Positions 1 to 64,000 of a stretch of 64,000 nucleotides of DNA are shown piece after piece. The position numbers were made by a program, and so were the translations under genes. The stretch is from Gigantopelta aegis (Eukaryota > Mollusca > Gastropoda > Neomphalida > Peltospiridae): the NCBI RefSeq assembly GCF_016097555.1, contig NC_054712.1, positions 46,851,571 to 46,915,570 of the forward strand. Reading direction: 5' to 3'. The notes below the pieces were generated by a model. The model saw nothing but the letters and a program-made list of their open reading frames with translations. It searched no databases and was not told where the DNA came from. Numbering within the stretch: position 1 is the first letter of the stretch; each line of letters opens with the position of its first letter.

Positions 1-268
1 GCGTTAGACATATGGTTAAGGACCAGACAGATATTGAGAAAGGAAACCCGCTGTCGCCACTTCATGGGCTACTCTTTTCGATTAGCAGCAAGGGATCTTT
101 TATATGCACCATCTCACAGACAGGATAGTACATACCATGACTTTTGTTACACCAGTTGTGGATCACTGGTTGCAACGATAAATAGCCCATTGGGTCCACC
201 GACGGGGATTGATCCTAGACCGACCGCGCATTAAGTAAACGCTTTACCACTGGGCTACGTCCCGCCCC
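1..268 (-). mobile_element. SINE-A copy, tRNA-derived, cut by the window edge
   Basis: This is the most common SINE here, called SINE-A below. Read on the minus strand it has a tRNA-like head with an A-box-like TAGCCCAGTGG and a B-box-like GGGATCGATCCCC. A body follows (CACCACGACTGG, GGTGCATATAAAAGATCCC, GTAGCCCATGAAGTGG), then a tail (GTTGAGTGCGTCGTTAAAT) ending in TTCC repeats. This copy keeps head and body; its tail lies before base 1. Non-autonomous and presumably moved by a LINE that reads the tail. Confidence 0.85.
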
Positions 269-359
269 TCAAAACGCTGGAAGAGCACCTCGTTGAAAAT
301 AAATTATGCACACAGTGCGAAGGACATGATACTGGAGATAAATATTACTACATACTTAA

Positions 360-570
360 AGGGACATTCCTGAGTTTGTTGTAATTTTTAAGATGTTATT
401 GACTAACAGTGACTTTTTAACGATTGTAATTACACATCAAATATATTTTCTGCATAAAATATTAGTGGTTGTATATTAAACGTGTTTCTGATCGTTCTAA
501 TATTTGTACTAGCGTAAATTTCATTTTATTTACTTTTTTTCTTTTTTTTCGTACATACGAAATTATTTGA
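360..570 (+). mobile_element. TTAA-flanked MITE, 5' part only
   Basis: It starts AGGGACATTCC directly after TTAA and continues with the internal sequence shared with the whole copies at 13878 and 42032 (AAGATGTTATTGACTAACAG, then CGTGTTTCTGATCGTTCTAA). The 3' terminal inverted repeat is missing. TTAA targets are typical of piggyBac and Kolobok DNA transposons, so this is probably a non-autonomous derivative of one of them. Confidence 0.6.
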
Positions 571-969
571 AGTGTATTTATGTGCTGGGGTCAGGTGCGT
601 AGCGTGAGCTGGACCTGGGGGGTGGGAGGTCAGGGCCGTACCCTTCGGGGGGGGGGGGGGGGGCAGGGGGGCAGCTGCCCCCCCCCCCCCCCCGAGAATC
701 TTGTCCTTTTTTTTTTTTTAATATATATATCTCCAGTAATAGCATAGAAATGTCAGGGTTTAATTTGTATAGTGTTTAATTCCCTGTATTTTGTATGTCA
801 TACGCTCAGGTAATATTCTAGAGGTTATAATATGTTATACGGCTACAGGTCTCTGACCGTCCATATTAAATAATAATACTGTATATCGAGACCAACGCGC
901 TAAAAATAGAACAGGAAATGCATAACGGAAACCCTAATAGTTTGATATTTCGAGAATACAAAATCTAAA

Positions 970-1070
970 ATGGCAATGTCCAATTCTCCAATTTCTGATG
1001 CGCCTAGCGCTAAGAAGGCAAAGAGATACACACAGCAAAGTGTATCGTCTTTTTTTCACAAATCAACAAG
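970..1070 (+). pseudogene. Candidate first exon of a hAT-type transposase
   Basis: An ATG opens 33 codons (MAMSNSPISDAPSAKKAKRY, then a TQQSVSSFFHKSTR segment) and runs into a consensus splice donor, AAG|GTAAGT, at 1071. A lysine-rich stretch followed by a serine/phenylalanine SxFF motif is typical of the N-terminus of hAT or ZMYM-like transposases. It lies inside a TIR-bounded element, which fits. No following exon was recognised, so the gene is a relic or a spliced fragment. Recognition rests on about 30 residues. Confidence 0.35.
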
Positions 1071-1362
1071 GTAAGTTGCTGTCAAGTCTTGAAAAATTAC
1101 CATTTGCATTAATGTTGACACAATCGATGTCACGATGTCACTGAATAATAAAATTAATGCTGATTGTATATTGCCTAATCATCTTAATAGACCCTACTAC
1201 TACTGTCCCTACTATTATAAAATAATATAAAAGTGTTGGGGTTTTTTGTGTGTTTTTTTGTTGTTGTAATGAGGTGAGTTAATATAGCTGTATTCCTACA
1301 GAATCGTTTCCAGAAACAAAATGCGTGCACATAAGTTGCAGCAAGGCATGCGTTGTCAAAGC

Positions 1363-2235
1363 TGCGTTCACCGACACGTGTTCACGAACGCTAAGGGACT
1401 GTCTAAAAATGTCATCACTTCTCCTTAAAGGAATAACCCTCTAATACTTTTCAACACCCCCTGCCCCATCCAAACTAATTTAGTCAGGGAAAAAGCAGGT
1501 GTTGAAATGTTTTGTGCCACAACACTTGTAGGACGAAACTGACAAGGTGTATCTTAAATGACAGACTCGGCAAATCTTGAAACAAATCGGAAACAGGACA
1601 TTTACGTATAATTGCCGAGACTAGTTTACGTGTAGTTCGTGAAAATGTTTGTTAAAGGTGCTTTGTCTGTTTTTCTATATTTTAATATGTTTTACTAAAA
1701 CAAAATATAAGCAAGACTGCAGTTTAAACAAATTCGTGCAGTTTTTTTTCTATCAACGAATATCGTCCTCTGTCCACACGCAAGGCTCAGATTTTGACGC
1801 CATTTCTCTGTTAACCTGCCGTTTGGCTGACCGCTTCCAGAACTAATATATAGGAAAATGGCGTCAAAATGTGAGCGATGTATGTTGACAGTGGACGTTA
1901 TTCGTTGATTGAAAACGCACACGAGTTTATTAAAACAGCAGTTTTACTTGTATTTTGCATTAGTAAAATATATTAAAAGATAGAAAAACAGGTTTAGAAT
2001 TTCACTTTATAAATAAATAATAAATTAAAAAAAAACAGTAAAAAAACAAAAAACGAACTTTTGGACAGTTCCTTTTTCGACTTTTTATTTGCATGGGCGT
2101 TTTACCCCTCCTCCCCTCCCCCCCCCCCCCTCCTCCCCTCTCTCCCCTTCCGCGGGTTATTCGGTTAGAGAGAAGTGATGAAATTTTGAGACGGTCCCTA
2201 ACGTTCACGAGCGCTTTGATTGAAGTCGACGACAC
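1363..2235. repeat. Long imperfect hairpin element nested in the hAT-like element
   Basis: Two nested sets of inverted arms face each other. Outer arms: about 1375-1435 (CACGAACGCTAAGGGACTGT onward) against 2155-2215. Inner arms: about 1664-1805 (TCTGTTTTTCTATATTTTAA to TTTTGACGCCATTT) against 1855-1996. The inner loop is about 50 bases. This is the structure of a foldback or MITE-type DNA element. The outer right arm is interrupted by a C-rich tract near 2105-2150. Confidence 0.6.
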
Positions 2236-2606
2236 ATGATTGTGAACTTTCTTATTTGCTTGGTACACAATAAATATTGCATATCTTACCATAACTTGAT
2301 GTTAAATTAATTTATAAAATTTAGTGCCCCCCCCCCCCCCCCCCCCCCCATGGATTTTGGTCAGGGTACGGCCCTGGAGGTGGGTTCGAATATGAACCAA
2401 GTGGACCTTTTCTATTTTGTTTTTGCACCACCAGAAACTCCATATGTTTTAGTTCTGAAAGCGGACCATTTGCTTCAACGGGGGGGGGGGGGGGGGGGTT
2501 CGTCCGAACCCCCTAACACCACCACCACCCCAGCCTACGCCCCTGGAAGTGTCGTTAAAAATTCATTCATTCATACCAATATTAATATATAATTTAATAA
2601 AATTAA

Positions 2607-2608
<2 letters not shown>

Positions 2609-2667
<59 letters not shown>
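2609..2667. repeat. (TA)n microsatellite
   Basis: Almost uninterrupted AT dinucleotides over about 58 bases. Confidence 0.9.
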
Positions 2668-2669
<2 letters not shown>

Positions 2670-2766
2670 ATTGTCTTGTCACCATGTGTCTTCAGTTAAA
2701 ACGATGTGTATGATGTGTAAGTGATATTTCGAATTATGTATCTGTGTGTATTTTACGATGAACTCA

Positions 2767-3305
2767 TGTTACCCATTGTACAATAATGCCTAATAAACTG
2801 TCGTTTGGCCTGCGTGTACTGTAATACACTTTCAAAGTATCACAATAGACATATCGACTGACAATGATTAATTTTTAATTATACTGTCCCGACTTTGTCA
2901 AAAAGTCAACTGAAATCTATCTTGGTTTTGACGTAAATATGTTCTAGTTTTACACATTGTACAATAATGCCTCATAAACTGTCGTTTGGTCCGCGTTTAC
3001 CCTAATAAACGTTCAAAGTATCACAATAGACACATATCGACTGACAATCATTTGGGGTTTTTTTATTATATTGTCCCGACTTTGTCAAAAAGTCATTCCA
3101 ACTCTATCTTGGTTTTGACGTAAATATGTCCTAGTTTACAATAATGCCTCATAAACTGTCGTTTGGTCCGCGTGTACCCTAATAAATGTTCAAAGTATCA
3201 CAAAAGACACATATGGACTGACAATCAGTATTTAGTTTTTATTATACTGTCCCGACTTTGTCAAAAAGTCATTCCAACTCTATCTTGGTTTTGACGTAAA
3301 TATGC
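2767..3305. repeat. Satellite-like tandem repeat, three units of about 175-190 bp
   Basis: Three head-to-tail copies start near 2767, 2941 and 3128. Each carries TACAATAATGCCT, AAACTGTCGTTTGG, CAAAGTATCACAA and ends near TCTTGGTTTTGACGTAAATA. Copies differ by scattered substitutions and small indels, so the duplication is not recent. No coding potential was seen. Confidence 0.85.
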
Positions 3306-3831
3306 CCTAGTTTTACACACAACACGACAAACATATCAAACCTTTTCATACGAGACAGAAACATAAAATTGTCTTCACTGTACAGCTTGTCATGGAAGAC
3401 GGAACAAGGTCACCAGTTGCGTGTTCAGGAAGTAGAGCGCTCGCTGACAAACAATTTGACTGATTAAAGTGCGATTCCACTGTATCCACACAGACACGCA
3501 CGAACACGTACATTTGACGGACATGAGAAATTACCAGCGTATTGATACTGATAGCGAAACGCACTCGCAAATGTAAATACATATGTAGTTAAGTTGTTTG
3601 GAATAAACATCGAAACGTTTACTATCGGAAGCAACTTCTACCTTTTATTCCTTTTGTACCCCCTCCCCCCCCCCCCCCCCCCCCCCAATCTTCTCTCACA
3701 ATTCTTCTTTCTTGTTCTGTTGTCTCGCTAGGATTATTATTGTGCACTAAACGTCACCAGTTGCATGTTTTTGAAACATTCAATTTTATTATAGTAACTT
3801 GAATGCTCGCTCAGTTCGCATTCACTAGATC

Positions 3832-4143
3832 ATTGAAATACTCACGAGATCGTTGAAATACTCACGAGATTGTTGAATTACACACGAGATTGTTGAAATA
3901 CTCGCGAGATCGTTGAAATACTCACGAGATTGTTGAAATACTCACGAGATCATTGAAATTCTCACGACATCGTTAAAATACTCACGAGATTGTTGAAATA
4001 CTCACGATATTGTTAAAATACTCACGAGATTCACGAGATTGTTGAAATACTTACGAGATCATTGAAATACTCACGACATCGTTAAAATACTCACGAGATT
4101 GTTGAAATACTCACGATATTGTTGAAATACTCACGAGATTGTT
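3832..4143. repeat. 20-bp minisatellite (GTTGAAATACTCACGAGATC)
   Basis: About 15 units of 20 bp lie head to tail. They alternate between ...GAGATT and ...GAGATC endings and include a larger repeated pattern (ACGACATCGTTAAAATAC occurs twice), showing higher-order duplication. One unit is shortened at 4022-4040. Confidence 0.9.
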
Positions 4144-4191
4144 GGCCGACATATAACATAAACATACCACTTTTTCATATATCATGTAGAC

Positions 4192-4261
4192 ATTAAAGGG
4201 AGTTTCCTGTGTTTTCGACTAACAGTCGTTTAGACGATAAACATTACATATTAAATACAGT

Positions 4262-4327
<66 letters not shown>

Positions 4328-4370
4328 TGAAAGGTAAAATCCGGTTTCGGCTACTACAAATATTAGGAAG
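4192..4370 (+). mobile_element. Degenerate TTAA MITE fragment with internal (CT)n
   Basis: Starts ATTAAAGGGAGTTTCCTGTG and matches the left half of the TTAA MITEs. It is interrupted by a 60-base (CT)n tract at 4262-4324 and then resumes with MITE interior (AATCCGGTTTCGG, CTACAAATATTAGG). The right terminal repeat is absent. Confidence 0.5.
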
Positions 4371-4475
4371 GAAGGAAGGAAGAAATGTTTTATTTAACGA
4401 CACACTCAACACATTTTATTTACGGTTATATGGCGTCAGACATATGGTTAAGGACCACACAGATATTAAGAGGGG
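4371..4475 (-). mobile_element. SINE-A 3' fragment
   Basis: The 3' third only: the TTCC-type tail, the tail motif TTTAACGACACACTCAACAC and the segment reading GTTAAGGACCACACAG on the plus strand. It stops within the body, as expected of a 5'-truncated retrocopy. Confidence 0.75.
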
Positions 4476-5195
4476 TTGGGAGTGGGTGCGGGTCTGACTT
4501 TATTGGCAAGAATTAAACAATTATATATTTTTCTATTTAAACTGTATCATAGTTGATACTGACGCTCCAAATTTTACTCAATATGATTTAAATGTTTCTG
4601 TGGAGTTTTTGGGGTTGTTGTTGTTGTTTGTTTTTTTGTTGGGGTTTATATTTTTTATTTTTTTTATTTTATTTTTTTTGGGAGGGGGGAGGTATTTGTT
4701 TTTTGCTTTGTTTTTTTCGGGGGGGGGGGGTCGTTTTGTGGTGGTGTTGTTGTTTGCTTGCTTTTTATTAATACGGATGAAACCCATTATATCTTCTGAG
4801 CAAAAAGCAAGTGCTCTCTAATAAAGGTTTAATACTCTAACATATTTCAATCTGTCTAATAACTGAGGTCAGTGCCTTTAAGTTGAACTCTTTCATACTA
4901 AAAGTCTTAACTCTACTAACCTAATTTCTCATTTAACAAGAGGCAAGTCGGTGTACGAAAATTGATATCTGTTTTATTACACGAGCTCGGGATAGTCGCA
5001 ATATTATCTTACTGAAGTACACGCAATAAAAACGAAAATCGGATCCGCCGTGGGGTTATTTCATACCAGTTCATGTATCCAACAGAAATTAAATCTAAAT
5101 CGTTGTGAATGCAATTCTTATAAGGCGCTCATCGTAGTTAAATCTTGTCGAATATTAGCTTTCCCTGTTGGCCTAGGCTGAATTCTACCTTATTT

Positions 5196-5835
5196 TATTC
5201 ATTCATTCATTCGTTTTAATTCCTTCCTTCTTTCATTCATTCCTTCATTTATTCATTCATTCATTGCATTTCATTCTATCCAATTAAGATTCAAGTATGC
5301 AGTCCTGGGCACACACCTCAGCTATCTGGGCTGTCTGTCCATGACAGTGGGTTAGCTGTTAGTGGTTAGTGAGAGAAAACCAAAAAAAAACATTTTGTTT
5401 TGTTTAACGACACCACTAGAGCACGTTGATTTATTAATCATCGGCTATTGGATGTCAAAAATTTGGTAATTTCAACATATAGTCTTAGAGAGAAAACCCG
5501 CTACATCTTTTCATTAATAGCAAGGTATATTTTATATGCACAATCCCACAGACAAGATAGCCTTTGATATACCAGTCGTGGTGCACTGAATGGAGCGAGA
5601 AATAGTCCAATCGGCCCACCGACGGGGATCGATCTCGGACCGACCGCGCATCAAGCGAGCGCTTCACCACTGGGCTACGTCGCGTCCTGGTTAGTGAGAG
5701 AAGTCGGTGTACTGGTCTTACACCTACCCATTGGGTCGTTAAACTCACTCTGGGTGGGAGCTGGTGCCAGGCTGCGAACCCAGTACCTACCTGCCTTAAG
5801 TCCGATGGCGTAACCACTACATCATCGAGGCAGGT
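5196..5835 (-). mobile_element. SINE-C copy split by a SINE-B insertion
   Basis: Read on the minus strand, this SINE has a different tRNA-like head (GTTACGCCATCGGA; B box GGTTCGCAGCC at about 5770-5780). Its 3' domain contains GTGTGTGCCCAGGAC, TTGAATCTTAATTGGATA and an ATTC-type tail. The head lies at 5703-5835 and the 3' half at 5196-5362. Between them sits a SINE-B, with the target sequence duplicated on both sides. Confidence 0.8.
5378..5687 (-). mobile_element. SINE-B copy inserted into SINE-C
   Basis: SINE-B shares the tRNA-like head and mid-body with SINE-A but has its own 3' region, ATTACCAAATTTTTGACATC on the minus strand, ending CTCTAGTGGTGTCGTTAAAC. A 15-bp target-site duplication, TGGTTAGTGAGAGAA, flanks it (5363-5377 and 5688-5702), proving insertion into the pre-existing SINE-C. 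Confidence 0.85.
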
Positions 5836-5872
5836 TATCTTATTTTTACATGTAGTGCGATTTATACAGCTA

Positions 5873-6156
5873 CTGGGGCGGATCCAGGATTTTATTCTTG
5901 TTTTCCTTCTTTTAAATTTCTAAATGTTCTTTATCATAATACATGTTGCACATCATTTCTGGTTGTCACTCAAAGATTATTCATTAGAGGCAGATCTAAG
6001 TTTGGGGGGGGGGGGCAAGGGATCCGCCCCTCCCTAAATAAAAGCTAGTTTTTTTGTTTTTTTTTATTGGGATGTCCTTTTGACGAGTTGGTTCATGTGC
6101 TCATTACACGTTAATCCCCTCCCTTCCCTGAAAAATATTTCCTGGATCCGTCCCTG
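5873..6156. mobile_element. Short TIR element (GGGGCGGATCCAGG ends)
   Basis: The left end GGGGCGGATCCAGGAT is matched at the right by CCTGGATCCGTCCCTG. The interior holds a G run and a second GGATCCGCCCC motif. It is the size of a MITE. No clear target duplication was found, so the boundaries are approximate. Confidence 0.5.
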
Positions 6157-6168
6157 GTTCATCATTGG

Positions 6169-6246
6169 CATCATCATCATCGTCGTCGTCGTCACCATCA
6201 TAATCATCATTATCATCATCATCGACATTATCTTCTTCGTGTTCTT
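6169..6246. repeat. (ATC)n-type imperfect microsatellite
   Basis: Runs of CAT/ATC/CGT trinucleotides with interruptions just upstream of a SINE-A. No function evident. Confidence 0.7.
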
Positions 6247-6292
6247 GTTATTATAAAACGTGGGATTAGCTGGTGTTATTTCTTCATACTAA

Positions 6293-6620
6293 GGGGGCGA
6301 GACGTAGCCCAGTGGTAAAGCGCTCGCTTGATGCGCGGTCGGTTTGGGATCGATCCCCGTCAGTAGGACCCTTGGGCTATTTTTCGCTCCAGCCAGTGCA
6401 CCACGACTGGTACATCAAAGGCCGTGGTATGTGCTATCCTGTCTATGGGATGGTGCACATAAACTATCCCTTGCTGTTAATCGAAAAGAGTAGCCCATGA
6501 AGTGGAGACAGCGGGTTTCCTCTCTCAATATATGTGTGGTCCTTAACCATATGTCTGACCACATATAACCGTAAATAAAATGTGTTGAGTGCGTCGTTAA
6601 ATAAAACATTTCCCTCCTTG
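6293..6620 (+). mobile_element. SINE-A, full length with TSD
   Basis: It carries the complete head, body and tail, ending TTTCCCTCC. A perfect 10-bp duplication, TTCATACTAA, flanks it (6283-6292 and 6621-6630). Head boxes are intact (TAGCCCAGTGG; GGGATCGATCCCC), so it could in principle be transcribed by Pol III. The perfect duplication suggests a fairly recent insertion. Confidence 0.9.
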
Positions 6621-7326
6621 TTCATACTAAATAATAATATTCACTACGTTTGCGCGATATTCAATAATCCCTCAAACAAGATTTACATACAATAGTAACT
6701 GTTAGTCACGAACCACATACATTTATATCGATAGTGTGAATTTAAAACAAAACAAAGCTTGTACTGTTGACGCGTGACGTCACAATCAATCGTCCCTGGC
6801 ATTTTAGATATTAATATTTATGAGTTCGCTTTTGTGTTGTGAACATTATGAAGAAAAAAACCAGAAGAATCTTATGTGACATTCTGGACAGTGTATATAT
6901 TAATACGCTATTTACAACAGTAAAAGAATACAAAAATAAATGTGCAGAACCACCCCCACCCCAATAGTAATCTAGTCACTGGAGTATGAAGCGAGGAGGG
7001 CGAGGGGACAAATATGTGTAAATATAGAAGTGTGCCCCCGCCCACTTTTTGGCACCTTCCTACGCCACTGCTAGCTAAGTCAAAGCAAGTAGGGTCTATA
7101 ATTATACTGGTAAGAAGGCTACCGTATAAGAAATTGGCACAAATTAAATTTCGCCTCATCGTATTATAACATTGGCGGACCAAAATGTGGGTCCGTTTGT
7201 AGTGCCCTTTATAATGACTTTTTGTTTTTTAAATTCATCACCCACTATTCACCACACTAAATTACCCTGAAAACGCGTCTCTGGGTATCTTTATTTTAAA
7301 ATGTTTTGGAGAGCATGCCCCGAACC

Positions 7327-7535
7327 CAGAGGCGGATCTGGGGGAGGGGCAGGGGCCCGCCCCCTAAATTTTGCGACAGTTATATTTTTATTATACATAT
7401 ATATTAATGTATAATGTATATTCATTTTCTTCTTTTATTTACGATCCCCTCCAAACCTCCCCCAAAGTTCCATTGGCATTCTGCCTCATGTCATTGCCCC
7501 CCCCCCCCCAAATGGATTTTCTAGATCCGCCACTG
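7327..7535. mobile_element. MITE with CAG...CTG ends and 5-bp TSD
   Basis: The ends are CAGAGGCGGATCTGG and, inverted at the right, CTAGATCCGCCACTG (13 of 15 positions pair). The 5-bp duplication GAACC is perfect (7322-7326 and 7536-7540). The 209-bp body holds G/C runs and no ORF. It shares the terminus and duplication type with the larger element at 631-2376. Confidence 0.7.
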
Positions 7536-7746
7536 GAACCCTCCTACATTTCTCACTTCCTTTGGGAGTTTGTCTCATTTACCTTCGGCAAACGCAAACT
7601 TGCCGTTTTGGGTGAATTTTGTGACATCCCCTGTACAAAATACCGGATCCGCCCCTGAAATCATTTATTAAAGCGAAGCACAACCACAACCACAGTTTTA
7701 ACAAACGTGCGTTATCGCAACGGTGGTTGTCAGCTCCATTTGTACA

Positions 7747-7955
7747 ACGTAGTCCACTGGTAAAGCACTCGCCTTGTGCGCGGTCAGTCTAGGATCGATC
7801 CCCGTCGGTCGGCCAATTGGACTATTTCTCGTTCCAGCCAGTTCACAACGACTAGTATTTCAAAGGCCGTGGTATGTGTTAATCTGTCTGTGGGATGGGG
7901 CATATAAAAGATCCCTTGCTACTAAATGTAGCGGGTTTCCTCTCTAAGATTATAA
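7747..7955 (+). mobile_element. SINE-B, 3' truncated
   Basis: The tRNA-like head (ACGTAGTCCACTGGTAAAGC) and body are followed by the SINE-B transition TAGCGGGTTTCCTCTCTAAG. It then breaks off into AT-rich sequence without the tail. Confidence 0.75.
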
Positions 7956-9683
7956 TAATTAAATTTCTATTACATTCCGAGTCACACAGTTCGCGGATGA
8001 TTTTTTGTTTGTTTTTGTTTGTTTGTTATTGTTGTTCATATTCCGATGAACTTAACAGACAATTCTGAAATAACTACATTTCTGTTACATTCATTACAGT
8101 ATAACGTCATCCCATTGGTCCAGCCTTAGCAACAGGAGTTTGTTTATTTCTCGATGAATTTAAAAATTACATCGTCAGGGAACGTCATACTTGATGACGT
8201 CATTTTATATTGGTAATTTGTCTTACTGAGCGTTATTGTTTTAACCAAAGCAAATAATTCAAAATAAAATATAAACTTTTAATGTTTTTATTAGTAAGTA
8301 TGTTTCAAATTTATTTATAAGTATTGTCGGGGTTTTTTGTTTGTTTGGTTTTTTGTTTTTTGTTGTTGTTGTGGGGGGTTTTTTGTGGGTTTTTTTTTTT
8401 TTTTTTTTTTTTTTTGGGGGGGGGGGGGTTTACGTTCATCTTATCTTATTTGGGTATGAACAAAAAAATATCTGAAAAGTGGGGGGAGGGGGGGAGGGGG
8501 GGGCACATGCCCCATTGGCCCCCGCTTCCTACGTCAGTGTAAATCAATGTGTTCTAGTGGTGTCGTTAAAACAATGCAAACATACAACATAATCTCTTAC
8601 GTCATGATTTGTTTTTGTTTAATGTTATAATACTTTATAACTCAATAAACCGGTGTAACCTCATCTCGTATTTCAGTGTTAACATGGAGAATAATTTACA
8701 TTGCGGGTGTGACGTAGAATGGTATTGGTAATGCGATAGTAAGAATATTAATGTGAATCATCGATTTTACATGGCTAAAGTGATAACAAAAGTAACATAT
8801 GAGACCAACGTTGCTACACGCAACGTCTCAATCAGCATATACATCATGGATATAAATACTACAACCCCTTGTCCTTAAAATACATGAGGGGAAAAAAACC
8901 CGGTGGTTGTGACAGGGCCGTAGCTAGGATTCTTTTTTTGGGGGGGGAGGGGGGGACAGTAGTTAATAGTCTAAAACTCCTTAAACAGTTAAGAAGATCA
9001 TTTTCTTTAAGTTTTGTGACGGTATATGCTCTTAAATTTGTTTTCGCCTGTGGCGATATTAATTGTTTTAGAAGGCCGTGTGCAGTTCCAAATGCACTTA
9101 GCTAGGTGGGCAACTTGTTACGTAATACTTCTGCGCGATAGTCGTCTAATACACACCCAGCCCAGATGCGGAGCCATGTGGCTAGTAGTTACGTAATACC
9201 CCTGCGAGTGCGGTTTTTACAACCGTGATTTGGCGACGATGGCGTCAGTAAGTCTGGCGATCAAAGAGAAAAATGCGTCTCTAGGAGAGGTGGAATATCA
9301 GATGATAGGGGGAGTACCGCCTTGTACCCCCAGTCGATATTTCGATTTATAATAAATAGCTAGTGTTTTAGAGTTATGAGGAGGAAGCAAAAAGGACGGC
9401 TCCCAGGGAACGTTGTCCGTTTGGACTTTGGTAAATATATATATTATTTCTGCTCTGTTGTATAACCTTGATGTGATTGATGTGACTTTTAAATATTTTA
9501 ATACTGTATTATACCAATATTCTTTAGACAGTGTCTTCGGTCATCTGACGAAGTAAATCGTAGACTTTTTGTTCTAACATTATATGAGTATTTGGTAATA
9601 TAAAGCTTAGCCAGTCATCCTAGAAGACCTAGGTAAACTGTAGGTTATTGTCTTTATTGTGATAGGTACCAGTATTAATTCTG

Positions 9684-10281
9684 TGTTACAAGGTTACTGA
9701 ATGAGTAGTTAAGGGTTAATTAAAAATTAACCAGTTAGGAATAGTGTTGTAATTCCTTTATTAATTAAGTTCTCCTGGCAGCGTTTCTCAATTATCACAC
9801 GTTACTGAACGAGTAGTAAGGGTTAATTAAAAAATAACCAGTTAGGAATAGAGTGGTAATTCCTTTATTAATTAACTTCTCCTAGAAGCGTTTCTCAATT
9901 ATCACACGTGTGGGTGTTGTGTCACGGTGAAGTGATTCGCATATTGTGTAAACTAGACACCTAGAGATTAACTAATTAAGTGATCAGTTCTGGGTTGTTA
10001 TTATTATTGTTGTTATTAATTAACTACTACGGCTGTACGTTTGTCAGCGTAGGTTAATACAGATTCCAAAGTGTATTGTGTTTTTGTTGTGTTTTCTAGT
10101 GAACTAAACGTGCTATAATAATATATACTTTATATAAGATCGTATCTCTGATCATACCTAGACGAGCCAAAGCGGTTTTGAACTGCCTGTTACAGAGAGA
10201 TCTAATAGATATACAGTTAGGAGAGATATTTGGATAATCGTGTTTTATTCAGTTACGGGAATTATAGAATCCCCGTGACAA
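9684..10281 (+). mobile_element. Possible LTR-type fossil (solo-LTR-like segment), broken
   Basis: The segment begins TGTTACAAGG and ends CCCCGTGACA, i.e. TG...CA with short inverted ends, and has LTR-like length (about 600 bp). It contains an internal 108-bp tandem duplication. No flanking duplication or partner LTR was seen. It lies inside a DNA transposon and looks like an old, incomplete relic. The sequence upstream (about 9180-9680) may also derive from it. It could instead be ordinary interior of the surrounding transposon. Confidence 0.3.
9693..9908. repeat. 108-bp tandem duplication
   Basis: Two head-to-tail units start GTTACTGAA (9693 and 9801) and end TCTCAATTATCACAC. About 94-95% of positions agree by eye. 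Confidence 0.85.
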
Positions 10282-10429
10282 GTTTCTATATTTTTTTCTG
10301 GGGGGAGGCAACTGACCCCCTTCTAGCTACGGCCCTGTGTGATGGTGGTAAGCTACTAGTTTCAGATATAACGAGTAGCATCTTTAACGATTCAGGTTCC
10401 GCACAAAATTTGTCATCCTAATTTGAGTA

Positions 10430-12560
10430 GGACCCACATATGATTCAAGGTTGCATTGTACCAAAGAAGAAAGTTCCGTAAAGTTCGAGGTGCACCATAA
10501 AATATTTACGGAGTAAAAAACAAAAAACGGCTCTGATTGGTATGTGACATTGATTATGTTTGCAAATACTAGTATCCATTGTCAATAAATAAATACATTT
10601 ATTTAGAATACAGCTGTTATACAGTACAGTAGGTCATATACACTAGAGGTTGGAACCAGTGTAAGGTAACCCCAAAAATGAATGCGATTTTCAGCAAAAA
10701 TGAGGTTTGTCAATAAAAACATTCATTAAGTTGGGAACCCTTCCCATTTTCTTGCAGGTAGATTAATTTTGATATACCACACTGTTTATTGGCGTACTAC
10801 CTGGGTGTGTTGATACGCTGCTTATATCAGTTTTATTAAACATTAACATTATCGGCAATAGGAATTGATTTGGTACAATGGAAACTAAAGAACAATACTT
10901 CTTTAAATTAAATTAAATTGAGATGAATCAACATTTTAGAATATGGCCTGTCCACATTGGTCTTATTTAATGCGTCATCAAAACTTAGGTGTACTTCAAA
11001 CTTTAACCCAGTAAGATGCTGCAACAGTAGGACAAGATATATACCTCTTATGACAAACAAATGAATTCGTTGTATTCATCAATTAAGTTATTGGATTTTT
11101 CTGGCAGTTTGAGTCGAGTTGGGGGGGGGGGGGGGGAGGTAGGAGGGGTGCGCACTCTTAGGATCTTATCAGGGACACCGCCTATAATAGGTTCGTTTCC
11201 AAACCCCGGACTCCAACTTCGTAGATTAAAATGTGTCAAGGTGTTGTTTTAACAAACATTTCTTCCATTTCATTTCTCGACAGACATGCATGGTAGGCTT
11301 GTTTTACACTGTCACGGTGTTACACGTGACAGCCCAGTTGTGTGCCCAATCCAGCGTACATAAATATTAATTAGATATGAACTCGAAACTAATTTAAATC
11401 ATCTATTAATGTTTTTAAAAGAACTGGTATGAACTGAGCATGTAATATTTACTTATAAGATTTTTATCCACATATAATATATTTTATTTATTTCACACAT
11501 AATAAAGATATTCCACACATATAATAAATATTATATTTATTCATCACATATAACATTATTCCACGTAGATACATATTGTCTTTATTCCAAAATGATTGGC
11601 TGTTCAACCAGGCTTCCTGTGTCATATAGTAATAATTACTACAAATTTAATACACAAAATAAAAGTAAAACATTTTTAGAAATCTAATAAATATATTTTA
11701 TTATCTGGCAGTATAAATTTCAATATAAATATACACATTATGACACCAGAAATGTAGACCAAACCTCTAGCTAATGTTTCATATTAAAAAATCAGCTTGA
11801 AAATCGTTTTTAAATACAATTAATGCGTTGGTTAAACGAGTGAAATAAAAATATATATATGAAAATTTATATATTATATATATTTTAAAAAAACAAGCTG
11901 AAAAACACTGGCCCGGCCACTTTAACCTACCCATCTTTAAAATGATTTTAAAACCCCCCCACCTTATTTCACTTGTCTCAACATGTTACCAACATTTGCA
12001 GCTATCTTCATTGGCTTCACACCCGACACCCCTCTACAGTTCATGACCTTCCATTATTAGTCCATTCATTAGGCACATGCACTTCCCTATCCTCTTCAAA
12101 ACCTCTACTAAAGTCCCAACCACCCCTTATGTGAAAATGGAACAGTTACTTAATACGTCAAACTGTACATGCTCATAAATCATTTTAAATGGGGAGTGGG
12201 GGGTGGGGGTACCACTTACAATATAGCCATTGGTAATAGGCATGGAAAACCGTTGGCTAGGATTATTTTATTTTATTATTAATGGGTTTTTTAAAACTTA
12301 TAAGACACACGTAGGCCCTATTTGAAACCATATAAATTCACGACTGTTCCCGTTTCTGCGACCTCGCTTTACAAATATCAGGTGGGGGAGTGGGGTGGCT
12401 GGTATCATGCTTTCTACGAACATGAAGATGGGAATAATTATTATTCATTTAAGTCTCGGAGTATAGACTCTCTCACCTCGAACCATAGTCACGTTTTTAC
12501 GGCACATACGTCGTGTCACAAACTATACTAGTGACTTACACACGACTGTTGTGACACTCC
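10430..12560. other. AT-rich spacer, no gene seen
   Basis: No ORF with recognisable similarity. It contains a G-run segment (11120-11140), A+T-rich runs at 11460-11900 and scattered low-complexity sequence. I see no structured repeat or RNA gene. Confidence 0.5.
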
Positions 12561-12715
12561 TCGAGTTCATTAGAGAAAAAACCAATTCGGCAACTCCTAC
12601 TTAACAACAGCAAGGAATGTTTTATATGCACTTATTTCCACAGACAAAACAGCACACACCACAGCCTTTTAAAAAAACAACAATCGTGTGGTGAATTCAC
12701 TGAACCCTCTTGGGT
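12560..12715 (-). mobile_element. Old degenerate SINE-B fragment
   Basis: Recognisable landmarks on the plus strand: AACAGCAAGGAATGTTTTAT, then ATGCACTTATTTCCACAGAC and CACACCACAGCCTTTT. These match the middle of SINE-B in reverse orientation. Head and tail are lost. Confidence 0.5.
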
Positions 12716-13127
12716 TTGTATTTATATTTCCTGGAACATTGTCTTAGAACATGGGCGTACACAGGATTTTGAAAAGGGGGGTTCCAAAATAGATTGCAGA
12801 GATATTGGACATATATTTCTATTATGAGTAAATATAATAATGTCAGATATCAATTTCAGATATATTAAATTATAAAAAAAGCGATTTCAAGGGGGGGGGG
12901 GGGGTCGGTCGAACCCATCGAACACACCCCCCCCACCCCACACCCCCCCCACCCCACCCCCCACCCATTAAATATTTAACGTCTGTGTATTGAGTGTGTT
13001 TCTGGTCGTCTTAATACTAGCAGCAGTTCTAACTCGATTGCTCTGGCTATTATTTAATGTTAATACTTAAGAAGGTATTGGGAGGTAAAATGCAGTTTGA
13101 GCCATTATAAACAGTACTTTAGTATAA

Positions 13128-13232
13128 CCATTCCATTTCATTCATTTATACGTGTATTTTCGTTCTTACATTCAATTACGTTTCAAGCTCGCTGTCCTGG
13201 GCACACACCTCAGCTGTCCGATCCCTGTTGTT
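13128..13232 (-). mobile_element. SINE-C 3' fragment
   Basis: It contains CATTCATTTATACGTGTATT, then CAAGCTCGCTGTCCTGGGCA and CACACCTCAGCTG, the reverse complement of the SINE-C 3' domain and tail. The head is missing. Confidence 0.65.
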
Positions 13233-13431
13233 TGTTGTTAAATATAACCAGAAACACACTGAATACATACACGTCTTTTTTGTAAGAAACTGTTGTAATT
13301 AATATGCAATTTTGAAATATATATTATATATTCTTTATTAATATCAACCAGAGACATATATGACAATAAAATCAGGAATGTCACAATTCTAAAATCCTAA
13401 ACTCCAACTATAGTCCGTCCCATCCTCCTTT

Positions 13432-13475
<44 letters not shown>

Positions 13476-13877
13476 ATTTCAGTTTTGTTTGAAGAAAAGT
13501 AATAAAAGTGTTTTGAAAAATAAATATATTGTAGTAAATTCCATAGCAAGAAAAAAAGGCATTCCCTGTGGGATGGACTATAAAAAATAATTCATATTAC
13601 AGTTACTGTGTAAACAATTCGTCTAGGATCCTGAGAGTGGTGATGTCAGAAGTTGCGCCCGGGACGGACGTGCTTGATCATTGAATTGATACACGCACGT
13701 GGATAGAGTGCAATGAAATGAATGGTGTAAACAAATGGTTGTGTCCATCACTTGTCGACTTTTGAGCCGCCCCTCCCCTCGACAATCCTAGATCCGCTGT
13801 TGTTGTCAGTTTTGTTTTATAAATATTAATCACTACAACCTCTCTACTACGGAGAACAGTTAAAAGGACATCCTTAA

Positions 13878-14182
13878 AGGGACATTCCTGTGTTTGCTGC
13901 ATTGTAAGATGTTTGCGACTAATAAAATATTTCTACGATTAAACTTGCATATTAAATATATTTTCTTGTTTAGAATATCAGTATCTGTCTATTCAATGTG
14001 TTTCTGGTCGTCTTAATATTTGTAAGAAGCCGAAACTGGACTTTGTCTTCAAATAATTTCGTAATTAGGAAATAAAATGAAATTTATGCAGAAAAATATA
14101 TTTGATATGTAATTACAATCGTTATAAAGTCTCTGTTAGTCGATAACATCTTAAGAGTTGCAGCAAACTCAGGAATGTCCCT
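13878..14182. mobile_element. TTAA-flanked MITE, complete
   Basis: Bounded by TTAA on both sides (13874-13877 and 14183-14186). The left end AGGGACATTCCTG pairs with AGGAATGTCCCT at the right. Extended internal inversion (CTTGTTTAGAATATCAG, and ATATGTAATTACAATCG near the right arm) makes most of it foldable. No ORF. A non-autonomous DNA transposon of a TTAA-specific superfamily. Confidence 0.8.
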
Positions 14183-14351
14183 TTAACTTCATAGCCATGG
14201 TAAAATAATGTATGGCTAACGGAGCATTCTATTTTTGAAATTAACTATTAATTACTTTTTTTTCTTACGCAGAATATGCATGTCTGTGTGTCAGTGTTTT
14301 GGCTCAAGGTAGATTTTACCTCCAAATAATTTTGTTTGTATTGAAAGTTGA

Positions 14352-14652
14352 AGTTTGTTTTGTTAAACAAACAGAACTATAGTACATCGGCTATTGAATG
14401 TCAAACATTTGCTACTTTTGACATATATTCTCAAAGAGGAAACCCGTTACATTTTTCCATTAGTAGCAAGGGATCTTTTATATGCACCATATAACACAGG
14501 ATAGCTCATACCACGGACTTTGATAAACCAGTCATGGTTCATTGACCGAAACGAGAAATACTAGTATAGCCAAATGGGCCCACCGACGAGGGTCGATCCT
14601 TGACCGACCGCGCATCAGGCGAGCGCTTTACCACTGACGTACATCCAACCCC
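14352..14652 (-). mobile_element. SINE-B, near full length
   Basis: In reverse orientation: tail (GTTTTGTTAAACAAACAG), the SINE-B-specific region (GGCTATTGAATGTCAAACAT), body, and the tRNA-like head with B box near 14590 (GGGTCGATCCTTG on the plus strand). The head is mutated near the A box. Confidence 0.8.
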
Positions 14653-15339
14653 TTATTACATTTGTATTAAAACTATTTAATTAGCAGCTATGATACAAGA
14701 CAATCAAAAGCACGTTAAATAAAAAAATATATTGCTAATGTAGTCAAGAAAATGTAATTAATACAATAACTAAAATAGATGAAAAAGCTCTGGTAATTGG
14801 GAAAATTGCACGATGGCTACAAAGTCGGGATATCCCTTTAATAATATATCTCATTGTATTGTGGGCTATTTTAATCGCTTTAGCATTAAAGCCCATATGT
14901 ATACAGAACTAATAAATTTGTTATGATGACGTCAGTGGAAGCTGTTTAGCGAGTCGCGCGCCCCAACCCGTCGATGTTTTCGTTATTTTAAAAATAGCCA
15001 AGTATCATAAACCACAAATGTTAAATGTACTTACGAGATATCAAATGATCATATTTCGCGTCATTTAATCTCAAATGACCTCTCTAAATAGCTCCATATT
15101 AGTTTCATGAAAGGTAGACCCCTATCACTTCAAGTATTCTTCGAATGATCCAGACTACTCCCCCCACCCCACCCCCAACTGATAAACACCGAATGAAAAA
15201 CGAACATATTCGTCGAGTAATCCGGGGTCATACACAGACAAAACTGAAAGGAGGAAGGGTGCAGTAAAAACTAAAATCCAAGGCACTGCAATATAGTATC
15301 CTCACAAACTAGAGAAATTTGATACATCTTCTAAATTAA

Positions 15340-15702
15340 AGAGACAGTCCCAAGTTTGTTGTCACTATAAAGATGTTTCCGACTAACAGACTTTTTAGCT
15401 ACTAAATTACTTATTAAATACATTTGCTTATTTAAAATACCAGTGTCTCTGTATTCAATGTGTTTTTGATTGTCCTAATAATTTAACAGCTCGTCATTTT
15501 ATTTTCTAAAATATGTTTTGTTACGCACGAAATTACTGGGAGATAGCTTCCAGTTTTACCAGTTATTACAGACACTAACTAGTACGACCAGAATACATCG
15601 ATATTCAAAACTATAAGATGTATTTGTTATGTAATGTTAGTAATTAACAAGGTTCTGATAACCAAAAACATCTCACAATGACACAAACTCAGGGCAGTCC
15701 CT
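15340..15702. mobile_element. TTAA-flanked MITE, complete
   Basis: TTAA at 15336-15339 and 15703-15706. Ends AGAGACAGTCCC and GGGCAGTCCCT are inverted. The interior shares TGTTTCCGACTAACAGAC and TATTCAATGTGTTTTTGATT with the other copies. A diverged member of the same family. Confidence 0.75.
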
Positions 15703-16240
15703 TTAAAATGGGCACTTTTCATATTTGTCCGAAAAATTGGATTTGTCTATGTGTAGGAACTACCCCCTGCCTCCCCCAAGTATTTACGACCACGGTAACC
15801 TGACGTTTTATCTTACAATTAGCGTAAAATAGCCGACTGATATTATTTTTAGATAAAAGGGTTTGTTTTTTATGGTGTAATACTGCATGATATCAGGATG
15901 ACACAAATAATCTTAGGCTGAAAAACATTACGTCAGTTAATAATTTTTTGTTTTTGTTTAAAGGACATTTATAAATAGCCATTGTTGATTGCGTTGGAAT
16001 GCAGCCAGCTACCAATGACGGTAAATACACAAGTATGTGTTCAGGAGGGAAAGTGCTATCGTTACGATCGATTGTGCGTTATTGTACGCACCACACTGAA
16101 TAGATCACGAGCGTCGGACAACAGTGGCTCTCCTGAACACGCTAATTTAACCTGCGACATTTGTTTTTTGAAGATATCTGGCACATTGAAAACATTGCGA
16201 TGTCTGGCACATTTAAGACAATTAAAACCAGCTTTTTAAA

Positions 16241-16841
16241 TAATTGTAAATGTCGTACAGGAGTCAAGAGGTACAAATACGCTTTACTTATTGTAGAGTG
16301 GCAAAGGTCGGCTATATTTCGTTAATTGTAATTTCTACAAATTAGGCCAATTTTCATGCGACCTGTTTAAACTAACGTAGAAAGTAACTATACGTAAAAA
16401 CCAGCTATAGATAAACTAATCAGCACCATACAGATAATAAATTGAAACGAAACTTCGTGTAAACGTATAACATTTAATAATAGGAACAATTCAACAAAAT
16501 ATGTATCGGAGATGACAGTTACGATGAGGTGCTGGGGGAAGAAAGATATGAAGCTATGAGAAGGAAAGGTCCGTGCGAAATCGTCGTGACAGTTCAGACA
16601 TCCAAATCGAAAGTAGCGAAAGTCACAGTTTCTACAGTCACCAAAACAAATAAAACTGTTACCATGGATACAGTTCCAGGCGACACTACTACGTCCACTG
16701 CAAATCACTTTCAGAACAATACATGCATCTACGTCACAAAACGGAAGGCCTGCGCTGTCACAATCACAATCGAGAGAATCGAGTCGAGGGGCGCGCTCAT
16801 TCCAGGAGGGCGGTCCCGCGATCCTGGAATGGTAACTTTCA
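16241..16841 (-). other. Presumed 3' UTR and downstream flank of C/EBP
   Basis: It follows the C/EBP stop codon on the minus strand and contains no recognisable repeat. A possible poly(A) signal ATTAAA occurs on the minus strand near 16471-16476. Open frames on both strands here have no recognisable similarity. Confidence 0.35.
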
Positions 16842-17603
16842 TCATTGTTCCAGTAGCTTGGCGAAACTGTCCGGGATGGCGGTGCCGACATTAATGAATA
16901 GTCCCTTCAGCACGTTTAGCTCTTTGGTTAGCAAGTCTACTTTCTTCTGCAGTTTTTCGTTCTCGCTGAGGAGAATGCTCACTTTGCTTTCGGTGGATTT
17001 CTGCTTCTCTTTCGCCTTCGCTCGACTCTTCCTCACGGCCACGTTGTTTCTCGCTCGTTTCTCCACGTATTCATGGGTCCCCTTCTCCACGCTCCTCTTC
17101 CTCCCGCCCTTACCGAACGATTTCCTTCGGGGGATCTGGGAATCCGTCGATGACGTTGGCGATTCCACGACCGTTAGAGGGGCGAAGGAGCTGTCACCGT
17201 CGCTGCTTGCCGGACTGTATGCCAGATCTTCGGATTTCACCGTGCTGGTTTGCCACTCCGGCTGTGAATCGTCTGTGCCCGACGTCTGCTGGTCGTACTC
17301 GGGCATGTACGTACTGGTCAACCCATAAGTACTCGGCAAGTCCAACCGGACGGGGCTGAGCACTTTCGTTTCAACTGGATGACTTGTTGGCGCCGCCAGG
17401 GCCGAATCTATAAACACGGGAATATCAACAACAGATTTAGTAATATTGCTAGTATTGTCTGCAGTTATATACTGGCTGAGATCAAACGAATGTTCTTGCG
17501 CCGGGTCAAGATACGGTAATATTTCTTCCCGAGGCAAAGCTGAAAATTTCGCTGTTTTTAGCTCACCTGTGGCTTCAAACGTGATTGGCGATTCGTACAT
17601 CAT
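16842..17603 (-). CDS. CEBP: C/EBP family bZIP transcription factor
   Basis: An intronless gene for a nuclear CCAAT/enhancer-binding protein, which binds DNA as a bZIP dimer. From the chosen ATG (17603; two ATGs in tandem, A at -3) it encodes 253 residues. Residues 37-46 (EHSFDLSQYI) resemble the first activation element of vertebrate C/EBP-alpha. Ser/Thr/Pro-rich sequence follows, then a basic region at about 177-200 (NNVAVRKSRAKAKEK) and a leucine zipper ending TKELNVLKGLF. A C-terminal tail like that of the alpha/beta members completes it. The frame stays open about 66 codons upstream without an ATG, back to a TAG near 17806, so a longer form would need a non-AUG start. Met100 could start a shorter bZIP-only form, as LIP does in C/EBP-beta. 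The length is close to that I recall for Aplysia ApC/EBP, an immediate-early memory gene. The family call is firm; orthology within it is inferred. Confidence 0.95.
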   Translation of the reverse strand: MMYESPITFEATGELKTAKFSALPREEILPYLDPAQEHSFDLSQYITADNTSNITKSVVDIPVFIDSALAAPTSHPVETKVLSPVRLDLPSTYGLTSTYMPEYDQQTSGTDDSQPEWQTSTVKSEDLAYSPASSDGDSSFAPLTVVESPTSSTDSQIPRRKSFGKGGRKRSVEKGTHEYVEKRARNNVAVRKSRAKAKEKQKSTESKVSILLSENEKLQKKVDLLTKELNVLKGLFINVGTAIPDSFAKLLEQ

Positions 17604-17634
17604 GGTATCCAAGATTTCGCCGATACTGGGACAT
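17575..17634 (-). promoter_or_regulatory. Upstream ORF overlapping the C/EBP start
   Basis: An ATG at 17634 in a strong context (CCACCATG) opens a 19-codon ORF out of frame with the main CDS, ending in TGA inside it (17575-17577). Ribosomes must scan past or reinitiate to make full-length C/EBP. Vertebrate C/EBP-alpha and -beta use a short out-of-frame uORF to set the ratio of long and short isoforms. Here the arrangement is seen; the function is inferred. Confidence 0.5.
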
Positions 17635-17805
17635 GGTGAGCCGGGGAATGTGTCTTCGAAAGACAGAATTGGCACTGTTACTCGTTTGGAATCTATCTTG
17701 GCGGTTGACAGCCGACAACACGTGTCTTCGACTTGTTTATGTCCGTAAACAGTTCGTTTCTGGTTTCTTTTCTTTTGGCCTGTTATCTCTTGTGTAGTCT
17801 ATTCT

Positions 17806-17841
17806 GACTGATTGTGAAATATATACCTGCTGGGTATTTAA
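17806..17841 (-). promoter_or_regulatory. Candidate core promoter of C/EBP (TATA-like plus Inr)
   Basis: On the minus strand TTAAATA (17841-17835) lies 32 bases before the A of an initiator-like TCAGTC (17811-17806). This would give a 5' UTR of about 206 bases with no intron. The spacing is canonical, but the motifs are short and could occur by chance. Confidence 0.4.
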
Positions 17842-18690
17842 GCGCAAGCTTAACCGCATCACTAAATTGTGAGATTACTCCGCGGTCGCCGTGAAGTGTT
17901 AATGTACAGTTGTCATCGATTAGAAATGTATGCTATTTCTACCATAAAGCGATTGCCAAATACTATAGCTAATAATTGTTTCGTGGCTTACTTATTTGTC
18001 ATAATATATATTGCCGGTACTGATAACTATGTTTTTCTGCGCAATAATACTGGAATCCCGTGGCATATGCGTCTTCTCTAAATTTAGAAGTTTACGTCAA
18101 AATCTAAAATTGGTCTATTGCTGTCATATACACTTATGACGCGAGTGGTGATGTTACAAACAGCCTTGAACTATTCCGCGAAGTAGGGGAATCTCCTCTA
18201 AAAATAGAAGCCTTATTGTTATTTAATTTAAAATATTGCTGTAATAAATCTCTGACTAAAACACTTAACAGTAAATATAATATTATATATTTACATCTTT
18301 TACCGGTGTTTTTATAAAGATTTGTGCAACGTTACAAATCTTATTACTTCCAATGAACATGGAAATTTCCAGCAAAATTGTTGCAGTGAATGATTTAAGA
18401 CATGTCATTGGCTAACTGGTAAATATTGCGTCAGTGGCTAAACTGGGTTGCCGACATTTTAAGAATTGAGGAAATACAAGCAGTATACACGTAGTTATGT
18501 GCTGAAAATGAAGTAAATTACAATACAGCGTTATTAACATTACTTATAGGCAGAGCTTGTAAAAGCCCCCTGCACGGGTAAGATAAAATGTCGTGTTAGA
18601 TAGAGTAACAACCGTCATCGTGCGAAACTGTCAGGAATTGTTTTTATTATTATACACTACGTCCGGAACGAGTTTCGTTTTTAAAACGAT

Positions 18691-18919
<229 letters not shown>

Positions 18920-19001
18920 GGATTTTTAATCAACGGTACTGTGATTCCAGATTTTCTTCTGTTTGCTAAAAAAAAAAAGTCCATATTCTCTTGCCAAAAC
19001 T

Positions 19002-19326
19002 CTGAGCGAGACATAGCCCAGTGGTATAGTGCTCGCTTGATGCGTTGTCGTTGTGGGATTGATCCCCGGTCAGTCCATTGGGCTATTTCTCATTCCAGCA
19101 TTGCACCACTACTGGTATATCAAAGGCTGTGGTATATGTTATCCTGTCTGTGGGATGGTGCATATAAAAGATCCCTTGCTGCTAATCGAAAAGAGTAGCC
19201 CATGAAGTGGCGACAGCAGGTTTCCTATCTCAATATATGTATGGTCCTTAACCATATGTCTGACGCCATATAACCGTAAATAAAATGTATTGATTGTGTC
19301 GTTAAATAAAACATTTCCTTCCTTCC
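19002..19326 (+). mobile_element. SINE-A, full length with TSD
   Basis: Head (CATAGCCCAGTGGTATAGTG), body and TTCC tail are present. The 11-bp duplication TTGCCAAAACT flanks it exactly (18991-19001 and 19327-19337). It lies in the spacer between the two C/EBP genes. Confidence 0.9.
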
Positions 19327-19729
19327 TTGCCAAAACTATGATATGGTTTTCACTGATACTTAAAATATGGTTTTCGATACTTTGCATGTACATTCTGAAT
19401 GGGACCTTCATTTTAGATCATAGTGCAACTGTAACCCTAGGATCAATCTCATCCTCAAACACCAATTTTAAACTTTTCGGATTTTATTTTATTAGGCCGC
19501 TTTCATTTTTTAAATATTTATAGATATTCTGTTACATTTTTTAAGTTCTTTAACTTTGTGAAATTTGATTACCACTCATAAATTTCTTCTGAGAACCATG
19601 GACTACTATTTTCAACAATCAAAATGTTACTGTACCATTTCAACAGAAATTAATGGGTTACATATAATTTTAAATACATTTGTAACATACTCCACGTTTT
19701 TGGGCGGAGGGGTTAGTATTTAACTAACT

Positions 19730-19855
19730 TGGTCTGAGGCGTTTTTTTGTCCTAACCAGTGCCCTATGACTGGTATATCATAAACCATAGTACATGTATG
19801 GGTATGTGCTATCTTGTCTGTAAGAACGTTCCTTTGCTGATTATGAAACAAATAT
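19730..19855 (+). mobile_element. SINE body fragment
   Basis: Retains CCAGTGCCCTATGACTGGTA, then TATGTGCTATCTTGTCTGT and CCTTTGCTGATTATG, the shared mid-body of SINE-A and SINE-B. No head or tail. Confidence 0.5.
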
Positions 19856-20627
19856 TGCAACACAGTAGCATTGTATATTTTCAGATTTAAATATACTTTA
19901 TAAATCAATGCTTGTCAAGTTTTTAATACAAACTTGTTAAAATAAGCCAGCTGAAGAAAAACTTCATCGATATTTTTACTTCCACACTAATTACATTTGA
20001 CTGATTACAGGTTAGTTACATTAGTTTAACACAAGTAATGAACACTGTTAATCACATTACTAGCTTATCATTACGGACACTGGTCTGCATGGTGTAGTCA
20101 TACAATTAATTTTCTACATGCCCAATAGGTAAAAATACATAATGTTACTAAATGCTGTTGAAATTCTACTTAAATGTTAATGAATCCATTACTTGGTGAG
20201 AAATAAACAAATATTGCTAATCCACATATCAACATTGCATAACTGCTTGATAAATATTTAAATGTTTTGGTCTGAAAGTTTCAAATAACTTTGTCCAATG
20301 TTCATGTACCGTATGGCTAAGCTTGCAAGAGTTGTTTCCCTTGTACAATTGCACTTGTTGAGGCCTTTTTTTTTTCTTTTCTTTTTTTTGTTTATCAAAT
20401 AATTAAATAAAATAAATAAATAAATAAAAACAACAAAACAAACCAACAACAAACACAGGTATAGGACTGAAAAGTTAGATCAAAATACATTTTACACATG
20501 TTTGCTGTGTGGATTAGTTTGCAAGAAACTATTGTTAACATCAGTACTCATGATGTGTTAATAAAGGCATTGACTCTAGTTATTCAGAAGTGGCTTTACT
20601 GCTTTATATACCATTTTAAATTATAAT

Positions 20628-21090
20628 GGCGGGACATAGCCCAGTGATAAAGCGCTCGTCTGATGTGCGGTTGGTCTAGGATCGATTCCTGACTGGTATA
20701 TCAATGGCCATCATATGTGCTATCCTGTCTATGGGATGGTGCATATAAAAGATCCATTGATATTCATGGGGAAAATGTAGCAGGTTTCTGCTGTAAGACT
20801 TTGTCAAGATTACCAAATGTTTGACAGGGCTAGCTCTGGGTGAGCAAAACTATTCTCCAAATAGTCTATTAAACTTAAAAAATTGCAGAAAAATTGCAGA
20901 AATTGTATGTTATTTTCTAACAAAATGTCAATTATTACATGAAATTATTTTGCCAAACTGAAATAAAATTCGCCAACTGCTTTCAAAATTGGCAAATTTG
21001 GTGAGTGCCAGAGTTAGTCCTGTTTGACATCCAATAGCCAATCAATGATTAATAAATCATGTGCTCTAGTGCTGTTGTTAAACAAAAAAA
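20628..21090 (+). mobile_element. SINE-B interrupted by a MITE
   Basis: Head GCGGGACATAGCCCAGTGAT and body run to 20826. The SINE-B tail region (CATCCAATAGCC...GTGCTCTAGTGCTGTTG) resumes after 21020. The middle of the element behind the B box is deleted. The gap is filled by the inverted-repeat element at 20827-21020. Confidence 0.8.
20827..21020. mobile_element. Small inverted-repeat MITE with 9-bp TSD
   Basis: The ends GGGCTAGCTCTGG and, inverted, CCAGAGTTAGTCC are flanked by a perfect 9-bp duplication TGTTTGACA (20818-20826 and 21021-21029) of SINE-B sequence. Two relatives lie at 41080 and 55433. An 8-9-bp duplication suggests hAT or Merlin type; no transposase was seen. Confidence 0.7.
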
Positions 21091-21538
21091 CCCTTACTTT
21101 TAAATTGACATATTAGCGCAAGTGCAGAAAATTATCCGGGGGGAGGGGGGGGTCTAGACTGGCAGGTGAAGTTTCTAATGGTGATCATGTCATGCTTCCT
21201 GGAAAGTCTTGTGGGGTTTTTTAATGAAAATTTGCTTCGAGATGGGTGGGGGTGGATGTGTATGTGTTGGGGTGTTTCAAAACCTAAACCCTTCCGCTCT
21301 GCGCCTACACCTGAATCTTTGCTCAAATATTAATTCTGGCAATTTCAGTGGGGTTTTTTTGTTATCATTAATGGTTGTTGTGGCTCCAAACACATTTTTT
21401 TGGCCCAATAACTTATATATTTGGATTTTTAAAATGTCATTTCAGGTGTTGTGCCCTCCATTGATTGACCCATTGGTCATCTAGGTGAAAAAGAGATATT
21501 CACATCCAGCTTTTGTGTTCAAAGGGAAACAACTCTAA

Positions 21539-21982
21539 ATGGGTCCATGCAAGAGTGGCAGTCCGGGCGTGTACAGCTACATCACGATGGAGGGCACAGA
21601 CAGCGACGACGACCACGTGACCAGCCGCAAGAAGTCCAGGCTGGACAAGGACAACTCTGGCGGCGATGACGGTGAAGGATGCGGCGATGACGGTGAAGGA
21701 TGCGGCGATGACTACAAGATGCGCCGTCGCCGTAACAACGTGGCAGTGCGCAAGAGTCGCGACAAGAGCCGCAAGAAGGCCAAGGACACGATGGAGAAGG
21801 TGAACCGGCTGCGGATGGAGAACGAGGCTCTCGAGATGAAGGTGCAGACGCTGTCCAAGGAGCTCAGTGTCCTCAAGGATCTCTTCCTCGCACACGCAGG
21901 AACCGTTGCCGAGGGCAACTGTAGTGTCGTCAGCAACAGCTCCGTCCAGAGTGATCACAAGTATTTCAAAGATGAGAAATAA
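21539..21982 (+). CDS. CEBPG: C/EBP-gamma, bZIP transcription factor
   Basis: One exon encodes 147 residues (human C/EBP-gamma has 150). An acidic N-terminal part holds two GDDGEGC units at about 47-55, encoded by a 21-bp tandem duplication. The basic region is at about 61-84 (RRRRNNVAVRKSRDKSRKKA). A leucine zipper follows, ending in LSKELSVLKDLFLAHA, nearly identical to the end of the vertebrate gamma zipper as I recall it. There is no long activation domain, as expected: gamma members act mainly as heterodimer partners of other C/EBPs and of CREB/ATF-like bZIPs. An in-frame TAA directly precedes the ATG, fixing the start if there is no upstream coding exon. The ATG at codon 17 has the better initiation context. 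AATAAA occurs at 22567. Very sure of the subfamily. Confidence 0.95.
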   Translation: MGPCKSGSPGVYSYITMEGTDSDDDHVTSRKKSRLDKDNSGGDDGEGCGDDGEGCGDDYKMRRRRNNVAVRKSRDKSRKKAKDTMEKVNRLRMENEALEMKVQTLSKELSVLKDLFLAHAGTVAEGNCSVVSNSSVQSDHKYFKDEK

Positions 21983-22590
21983 AGATTTTTGTTTGTTAAC
22001 GAAATGCTGGAGCAGAAGGTAGATGGCAGCTGTATGCAGAACAGTGATGATGTATTTTAAGGACAAACAAATATATATTTATTACAGGGATAGACAGATC
22101 TATAAATGACAGAGCTGTATGTGAAGGGAATATATATTTGTTATATTCACAGTCTCCTGTATTAAGTGACAGGCAGTGATTTGTCTGTGGAGATGCAGAC
22201 ATTTCTATAGAGAATACACTTGTGTAAGGGAGATAATGACCTTTTTGAGCAGGTGGTCTCTATATAGAAATGAAATGAATGCAATGTTGAAGGCACAGTT
22301 TATAGACTGGTGGTTGTATGAGGTGCCCAGTTTTTGCAGGTGCATTGATACCTGTAATTAATTATGACCAAACTGGGAATGTAGTTGTTTTGTATTATTA
22401 TATTTTATTACCAGCAGCATATTTATGTAAACTTGATAATGAACATAGGGAAATGGGAAAGAACTTGTGTTCATTTGCCACACTATATTCACAGCTAACT
22501 GTGAAATATTTTAACCACTTGTTAATGTTATTCATTTTATTTTGCAGAACATTTCTTCATTGTAACAATAAAATAAAACTTATTTTCTGT
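21983..22590 (+). other. 3' UTR of C/EBP-gamma
   Basis: AT-rich, repeat-free sequence after the stop codon. Overlapping AATAAA signals at 22567-22577 are followed by T-rich sequence. It contains no credible ORF. Confidence 0.5.
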
Positions 22591-22824
22591 TGATTTTTAT
22601 TGAGAACTTATTTTATTGCTCAAAGAACAAAATGATGAGGCACAACTTTGCTACCTTATTATTAATAAAAAGCCCTTTTCTATCTGTATACAATATAAGT
22701 GGAATTATTACATAATAAGCCCTGTCAATTCATGTCAATATTCAATAATGTTGATGTAAAAGCTGAACTAAAATTGATTAACATCAGCTTTTTGTGATAA
22801 TATAACTTTGTGAAGAGATATTAA

Positions 22825-23206
22825 AGGGACATACCCTAGTTTTTAAACACTAAGGCATATTTTTCACTATTAGAGCCGTTTATGATCACTGAAATCAAAC
22901 ATTACTTATATTTTATTGTTTTGATTATCCATTTCCGTACAACCGAAGTGTTTCTGGTCATCCCGGTGTTTCTAATATCACATAATGCATTTTTCATATT
23001 TTTAAAAATGCACATGTGTCTGAGAAGTAATGATTATTGAATCATCTTTTAGTCTATTTTTAAGGGTATTTCAACATCACAGACTATTGTATCCAAATTT
23101 GTTACATGTTTGTAAATTAACCAAACTTAGTGTCCATTGTTATAGGTTGAAACTAGGGTTCAGGTGAAAAATATGCCTTAGTGTTTAAAAACTTGGGTCT
23201 ATCCCT
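22825..23206. mobile_element. TTAA-flanked MITE (second subfamily)
   Basis: TTAA lies on both sides (22821-22824 and 23207-23210). The left terminus AGGGACATACCCTAGTTTTT and AACACTAAGGCATATTTTTC are mirrored at the right by GAAAAATATGCCTTAGTGTT and a final ATCCCT. Termini resemble the other TTAA MITEs, but the interior differs. Confidence 0.8.
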
Positions 23207-23826
23207 TTAATTAGTCTATATATTTAAAATACAAATGCTGAGGAAATGTCGATTTTGTATGGAAAAAAAATTACTCGGTTGCAAGAAATTATGTGGGTGG
23301 GGGGATGTCTAGACTGTTAAGGGGTCTAGGTTATGCTACCCTGAATAATATGTTCAGTAGCATGCTCCTGAAAAAATGGAAAATAAAGATGCTCAGACTC
23401 ATTTTAAGGACGATTTAGTGATGTACATGCATTTTGTGGATAATAAATTGAAAATAATAAAACTGTCATTAAAAAGGCACTTCATTTGAGTGGGAGGTAA
23501 TGGGACCCATGTGACACTCTCTATCCCTATCCCAAGTCAGACCCCCAATCCTATCAGAGGCAAGGACTCAGGATAGACATGTTCGAAACCCTAGTGATAT
23601 ATGGACATGTTAAACCAGTTACTAAGCTAAGTGACCCTCAGGATGTGCCATTGGTAAGAACACATCTTGAGACAGTTGAATTGCAAGGGCTGCATAGTGC
23701 TGTATTTACAGTTTCAATATTATTTGTTACACGGCTAGTTCAAGGTTTATCAGAATGTTACCTCTCTCTAGTCTAAGATGCCTTCATAATAGACAATAAC
23801 TTGTATTATAAATACAGGCATTGGAT

Positions 23827-23858
<32 letters not shown>
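23827..23858. repeat. Poly(G) tract
   Basis: An uninterrupted run of about 31 G; such runs recur across the window and may mark assembly-difficult spots. Confidence 0.9.
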
Positions 23859-23859
<1 letters not shown>

Positions 23860-24241
23860 CTTGGGATTCTGCCAAAATTGTAAACATATAATATAAGCAT
23901 TTTGGGATTCCATCACAATCTGAGATTTGCAGAAACACAAAATCCTCAAATTTGCAGCCTGAAATATGATTTGTAATTTTCTGTCGGCATATGATTGATA
24001 CATCTTAAAACTGGTAATATTAATACTTTGGCAAAAGCCACAATTATGCAGGTTTGATAGAGCCTCTTTAATATATTTTATACAGGTAGGGAACTTGTCT
24101 AAACCAGATGCTGACAGAATCAAGTAAAAAGACTGATTTTAAGGGGTATCTGGTTTAGAGAGGTTTTGTTCTGTGCTGGTATTTAAAAAGGGACACTGAA
24201 AAATTTCCGGTTTTGATCAAATTCCAAATTAACTGAGGGTC

Positions 24242-25412
24242 GGGGGCCTAAAGTACTGTTGGAAATAGAATAAAAATGATTTTCGTTGATTATTTATTAC
24301 ATATTAAACAGACAAGTAAATTTTATGTAAACATCTATTTAATGATAGTCTACCTAATTTAGCATTTACTTGTTTGGGTTCTCATTGATGTACAAGGTGG
24401 TGTTTACTCATGAAATTAAAAGAAAGATGTCTACTTTTTAGTAAACAGGTGATTTGTGCACTTTATGGGAACAGACTATAACAAATTTTGGTCAATTTCA
24501 TTGCTGTTACAATATGTGAGGCACTGTTTCTGGTGACAGTTTACCCCTATTCCTCTCCAAAACAAATATTTGTAGACATTTATAAGTAACTTTTGAGCAA
24601 AACTTTTGAGTTTGTGATCTGTTATACTGGTATTAAAGGTACTATCTCAAAGTTGCATAATGACAGCTATCGCAAATCATGTTTTTATTAAATTTTGCTT
24701 TAACATTTAAAAACTACCCCTTTGATTATATGCCCATAAATGATTATAGGAAATAATTTTATCTACTAGTAGAAAATAATTTTTTATTGGAGAATCTTTA
24801 TCACAAACAGATGCTCACATATAACTTGTGCCCAATTCTTTTGTTCTTTGTACAATAAAATATGTTTGCAATCAATCAAAAACATATAACTATGATATAG
24901 CACCTTAAGTGGTTGCAAGATTGTGTAAATTTCTAATGTACTTATATTGAATTTATATTCACTAAATATGCTGGTCATAATTAATAATTTATGCTGCAAT
25001 TCAAAATAATCAGTTAATTTGCAGTTTTAAATTAAAAGTTTGTTTAAGGGTAAATGAAATTGACACATTGATCAAAATGTGTTATAGTCTGTTCCAATAA
25101 AGGTCACAAATCTCCTGTTTACTGACATTTCAATTTCAAGAGTAAACACCACCTTGTACATCAATGAGAGCCCAAACAAGTAAATACTAAATTAGGTAGA
25201 GTATCATTAAATAGGTATTTACAAAATATTTACTTGTCAGTTTAATATGAAAGAAATAATTGACGAAAATAATTTTTATTCTATTTCCAACACTACTTTA
25301 ATTCACTAAACTCTCGCAACTTTGCGATCTTGCAGTGCAATGCTAAAAGACTTGCAAAGAGGATGCTTTGTTGTCTAACAGAACCTAAGAGAGCTTTGTG
25401 AATTAGGCCCCA
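24242..25412. mobile_element. Large inverted-repeat DNA element, about 1.2 kb
   Basis: The left arm (about 24264-24500) and right arm (about 25050-25293) are inverted copies at roughly 85-90% identity over about 230 bases, e.g. GATGTACAAGGTGGTGTTTA and its complement. The outermost ends GGGGGCCTAA and TTAGGCCCCA also pair. The right end carries about 108 extra bases (25304-25412) that recur alone at 27950-28060. No transposase ORF. Confidence 0.65.
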
Positions 25413-26042
25413 GGTCTTGAGTGGTTTTGTTATGTTTTTATTTATTTCTCCTTTACATATGCTGGAGTAAAGCATCTTGTGTGTGTTGTTTGAAGCAACA
25501 ACATGTTCTGAATACTGAACTATTTTTCTATGTATATACATAACTTGTTAGCTGACAGTTTCAATTAGTAGCCTATTTAATGGTCAATATTTCAGATTTT
25601 TCTTTTGTTTTTATCCAGTGTTTTTCAACCTGTTAAGCACAGCACACGAAAATAATGCCTTGAATTTCTAAGTGTACTTAAAGATAAAAACAACATAATT
25701 ATTAAACTTTAGCTCTGGGAAGTAGAAATGAAAATGGTCATGGCTACTATTGATCGTCATGACAAAACACAGGTTGAAAAGCACTGCAAGTAATTATTAA
25801 TATCTTAAAAGTATTATATAGTCATATTATTCAGTCCTGAACTGTATGTCAGCATTAGATTGATTGAGATTATGTTCAGTGATATTATTGTAAACAATAT
25901 ATTGGCTTTAGTATTCATTACATTAACCAGTTTTTACTTTTTGAGATGAAAAGTGTCCAGTCACAAGAAAAAGATATGGTTTTGATTGGGTGATAGAATG
26001 GGTAGAGGTGAGGGATTTGACAGTCATGGGGTTTGGGGTTTG

Positions 26043-26200
26043 TGCTAGATTGTGGGTGACTTGTTTAGTAAATCACTCAGTGTGAGGTGTGTCACCTGGT
26101 GTGGTGACTTGTTTGGTAAATCACTGTGAGGTGGGTGGGGTGACTTGTTTGGTAAATCACTGATTGTGAGGTGGGTGGGGTAACTTGTTTGGGGAAGGTT
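26043..26200. repeat. Degenerate minisatellite, about 43-bp unit, 3-4 copies
   Basis: Units share GTGACTTGTTTGGTAAATCA and GTGAGGTGGGTGGGG. Confidence 0.8.
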
Positions 26201-26430
26201 CAAGAATGAGCCTAGGTTTTGGTGGAATTTTGACAACCAACCTTGTTGGTTTGAGAAAATTGCTGGGGTGGGAATTTAAAAGAGCAGTTATGTGGAAACC
26301 AAAGTTGTTTTGAAGGACTGCCCATTTTATAGTTTCAAAGTAGTTATTGCACAGGTGTGTTATGTGTAACATTACATGGTATCTACATACATGTACATGT
26401 ATATAAATCCCAGCTTTAAGTGCTATTTGT

Positions 26431-26524
26431 ATCCTGTCCTGGACGGAGAAGCCGGTGAAGTCGACACCTGCGCCCACGACACCAGCTTGTTGTGAATGTG
26501 CACGTTAAAACTACCACCTGACCT
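26431..26524 (+). mobile_element. Ultra-short SINE-like element (~95 bp) with TSD
   Basis: A 94-base insert runs from ATCCTGTCCTGGACGGAG to CACCTGACCT. It is flanked by a perfect 11-bp duplication GTGCTATTTGT (26420-26430 and 26525-26535). A second independent copy lies at 29097-29198. It resembles the 3' domain of SINE-C (CTGTCCTGGAC..., GCCCA.GACAG.CGTGC...) but has no tRNA-like head. Confidence 0.7.
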
Positions 26525-27080
26525 GTGCTATTTGTTGTATATCTTGGTGCCCGAATGGTAAATACTGAAAATAATGAAGCCGTATGCGTATTATTTTGCA
26601 TATTATTTTCATAACGTTGTATATGACACACGTATGTAGGTGCAGATTGGACACATTACACAGCTATTTTTGAACAGAGGGTGGAGTGTTTGGTTATCCA
26701 GGAATACCAAGTGACCGTTTCAATCTTTGTTTCTGTTATTTTGTGAATTTGTCATAAACAAATGTTTTCACATGATTGTAATATCTTTATATATGTAAAC
26801 CATGATTATTATTGTTGTTATTATTTATTGTATAATTTCACGAGTGTTCACTGGATGTAGTGATATGTGATAACATTTGAGATAACCACAGTGGTTCCCA
26901 TGTTAAAAATCTCTCACACTTCTCATTCCAGTCAATGTAGTATTTATCTTTCATGTCATCTTAGCATGTCATCCGTCCATCCATTCATCCATCTGGAAAA
27001 TATAGCTTCTTGTAGTACTTAAATAAACATGTAACTGACAAGAAAGTGTGAAGCCTGTAGAATGTGTGTGTTTGGCTTGT

Positions 27081-27835
27081 AGGGCCTCCACGAATCCAAA
27101 CTATAGTACTCGAGGGTCAAACCCGACCAGGACCCGAGTACCCGCTAGATGATAATGAGACTAAGGAATAAAGTAAAATAGTATTATGCATCTTAATTTC
27201 AAGACCGGCTTCGGTGGCGTCGTGGCAGGCCATCGGTCTACAGGCTGGTAGGTACTGGGTTCGGATCCCAGTCGAGGCATGGGATTTTTAATCCAGATAC
27301 CGACTCCAAACCCTGAGTGAGTGCTCCGCAAGGCTCATTGGGTAGGTGTAAACCACTTGCACCGACCAGTGATCCATAACTGGTTCAACAAAGGCCATGG
27401 TTTGTGCTATCCTGCCTGTGGGAAGCGCAAATAAAAGATCCCTTGCTGCTAATCGGAAGAGTAGCCCATGTAGTGGCGACAGCGGGTTTCCTCTTAGAAT
27501 CTGTGTGGTCCTTAACCATATGTCTGATGCCATATAACCGTAAATAAAATGTGTTGAGTGCATCGTTAAATAAAACATTTCTTTCTTTCTTAATTTCAAC
27601 GCTGAACATGGATGCCCAATCATACCATGTCTTCAACACATTCGACTTTTCTTTTCCCTCTTGTCTCATAGCCCTATAATGTAACTGGCGGGAAGCATAA
27701 TGTGGCAGAATGACGTAAAATGTATATATATACAATTAAATGAGAGTGCTCTTCGTTGCACGGGTACTCGAGTTCTGTGAGTGGACTCTTAATCTTGCTA
27801 GACTCGACCCGTACTCGAGTACTCGTGGAGACCCT
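27081..27835. mobile_element. TIR element with AGGGYCTCCACGA ends, hosting a SINE
   Basis: Left end AGGGCCTCCACGAATCC; right end GTACTCGTGGAGACCCT. Just inside, ACTCGAG-rich sequence (CCCGAGTACCCG left; GACCCGTACTCGAGTACTCG right) also pairs. No target duplication was evident. Of its 755 bases, about 385 are a later SINE insertion. Confidence 0.6.
27203..27587 (+). mobile_element. Chimeric SINE-D: SINE-C-type head on a SINE-A body
   Basis: The head is not that of SINE-A: GACCGGCTTCGGTGGCGTCG, then GGCTGGTAGGTACTGGGTTC with B box GGTTCGGATCCC. It resembles the SINE-C head. From about 27370 the sequence is ordinary SINE-A body and tail. A perfect 12-bp duplication, TCTTAATTTCAA, flanks the whole unit (27191-27202 and 27588-27599), so it moved as one element. 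A second chimera lies at 37103-37690. Confidence 0.8.
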
Positions 27836-27949
27836 ATTGCCTTGTAAAGATCACCGTCACAAGCTACGGTACTATTCCATTTCAGAATGGTACATGCTAT
27901 ACGGAGTGGTAGGCTACCTTGGTTTGCGTTGATGTGTGTAGACAGGTGA

Positions 27950-28060
27950 TCACTAAACTCTCTCAACTTTGCGATCTCGCAGTGCAATGCTAAACGACTT
28001 GCAAAGAGGATGCTTTGTTGTCTAGCAGAGCCTAAGAGACCGTTGTGAATTAGGCCCCAT
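27950..28060. repeat. Solo copy of the GGGGCCTAA terminal segment
   Basis: About 90% identical to 25304-25412 (ACTTTGCGATCTCGCAGTGC; GCAAAGAGGATGCTTTGTTG; ends TTAGGCCCCA). Confidence 0.7.
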
Positions 28061-28249
28061 GGATTCTAAATAAGGTGTTGTTTACAGCTGTTTGAATAAA
28101 TCAGACCTAAAATATATTTAGTTTATAAGAAATTAAAAAATTGCTGCCAGTTCTGGTTGGTGTTAAAAGTGAAGTGTTCGTTTGGTTTCTTTTAAAGATA
28201 CAGTCTCCCCATCTTATAAAAATCGTTTGCTATTGCAAAATACAAACTT

Positions 28250-28432
28250 AACGAGCGAGTTCTTAAGGGCTCAATGGGTAGGTGTAAGGCCACTACACCC
28301 TCTTCTCTTTCACTAACCACTAATCAACAAGTAACCCGCTGTCCTGGACAGATAGCTGAGGTGTGCACTCAGGGCAGCGTGCTTGAACCTTAATTGGATA
28401 TAAGCACGAAAATAAGTTGAATGAATGAATGA
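28250..28432 (+). mobile_element. SINE-C, 5' truncated
   Basis: Contains CAATGGGTAGGTGTAAGGCC, ACACCCTCTTCTCTTTCACT, GCTGTCCTGGACAGATAGCT and TTGAACCTTAATTGGATATA, with an ATGA-repeat tail. The tRNA-like head is missing. Confidence 0.75.
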
Positions 28433-28492
28433 GCTAGATCTGGTTCCTTTGATCTACTTTAAATAGTTTTATAGTGAAAGTATTCTGGAGAC

Positions 28493-28694
28493 TGCAGCTT
28501 TAAAGTGTATAATAAGATACACTGGAGCTTTGTGTTCCATCTGTTGTCGTCATCGTAATGATCGTTATTATTAAAGAGTCCACATGGATGTATATGCAGT
28601 TTTAAAGTATATAATAAGATACACTGGAGCTTTGTGTTCCATCTGTTGTCGTCATCGTAATCATCATTATTAAAGAGTCCACATGGATGTATAA
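28493..28694. repeat. 102-bp tandem duplication
   Basis: Two copies of a unit with AATAAGATACACTGGAGCTT and GTTGTCGTCATCGTAAT; the second lacks a few bases. Confidence 0.85.
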
Positions 28695-29059
28695 CGGTTC
28701 ACCCTATATTGGTATGTTTCACCGCACTAATTGTCATGGTTTTGTACTTTGTTACACACCAAGCTGTCATTTCTAATGTTTGTATATGCCTATGACAATA
28801 AAGTTTCCAGTTTTATTTAATACAGACATGCCTTTTGTCGTCTTAATTAATAAGGGGGAAAATATGACTATAAAATACCTACATCTCGCCTTAAGATAGT
28901 TGATTGCAGTGTTGTGAATAAATCCAGTGTTATTTAATACAAGTATGAACCGCAAATTTATGTTGCATATTATTTTGTCAGTTCTATGATTCCAACCAGT
29001 AATCGGGAGGGGGAGGGCGAATGTTTTTAGTTTTTTTCATGGATGTCCAGTAACGTTCC

Positions 29060-29402
29060 TAGGCTGCTAGTCTGTCCCAGTCAGTGAACCACGACTTTCC
29101 TGTCCTGGACGAAGGACCCGGCATAAGTCGACACCTGCGCCCATGACAGGCGTGCGCTACCACAGCTGAATGTGCACGTTAATCCCTATCACCTGACCTG
29201 AACCACGACTGGTATATAAAAAAACCGTGGTATGTACTATCCTGTCTGGGATGGTGCATATAAAAGATCACTTGCTACTAATATATAATGGGAAAATGTA
29301 GCGGGTTTCCTCCCTAAAGCTATATGTCAAAATTACCAAATGTTTGACATTCAGGAACCGAATATTAATAAATCAGTGTTCTCTAGTGGTGTCGTTAAAC
29401 AA
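29060..29402 (+). mobile_element. SINE-B hosting the ultra-short SINE-like element
   Basis: 5'-truncated SINE-B with mid-body, a TAGCGGGTTTCCTCCCTAAA transition and the tail TGTTCTCTAGTGGTGTCGTT. It is split at 29097-29198. Confidence 0.75.
29097..29198 (+). mobile_element. Ultra-short SINE-like element (~102 bp) with TSD
   Basis: Runs from TTCCTGTCCTGGACG to TATCACCTGACC, with CGACACCTGCGCCCATGACA and GGCGTGCGCTACCACAGC inside. The SINE-B target TGAACCACGACT is duplicated on both sides (29085-29096 and 29199-29210). With the copy at 26431 this fixes both ends of a mobile unit of about 100 bases. Confidence 0.75.
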
Positions 29403-29716
29403 AACAAACTTCTTTTCTTTCTTTTTTTTGGTTCTTTTTTCCCATTAAGTGCAAGAGGGTTAATGTCCGCGAGGTGATTTCCATGGTACATGACACGGGG
29501 TGTTTTTCGAGAGCGGGCAAGACTGTTACTGTCACTATCTGTGTCAAGGCTATCAAGGCTGGGCGATATATCTCGGTGATCATTTGAACAACTTTAAAAA
29601 CAGCAATGTTTGCTTTATCCCGACCCTTTCATACAAATGACTGACGGGGACGTTTTATCACAGTTTGGGTTGGGTAGGAGGGGAGAGGCACCGTGATTAT
29701 TGATTTATTGCCCCGG

Positions 29717-29949
29717 AAGGAAGGAAATGTTTTATTTAATGACGCACTCAACACATTTTACTTACGGTTATATGGCGTCGGACATATGGTTAAGGACCAC
29801 ACATATATTGAGAGAGGAAACCCGCTGTCGCCACTTCATGGGCTACTCTTTTCGATTAGCAGCAAGGGATCTTTTATATGTACCATCCCACAGACAGGGT
29901 AGTACATACCACGGCCTTTGTTACACCAGTTGTGGAGCACTGGCTGGAA
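29717..29949 (-). mobile_element. SINE-A, 5' truncated with TSD
   Basis: Tail and body only, ending in the middle of the element. A perfect 12-bp duplication TTATTGCCCCGG flanks it (29705-29716 and 29950-29961). 5' truncation with a duplication is the signature of target-primed reverse transcription. Confidence 0.85.
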
Positions 29950-30369
29950 TTATTGCCCCGGCTTCTCCCATGTTATTTATGGTATAAATATGCTTTATTT
30001 TGTAGTTGGTATATATAACAAAAATGTCAACTCATATCGTGACCCTTCTGTGATCAGTTCTGGATACGCCCTTAGTAAATAGCAAATTTACCTGTTTATA
30101 CCGTTATACTCACATCTAGATTAAAAACACGATGTAAAACGATAAAATAATCTAATATTAATAAATTAACCAGTATTAAACAGCCATTTGACTTTAAAAA
30201 ATAAAAATAAAATAAGATACCCAGATTTTGGTTTTTGTATGAAATAAGTTTCTTATTTTTTATATGGTTACGATTTTGACAAGACTACCAGATTTTATAA
30301 GCTACCACTGGAAAATTTTATGGTGAAGGCCCGCATGTTGTGAAAGCATTGGTAAAGACAGGGGGACAT

Positions 30370-30478
30370 TAAAAAAACCCAGTGTCCACTAACTAGGACA
30401 AACGATCCTACAGTCGTTCGCACGGCAGGCGAGCGCTATCTCACAAAGCTAGACCCCACTAGGCTACAAAACCCGGTA
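30370..30478 (-). mobile_element. tRNA-like SINE head of another type
   Basis: On the minus strand: GTAGCCTAGTGGGGTCTAGC, GCGCTCGCCTGCCGTGCGAA and TGTAGGATCGTTTGTCCTAG. This looks like a tRNA-derived promoter with A-box-like TAGCCTAGTGG and a weak B box. No matching body follows. Confidence 0.35.
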
Positions 30479-31119
30479 GGAAAATCATTTTAGGGATGGG
30501 TCTACATGGACGCCACCGACACGATGAAACGGACGAGGTATGTCAAGCAGACCCGACAGCCGATGCCTATACAACCATAACCACTTTCACACAATTATCT
30601 TGTCAGGCCAATACAGGATCTCCGCTAACTTTCTTTTTGTGCGCGCTTCTTCATGTTTTTTCTTGGGGGCGGGGGGCAGGAGGAATTGGGAAGGTAGGGG
30701 ATGTTCCATAAAGATCGTTGATTGTATTCAATCAAATAAATGACTGAATGGATGTTTAACGAAAACCACATTGGTTGTTGGGTGTAAAACACATTCAAAC
30801 AAGGCTACTGTACTTTTCATCCTGATTTGAGTGTTATGTATAGTAGGCCCTTTTAAAGTACACGTCGATTTTCCTTGACACAAGTTCGCCGTGCGTTATG
30901 TATTACACAAGCACGTAGGGGCGAGGTGGAGTGGGATGGGGCTGTGCCCTTCCCACTTCAGGACGAAAATGTACGGGGTTTTCCTACTAATAAATATACA
31001 AATATGGCTTGTCTGTATAAACAAGATATTTGTTGTCCTAATATGCTTGTACGTAAGATAAAATATATGTTACGAAGTAAAATGAAAATTTACTTCTACA
31101 AACATTAGCACACGACCGT

Positions 31120-31410
31120 AAACACACTGGACATACAGACACTACTATTCTAAAAGCAAATTCTGTAATATGTAATTTTACTTTCAAAAAAGAGACTGTT
31201 GTCAGGAAATATCTTCAATGGTTGTAAACTCAGGACAGTCCCTTTAAAGATGTAAGATGTTTCCGATAACAGAGCCTTGTTGGCGACTACTATTTCATAC
31301 TAAGCACATTTTCTTGCTTAGAATACAAATATATATCGAATGTATATCGAATGTATTATACTAATGTTTGTAACACTCAGTATAGACAAAGGTTTATACG
31401 GTTTGCCGTC
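31120..31410. mobile_element. Rearranged TTAA MITE remnants
   Basis: A right end (CTCAGGACAGTCCCTTTAAA at about 31230) abuts left-half interior (GTAAGATGTTTCCGATAACA, then CATTTTCTTGCTTAGAATAC) instead of lying opposite it. Probably two broken copies or an internal rearrangement. Confidence 0.45.
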
Positions 31411-32339
31411 AATCTCAATAAAATTCAAAACTGTTATAAAATAAGAGACTGATATCACGTTAGTCAATAAATTTAAATGGTAGATGTTTTTAAAAAAAAT
31501 GGTCCATGGTGTCAACGTTTTTAATGAAACAAAAAAACTGCCAACAATTAAATAGAACGTTATATGGCATGTTACATAAGAAATATATGTGATTTTAAAA
31601 CACAATTAGAAATAATACCCATCACACAGTGAAACAAATTAAAACATTTTTGTTAGTTTAATTTTTTGCCAGAATGGCTTAAGATACTCCCTCTAATAAA
31701 CAAAATAATAAATAAATAAAATTAAACAACACATTTTATTTTGTGTTAAAAATATAAATAATAAGAATTAAGAAAAAAAAGATGTACGGAAATTCCCCAT
31801 TGTACATGTTCTAAAAATATTCCATACTTCATACACAACTGTATCGACCAAGTTTGCAACGAGACTGAAAATTGCATCAGCAACCGAAGGTCAGATGCCA
31901 GGCCTGCAGGAGTTATCTCCCATATATCTGTCTCATGTAAGTTAAAACTTCATGTCGGATAAGGACAGCAACTTGGACAGTAGTCATGTTCAACTAGCGA
32001 AGAGGGCAATGTGTTATCTTTAGAGATGAGGTGCAGTCACATTCCATGTCGCCACCCCGTTACCGACGCATATGCTTGTGACCGCAGATTTAGGTGTTCC
32101 AGAATAATAAACAAAATTTCACTCCCCACCCTTCCCAAATATGCGATCCTACATTCTGAATTGTGTATATGGAGTCATAAAACAAATACAAATAAAAACC
32201 CAAACCTACACTCCCCTTCCCCACAAACCCCAAAAACATGCCATCTCTATTTGTATTAATTATAAGTGCCCTCTTTATTTTTGTCGAAATGGAGGACACC
32301 TAGTACACCTAGTACACTTTCTTATTGCCATCTCTCTCA

Positions 32340-32512
32340 CAACTAGTATACCAGACAGTGGTATGTACTGTCCTGTCTGTGGGCAAGTGTATATCCAATA
32401 TTTATTTCTGCTATAAATGTAAAAATTGTAGTTTGTTTCCTCTAATACTATATCCCAAACATTTGACACCCAAAAGCCAATAAATCAATGTGCTCTAGTG
32501 GTGGTGTTAACC
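32340..32512 (+). mobile_element. SINE-B 3' fragment
   Basis: Body and tail remnants (GGTATGTACTGTCCTGTCTG; CAATGTGCTCTAGTGGTGGT). Confidence 0.6.
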
Positions 32513-32594
32513 ATGGTTTGAGTGTGTATGTGAAGTCTGGTCGTTTTAGCAGAAACATAACTGACAGAGATCTACACAAAGACACAATGCATGT

Positions 32595-32738
32595 TTAGAA
32601 AAGCATTTATTACACTTAATGGAGAGTAGTGTGTCATTTATTACACACTTATTGGAGAGTAGTGTGTCATTTATTACACACTTATTGGAGAGTAGTGTGT
32701 CATTTATTACACTTAATGGAGAGTAGTGTGTCATGTTT
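32595..32738. repeat. 38-bp minisatellite, about 4 copies
   Basis: Units share GGAGAGTAGTGTGTCATTTA followed by TTACACACTTATT or a slightly shorter form. Confidence 0.85.
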
Positions 32739-33061
32739 ATTCTTACACACCCATTGGTGAGAACACCATGCCTTATTTTTGGTTACACATCGTTGTTAGC
32801 ACATGTACGTGTGTTAACAATTTCAAGACATACGACTGGCTGCTCCTAGGTGATGACCAGGTCACCAATGCCATACAACCAGTGAAAAACTAGCACTATG
32901 GAAATTGATTAGACCGTGACTTATACTTAACCTGACATTCATGTGTCTGTGACGCATAAGTCAGCTACAAGTGCAATGGCTGTAAATAACTTTTAGTAAA
33001 AAAGATGTTAAAATTTGCCTAAAACCTGGTTTTTCAGGATATGTAAGAAATAGAACATTAC

Positions 33062-33165
33062 ATAGGTGTCCGTTAGATACCATTTATCTCACAACTCTCG
33101 TTAGATACATTTTAAAAGAACTCGTTGTGAGATAAATGGTATCTAATGGTCACTCATGTATTATT
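33062..33165. repeat. Hairpin with perfect 23-bp arms
   Basis: Arms at 33073-33095 (TTAGATACCATTTATCTCAC plus AAC) and 33124-33146 are exact inverted copies, loop 28 bases. A degenerate partial relative occurs near 33575-33640 (AACTCGTAAGATAATGGCCA). Probably a small foldback/MITE family. Confidence 0.65.
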
Positions 33166-33840
33166 CTCTGTTTCTCACACATCATATATATGGGAGTTCA
33201 ATTTACTAGAATCTGGGTCCAAGCGTATGACAACCAGATAGGGCAATTTTCTGCATTCAGCTTCTATCTGGCAGATAAACATTTAAGTTAAATGTGAATA
33301 GTTATCCGGATGTCACACATATGGGTCCTAAATTGGCTGCTTTACAATAAGATGGCAAAGCCACACTACCCAATGAAATTAACAATATTGAAACTTCTTT
33401 ACAACATGTAATTTAGCTATGGATGTGCGAAAGCAAGAAAATATGTTGTAGTTGAAAAAGATGTTTTGATTTCTTTTCAACTCTGCTTTTCTTTTAAATG
33501 TAACAAAGATGATACTGCACTTATATACGTTATTTACCTTTCAGCTCAATTAAAAATGTATTGAACCCGCTTTTACTCGTTAAGATACATCTAAAAACAA
33601 CTCGTAAGATAATGGCCACTCGTGTAGTATTCTCTATTTACTGATCCTTAAACAACTTTCATCAAAAGATGAGACATATTAAAATGTCAACAAAACACAA
33701 ACTACTCAAGTTTTAATTAATGTAGTTTTTAATTTCTTTCACATTTTTTCACACAAATTAAATTCCTTCAGAATATGTCATCAACACAGATATACAGTCT
33801 TCTGTACTGATAAACAGAAACTCCCAGAATTCCATACAGT

Positions 33841-36800
33841 TCACTGCCTTTCCCCTGGCAAATCCTTCCACTGATGTCTTCTGAACCGCATGTTCCTCAC
33901 CTTCGTTTTCAGCCAGCTCGGCATATTTAGGGGGAGGGGTTTCAGTCCAGGGTATTTTGGGCTGGGGGGATGAGGCGCAAATGGTGAGATTCGTTTGAGT
34001 TTCTCCTTCAGAACCTCCTCCTGAATTTCTTTAACATCTTTGTAACGGTCTAGATACCTGTGAAAACAATGTGGTAAAATAAACATGAAAATATTTTATA
34101 AATATAATTTGTTTATGTTTCTCCAGTAGTCTATCTATCAGATGGGGGGATAAAAGAGAGATACAAAAAAGACAGTAGAAATTAACATGCAGGTATTTGA
34201 ATATAACTAGTCACATCCAAAAAACAATCAGAAATGTTTTTCCCCCCATAATGGTTTCAATAACAAAATATTAATTTAAAACTGTGTCTAATGACCTCAC
34301 GTCACCATCTCACATTAAAGCCGCACACCCTAGTTCCATCCAGCGAAAATAAATTATAATTTGGTTAATCTACAAACCTGTAACATACTTAGATCACGTT
34401 TTTATCAAATGGAGTGAAAAAGCAGGTTTTATATCGATAAATACCATGGGAATCCCCATGTCCCAATTGCTTGAAATAATTTTGAAAGTTAGTATTCCGA
34501 TGTCACCGGTAGATGTCGCTTGAAGCACAACAATGCCTACGTCACGACAAATTTCACAGACTTGGGGTGCGTTCCTTTCACCTCTCCTGGACATGTTCCA
34601 ACTGTTCTGTCCTGGTTGTATCCCCTCTCCAGATATCGTAAGACTCAGCAAAATTATTGGTTTTACGGGTTTGTAACGTTTTGTATTGAGACACTTACTT
34701 GTCTGAACTTTATTGTTACTGAAAATGTTCACGAACTGTGAAGAAAAATCTTACAAATGAACAACAACAAATCGGATGTTGATTGTGCGAACCGTGCATG
34801 AGAAAATAAACCGAACCAAAATGATAACGGTCACGTGGTATACCAACGTCTGTGACATTGAAATGGAAATATCCCCTCTAAAAATAGATTAGACCTTGTC
34901 TGCTCAACGGTTTTTTCTCAGACGTGCGTGCGATTTATGAAATACGAAAAATGCATTTTGTGGTATTACAAAAACCAGGATTACCAAAAAACTCTTCAGG
35001 TGAATGGAAATGTATATTCTAAATAATAAACGGAAAGTAAAGTGCAATTTTATTTGTGAAAAAATGGGTTTAATAGCGAAAAACAATGCCGTAATGGTTA
35101 ACAACTAGCCGTAACTAGGGTGTGTCCCTTTAATATGACGTCATATATTACCAACGACGTCATGTTAAGCGCAAGCGCGTGATATCCCATGTAAGATAGA
35201 AATTTCTTACATAGCTTTCTTTCATGGGGTAGCTCTATCCTATATACCTGAGGATGAGAGAAAAGAGTATCATACCTTCTAAATATCAATGTTAACATTA
35301 ATAAATGTGCTAGTAGTGGCTTTTCTGTCTAGAATATATGACAGATGATAAATAAATGTAACATTTTTAACCGTTTAGTACCTTACTTTTGTTCGGTAAC
35401 CTTAGAAAGGAAAAAAACAAACTATTACACTTACAAATTAAATGGCTGCCGAATGGGATATCTCTTCTGAACGGGGTGATATGGAGGTGGATAAATAAAC
35501 TCAAACACAGGCTCAGGCATATCTGTAAACAAACACAATAAGAGGGGAGGTAAGCTGATGACAGAGGTAATATTAATACCCAATCTCCCCACCACCTCTA
35601 CTAGTTTACTATACATATATATACCGTATATTAATACCTCAACTTCCCACCACTACTAGTTTACTACACGTATATATACTGTATATTAATACCCCAACTC
35701 CCCACCACTACTAGTTTAACACACTTATATATATACTGTATATTAATACCCCAACTCACCACTACTACTAGTTTACTACACGTATATATACCATATATTA
35801 ATACCCCAACTCCCCACTACTACTAGTTTACTACACATATATATACTGTATATTAATAACCCAACTCCCCACCACTACTAGTTTACTACGGTACTTATAT
35901 ATATACCGTATATTAATACCCCAACTTCCCACCACTACTAGTTTACTACACGTATATATACTGTATATTAATACCCCAACTTCCCACCACTACTAGTTTA
36001 CTACACGTATATATACTGTATATTAATAACCCAACTCCCCACCACTACTAGTTTATTACACGTATATATACTGTATATTAATATCCCAACTCCCCACCAC
36101 TACTAGTTTACTACACGTATATATACTGTATATTAATACCCCAACTCCCCATCACTACTAGTTTACTACACGTATATATACCGTATATTAATACCCCAAC
36201 TCCTCACCACTACTAGTTTACTACACATATATATATTGTATATTAATACCCCAACTCCCCACGATTACTAGTTTATTACATGTATATACACCGTATATAT
36301 TAATACCCCAACTCCCCACCACTACTAGTTTACTACACGTATATATACCGTATATTAATACCCCAACTTCTCACCACTACTAGTTTACTACTAGTTTACT
36401 ACACTTGTATATACTGTATATTAATACCCCAACTCCCCACCACTACTAGTTTACTACACGTATATGGATGTTAGTCACTCTCTCTAGTTCTTGAGGTATG
36501 TCTTTTCTGTTTAATACAAAATGCTCATGGATTGATGACTTATGCAAGAAGATGGAATTAATGTGTAGCTTAATGATAAAAAAGTTTAAAATTGCCAAAA
36601 ATAGTGTACACTGCCCAAAACGAGGCTCAGTGCCTGTGAAGATAAATAAACAGTCCAATCTTCATTCCACTGACTTACTTCACCATGTTTATCCCATACT
36701 ATATAATGTCCAGTATCAAACCACCTAGAAAACGACATGGCACAATTATACTTAAGCCTGATGTTGAAAATATTGATTAAGTTACCTAAAACATGACGGA

Positions 36801-39800
36801 ACAACTGCTGAACAGACATGTCCCATTCACTCTGGAAGAACGCCAGGCTGGCTGGGGTCAGAACGTCTTGGCGATCGCTGTAGAAGTCAAACGTTTTAAA
36901 TTTTCTGTCCTTCAGTGAAAGGCTGAAATAAAATAAGCAACATATTGTTAAAATGTGAGATTTGGTTTTCCCAGTGTATACTTTTTAAAACATTTTGTTT
37001 TCTTTGTTTTCTAATAAATATGACACACATTTAACACAGAGACAAAGACATTTTTTTTGGTTTTGGACATTACAAACATGGATGATGATAAGATGAAAGG
37101 TGAAAAATAAATAAAAAATGTTTTATTTAACGACGCACTCAACACATTTTATTTATGGTTATATGATGTCAGACACATGGTTAAGGACCACACAGATACT
37201 GATAGAGGAGACCCACTGTTGCCACTTCATGGGCTACTCTTTTTGAATAGCAGCAAGGGATCTTTTATATGCACCATCCCACAGACAGGGTAGTACATAC
37301 CACAGCCTTTCATATACCAGTCGTGGTGCACTGACTGGAGAGATGAATGATGAAGCATTTCGGTATGGGACATACCGTGCTTCACACTGGCCGTCATTGA
37401 GCTATCTCAGTATCACCCAAGCCCGGGGTACACAGAACCTGCAGTGCATGCCGGGTATTCATCCCCCATGTGGGGTCATACACTCAGGAAACACACCCAT
37501 AATTGCACCTGTGAAGTGGGTGGAAAATGGTGCCTTACATCTACCTGTTGAGCCTAGCGGTGCACTTACTCTGGGTTGGAGCCAGTACTGGCATCAAAAA
37601 TCCCCCATTGCCTCGGGTGGGATACGAACCCAGTACCTACCAGCCTGAAGTCCGATGGCATAACCACTACACCATCAAGGCTTTTTAAACATTTTATCAT
37701 TCCCTGTGTACATCAATCCTCAACATAAAAAAACAGTTTAATGGATACTATTAGGAAAGTCTGCAATATTTTTACACCATGAAATATAAGATATACAAGA
37801 ATTAAGAGAATTTAAGTTTGTTGATACAATGTTTTAAACTAACTTCATTTTAATCCTTGATTCAATATGCCTTATTTTACAACATTGGTACATTGTTTAG
37901 AGCCTGTGTAGTCTATTAATGAACTCCCTTCCCTCTTGTATACCTACAGCATATGATATCCAAAACCCACTGCCAGTAATTGTAATTAACAATATTTTCA
38001 ATTACATACAAACAAAAAAAAATATTATTTACAGATTGTTTTTTTTTTAGTCTGGGGTTGTTGGGTTTTTTTTTTTTGGGGGGGGGCCAAGATGTAGCTC
38101 AGTGGTAAAGCACTTGCTTGATGCACAGTCGGTTTGGGATCGATCCCCGTCAGTGAACCCATTGGGCTATTTCTCATTCCAGGCAGTGCACCACGACTGA
38201 TACATCAAAGGCTGTGGTATGTGCTATCTTGTCTATGGGACAGTGCATATAAAAGATCCCTTGCTGCTAATCGAAAAGAGTAGCCCATGAAGTGGCGACA
38301 GTGGGTTTCCTCCCTTAATATCTGTGTGGTCCTTAACTATATGATCGTAAATAAAATGTGTTGAGTGTGTCGTTAAATAAAAAACATTTCATTCCTTTAG
38401 TCTGTTTTATTTCTGTGTAATTCAGTACTGTAAAATCCACTATTTTCACACTCATGTTAATATTCTTATAATTTTACTCTATAATCTGCCCTCTACGGAA
38501 CACCGCCTACAAAATACAAACCATTTTTGTGGTCTTTTCTCTTTACTGAAGTCAATCTTTTTGTCCTGTTTGTACAAAATAAACACGTATCTCATGAAGC
38601 CGACACCTCTTGGAGGAAATGGTTGAATGTAGTCGCAGATTGTCTCCCCTTTATCAACACTGCTGCCTGGTATGTTGCCTCTGCAAGTAAAAGGCATTGT
38701 CAACAGAGTTTTATCAGATAAGAAACCTATGAGTAAAGACTGTCTATAATAATAATATTATCTCCCCTTGATCAATATAGCTGACTGCAATAAAATAATT
38801 TGTACGTCAACTAATTCATAGTTAAATTTGCCCAAGCAGCCACCTGCTATCAGCCATCACCAATAATCGGTGGCCTACTTTATTTCAGAGCCATTTTTTC
38901 TATGTTAATTTACTCATGAGACACAACAATCTTGTGCAAGAATTATTTCCAAACTGTCAATAAAAAATTGTCCTGCTATATTTTATTAATCAACTATATT
39001 TTAACCTAATGTAAAAGGTTCAACCTTTAATCAGTGACCACCTGTCTTAGCCAGATATTTTAACCTAATGTAAAAGGTTCAACCTTTAATCAGTGACCAC
39101 CTGTCTTAGCCAGATATTTTAACCTAATGTAAAAGGTTCAACCTTTAATCAGTGACCACCTGTCTTAGCCAGATATTTTAACCTAATGTAAAAGGTTCAA
39201 CCTTTAATCAGTGACCACCTGTCTTAGCCAGACATTTGTTTAACTACTTCCATTGGTGGACATTTAATACAATTTTGACTGGATATGCTGGGTAACTTAG
39301 AACATGAAAACATGGTAAATATTCAGCAAATCTTTTTAATTTCTGTTATTATTCAAATAGCGCATGTGTTTGGTACTCACACCATCCAGTGCAAGCATTC
39401 TGATTGGCTATCTGCCAGATGACCATCTGGACTGGACATGACCAGTGTCCACAGTGTTTCTGGGTCACTCTCGTACTGTACATTTGGTGCTAGGCCAGTC
39501 TGTAAGAGTAGAAAGCAACATATAGTTCAATGATGCCACAGAAAATAAAAACTTACATGTGTCTTGGGTATATTGTTCATCGGTGACATGTTTGAATGAC
39601 AAACAGCCTACCCATATTTGCCAGGTCTGTATACGTGATTGTTGTTATTGCTGTAAAATAATGAATGAATGAAGGAAGGATGCAAGGAAGGAAGGAAGGA
39701 AGGAAGCAATGTTCAACAACACACCAGCATGACAAATACATCAGCTATGGGTGTCAAACTAAGGTAAATGTAAAAATGAAGTGATGATCAACATCAGTAT

Positions 39801-42800
39801 AAACATTTAAGAGTTAAACTAAAACAGTAAAAAGAACTGTGCAAAAAATCTAAGTATCACATGTACAGGCTCAAACGTAATGATGGCACCAATGGCAATT
39901 GCTGTTGTTGGTATATAAATTGCCATAGGTTGGGAACATCACTAACAGCACTTTTGTACCATTGGTGAAGCTCCTCATTGATGGCAAAATGGTGTACATT
40001 ATCTGCCAATATATAACCTTTGCACATTTGAAATATGTCTACATATAGCAAAATAACATTTCAGTCATGTTTATTTAGGTAAAAGTCATTTTTTTTTAAA
40101 TTGCCGTAGGCAGAGTCAAAATTGCTGGCGGTGGGTCATTTCACCCATGGCAGTTAAAAAACAAATTGCCATGGGAGACAAAGTCTTAAGTTCAAGACCT
40201 GCAAGTAACATGTTAATTAATCATATCCAGTCTGATAACTAGATCTTGCAAATAAGACACTTAACTGAGATTATTGGGTGGAAAACACCTTTTAGTTACC
40301 ACAAACCGATTACAACTTCTGTAGTTAAAACTGTTAATCACAAGTAAAATCTCTAAAAACAATTACATGGCTCATCCTAAACGAACGTATAAGTACAGAT
40401 TTTCTGAAGTGGTATGAATTTGTTCTTCCAGTAAATAACCAGTAGGCTGAAAACTGTCAGTTTACTTCAGTTACCTACTACAGTGTAACCTCTCAAAACC
40501 GGACCCTCTGCAAACAGGAATTCCCGTTTTTCATGGTCTGTTTAAATATCTGTGCAGATGAGAACCTCTGTAAACAGGATACCTCTTAAAACCTGACTTT
40601 TTACTTGGTTCTAAGCGTGTCCGGTTTAGAGGAGTTTCACTGTATTATACAAAAACAAAGCATGACATACATGTATTTTTAATGTCTGAATTTTAAAAAT
40701 TAAACATTTATTGGTAAATACTACTACACAAAATCACAAATATAAAATTGTTCTGTCTTTCATCACTGTTATTTTTGCTGTTACCTCTGCAGGCGGGATC
40801 TTGTTACCGGTGTAAACCGGCGTCATAAACTCATCATCGTAATCGTAGCTGATGTTGAGGTGCACCGTGGGGTAGAAGTAAGCTCCTTCAAAGAGGTCTC
40901 GGTAGATACCGTAGTGGCCGACTATTGATCGTATGTGTCGAGGCCCGTACTCGTGTAACCACGCCTCCTTGACATCGTCCAGCACAACCTTCACTGTAAG
41001 GAAATCGTTAAGAGTTCATGTTTCAGTGTTAAAGAGCATTCATGATTCTAAGAGTAATGCTAAAGAAATACATGTCCAAGACTAGCTCTGGCATTCACCA
41101 AATTCACCAATTGTGAAGTTTGAAAGCAGTTGGCGAAAGTTTAATAGACAATTTAGCGAAATATTTTGCTCAACCAGAGCTAGCCCTGATGTCCCCTACT
41201 GGGACAATAAAACTTTTGTATCTATTTAGTTCAATGGTCATAACTGCAGGGCACAATATTTCACGCGAACCGCTGTTCTGTTCACGTGTCAGTTACGCAA
41301 AATTAAATTTACGCGAACCGCAAATCGGTTACGTCATGACCTGTAAACTTTCAGAAATTAAAACATGCAAACTTCACGATTACAGGAAGTTTATTTATGC
41401 AGACATACTACTGGTATTCCGACAAATGTTTGAGACTGATTTTTAGATACTTGATGCGCAGCAAACCAGTAAACAACGTTATATTGCAACAGTTGTAACT
41501 TGCGACCAGTCTACAGTTTTAAAACAGTTTTAAAGAAATGTGCTCGGACCGCTTGGGACGGCTAAATTTTCTGCTGCTATTTTATCTCTAAAGGAATATA
41601 TGTAGACATACTATTGGATTGGCTATAATTTTACATAAGTACCATCGATGAAGTGAAAGTAGCATAGCCACCACAAATCGCAAAAAGGAATCCCTACAAA
41701 TGAGTATTTATCTATTTCAAAGGCGTACCGCCCATTACGGATGTGCGTAATTCAAAAACAAAATCCGGGAATAGGTCGAGGCTGTCTGTAATTGTTCTAT
41801 AAAATAGACCTCTTAAAATTGACTCGAAAAAAGATTTTCAAAAATGCATCTACAGGCGTCCTGAGTTTCAAAATTTTCACAGGGGGAGGCCCCCCCCGAA
41901 TCCCCCCGCTCGGGCACGCCCTTGGCGTGCGTAATTCTAAGATAATTTCTGGCTACGCCCTTGTATTTTGTTTCAGTACTGGGGCTAATATTCAGTTCTT
42001 TTATAATATTGTTAACTTTAGCAAGCATTAAAGGGACATTCCGGGAGTTTGCTGCAATGTTTTAAGATGTTGTCAACCAATAAAATACTTCTACGATTAA
42101 ACTTACATATTAAATATATTTTCTTGTTTAGAATATTAGTTGCTGTATATTAAACGTGTTTCTGATCGTTCTAATATTTGTACTAGGTTAATTTTAATTT
42201 TATTTCCAGTTTGGGCTTCTTACAAATATTAAGACGACCAGAATCACATTGAATATACAGACATTGATATTCTAAACAAGAAAATATATTTAATATGTAA
42301 GTTTAATCGTAGAAATATTTTATTAGTCGGAAACATCTTACAATACAGCAAACTCAGGAATGTCCCTTTAAAGACATTTTTTTATTTTTTTGTAAAATGT
42401 TTTCTTTTGTATTTGTTTTAACTTTATGTTTCAGCTAAAAACTATGTATTTAAAATATAATTTCAACGTAATTTTGAGGTAACCGATCAGATAACCCATG
42501 GGTTACACAAATATAATTCACGTAACCAAACAATTGGTTACCTAGGTAAAAACCATGTGAACCGACTTCCGGTTACCTCAGATTTCGAAATATTGTCCCC
42601 TGAACTGTGAAAAATGGGTAAAAAGTTGAACCTTACCCCCTTTAAAAAATCTTGGATCCTCCCCTGTGAAGTCAGGAATGATTTACCATAACTTTGTTCT
42701 GAAACGAAACACTGTTTGCTCCACAATTTTGCCCAGAACAAAGTCAACTTTAATGACATGCATGTATGGTAATCTTCTAGTAACCTGAATTACTTATTTC

Positions 42801-44094
42801 AGTGTCCGTTTTGGTGGAGTCACCTGTGCTGTAACCAGTGCCGATTAAACCTGAGTTTGTTTTAAGTGTATTGCAGTGACTGCCATTTGACAGACGCGAT
42901 CGTGCCCACACCCATATAGCACCCATAAAACATATCTCGCGGTGTGAATAAATGTTCCCCTTAACAAATTTGCAAGGTGAAAATTTTATACTGTAAACTT
43001 TTTGAGAAATTGAAATTAAAATCAAAAGTTTTTTTCGTTCAGAAAAAGTAAACAGTGGTGACTTCCTTAATATAACATATATCAACTGTTTTCATTGGAT
43101 GAATGTATGTGGAAGTTGTACTGTATATCAGAATATTCCGATCATTCTGAACACCGTTGGCCTATTTCTATTCATAATCAGCCGAGGTGTTCCAAATTAT
43201 CACAAATTTGCAGAACAGGCAGGCGAGGTGTGTTGCTTTTGTAGCAATCTGGCAAATTAATTGTAACCAATGTCAAAATAAAACAATATTGCTATGTTTA
43301 TTTATTTTTGTTATTTACTAGTAACTCACTGTTATATTTAATTATCAGTTTTACTTTAAAAATATTTGTGTGTTGTCAGGGGGCGGAAATTAGGGATTGC
43401 CGAATTTGTCGCATACACTTACGCCTGATGTCAGACTGATGTGTCGTAGCCAGAGGACCACCCAGCTTCATAGTTATGCTAATTTTTGTGTAGAGCAATG
43501 ACTCTCGCAAAATAAATTTCACAGGAGCTTTTTTCAGCTTCTGAAGATTTTACAAACGGCAGTCACTGGTATATTGTAAACAAAATGTTTTGGTTAACGA
43601 CACCACTAGAGAACATTGGTTTATTAACCATGGGCTATTGGATGTCAAACATTTGATAATTTTGACATATAGTCTTAGCGAGGAAACTTGCTACACTTTT
43701 CCATTAATACTACTAATTAATGGGAAAATGTGTAACGGGTTTAGATCTTTTATATGCACCATCCCACAGACATGATAGCACACACCACAGCCTTTGATAT
43801 ACCAGTCGTGGTGCATTGGCTAAAACGAGAAATACCCTAATGGGTCCACTGATAGGGATCGATCCTAGGCCGACCGTGCATCACTTGAGTGCCTTACCAC
43901 TGGGCTACGTCCCGCCGTGTATTGTAAACAAATATGCAATGTTAACGTACACCGTCTTTCTCTCGCCTCCACCTCCTTGGAGCCTCGAGTCGTCTGCCAC
44001 GCCCGCTGTCTCATCCTCTCAGACACAGAGTCCTGCTGCAGGGGGAAACCAATGTTGATTTCTTTATCCAGCTCGGGATCAGCTGTCTGCATGT
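33841..44094 (-). CDS. MRPL38: Mitochondrial large-subunit ribosomal protein mL38 (partial, 7 exons)
   Basis: mL38 is a PEBP-like protein on the central protuberance of the mitoribosome. Coding exons on the minus strand: 44094-43951, 40993-40785, 39499-39381, 38680-38522, 36922-36786, 35522-35435, 34057-33841 (TGA at 33843-33841). All have GT/AG borders and every phase agrees, giving 356 residues without the N-terminus. Matches to human mL38 from memory include KEINIGFP (KEKIDIGLP), [92 protein letters not shown] and LYLDRYKD. The first exon(s), with the mitochondrial presequence, were not found between 44095 and 46740. The C-terminus runs about 60 residues past the human end and is basic and proline-rich. 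Introns hold SINEs, TTAA MITEs and minisatellites. Identification is firm. Confidence 0.95.
34319..35129. mobile_element. TTAA-flanked DNA element, 811 bp, in an MRPL38 intron
   Basis: TTAA at 34315-34318 and 35130-35133. Left end AAGCCGCACACCCTAGTTCC; right end GTAACTAGGGTGTGTCCCT. It is longer than the other TTAA MITEs and contains unique-looking sequence but no convincing transposase. It lies between the last two MRPL38 exons. Confidence 0.65.
35571..36463. repeat. ~58-bp minisatellite, about 15 copies, in an MRPL38 intron
   Basis: Units share CCACTACTAGTTTACTACAC, a GTATATATACYGTATATTAA segment and ACCCCAACTCCCC. Copies vary by single substitutions and 1-3-base indels; one partial duplication of TAGTTTACTAC occurs near 36380. 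The array lies in the intron just upstream of exon 35522-35435. Confidence 0.9.
37103..37690 (-). mobile_element. Second chimeric SINE-D, with extra internal sequence
   Basis: Read on the minus strand, the head at 37690-37540 (ATGGTGTAGTGGTTATGCCA, then GGCTGGTAGGTACTGGGTTC) is SINE-C-like. SINE-A body and tail occupy 37340-37103. Between them lie about 170 bases of other sequence (37350-37520). The shared head-body arrangement with 27203-27587 supports a real chimeric family. Confidence 0.7.
38055..38394 (+). mobile_element. SINE-A in an MRPL38 intron
   Basis: Head (AAGATGTAGCTCAGTGGTAA), body and tail (GTCGTTAAATAAAAAACATT). TTTAGTCTG occurs on both sides (38046-38054 and 38396-38404) as a likely target duplication. 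The start is preceded by T and G runs. Confidence 0.85.
38999..39234. repeat. 59-bp tandem repeat, 4 identical copies
   Basis: Four copies that appear identical by eye. Each contains a palindromic core, TAAAAGGTTCAACCTTTA. They lie in an MRPL38 intron about 150 bases from exon 39499-39381. Confidence 0.9.
40481..40642. mobile_element. MITE with CAGTG...CACTG ends in an MRPL38 intron
   Basis: The left end CAGTGTAACCTCTCAAAACC pairs with the right end CGGTTTAGAGGAGTTTCACTG. It is flanked by TA (Tc1/mariner type) or by an imperfect 5-bp duplication TACTA/TATTA. Confidence 0.65.
41080..41187. mobile_element. Small CTAGCTCTGG MITE
   Basis: Ends GACTAGCTCTGG and CCAGAGCTAGCCCT; flanking ATGTCC on both sides. 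Relative of 20827-21020. Confidence 0.65.
41247..42602. mobile_element. DNA transposon with CAGGGCACAATATTT ends and 5-bp TSD
   Basis: The left CAGGGCACAATATTTC pairs with GAAATATTGTCCCCTG at the right. The 5-bp duplication AACTG is perfect (41242-41246 and 42603-42607). Inside are G/C-rich segments, a TTAA MITE (42032-42367) and ACGCGAACCG / CGTAACC motifs near the ends. No transposase seen. Confidence 0.65.
42032..42367. mobile_element. TTAA-flanked MITE, complete, nested
   Basis: TTAA on both sides (42028-42031 and 42368-42371). Ends AGGGACATTCCGGG and CAGGAATGTCCCT. Interior inverted segments (CTTACATATTAAATATATTT left, AATATATTTAATATGTAAGT right) make it nearly palindromic. Close relative of 13878-14182. 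Confidence 0.8.
43585..43919 (-). mobile_element. SINE-B with TSD beside an MRPL38 splice donor
   Basis: Full tail-to-head copy in reverse orientation, with a local inverted duplication of TTTTCCATTAAT/ATTAATGGGAAAA at 43695-43728. A 13-bp duplication TATTGTAAACAAA flanks it (43572-43584 and 43920-43932). It ends about 30 bases from the exon border at 43951. Confidence 0.85.
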
Positions 44095-45390
44095 CTGAAA
44101 GAATGGATTTATTTGAAAAACATTTTGCAAACTCGGATTTAACTAATTAACACATATGTGTAAAATAAACAATAAATATTTTACATATAACTTAAGCTGC
44201 CCTTTGTCGGTCACCACCTTGTAAACATCAAAAAAAGAAGAAAGATGAACTAGTTTTAAAACTAAATCAAAAAGTTCTGTTGACATTAATGGGCAGGTCA
44301 CACACACACCCCACACCGAATATTATTTAGGTCTCACTACACAGATCACTTCCGGGTGAGAGTTAATTGATCACGGTCCACTATAGTTCCTAATCTTGAC
44401 ACATGTTATGGTTCACATATTCACTTCTAGGAAATGGTGAAGAATTAAAACAATACGTATGTTTAATGGTAAGCCTTCTGGCTGTATTTTGCCCATGTTA
44501 TTTTGTAATATTGTGCATCGACCTTTTGGGACATGGGTATATAGCGCAAGTGACAGCCGGAGTGAATCGGTTAATGAACCACCTGTTCGGACCGGTACTA
44601 CAGCCAGATGCGGTCATATAGCAAAAAACTGAGACGGAAATGTTCACAATTTTGGAGTAAATATAAATGCTTATATAATGTATGTTCGCAATGGTGTATG
44701 TTGTTAGTGCCAACGAGAACCCGTTCTATGGGCAATCTTCGCTTGAAGTTGGGCAGTTTAACATGGGTTTCAATGGCAGATGACATCTGTGTAGTGAGAC
44801 CTTAGATTTGGTTCTGGTCACGGATGTGCCTCACAGTATAAAATACCATTTAATTTTATGTGTAATATCTTTATACTCTAACAATAATGTCTACTTGCAG
44901 GTGCACCTCCCAAGCCCCCTTCCCCACCCCACCATGTCATTGTTAATAGCATCGTTATGCAGATTTTGTTACTCTATCCCTAACTCTGTGCCTCACAGGA
45001 TAAAATACCATTTAATTTTTCTTCCAATGTTTTTGTTAGGTCGAGAGCTTTTCCACTCGGTCTCCACTTCATCCGATGCCTCACATGTCGCATGCACAGG
45101 CATGATTTCTTCTTCAAAAGTAAGCCAGCACTAAACTTGAGAAACGTGCCTGACAGCGAAACCGCCATCGTCATACTAAGGGAGACTACTCTCATCCAAG
45201 CTTCGGAAAGAAGTCATGCTGCATTGCTGGTTGACTTTGGAGCTTGATCATTTCAACATGAAAACACAGATTAACATCTGCAACAGACTCACTGTAAAGT
45301 GGTATAAATTAATGTACTGTCGATCTCAGTGATACAAACTAAATTCCTGTAACTTTTGTTGCAGAGTTAACCCAAAAGTGTTTTCGTACC
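44095..45390. other. Spacer between MRPL38 and the FASTKD gene, part 1
   Basis: It should hold the missing 5' exon(s) of MRPL38, but none was recognised. A 35-base segment (TAAAATACCATTTAATTTT) occurs at about 44835 and 45000. A small open plus-strand segment, 45041-45240, has an acceptor-like TTTTGTTAG before it and no recognisable similarity. Confidence 0.4.
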
Positions 45391-45494
45391 CAGGTCGTTT
45401 CGCCCTTATCCGATTCACCCTGAGTCATTTCGTCCCGGGTAAGTTCGTCGTCAGAATGGGTCTTTTCGCCCCTCCCCTCCCACCCTCATATATA

Positions 45495-45654
45495 AATATT
45501 GGGTATAATATCCGCCCGGTCCCCTCCATTATTATTTTTAGTTAGGGTTGAGGGTTAAGGTTAAGGTTAGGGTTGGGATTATGGCTGGGGTTAGGGCTGG
45601 GGTTGGAGTTAAGGTTAGGGGAAGGGGGGACCGGGCGGATATTTTTCCAAATAT
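45495..45654. mobile_element. Small palindromic element with telomere-like GGTTAG core
   Basis: Arms AATATCCGCCCGGTCCCC and GGGGACCGGGCGGATATT enclose about 90 bases of GGTTAGGGTT-like degenerate hexamers. Nested in 45391-46207. Confidence 0.6.
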
Positions 45655-45959
45655 TGTGTCAATTTTTCAGCAAGGAGCTATTTTAATGGAAATAAATAAA
45701 TAATGTTGGCGAGACATGGCTAAATACAAATAACATGTACTATGTGGCTAGTAATAATTAATTTCACTGTTTGTTTCTGTATATTATACACAAACAATTT
45801 TAATATGATTATTTTTTAAAATTATATTACCAACCAACCAAAACTGTATTTACGTGAAGGTTCAAACACGTCTATCCCGGTCTCCACCTCCGACAAATGT
45901 CAGTTGTATCGATCGGGACAGAAAGGGGTTGTTTGAATATTGGGGGAAATTTAGATTGG

Positions 45960-46030
45960 TGTATCTCATGTCCAGGACAGTGGGTTACGAACCCAGTACC
46001 TACCAACCTTATGTCCGATGGCTTAATCTC
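45960..46030 (-). mobile_element. SINE-C fragments
   Basis: CATGTCCAGGACAGTGGGTT joins directly to CGAACCCAGTACCTACCAAC and ATGTCCGATGGC, two non-adjacent parts of SINE-C in reverse orientation. Confidence 0.5.
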
Positions 46031-46360
46031 TTCACAACAGAAAATGGCATGAGGGAGAGGACACAAGCCACAAAGATTGAGATCAAAATATACCAGGGGT
46101 GAAATGACACAAATAAAGGGCGAAATGACCTTACCGGGGGACGAAACGACTTGGGGAGAAAATGAATAAGGGCAAAATGCCTCGGGGTTTTGGGGCGAAA
46201 CAACCTGGATCCTTTTGGTTTGGTGTTACTGTTAGTTTAATGTTATTACTAATATTAATAAACTCAAATCAAACTAAAAGTCAGTACGTAGCGTCTGATT
46301 TAGAAAAATATGGGTATTTAAGTTACAGTACTTGGTACCTCAAGTGTCCTGTATCTTATA

Positions 46361-46547
46361 CAGTGTTCGAGATTAAAAAATTTGGCCAGTATCCCAGTTG
46401 GATACTAACATTTTAAAATCTGGTATCCCACCTGAGAATTTAGTATTATATGGCATCACGGTGGGATACTGGGTTCTTGAAAACTGGTATCCAAAATTAA
46501 ATTCTGGTATCCCCGGGATATTGGGATACTGTTAATCTCGAACACTG
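46361..46547. mobile_element. MITE with CAGTGTTCGAGATTAA ends and 5-bp TSD
   Basis: The 16-bp terminal inverted repeats are perfect. The duplication TTATA is perfect (46356-46360 and 46548-46552). GGTATCCCA-type motifs repeat inside in both orientations. It lies about 300 bases upstream of the FASTKD start. Confidence 0.8.
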
Positions 46548-46854
46548 TTATACCTGGGTTACGGTTATGGTATATTATAAGATGTAAACACACTCGTACT
46601 TGGTGACCATTTCATTTTGGTTGTCAAAAATTTAGTCTTTTATATAGAGTATTCTGTAGCCCTGATCCAACATGTAAACTAAACAGGGTTAGACTAGAGG
46701 CTACTCAAGCTACCATGGAATAAACTATTTTGTTTTATTTTTCAGATGCATGATTTTATTCAGAATATATTTACAATTCTACAAAGATGAAGGAGGACAA
46801 AATTGAAAAGCTTGAGTGTGTTTCCATGAAAATATTTTATTACAGTTAAATAGT

Positions 46855-48587
46855 ATGTACGTTAAAATGAAAACAATGATATGCCAAGCTCATCTGAGAT
46901 ATTTCCAGGGAAGGGTTCACCGCTTGTTCTCGACATTCCGGCTCAAACATGTAGCCTGCAGTTCAAATCAACACAAATCAAGTCGACAATATGCACACAG
47001 TTATTGCCTTAATGAGGTGCCTGGCTCGATAAGTAAATGTGGTCCATTTAATATTGCATCATCCGTGAATTTTAAAACATGTGTAGGTTTTGGAAAGTCA
47101 TTTTCATCTGTTGAAAATGAAAACAAAATATCTTTCATTTGCGATGAAAACCTCTCCTTTGTCAAAACCTTGGATCATTATTTGCAAGAACAAGAAAATG
47201 GCCGGTTTGGTATCGGTGACGTTAAAGATTTTGCTATGACTCTAGAAGCTGCGGCGTATACAGAGTTGTCACATTTTCCATGGTTACATGTTGACAATGT
47301 CGCTATTGCTTTTATGCAGCTTGTTATGAACAGAATGATTGAAGATATTTTCTCCACGCTCCGAAACCATTCCGGGTTTAAACACTTCTACAGCTATATA
47401 GAACAAAATCTGGAAGAAATCCCTCCACAGGATTATCCTCAGTTACTTTTATCGCTTATCTACATGGGAACAGATCATACCGATAATTTGGTGCATTTAC
47501 TCTTTTGTCACATTTATGACACCTGTCACGAAATGGACATGCATAATGTAATGACCACAACTCAGATATTGCGTACATTCAGAACACGAAGTATACCTCT
47601 CGTACAAAAATTAACATCAAGATTCTTTACTATATTAGACGAACATAAATGTGAAACGAATACCTCGAGTGAGTTTATGCAGGATTGTTTGATCAGTCAT
47701 ATCTTCCTGAATTTCTACACCAGCAAAACGAGCTCGGAAAATGTTGCCAAAACATTCATAGACATTTTCAACAACAGTGCTCTCCAGTCGGACCCAGATG
47801 TCATAGCAAAGTTTATTCGATACAAACACCGTCTGATGTGGTGCGTTCCGTCTAAAGTCCTTGACTCTATCAGTCCGGACATCTTACATCACATCAACAA
47901 AACCGCGGAGAACGTTCCGCAAAAAAACATTGGTCTGTACTGTCAGTACCTCCGACAGATGAACATGTACAAAGGTGAGCTCGCATCCGTGTTTCAGACG
48001 CGGTGTCTGCACCTGCTCCACAGCGAGGACCTGCTGGTGCGGGATGTTGTGGCCCTGGTTCCTGCGTTCGACAAGTTCTGTCCCAGCGACACGAAACAGC
48101 AGCTGATGACGATTCTCGCGAGACACATCAGTGATGCGGATGTCCTCATCCTGTCGAGTCTGGCCGACTTCATGATGAAGTCGAACATCTACAACCAGGA
48201 GCTGATGCGACAGCTGCAGACGAAGACGCTCGAGGTGTTCGACAATATGTCCGACTTCATTTCGCGCTTCTCAAAGATTGTGCACCTGCTGTCGACACGG
48301 ATCAATGACAACGAGGAGTTCCACAGCGAATTCTTCGAGCGGCTGCTCAAGCTGGTGGAGGTGCAGCAGGGTGTCCGAATCTATGTGGTGAGCCTCGTCG
48401 CGCAGTACATCTTGCCCAACGTGAAGCTGGCAGTGCCGCAGAGTCTGATGGACCGGCTAGCCGTCGTCATCCCGCAGTGCGACCTCCCCGCCATCAAGAA
48501 CATCCTCAATGGACTCAACCACATGAAGCGGCCGTGGGACAGGCAGCTACATCATCAGGTTTCAACACCTTCACTATTAAGTGTGTG

Positions 48588-48620
<33 letters not shown>

Positions 48621-51600
48621 GCCTGTATATCAGTCTCTCTGTATGTCTTTTTTGGGCAAGTCGTAGCCCAGTGGTAAAGCGCTCGCTTGATGTGAGTTCG
48701 TTTGGGATCGATCCCCGTCGGTGGGCCCATTGGGCTGTTTCTCGTTCCAGCCAGTGCACCACGACTGGTTTATCAAAGGCTGTGGTATGTACTACCCTGT
48801 CCGTGGGATGGTACATATCAAAGATCCCTTGCTGCGAAAAGAGTAGCCCATAAAGTGACGACAGCGGGTTTCCTCTCTCAATATCTGTTGTCTTTAACCA
48901 TATGTCTGACGCCATATAACCGTTAATAAAATGTGTTGAGTGTTGAGTGCGTCACTAAATAAAACATTTCCTTCCTTCCTTCCTGTCTGTCGGACAGTCC
49001 ATCTGTTTGTATATCAATCTCTCTGTATGTCTTTCTTACATGCCTGATTGTTAGTTTTTTATATGTGTAGCCTTCTGTCTTTCCTTGTATACATTTGTCT
49101 AGTCTGTTTATTATGTTTTACCATCTGTTTAAACATCAATTTGCCTTGCTTCTTTATCTTCACGTTTGTCTGTAGTCGGTCAGTCTGGTTTTTGTATGTC
49201 TATGTTTCCTTCTGTCTGTCTCTCCATACACACATTTGTTTGGTCTATCTGGTTTTTGTATGTGTACCTGTCTGTCTGTCTGTCTGTCTTTCTGTACACA
49301 CATTTGTCTAGTCTGTATGACTTTCCATATGTCTGTCCATCCATCTGTTTATACATCAGTCTGCCTTGTTCCTCCATCTACACATATCTGTCAGTCCATC
49401 CAGCCATCTGTCTGTGTATGCATAATTTAGTCAATGATCAGTTATTCCCAGTACTTGTAACTTTATACATCAGTCTGCCTTGTTCCTCCATCTACACATA
49501 TCTGTCAGTCCATCCAGCCATCTGTCTGTGTATGCATAATTTAGTCAATGATCAGTTATTCCCAGTACTTGTAACTTTATACATCAGTCTGCCTTGTTCC
49601 TCCATCTACACATATCTGTCAGTCCATCCAGCCATCTGTCTGTGTATGCATAATTTAGTCAATGATCAGTTATTCCCAGTACTTGTAACTTTATACATCA
49701 GTCTGCCTTGTTCCTCCATCTACACATATCTGTCAGTCCATCCAGCCATCTGTCTGTGTATGCATAATTTAGTCAATGATCAGTTATTCCCAGTACTTGT
49801 AACTTTATACATCAGTCTGCCTTGTTCCTCCATCTACACATATCTGTCAGTCCATCCAGCCATCTGTCTGTGTATGCATAATTTAGTCAATGATCAGTTA
49901 TTCCCAGTACTTGTAACTTTATACATCAGTCTGCCTTGTTCCTCCATCTACACATATCTGTCAGTCCATCCAGCCATCTGTCTGTGTATGCATAATTTAG
50001 TCAATGATCAGTTATTCCCAGTACTTGTAACTTTATACATCAGTCTGCCTTGTTCCTCCATCTACACATATCTGTCAGTCCATCCAGCCATCTGTCTGTG
50101 TATGCATAATTTAGTCAATGATCAGTTATTCCCAGTACTTGTAACTTTATACATCAGTCTGCCTTGTTCCTCCATCTACACATATCTGTCAGTCCATCCA
50201 GCCATCTGTCTGTGTATGCATAATTTAGTCAATGATCAGTTATTCCCAGTACTTGTAACTTTATACATCAGTCTGCCTTGTTCCTCCATCTACACATATC
50301 TGTCAGTCCATCCAGCCATCTGTCTGTGTATGCATAATTTAGTCAATGATCAGTTATTCCCAGTACTTGTAACTTTATACATCAGTCTGCCTTGTTCCTC
50401 CATCTACACATATCTGTCAGTCCATCCAGCCATCTGTCTGTGTATGCATAATTTAGTCAATGATCAGTTATTCCCAGTACTTGTAACTTTATACATCAGT
50501 CTGCCTTGTTCCTCCATCTACACATATCTGTCAGTCCATCCAGCCATCTGTCTGTGTATGCATAATTTAGTCAATGATCAGTTATTCCCAGTACTTGTAA
50601 CTTTATCTTTGTTTAGGGCATGATGTAGCCCAGTGGTAAAATGCTCGCTTGATGCACGGTCATTCTGGGATCGATCCCTGTTGGTGGGCCTATTGGGCTA
50701 TTTCTCGCTCTAGCCAGTGCACCACAACTGGTATATCAAAGGTTGTAGTATGCACTATCCTGTCTGTGTGATGGTGCTTATAAAAGATCCCTTGCTACTA
50801 ATGGAAAAAATGTAGCGGGTTTCATCTTTATGACTGTCAAATTTTACCATATATCTGACATCCAATAGCCGATGATTAATAACTCAATGTGCTCTAGTGG
50901 TGCCGTTAAACAAAACAAACTTTCTTTATCTTTGTTTTTCAGATTTTGGAATTGCGAACGGCGCTACAGAGGAACATGTTACAGCAGATCGAGACGGTGA
51001 TGAGCCTGGAGCGTCTGATCCACCAGATCAACATCTTCTACTTGAAGAACATGCGCAAGGACCTCCAGCTGCTGGAGCGCATGATGCAGGAGATGCCCAG
51101 ACTCACAGAATCCCTCACACCTGTCGAGTTCAGTGAGGTTGTACAGGTACACGAAACACGGCTTGTGCATTCTCTTTTTACTGCTTAATGCGCGGTCGGT
51201 TTGGGATCGATCCCCGTCGGTGGGCCCATTGGGCTATTTTTCGCTCCAGCCAGTGCACCATGACTGGTATATCAAAGGCTGTGGTATGTGATATCCTGTC
51301 TGTGAGATGGTGCGTAGAAGAGATCCCTTGCTGCTAATCGGAAAGAGTAGCCTGTTGTGTGTCGGCAGCGGGTTTTTTCCCTCAATATCTGTGTGTCTAT
51401 TGGGCTATTTCTCATTCCAGCCAGTGCTAACAATTGGTGTAACAGGCTTTGGTATGTGCTATCCTGTCTATGTGATGATGCATATAAAAGATCGCTTGCT
51501 GCTAATCATAAAGAGTAGCACATGAAGTGGCGACAGCGGGTTTCCTCCCTCAATATCTGTGTGGTCCTTAACCCTTTGTCTGACGCCATATAACTGTAAA

Positions 51601-54600
51601 TAAAATGTGTTGAGTGCGTTGTTAAATAAAACATTTCCTTCCTTCCTTCTTTTTTTATAATTTTTTTTTTATATCCCCAGATCATTGACAATGTCAAGAG
51701 TTGAAGAGCCATGAATCACTGCCATACAATATGCTTTTAATTGCATTCAGTATATATTACTCAAATAGAAGATAATTTTCGTATTGATAAGGGAAGATTT
51801 AGCTTTTTGGAACACACTAGTGTTGGTTGGAACATCATCATCACTTATAAGGAAGGAAATGTTTTATTTAACGATGCACTCAACACATTTTATTTACGGT
51901 TATATAGCGTCAGACATATAGTTAAGGACCACACAGATATTGAGAGAGGAAACCCACTGTCGCCACTTCATAGGCTACTCTTTTTTGATTAGCAGCAAGG
52001 GATCTTTTACATACAACATTCCACAGACAGGATAGTACATACCACAGCCTTTGTTACATCAGTTGTGGAGCACTGGCTGGAATGAGAAATAGCCCAATGG
52101 GCCCACCAAGGGCGATCAATCCAAGACCGACTGTGCATCAAGTGAACTCTTTACCACTGGGCTACGTCCCGCCCCTCCTATGAGGGTCAATCCAAGACCG
52201 ACTGTGCATCAAGTGAACTCTTTACCACTGGGCTACGTCCCGCCCCTCCTATGAGGGTCAATCCAAGACCGACTGTGCATCAAGTGAACTCTTTACCACT
52301 GGGCTACGTCCCGCCCCTCCTATGAGGGTCAACCATGACCGACTGTGCATCAAGTGAACTCTTTACCACTGGGCTACGTCCCGCCCCTCCTATGAGGGTC
52401 AATCCATGACCGACTGTGCATCAAGTGAACGCTTTACCACTGGGCTACGTCCCGCCCCTCCGATGAGGGTCAATCCATGACCGACTGTGCATCAAGTGAA
52501 CGCTTTACCACTGGGCTACGTCCCGCCCCTCCGATGAGGGTCAATCCATGACCGACTGTGCATCAAGTGAATGCTTTACCACTGGGCTACGTCCCGCCCC
52601 TTCGATGAGGGTCAATCCAAGACCGACTGTGCATCAAGTGAACGCTTTACCACTGGGCTACGTCCCGCCCCTCCTATGAGGGTCAATCCATGACCGACTG
52701 TGCATCAAGTGAACGCTTTACCACTGGGCTACGTCCCGCCCCTCCGATGAGGGTCAATCCATGACCGACTGTGCATCAAGTGAACGCTTTACCACTGGGC
52801 TACGTCCCGCCCCTCCGATGAGGGTCAATCCATGACCGACTGTGCATCAAGTGAACGCTTTACCACTGGGCTACGTCCCGCCCCTTCGATGAGGGTCAAT
52901 CCAAGACCGACTGTGCATCAAGTGAACGCTTTACCACTGGGCTACGTCCCGCCCCTTCGATGAGGGTCAATCCATGACCGACTGTGCATCAAGTGAACTC
53001 TTTACCACTGGGCTACGTCCCGCCCCTCCGATGAGGGTCAATCCATGACCGACTGTGCATCAAGTGAACTCTTTACCACTGGGCTACGTCCCGCCCCTCC
53101 TATGAGGGTCAATCCATGACCGACTGTGCATCAAGTGAACTCTTTACCACTGGGCTACGTCCCGCCCCTCCTATGAGGGTCAATCCATGACCGACTGTGC
53201 ATCAAGTGAACTCTTTACCACTGGGCTACGTCCCGCCCCTCCGATGAGGGTCAATCCATGACCGACTGTGCATCAAGTGAACTCTTTACCACTGGGCTAC
53301 GTCCCAAGTGAACTCTTTACCACCCTCCTCCGATGAGGGTCAATCCATGACCGACTGTGCATCAAGTGAACTCTTTACCACTGGGCTACGTCCCGCCCCT
53401 CCGATGAGGGTCAATCCATGACCGACTGTGCATCAAGTGAACTCTTTACCACTGGGCTACGTCCCGCCCCTCCGATGAGGGTCAATCCATGACCGACTGT
53501 GCATCAAGTGAACTCTTTACCACTGGGCTACGTCCCGCCCCTCCGATGAGGGTCAATCCATGACCGACTGTGCATCAAGTGAACTCTTTACCACTGGGCT
53601 ACGTCCCGCCCCTCCGATGAGGGTCAATCCATGACCGACTGTGCATCAAGTGAACTCTTTACCACTGGGCTACGTCCCGCCCCTCCGATGAGGGTCAATC
53701 CATGACCGACTGTGCATCAAGTGAACTCTTTACCACTGGGCTACGTCCCGCCCCTCCGATGAGGGTCAATCCGTGACCGACTGACTGGGCATCAAGTGAA
53801 CTCTTTACCACTGGGCTACGTCCCACCCCTCCTATGAGGGTCAATCCACTCTTTACCAGACCGACTGTGCATCAAGTGAACTCTTTACCACTGGGCTACG
53901 TCCCGCCCCTCCGATGAGGGTCAATCCATGACCGACTGTGCATCAAGTGAACTCTTTACCACTGGGCTACGTCCCGCCCCTCCTGATGAGGGTCAATCCA
54001 TGACCGACTGTGCATCAAGTGAACTCTTTACCACTGGGCTACGTCCCGCCCCTCCTATGAGGGTCAATCCATGACCGACTGTGCATCAAGTGAACTCTTT
54101 ACCACTGGGCTACGTCCCGCCCCTCCGATGAGGGTCAATCCATGACCGACTGTGCATCAAGTGAACTCTTTACCACTGGGCTACGTCCCGCCCCTCCGAT
54201 GAGGGTCAATCCATGACCGACTGTGCATCAAGTGAACTCTTTACCACTGGGCTACGTCCCGCCCCTCCGATGAGGGTCAATCCATGACCGACTGAACTCT
54301 TTACCACTGGGCTACGTCCCGCCCCTCCGATGCATCAAGTGAACTCTTTACCACTGGGCTACGTCCCGCCCCTCCGATGAGGGTCAATCCAAGACCGACT
54401 GTGCATCAAGTGAACTCTTTACCACTGGGCTACGTCCCGCCCCTCCGATGAGGGTCAATCCATGACCGACTGTGCATCAAGTGAACTCTTTACCACTGGG
54501 CTACGTCCCGCCCCTCCTATGAGGGTCAATCCAAGACCGACTGTGCATCAAGTGAACTCTTTACCACTGGGCTACGTCCCACCCCTCCTATGAGGGTCAA

Positions 54601-57600
54601 TCCAAGACCGAATGTGCATCAAGTGAACGCTTTACCACTGGGCTACGTCCCGCCCCTCCGATGAGGGTCAATCCATGACCGACTGTGCATCAAGTGAACG
54701 CTTTACCACTGGGCTACATGAGAATGCTTTGAGTTAATAGAATGATGCACCAGGATCTGCACCTTACAAATGGATCATTTTACCCTTAATAACTATCTAT
54801 TATCTTTATTTCTTTACGTACAGATGAAAACAAACACCGGACCCAACATATTTACACCAATTCCATTATGTAAACTGGATAGACGGCAGTCTTTGCCACG
54901 AGTAAAATCAAGATCAGCTGAAGATCACTCCGGTGAAATGGTGCTAGATGAACAATCACACTAAGTGTTGAAATGATTGTATTTTCAACACTGTAATAGC
55001 TTGTAGCTGTCAGCTAGAAATGTGCTGAAGCGCGTTAAATATTCCTTTCCTTTCCCACCTCCTCTGTTTGATAACAGTGATGTGATTGTTCAGCTTTTTA
55101 TCTGATTTCAGATTGTTTTTGTGTAAAATGAGTTTAACAAAGTACTCTGGATTTGGTTTGAAATGCTAAAAAATTACCTTTATTAGTCCCCTACCGGTCC
55201 AACCACAGGGGACTAGGTTTAATCTCGGTCTGTCTGTCTGTCCATCCATCTGTCTGTCCCACTTATATTTTTTCACAATGATATTGAGCTGAAATTTTGT
55301 GTATAGCTTTATCAAATACTATAACAGATCAAGTTTGACTTTCATGATAATATATCCACTTTTGACAGAGTTATGGCCCTTGAACTTAGAAGTTATGGAA
55401 ATGTGGCTTCTTGTCTTTCAATGGGGTATCCATGGCTAGCTCTGTCATTCGTCAAATTCACCAGTTGCAAATTTTAAAAACAATTGGAGAATTTTATTTT
55501 AATTTGGCAAAATAATTTCATGTAATAATTATAGGATATTAAACAAGCTTTCTTTTCGTATCATGTTTATGTCCCGAGTGAAATAATGTTCAATTGTCAC
55601 GAGCTTTAGCAAGTGACAATGAAAATTATTTCACGAGAGACATAAACATGATACAAAATGGTAGCGAGTTTAATATCCTATTTATTACCCATAATGGATC
55701 TTAATTTATATCACTCATCTCGTTTCACCGACGTTCCTGTAAGGTTGTAATACACCAATCGATGACGTCATCATGTGACGTCAAAAGTGTTATGTCCCAC
55801 TTGGCATTCTTGTGGGACATATCACTTTGATACGTACCAAGATATTTGTAACCGTATTGGTAATAATTTATAGTTTATTACAAAATAACTGGGTTTAACA
55901 GATGATTTGGTGAAATTATCTGCTGACCCAGAGGTAGCCCTGGGTATCACATCGTTATGGTAAAGTCTGGGACATCCCTAATTCTCAAGCAATCAACAAG
56001 AAGACCTTTGGCAGGTGTGGTAATTCATAACATGATGATGCATGACTTGTGGTGTTTCTTTTCAGCTGCTGAACACACTGATCTACCCCGCGCCCCAGGT
56101 TTACGAACATCTCACAGATTACATCATGGACCACAAAGACGATATCAGCTTTCAAGACTTGGCTAACTTCGTCTCCGTGATCTCGCAGGCGCGATACACA
56201 CCGAGCCGAATGGACGAGCTGAGTCAGTGCTGTCACGACAAACTGGTGATGTCATTTGACGACCCCGACAGCAATATCGTGGCTCAGATGCAATACATCT
56301 ACCACCTGTGTTGTCTACAGATCGGCTCCGACAGTCTCCTCACTCACGTCTTTACTGTAGACTACCTTGAGAAGGTTGATAAATTGTTTGAAGGTTTGTC
56401 GAAATTCATTGTGTGGTGTTTCATCCATTTTTATGTGACTCAGGGACTCATGTCAAGTAGTTAAACCCCTCTCCACACTCCTACCATTGTTTGAATATGC
56501 TGCTAGTTCAAATAGTACCAAGCATGGATCTGCGTTTTTTATAATAAAAGTTGGGCATAAATTCTGTCAAATTTGTTATAATATTTAAAACATGAAAAAT
56601 CTTTCATTTTGTCGAAGGCATAACAGCCAAAGTCCCCAAAGGGGTAAGTTCTTGATAGGTTGGGTTTCAAAGTATGTGAAATTGCTCTTGGCATTCTGTG
56701 CACATACTTTAATGCAGATTCCAAATGGGGGATGTATTTTGTGGAAGAAATGGACATTCAGTATCAAACATAATTGTAAAAGAACTCTTTTTTTTAAGTA
56801 AACCTAATAGGATGTCCCATTGGACGTACCTAGGGTATGTCTTTGCACAATTCTGAATAACGAAAAAAAAATGTAATACATTTACCAGGGGTGGGAATTC
56901 TCCTCGGATCAGCGGTTTTCCTCTCATGGAACATTGCGTTTCCTCGCATTTTAATCATCCTTGCCCCCAGACCTCTCTAGATTTCCTCTTTTTTTACAGT
57001 TCACCAATTCCCACCCCTGATTTACGGAGTAACCTAAATACGAAAGTAGAGTGTATTTGAATTTTATTTTCATTATTTTTCGATTATCCTGAACAGGTAA
57101 GTAATTTTAATTGGTCATCCATCCTTTCTCTCCTCATTTCTTCACTCTCTCTTCTCCTCAATGCTATTTTAGATGTTTACATCATTTTTAACTCCTGATA
57201 AACCAGAAGTTCAGATTCTATATTTCTGTCTTCTCCTGCCATTCTCAAAGTTTACTTTTTTAACTCCAGCTAAACCAGAAGTTCGGAGTTATCTCGAAGA
57301 TCTGTTTTTCCGTCTGAACCGCTGTGCTGTTCTCGAGTACCCGCATCTTGACATCCCATGGTTCCACGAGGACTACTGCTCCACGATGAAACCTGAACGT
57401 AAGTTACATCATCGGTAAAATCAGTGAACACCATAGGCTTACATGCTCCCATTTTTATAGGGGGGCAGGCTGGTTTTGGACTGAATTTGAATAACAAAGT
57501 TTATTTATATAAGCATACTCCCAAACAACTATATAGGCTTACCAACAAATCACTACGCATTTTTACATGTATTACAACTAATTTTACAGGTAGAATAATG

Positions 57601-60600
57601 GAAATAAATGGTAAAAAGGTCTCAGGTTAGTACATTTTGCCCGAATTTGAGAATTTGCTCTAGCACTAGGGGGACAGTTGTCCCACCCACCCCTCTTTCC
57701 TACGCTTACGATTATCACTTTTAGACTATAGCATTTCACTTTTGTAAAAACAGTGATCACTTTGAGCTTGTCATGTTTGTAAAATTACTCATGACTTTCA
57801 GGCTATATTAAATTTACATGACTGTTTATTAATGTATTATAATATTTCTATATACGTTTTTCAACAATGTACCAAAGTTCCATCAGCATGCTACACGACT
57901 GTATATTAATGTATTAAATTGTTTTTATTTACTCATTTCAGCGATGTACCGAAGTTCTGTCAAGCTGCTACAGGAGATGGAAGATGCTATAAAGGACGTT
58001 CTGGGCGGATCAGCGTATTTTGAGTCGGCAGTGTACACCCCATATCACCACTTTCTCAGTGAGTTACACCCCATATCACCACTTTCTCAGTGAGTTACAC
58101 CCCGTATAAGCATTTTCTCAGTGAGTTACACCCCATATCACCACTTTCTCAGAGTTACACCCCATATCATGACTTTCTCAGTGAGTTACACCCCATATCA
58201 CCACTTTTCTCAGTGAGTTATACTGAATATCACCACTTTCTCAGTGAGTTACACCCCATATCACAACTTTCTCAGTGAGTTACACCCCATATCACAACTT
58301 TCTCAGTTACACCCCATATCACAACTTTTGCAGTGAATTACACTCTGTATTAACATTTTCTCAGTGAGTTACACCCAGTATCAGCACTTTCTCATTGAGT
58401 TACATCCCATATCACCACTTTTCTCAGTGAGTTATACTGAATATCATCACTTTCTCAGTTAGTTAACCCCATATCACCACTTTCTCAGTGAGTTACACCC
58501 CATATCACCACTTTCTCAGTGAGTTACACCCCATATCACTACTTTCTCAGTGAGTCACACCCCATATCACCACTTTCTCAGTGAGTTACACCCCCATATC
58601 ACCACTTTCTCAGTGAGAGACACCCCATATCACCACTTTCTCAGTGAGTTACACCCCGTATCACCACTTTCTCAGTGAGTTACACCCCGTATCACCACTT
58701 TCTCAATGAGTTACACCCAATATTACTACTTTCTCAATGAGTTACACCCCATTATCACCACTTTCACAGTGAGTTACACCCCATATCACCACTTTCTCAG
58801 TGAGTTACACCCCATATCACCACTTTCTCAGTGAGGTATACCCCATATCACCACTTTCTCAGTGAGGTACACCCCATATCACCACTTTCACAGTGAGTTA
58901 CACCCCATATCACCACTTTCTCAGTGAGGTACACCCCATATCACCACTTTCTCAGTGAGGTATACCCCATATCACCACTTTCTCAGTGAGGTACACCCCA
59001 TATCACCACTTTCTCAGGGAGGTACACCCCATTATCACCACTTTCTCAGTGAGGTACACCCCATTATCACCACTTTCTCAGTGTTACACCCCATATCACC
59101 ACTTTCTCAGTGTTACACCCCATATCACCACTTTCTCGGGGAGGTACACCCCATATCACCACTTTCTCAGGGAGGTACACCCCATATCACCACTTTCTCA
59201 GGGAGGTACACCCCATATCACCACTTTCTCAGTGTTACACCCCATATCACCACTTTTTCAGTGAGATACACCCCATATCACTACTTTCTCAGTGTTACAC
59301 CCCATATCACCACTTTCTCAGGGAGGTACACCCCATATCACCACTTTCTCAGGGAGGTACACCCCATTATCACCACTTTCTCAGTGAGGTACACCCCATA
59401 TCACCACTTTCTCAGTGTTACACCCCATATCACCACTTTCTCAGTGTTACACCCCATATCACCATTTTCTCAGTGACTTACACCCCATATCACCACTTTC
59501 TCAGGGAGGTACACCCCATATCACCACTTTCTCAGTGTTACACCCCATATCACCACTTTTTCAGTGAGATACACCCCATATCACTACTTTCTCAGTGTTA
59601 CACCCCATATCACCACTTTCTCAGGGAGGTACACCCCATATCACCACTTTCTCAGGGAGGTACACCCCATTATCACCACTTTCTCAGTGAGGTACACCCC
59701 ATATCACCACTTTCTCAGTGAGGTACACCCCATATCACCACTTTCTCAGTGTTACACCACATATCACCACTTTATCAGGGAGGTACACCCCATATCACCA
59801 CTTTCTCAGGGGGGTACACCACATATCACCACTTTATCAGGGAGGTACACCCCATATCACCACTTTCTCAGGGAGGTACACCCCATATCACCACTTTCTC
59901 AGGGAGGTACACCCCATATCACCACTTTCTCAGTGTTACACCCCATATCACCACTTTCTCAGGGAGGTACACCCCATATCACCACTTTCTCAGGGAGGTA
60001 CACCCCGTATCACCACTTTCTCAGTGACTTACACCCCGTATCACCATTTTCTCAGGGAGGTACACCCCGTATCACCACTTTTTCAGCGAGTTACACCCCA
60101 TATCACCACTTTCTCGGTGTTACACTGCATATCACCACTTTCTCAGTGTTACACCCCATATCACCACTTTCTCTGTGTTACACCCCGTATCACCACTTTC
60201 TCAGGGAGTACACCCCATATTACCACTTTTTCAGCGAGTTACACCCCGTATCACCACTTTCTCAGTGTTACACCCCATATCACCACTTTCTCAGTGTTAC
60301 ACCCCATATCACCACTTTTCTCAGTGAGTTATGCTGTATAATGCTACTTTCTGAGTGATATACACCCCATATTGTAATTTTCTCAACGAGTTTCATCCTG
60401 TATCACCACTTATTCAGTTAAACCCGGTATCACCAGTTTCTTATACTGGGGTACATTAGATAGCCATTTTTCTTACCTAGTTTTGCATTCCTAGATGGTT
60501 TATTATACAGAGAGGCTCGCCTTCTTAAAAACAGTAGTACATCACCAATTGTTTCAAAACCAAATGTGAAAATCATTGCTGTCGGCGAGTTTTGCCTTGT

Positions 60601-61520
60601 CTTGTTATGGTGAAAATTGTTTTACAGATTTTGAGTGTTTGCTGAACTGTGACGGCTGTCCGATCCCATACCCTCAGACGAGCTCTCTACTCAACTCTGA
60701 AGGTCGTCTGATAACCTTCACCCAGGCCACATCATTGTCAGCCGAGCAGATCCAGCACCAGAGGTATCGCACGTAATGGCTGACTTTATAGTAAAACTGT
60801 TGATTGTGAGCTATGTGGTTTCAAGCTGGTTTACTCTATACTTTGTATTCCCAATAACATACAAAATGTGGTATTCCAACATTTGTACTTTTACTTTCAC
60901 GTAAGTGCTGCAAACCTTTTTATAAAATACCTTCATTAAGTTCAATCAAAAACAAGGATGACATCATTATTTGTACGTTAATTATTAATATTAAAAAGAG
61001 TATTTCATTGGTTAATAATGTTGTATTTTGACATTAAAGGATGAAATTATTAATATTAAAAGTAGTTCATTGGTTAATAATGTTGTATTTTGACATTAAA
61101 GGATGAAATTATTTATATTAAAGAGTATTTCATTGGTTAATAATGTTGTATTTTGACATTAAAGGATGAAATTATTTATATTAAAGAGTATTTCATTGGT
61201 CAGTTAAACCATAAATCTGAACTTTAATCTAAAATATAGAAATTTGACTCGTATTGAATGGATTTTTTTAGTTGCCAGAGCCAAATAAAAAATTTATGTC
61301 ATAAAATTAAAAGGTTCAGAATTATGTTTAAAAGTTGTTTATAACAGGATGATGAAATGTTTTTGCTACAAACTATTTAAACATTTTCTTCTGGGTTTTT
61401 TACAGAGTTGCTATATTGGTTTTATTTGAAAAAGATTTCTGTCTAAATAGTCGACATTTAAAGGGAGATAATTTTCTCAGAAGAAGACACTTGGAAATAA
61501 TGGGATACAAAGTTGTAGAG
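46855..61520 (+). CDS. FAST kinase domain-containing protein, FASTKD1-like (7 exons, 3' end beyond window)
   Basis: FASTK-family proteins are mitochondrial RNA-binding proteins that control mRNA stability and processing. Exons: 46855-48558, 50943-51146, 56066-56393, 57270-57398, 57942-58058, 60628-60763, 61406-61520. All have GT/AG borders and every junction keeps frame (911 codons so far). The first ATG after an acceptor-like TTATTACAG (46845) begins MYVKMKTMICQAHLRYF, a basic, acid-free presequence. The helical repeat region occupies exons 1-3. LLNTLIYPAPQVYEHLTDYI, EDLFFRLNRCAVLE and LGGSAYFESAVYTPYHHFL, then FECLL, fit the FAST domains. RVAILVLFEKDFCLNSRHLK and FLRRRHLEIMGYKVVE are the first part of a RAP domain; its end must lie past 64000. 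Total length is nearer FASTKD1 than shorter paralogues. Family firm, paralogue tentative. Confidence 0.9.
48653..48979 (+). mobile_element. SINE-A in FASTKD intron 1
   Basis: Head AAGTCGTAGCCCAGTGGTAA, body and tail with a duplicated GTGTTGA. On both sides lies TGTCTG-rich sequence with CTCTCTGTATGTCTTT, so the target was a simple-repeat region and the duplication limits are unclear. Confidence 0.85.
49348..50606 (+). repeat. 114-bp tandem array, 11 units, abutting the exon 2 acceptor
   Basis: Eleven units (TTTATACATCAGTCTGCCTT ... CCCAGTACTTGTAAC) look identical apart from the left edge. The unit is a multiple of three without stops, so one frame stays open across the whole array (38 residues per unit). 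That frame is not joined to FASTKD coding sequence and its content (YISLPCSS...) is not protein-like. The array's right end CTTTAT merges into the original pyrimidine tract of exon 2. Confidence 0.95.
50615..50923 (+). mobile_element. SINE-B inserted in the exon 2 pyrimidine tract
   Basis: Complete SINE-B, head (GATGTAGCCCAGTGGTAAAA) to tail (GTGCTCTAGTGGTGCCGTTA). The target CTTTATCTTTGTTT is duplicated exactly (50601-50614 and 50924-50937). The right copy now forms the tract directly before TTCAG and exon 2 (50943). Confidence 0.9.
51188..51650 (+). mobile_element. Tandem (dimeric) SINE-A in FASTKD intron 2
   Basis: A first copy starts inside the head (TGCGCGGTCGGTTTGGGATC) and runs to about 51390. 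Then a second copy resumes from ATTGGGCTATTTCTCATTCC and continues to the TTCC tail. The repeated block (body without head) points to internal duplication or a template jump. Confidence 0.8.
51850..52176 (-). mobile_element. SINE-A, source of the 71-bp array
   Basis: Full copy in reverse orientation. Its tRNA-like head (plus strand GACCGACTGTGCATCAAGTG, TTTACCACTGGGCTACGTCC, CGCCCCTCC) is the first unit of the array that follows. Confidence 0.85.
52110..54716 (-). repeat. 71-bp tandem array of the SINE promoter head, about 36 copies
   Basis: Each unit contains the reverse complement of the SINE head: ACGTAGCCCAGTGGTAAAG with an A-box-like TAGCCCAGTGG, and GGATTGACCCTC where single SINEs have the B-box-like GGATCGATCCC. 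Units differ at a few fixed positions (CTCCTATGAG/CTCCGATGAG, AACTC/AACGC, CCAAG/CCATG). These variants cluster in blocks, indicating spread by block duplication. Some units are rearranged or shortened (about 53306, 53780, 53850, 54295). It lies in FASTKD intron 2. Confidence 0.95.
54824..54964 (+). other. Possible alternative terminal exon in FASTKD intron 2
   Basis: After an acceptor-like TTTCTTTACGTACAG an ATG opens 46 codons (MKTNTGPNIFTPIPLCKLDR, then a RRQSLPRVKSRS basic segment) to a TAA. Exon 2 ends in phase 0, so splicing to this segment would stay in frame and give a protein lacking FAST and RAP domains. Downstream (about 55020-55050) the sequence GAAGCGCGTTAAATATTCC resembles a SINE/LINE tail, so it could be a retroelement 3' end instead. 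No similarity recognised. Confidence 0.3.
55433..55940. mobile_element. CTAGCTCTG-type MITE hosting a second hairpin
   Basis: Left GGCTAGCTCTGTCATTCGTC and right CCCAGAGGTAGCCC are inverted; GGGTATC flanks both sides. Inside, 55559-55652 is a strong palindrome (ATCATGTTTATGTC ... GACATAAACATGAT). Third member of the family at 20827 and 41080. Confidence 0.65.
57184..57217 (+). repeat. Decayed copy of the exon 4 acceptor region
   Basis: TTTTTAACTCCTGATAAACC then AGAAGTTCAGATT matches 57257-57290 (tract, AG and first codons of exon 4) at about 28 of 33 positions. The acceptor AG of this copy is changed (CTCCTG for CTCCAG), so the real site at 57268-57269 is used. Confidence 0.7.
58034..60345 (+). 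repeat. 31-bp minisatellite made of the exon 5 end plus its splice donor, ~75 copies
   Basis: The first unit is the coding end of exon 5 (TACACCCCATATCACCAC, TTTCTCA) with its donor GTGAGT at 58059. The same 31 bases then repeat about 75 times. Main forms: GTGAGTTACACC (donor kept), GTGAGGTACACC, GGGAGGTACACC (creates GAG|GTACAC) and GTGTTACACC (29 bp). Because 31 is not a multiple of three, each unit shifts frame. The long open frames here come from variants that lose the TGA of CAGTGAG. Degenerate units continue to about 60440. Confidence 0.95.
61004..61200. repeat. ~63-bp tandem repeat, 3 copies plus a partial
   Basis: Units share TTCATTGGTTAATAATGTTG and ACATTAAAGGATGAAATTAT. In the intron before exon 7 of the FASTKD gene. 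Confidence 0.85.
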
Positions 61521-61551
61521 GTAAGTTCTGGATATTAATGCAGCAAAACCA

Positions 61552-61975
61552 GCCTCAGTGGTGTCGTTGTTAAGCCATCAGACATAAGGCTGGTAGGTAC
61601 AGGGTTCGCAGCCCGGTACCGGCTCCCACCCAGAGCGAGTTTTAACAAGTCAATGGGTTGTTTGTTTGAAACATATTTTATTGCATATAATATACAAAAG
61701 GATTGGGCACAAGTTATTCAACTTATGACGCCCTCTCCTAATTCATTGGGTTTGTGTAAGACCACTACACCCTCTTCTCTCTCACTAACCAATAACAACT
61801 AACTCACTGTCCTGGATGGGTAGGTGTAAGACCACTACACCCTCTTCTCTCTCACTAACCACTAACAACTAACTCACTGTCATGGACAGACAGCCCAGAT
61901 AGCTGTAGGTGTGTGTGCCCAGGACAGTGTGTTTGAACCTTAATTGGATATAAGCACGAACAAATAAGTTGAAAT
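61552..61975 (+). mobile_element. SINE-C with an insert and an internal duplication
   Basis: Head CCTCAGTGGTGTCGTTGTTA with B box GGTTCGCAGCCC, and the 3' domain TTGAACCTTAATTGGATATA. About 85 bases (61661-61745, ATTTTATTGCATATAATATA) are inserted. The segment GTAAGACCACTACACCCTCT onward occurs twice. Confidence 0.75.
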
Positions 61976-62302
61976 GCAGCAACAAAGGTAATGGTCTTTC
62001 TTAAAAAGTGGAGCAAAGGAAGTAATTTTCTTTAGTATTTATTATCAAAGAAAGAAAACCAAAATACAAGCAGAAAACCTAAATGTACATGCAATTGACT
62101 CGTCGACAGCAGTAACACGACGTGTGTTTTGTAATGTTAGAGTGGGGAGTGCTGGCAGCATTACAAAATGATAGAGTGTCAGAATTTGCATTAAGTAATT
62201 ATTTAATGTTCCTTGAACTTACATCATTAACATATTAAATAGTTAAATCACCATTCATTTAAAAATTGTTTCGTGTATGTTCACAGTTTTGCTGTTTATA
62301 TA

Positions 62303-63800
62303 TACTCTTCAAAAAAAGAAACGCAAAAGGGTACAAATGGGTTATAACTCCGATTTTATGTTTCCTACCGGTTCATGCTTTGTGAATATAAGGTCATTGG
62401 ATGTCCCAAACACATTCCCACGGTTACATTCGATAAAACGCAGCTACTGTACAATAAAGTTCCAAAATGTGAATATTCGCAAAAACGCAGCCATGTGCAA
62501 ACCATGTCACCACTGCACGTGCGTTGTCTGCACGTGCAACATGAACACCGACAGTATAAAAGTGCAGGGTGTTCGCTTGCCTGGCCTCTGTATCTGGCCG
62601 ACAGTTGACAATCCAGGACATGCCACGTCTCGGTGAACCGCAGAGAAACAATGCCATCGGCCGACTAGACGCAGGCGAATCCAGAATGGCCGTTGCCAGG
62701 GCATTCCATGTGTCCCCAAGCACCATCTCCAGACTGTGGGACCGTTACCAGCAACATGGATCAACACGTGACCTCCCTAGATCCGGTCGACCACGGGTCA
62801 CTACCCCCGGGCAGGACCGCTACATCCGGGTACGCCACCTTCGGGAACGATCGACTACTGCCACCTCCACAGCCGCAGCAATACCAGGTTTGCGCAGGAT
62901 ATCCGACCAGACCGTACGGAACCGCCTACGTGAGGTAGGAATTCGTGCCAGACGTCCAGTTCGAGGTGTCATCTTAACACCACAACACCGTCGACTCCGA
63001 CTGCAGTGGTGCCAGATTCATCGACAATGGCCTCAACTGCGATGGAGACAGGTGTGGTTCAGTGACGAGTCCCGATTTCTGCTCCGACGTCATGATGGAA
63101 GATGTCGCGTGTATAGGCGTCGTGGTGAACGTTATTCGGCAAACTGCGTGCAGGAAGTGGACAGATTCGGCGGGGGTAGTGTCATGGTGTGGGCAGCCAT
63201 CTCACACACTGGCAGAACTGACCTGGTCCACGTGCAGGGCAACCTGAATGCACAGGGCTACATTGACCAGATCCTCCGGCCACACATCGTTCCAGTTATG
63301 GCCAATGCCAACGCAGTGTTCCAACATGACAACGCCAGGCCTCACACAGCACGTCTCACAATGGCTTTCCTATAGAACAACAACATTAATGTCCTTCCTT
63401 GGCCATCGATATCACCGGATTTGAACCCAATTGAGCATCTATGGGACGAGTTAGACCGACGCCTCCGACAGCGACAACCACAGCCCCAGACCCTGCCCGA
63501 GCTGGCAGCAGCCTTGCAGGCCGAGTGGGCCACCATCCCCCGGGACGTCATCCATACTCTGGTTGCTTCAATGAGCAGGCGGTGCCAGGCAGTTGTCAAC
63601 ACACGCGGAGGCCACACCCGGTATTGACTCCAGATGACCTTGACCTTGGTGGTGTGTCCTATCACTTACTCACAATGGACTAGAGTGAATTGTGAACAAT
63701 CCTGCAACATTTGGTAATTATCGGACTCACCATTCAATAATTAAATCAATTCTCCAAATGTTACGACAATGTGGTTTTGCGTTTCTTCTTTTGAAGAGTA
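62303..63800 (+). mobile_element. Tc1/mariner transposon in the last FASTKD intron seen
   Basis: Terminal inverted repeats TACTCTTCAAAAAAAGAAAC and, inverted, GTTTCTTCTTTTGAAGAGTA sit in a TATATA target, consistent with TA insertion. The 1.5-kb body encodes one transposase. Confidence 0.9.
62620..63627 (+). pseudogene. Tc1-type transposase (DD34E) with one in-frame TAG
   Basis: Cut-and-paste transposase of 335 codons from MPRLGEPQRNNAIGRL. The N-terminus has a paired-like helix-turn-helix (GRLDAGESRMAVARAFHVSP, about 14-45), a GRPR motif (57-60) and a second HTH near 85-110. Catalytic residues: D149 (FSDESRF), D237 (FQHDNARPHTA) and E272 (PDLNPIEHLWDE), with 34 positions between the last two. 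The reading frame has no shift, but codon 252 (63373-63375) is TAG between D237 and E272, so this copy should make no active enzyme unless read through. Confidence 0.9.
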
Positions 63801-64000
63801 TATATATATGTTTAATAGATCATGCTGGGTAAATTAAAATGGATTTTAAAATAAAATTATCTCCCCTTAACAACTTTTAACACTTTTTTTTGCCGATAAA
63901 TAGTTTTACAGCTTAGTATGTAATTTCAGCCTTCTTTTCATAAAATAGTTTTCCCAAAGTACATTAGATGTTTTAAAGTGACATCTTTTTGAAGATAGTT

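Follow-up and report, generated by a model that had tools for sequence, protein, structure and literature searches.

Exon-boundary minisatellites are known from human CBS and from IFI6 (6-16). Lievers et al. reportedly linked the 31-bp CBS VNTR to reduced activity in 2001, and Turri, Cuin and Porter are said to have described the splice donors of the IFI6 minisatellite in 1995; the IFI6 unit is short (12 bp) and would keep the reading frame. The CBS repeat, c.1444_1467+7(16_21), lies at the boundary of exon 13 and intron 13 (PMC2630376; PMC1395315) and joins 24 coding to 7 intron bases in a 31-bp unit present in 16-21 copies (PMC2630376), and a table entry pairs it with raised homocysteine and lowered activity (PMC1395315). 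In IFI6, two downstream minisatellite units are used as donors, giving rise to three mRNA species (PMC4526556). Further sources describe situations that touch on the same theme: variable internal tandem repeats in human segmental-duplication genes have units of about 30 bp and alter exon/intron structure, some of them at boundaries (PMC2812944); introns can be gained by a tandem duplication across a splice boundary, which copies the splice signals (PMC4974935); and the retained introns of OGT, ARGLU1 and SF3B1 contain decoy exons (PMC12017769).

How does the present locus compare? We analysed a window of 64,000 nucleotides from the gastropod Gigantopelta aegis, located on contig C14 of the 1.15-Gb assembly that was searched. 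The array in intron 5 of its FASTKD-like gene joins the known exon-boundary minisatellites of CBS and IFI6 as a far longer example in an unrelated gene, not as a new kind, a kinship that the original prediction had not mentioned. The likeness to CBS is a 31-bp tandem unit laid across an exon end and the first intron bases, yet CBS has 16-21 copies as compared to about 75 here, and its units are invariably 31 bp whereas those of the array range from 27 to 32. Moreover, length variation and reduced activity are reported for CBS, while the Gigantopelta aegis array is known from one assembly. As in IFI6, a minisatellite supplies several donor sites, but the IFI6 unit would keep frame and all alternative donors here truncate the protein. 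The human internal repeats have about four copies on average, sit in recent paralogs and fall in coding sequence in half of the cases, unlike the array here. Decoy exons share with it the splice-like intronic sites that could engage the spliceosome; however, they do not form an array, and their role is backed by decoy mutation and blocking, whereas such a role is only conceivable for the array. Tandem-duplication intron gain, finally, creates a new intron, and we rejected this origin for intron 5, whose acceptor region (60446-60627) is not repeat-derived. Within the literature collection searched, no paper combining FASTKD with a minisatellite was found, a result that is silent on papers outside this collection.

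Table 1. Features of the FASTKD-like gene and its intron 5 array (positions within the window)
Feature	Coordinates	Strand	Basis
Exon 4, FASTKD-like; FAST_2 match begins here	57270..57398	+	ORF and donor score; boundaries inferred
Exon 4 donor GTAAGT	57399	+	boundary inferred
Tandem duplication, 77 bp x 2.1, over exon 5 acceptor and first exon bases	57815..57972	+	TRF
Exon 5, FASTKD-like, 117 nt	57942..58058	+	FAST_2 across exon 5-6 join, phase, translation
Regular array, 75 units of 31 bp (27-32), each unit exon end plus donor	58034..60329	+	TRF, wraparound alignment
Native 5' splice site TCA/GTGAGT	58059..58064	+	of all GTs to 60445, the only one giving an open frame as far as the end of exon 7
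Proximal block, units 2-25, GTGAGT in 16/24, more diverse	58065..58805	+	alignment, donor tally
TGA at which the exon 5 frame closes in all forms that run beyond donor 2	58091..58093	+	ORFs, frame test
Distal block (units 26-75), little variation in exonic part	58806..60329	+	alignment, donor tally
Four decayed units, 5-12 mismatches each	60330..60445	+	wraparound alignment
Non-repeat remainder of intron 5, acceptor TTTTACAG	60446..60627	+	blastn
Exon 6, FASTKD-like, 136 nt	60628..60763	+	C-terminal part of FAST_2; frame
Exon 7, FASTKD-like	61406..61520	+	first part of RAP domain; open frame

TRF describes the array by a period of 31, 75.1 copies and 89% matches (58034-60331), and wraparound alignment resolves it into 75 regular units. 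Unit 1 consists of the last 25 coding bases of exon 5 (58034-58058) and the adjoining GTGAGT (58059-58064), so that the unit spans an exon end together with the donor that follows, as befits a splice-donor VNTR. Units 2, 16 and 25 are identical to unit 1, and 44 distinct unit types occur among the 75. The unit composition and copy number given in the original prediction (25 coding plus six donor bases, about 75 copies) are thus reproduced, and its extent of 57942..60440 needs trimming: an array is present, but the regular part stops at about 60329, and the remainder to 60445 is decayed. Array and decayed units make up 93% of intron 5, which measures 2569 nt. The stretch that remains (60446-60627) has no other blastn match inside the window, only itself.

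Exon 5 ends in phase 1, and its in-frame junction with 60628 reads ...VYTPYHHFL-N-FECLL... and is open through exon 7. In a profile search of the joined exons, FAST_2 scores 72.6 bits across exons 4 to 6 (cut-off 26.9); the exon 5-6 product alone reaches 41.9 bits over profile positions 43-89, spanning the join. Both the phase match between exon 5 and 60628 and the fit of the exon 5-FECLL join to a FAST domain had been proposed from the bare sequence, and both hold. The RAP domain scores 24.3 and 24.5 bits against a cut-off of 24.2, over profile positions 7-35 of 58 only, and FAST_1 scores 20.2 and 19.9 bits (cut-off 27.4) with a query whose exon join is approximate upstream of exon 5. No relatives of the exon 5-6 product turned up in a PDB sequence search. 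An ORF at 46.8-48.6 kb is probably the first coding exon, and no Pfam family matched it. CAG/GTACAC at 51147 (the slash marking the exon-intron boundary), where the boundary is inferred, is probably the native exon 2 donor and scores 0.7 on a rough human donor matrix, on which the exon 7 donor GAG/GTAAGT scores 7.7. Inspection by eye of the ORFs in the next 10 kb revealed no clear candidate for the last RAP exon; after exon 7, at 62560-63627, lie ORFs that by eye resemble a Tc1-type transposase. Searched exon by exon for FAST_2, the genome gave three weak matches, none above the cut-off. Two of these are exons 4 and 5 of the present gene, and the third, at 21.9 bits, lies on contig C2 (C2:50843291-50843389), perhaps an exon of a FASTKD paralog.

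Which came first, the exon end or the array? The unit-encoded residues YTPYHHFL add about 15 bits to the FAST_2 score, which is 41.9 with the native sequence, 26.4 when they are masked and 23.9-33.7 in 7/7 shuffles. Since these eight residues carry FAST_2 signal, the sequence would have been coding before its repetition. Genome-wide, all 62 matches to the 25-base exonic part (up to three mismatches) lie inside the array, compared with 0 for a reversed control, and this unit search of the assembly revealed no other contig carrying a second allele. Taken together, the protein evidence, on which the order rests, indicates that the exon end came first and that the array is derived from the gene's own exon-intron boundary. 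The original prediction had said as much, with 58059 as the original donor, and unit composition, FAST_2 signal and the single genomic place agree with it. The 13-mer TTTCTCAGTGAGT by itself is uninformative, with 63 places genome-wide versus 60 for its reversed control; three occurrences cluster in a 1-kb stretch of contig C13 (C13:35770421-35771380), which by the 25-mer search is not the array's unit.

Within the array, two blocks can be told apart. Intact GTGAGT is found in 16 of 24 proximal units versus 2 of 50 distal ones, where donors mostly read GTGAGG, GGGAGG or GTGT, and the distal block harbors an exact 242-nt repeat at offset 303. Units 2-25 have diverged to the same degree in their exonic (0.075 edits per base) and donor parts (0.076), which is expected without selection on either. 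In units 26-75, the corresponding values are 0.025 and 0.273. This unevenness is accounted for by a small number of founder changes that recent amplification would have spread. Alternatively, intact decoy donors may have been selected against, which would imply that the decoys matter. Distinct changed states, tallied by hand, amount to 11 of 18 possible in donor columns versus 26 of 75 in exonic ones (Fisher p = 0.06, with units that are not independent of one another). Read in the forward frames, the consensus unit has one stop only, a TGA that lies within the donor; where GGGAGG and GTGT units follow one another, all three frames are therefore open, resulting in long distal ORFs. Such ORFs, of up to 293 aa, are seen at 58928-60358.

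What would happen if a donor other than the first were used? Donor-like sites were scored with a rough matrix and a U1 5' end that both use human values; by this measure, a site of at least -0.5 is present in 47 of the 75 units, unit 1 included. Between 58059 and 60445, 57 GTs including the native one reach this score, whereas 200 dinucleotide shuffles average 11.3 and never exceed 24; 19 GTs reach 1.0 (shuffles: mean 5.2, maximum 13). Densities per kb in the array exceed those in window positions 1-57900 at both thresholds (23.8 vs 8.6 at -0.5; 7.9 vs 4.0 at 1.0). The native donor scores 1.09 on the rough human scale, the same as 16 further exact TCA/GTGAGT copies, and is outscored by two ACA/GTGAGT copies (2.76); GAG/GTACAC sites score -0.3, with a computed U1 pairing energy of -5.7 that equals that of the native site. 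Given 16 identical and two stronger copies of the native donor, its exclusive use is an assumption. The frame, in turn, separates the native site from all others: among the 137 GTs from 58059 to 60445, one (the native) is open through exon 7, two are halted within exon 6, and for the other 134 the frame closes at the 58091 TGA. Frame-keeping alternative donors were thus rejected, with 136/136 non-native GTs truncating the frame, and the alternative array donors are predicted to give no full-length protein. Use of any of the 56 non-native donor-like sites would place the stop no closer than 129 nt upstream of the exon 6-7 junction, and the resulting RNAs would probably be subject to nonsense-mediated decay.

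These results redraw what had been expected of the donors at the outset. That the array is rich in donors stands, but not that every unit offers a 5' splice site, a claim that shrinks to the 47 units above. The expectation that about every third unit keeps frame fails, because forms that extend beyond donor 2 are all cut short by the 58091 TGA, and joining donor 2 to exon 6 brings in a stop within that exon. With it falls the proposal of length-variable isoforms through alternative donors. The other roles proposed at the outset, a splice-site sink or a means to tune splicing, are hypothetical.

We favor a reading, at a probability of roughly 60%, in which the array is a tolerated passenger of the intron with only the first donor productive, possibly at a small cost to splicing; the original prediction had named a neutral array of this sort as its fallback. 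As judged from the DNA, a tandem duplication would have started at the 3' end of exon 5, taking in 25 coding bases and the 6-base donor, and may have grown on the intron side to about 75 units, which would be spliced out with the intron. In productive mRNA, 58059 would be joined to 60628. Array length would change by unequal exchange, the central and distal part having probably been homogenised most recently. Occasional use of a downstream donor would yield truncated RNAs destined for nonsense-mediated decay, so that the cost would be a slight loss of output rather than new proteins. TRF finds long tandem arrays in other introns of the FASTKD-like gene as well, and array growth therefore needs no special cause. 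One of them comprises 11 copies of a 114-bp unit at 100% matches (49348-50606; TRF) and is very recent or actively homogenised. Another intron contains long 71-bp tandem arrays with higher-order periods (52116-54717), and a 63 bp x 3.5 array lies at 60980-61200. Exon 5 itself is duplicated at both ends, the upstream 77-bp copy having no AG (TTTCAAC vs TTTCAGC at the real acceptor).

The array might, however, do more than ride along. The repeat unit also contains CACTTTCTCAG, an acceptor-like feature that the original prediction had passed over; as acceptor-like we counted any YAG preceded by no less than 70% pyrimidines (-20 to -5), strength being judged by pyrimidine content only. By this definition, acceptor-like sites reach 23.9 per kb in the array versus 1.2 in window positions 1-46000, and most of them have about 75% pyrimidines at -20 to -5 as compared to 50% at the real exon 6 acceptor. 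The acceptor-like TTTCTCAG overlaps the donor GTGAGT by one base. In a recursive (ratchet) splice site, a donor GT comes immediately after the acceptor AG; this candidate was rejected, as AG and GT share one G in CTCAGTGAGT and no GT comes after the AG. Array donors and acceptor-like sites could conceivably compete for parts of the spliceosome, such that productive FASTKD mRNA would fall as arrays lengthen, transcripts being either truncated and decayed or left with a retained intron. This splicing rheostat, suggested by sequence features, we regard as possible but rather unlikely. It would fit the excess of donor-like sites over shuffles (57 vs 11.3), the density of acceptor-like sites together with the pyrimidine-poorer real acceptor, the reduced activity reported with the human CBS VNTR and the intron retention that decoy exons mediate in human OGT (PMC12017769). 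Yet intact GTGAGT is rare distally (2/50 units), the site scores are crude and based on human values, and the donor excess is only about threefold relative to the rest of the window (23.8 vs 8.6 per kb).

Could the units instead serve as exons? Because AG and GT share a G, a 31-bp unit running from an acceptor to the donor that follows amounts to a 30-nt exon, and array units used as frame-keeping cassettes of this size would repeat TPYHHFL inside FAST_2. For one-unit candidates, 32/34 are open in frame and 17/34 carry YTPYHHFL exactly, and with one cassette added FAST_2 still scores 66.4 bits (72.6 without). But only 17/34 candidates end in a donor of at least -0.5 (16 of these are open), and the first of these requires an intron of just 32 nt; a matching frame is expected by chance in one case out of three; pyrimidine content is the sole measure of acceptor strength; and the RAP score, 24.5 bits without the cassette, slips to 23.8, which narrowly misses the cut-off. 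When pairs giving exons of 30 to 300 nt are considered, 50/354 keep the frame and are open. We consider such cassette exons highly improbable. A broader version, that of a field of dozens of exon-like units recognised by the spliceosome, of which one might be included as a repeated FAST_2 (TPYHHFL) insertion or which might stall it as decoy exons do, appears improbable too, if slightly less so. The chance that the copy number is in part an assembly artefact, a collapsed or expanded repeat, would be compatible with any other reading and is likewise slim: an array exceeding 2 kb in which a 242-nt segment recurs exactly invites such errors, but 44 distinct unit types among 75 make a gross one unlikely. 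Still more improbable is an origin from a dispersed satellite or a repeat carried in by a transposon, from which the gene would have captured its exon end. Tandem arrays abound in the window, but 0/62 unit matches lie outside this one, on which ground a dispersed satellite was rejected, and the residues encoded by the exon copy contribute to the FAST_2 score.

What, then, does this array have to offer? It constitutes a natural test of how the spliceosome chooses one donor among many near-identical ones. Every alternative donor would cut the protein short, so that its use could be read cleanly as a loss of output. If array length varies between individuals, the locus would provide a simple test of splice-site competition.
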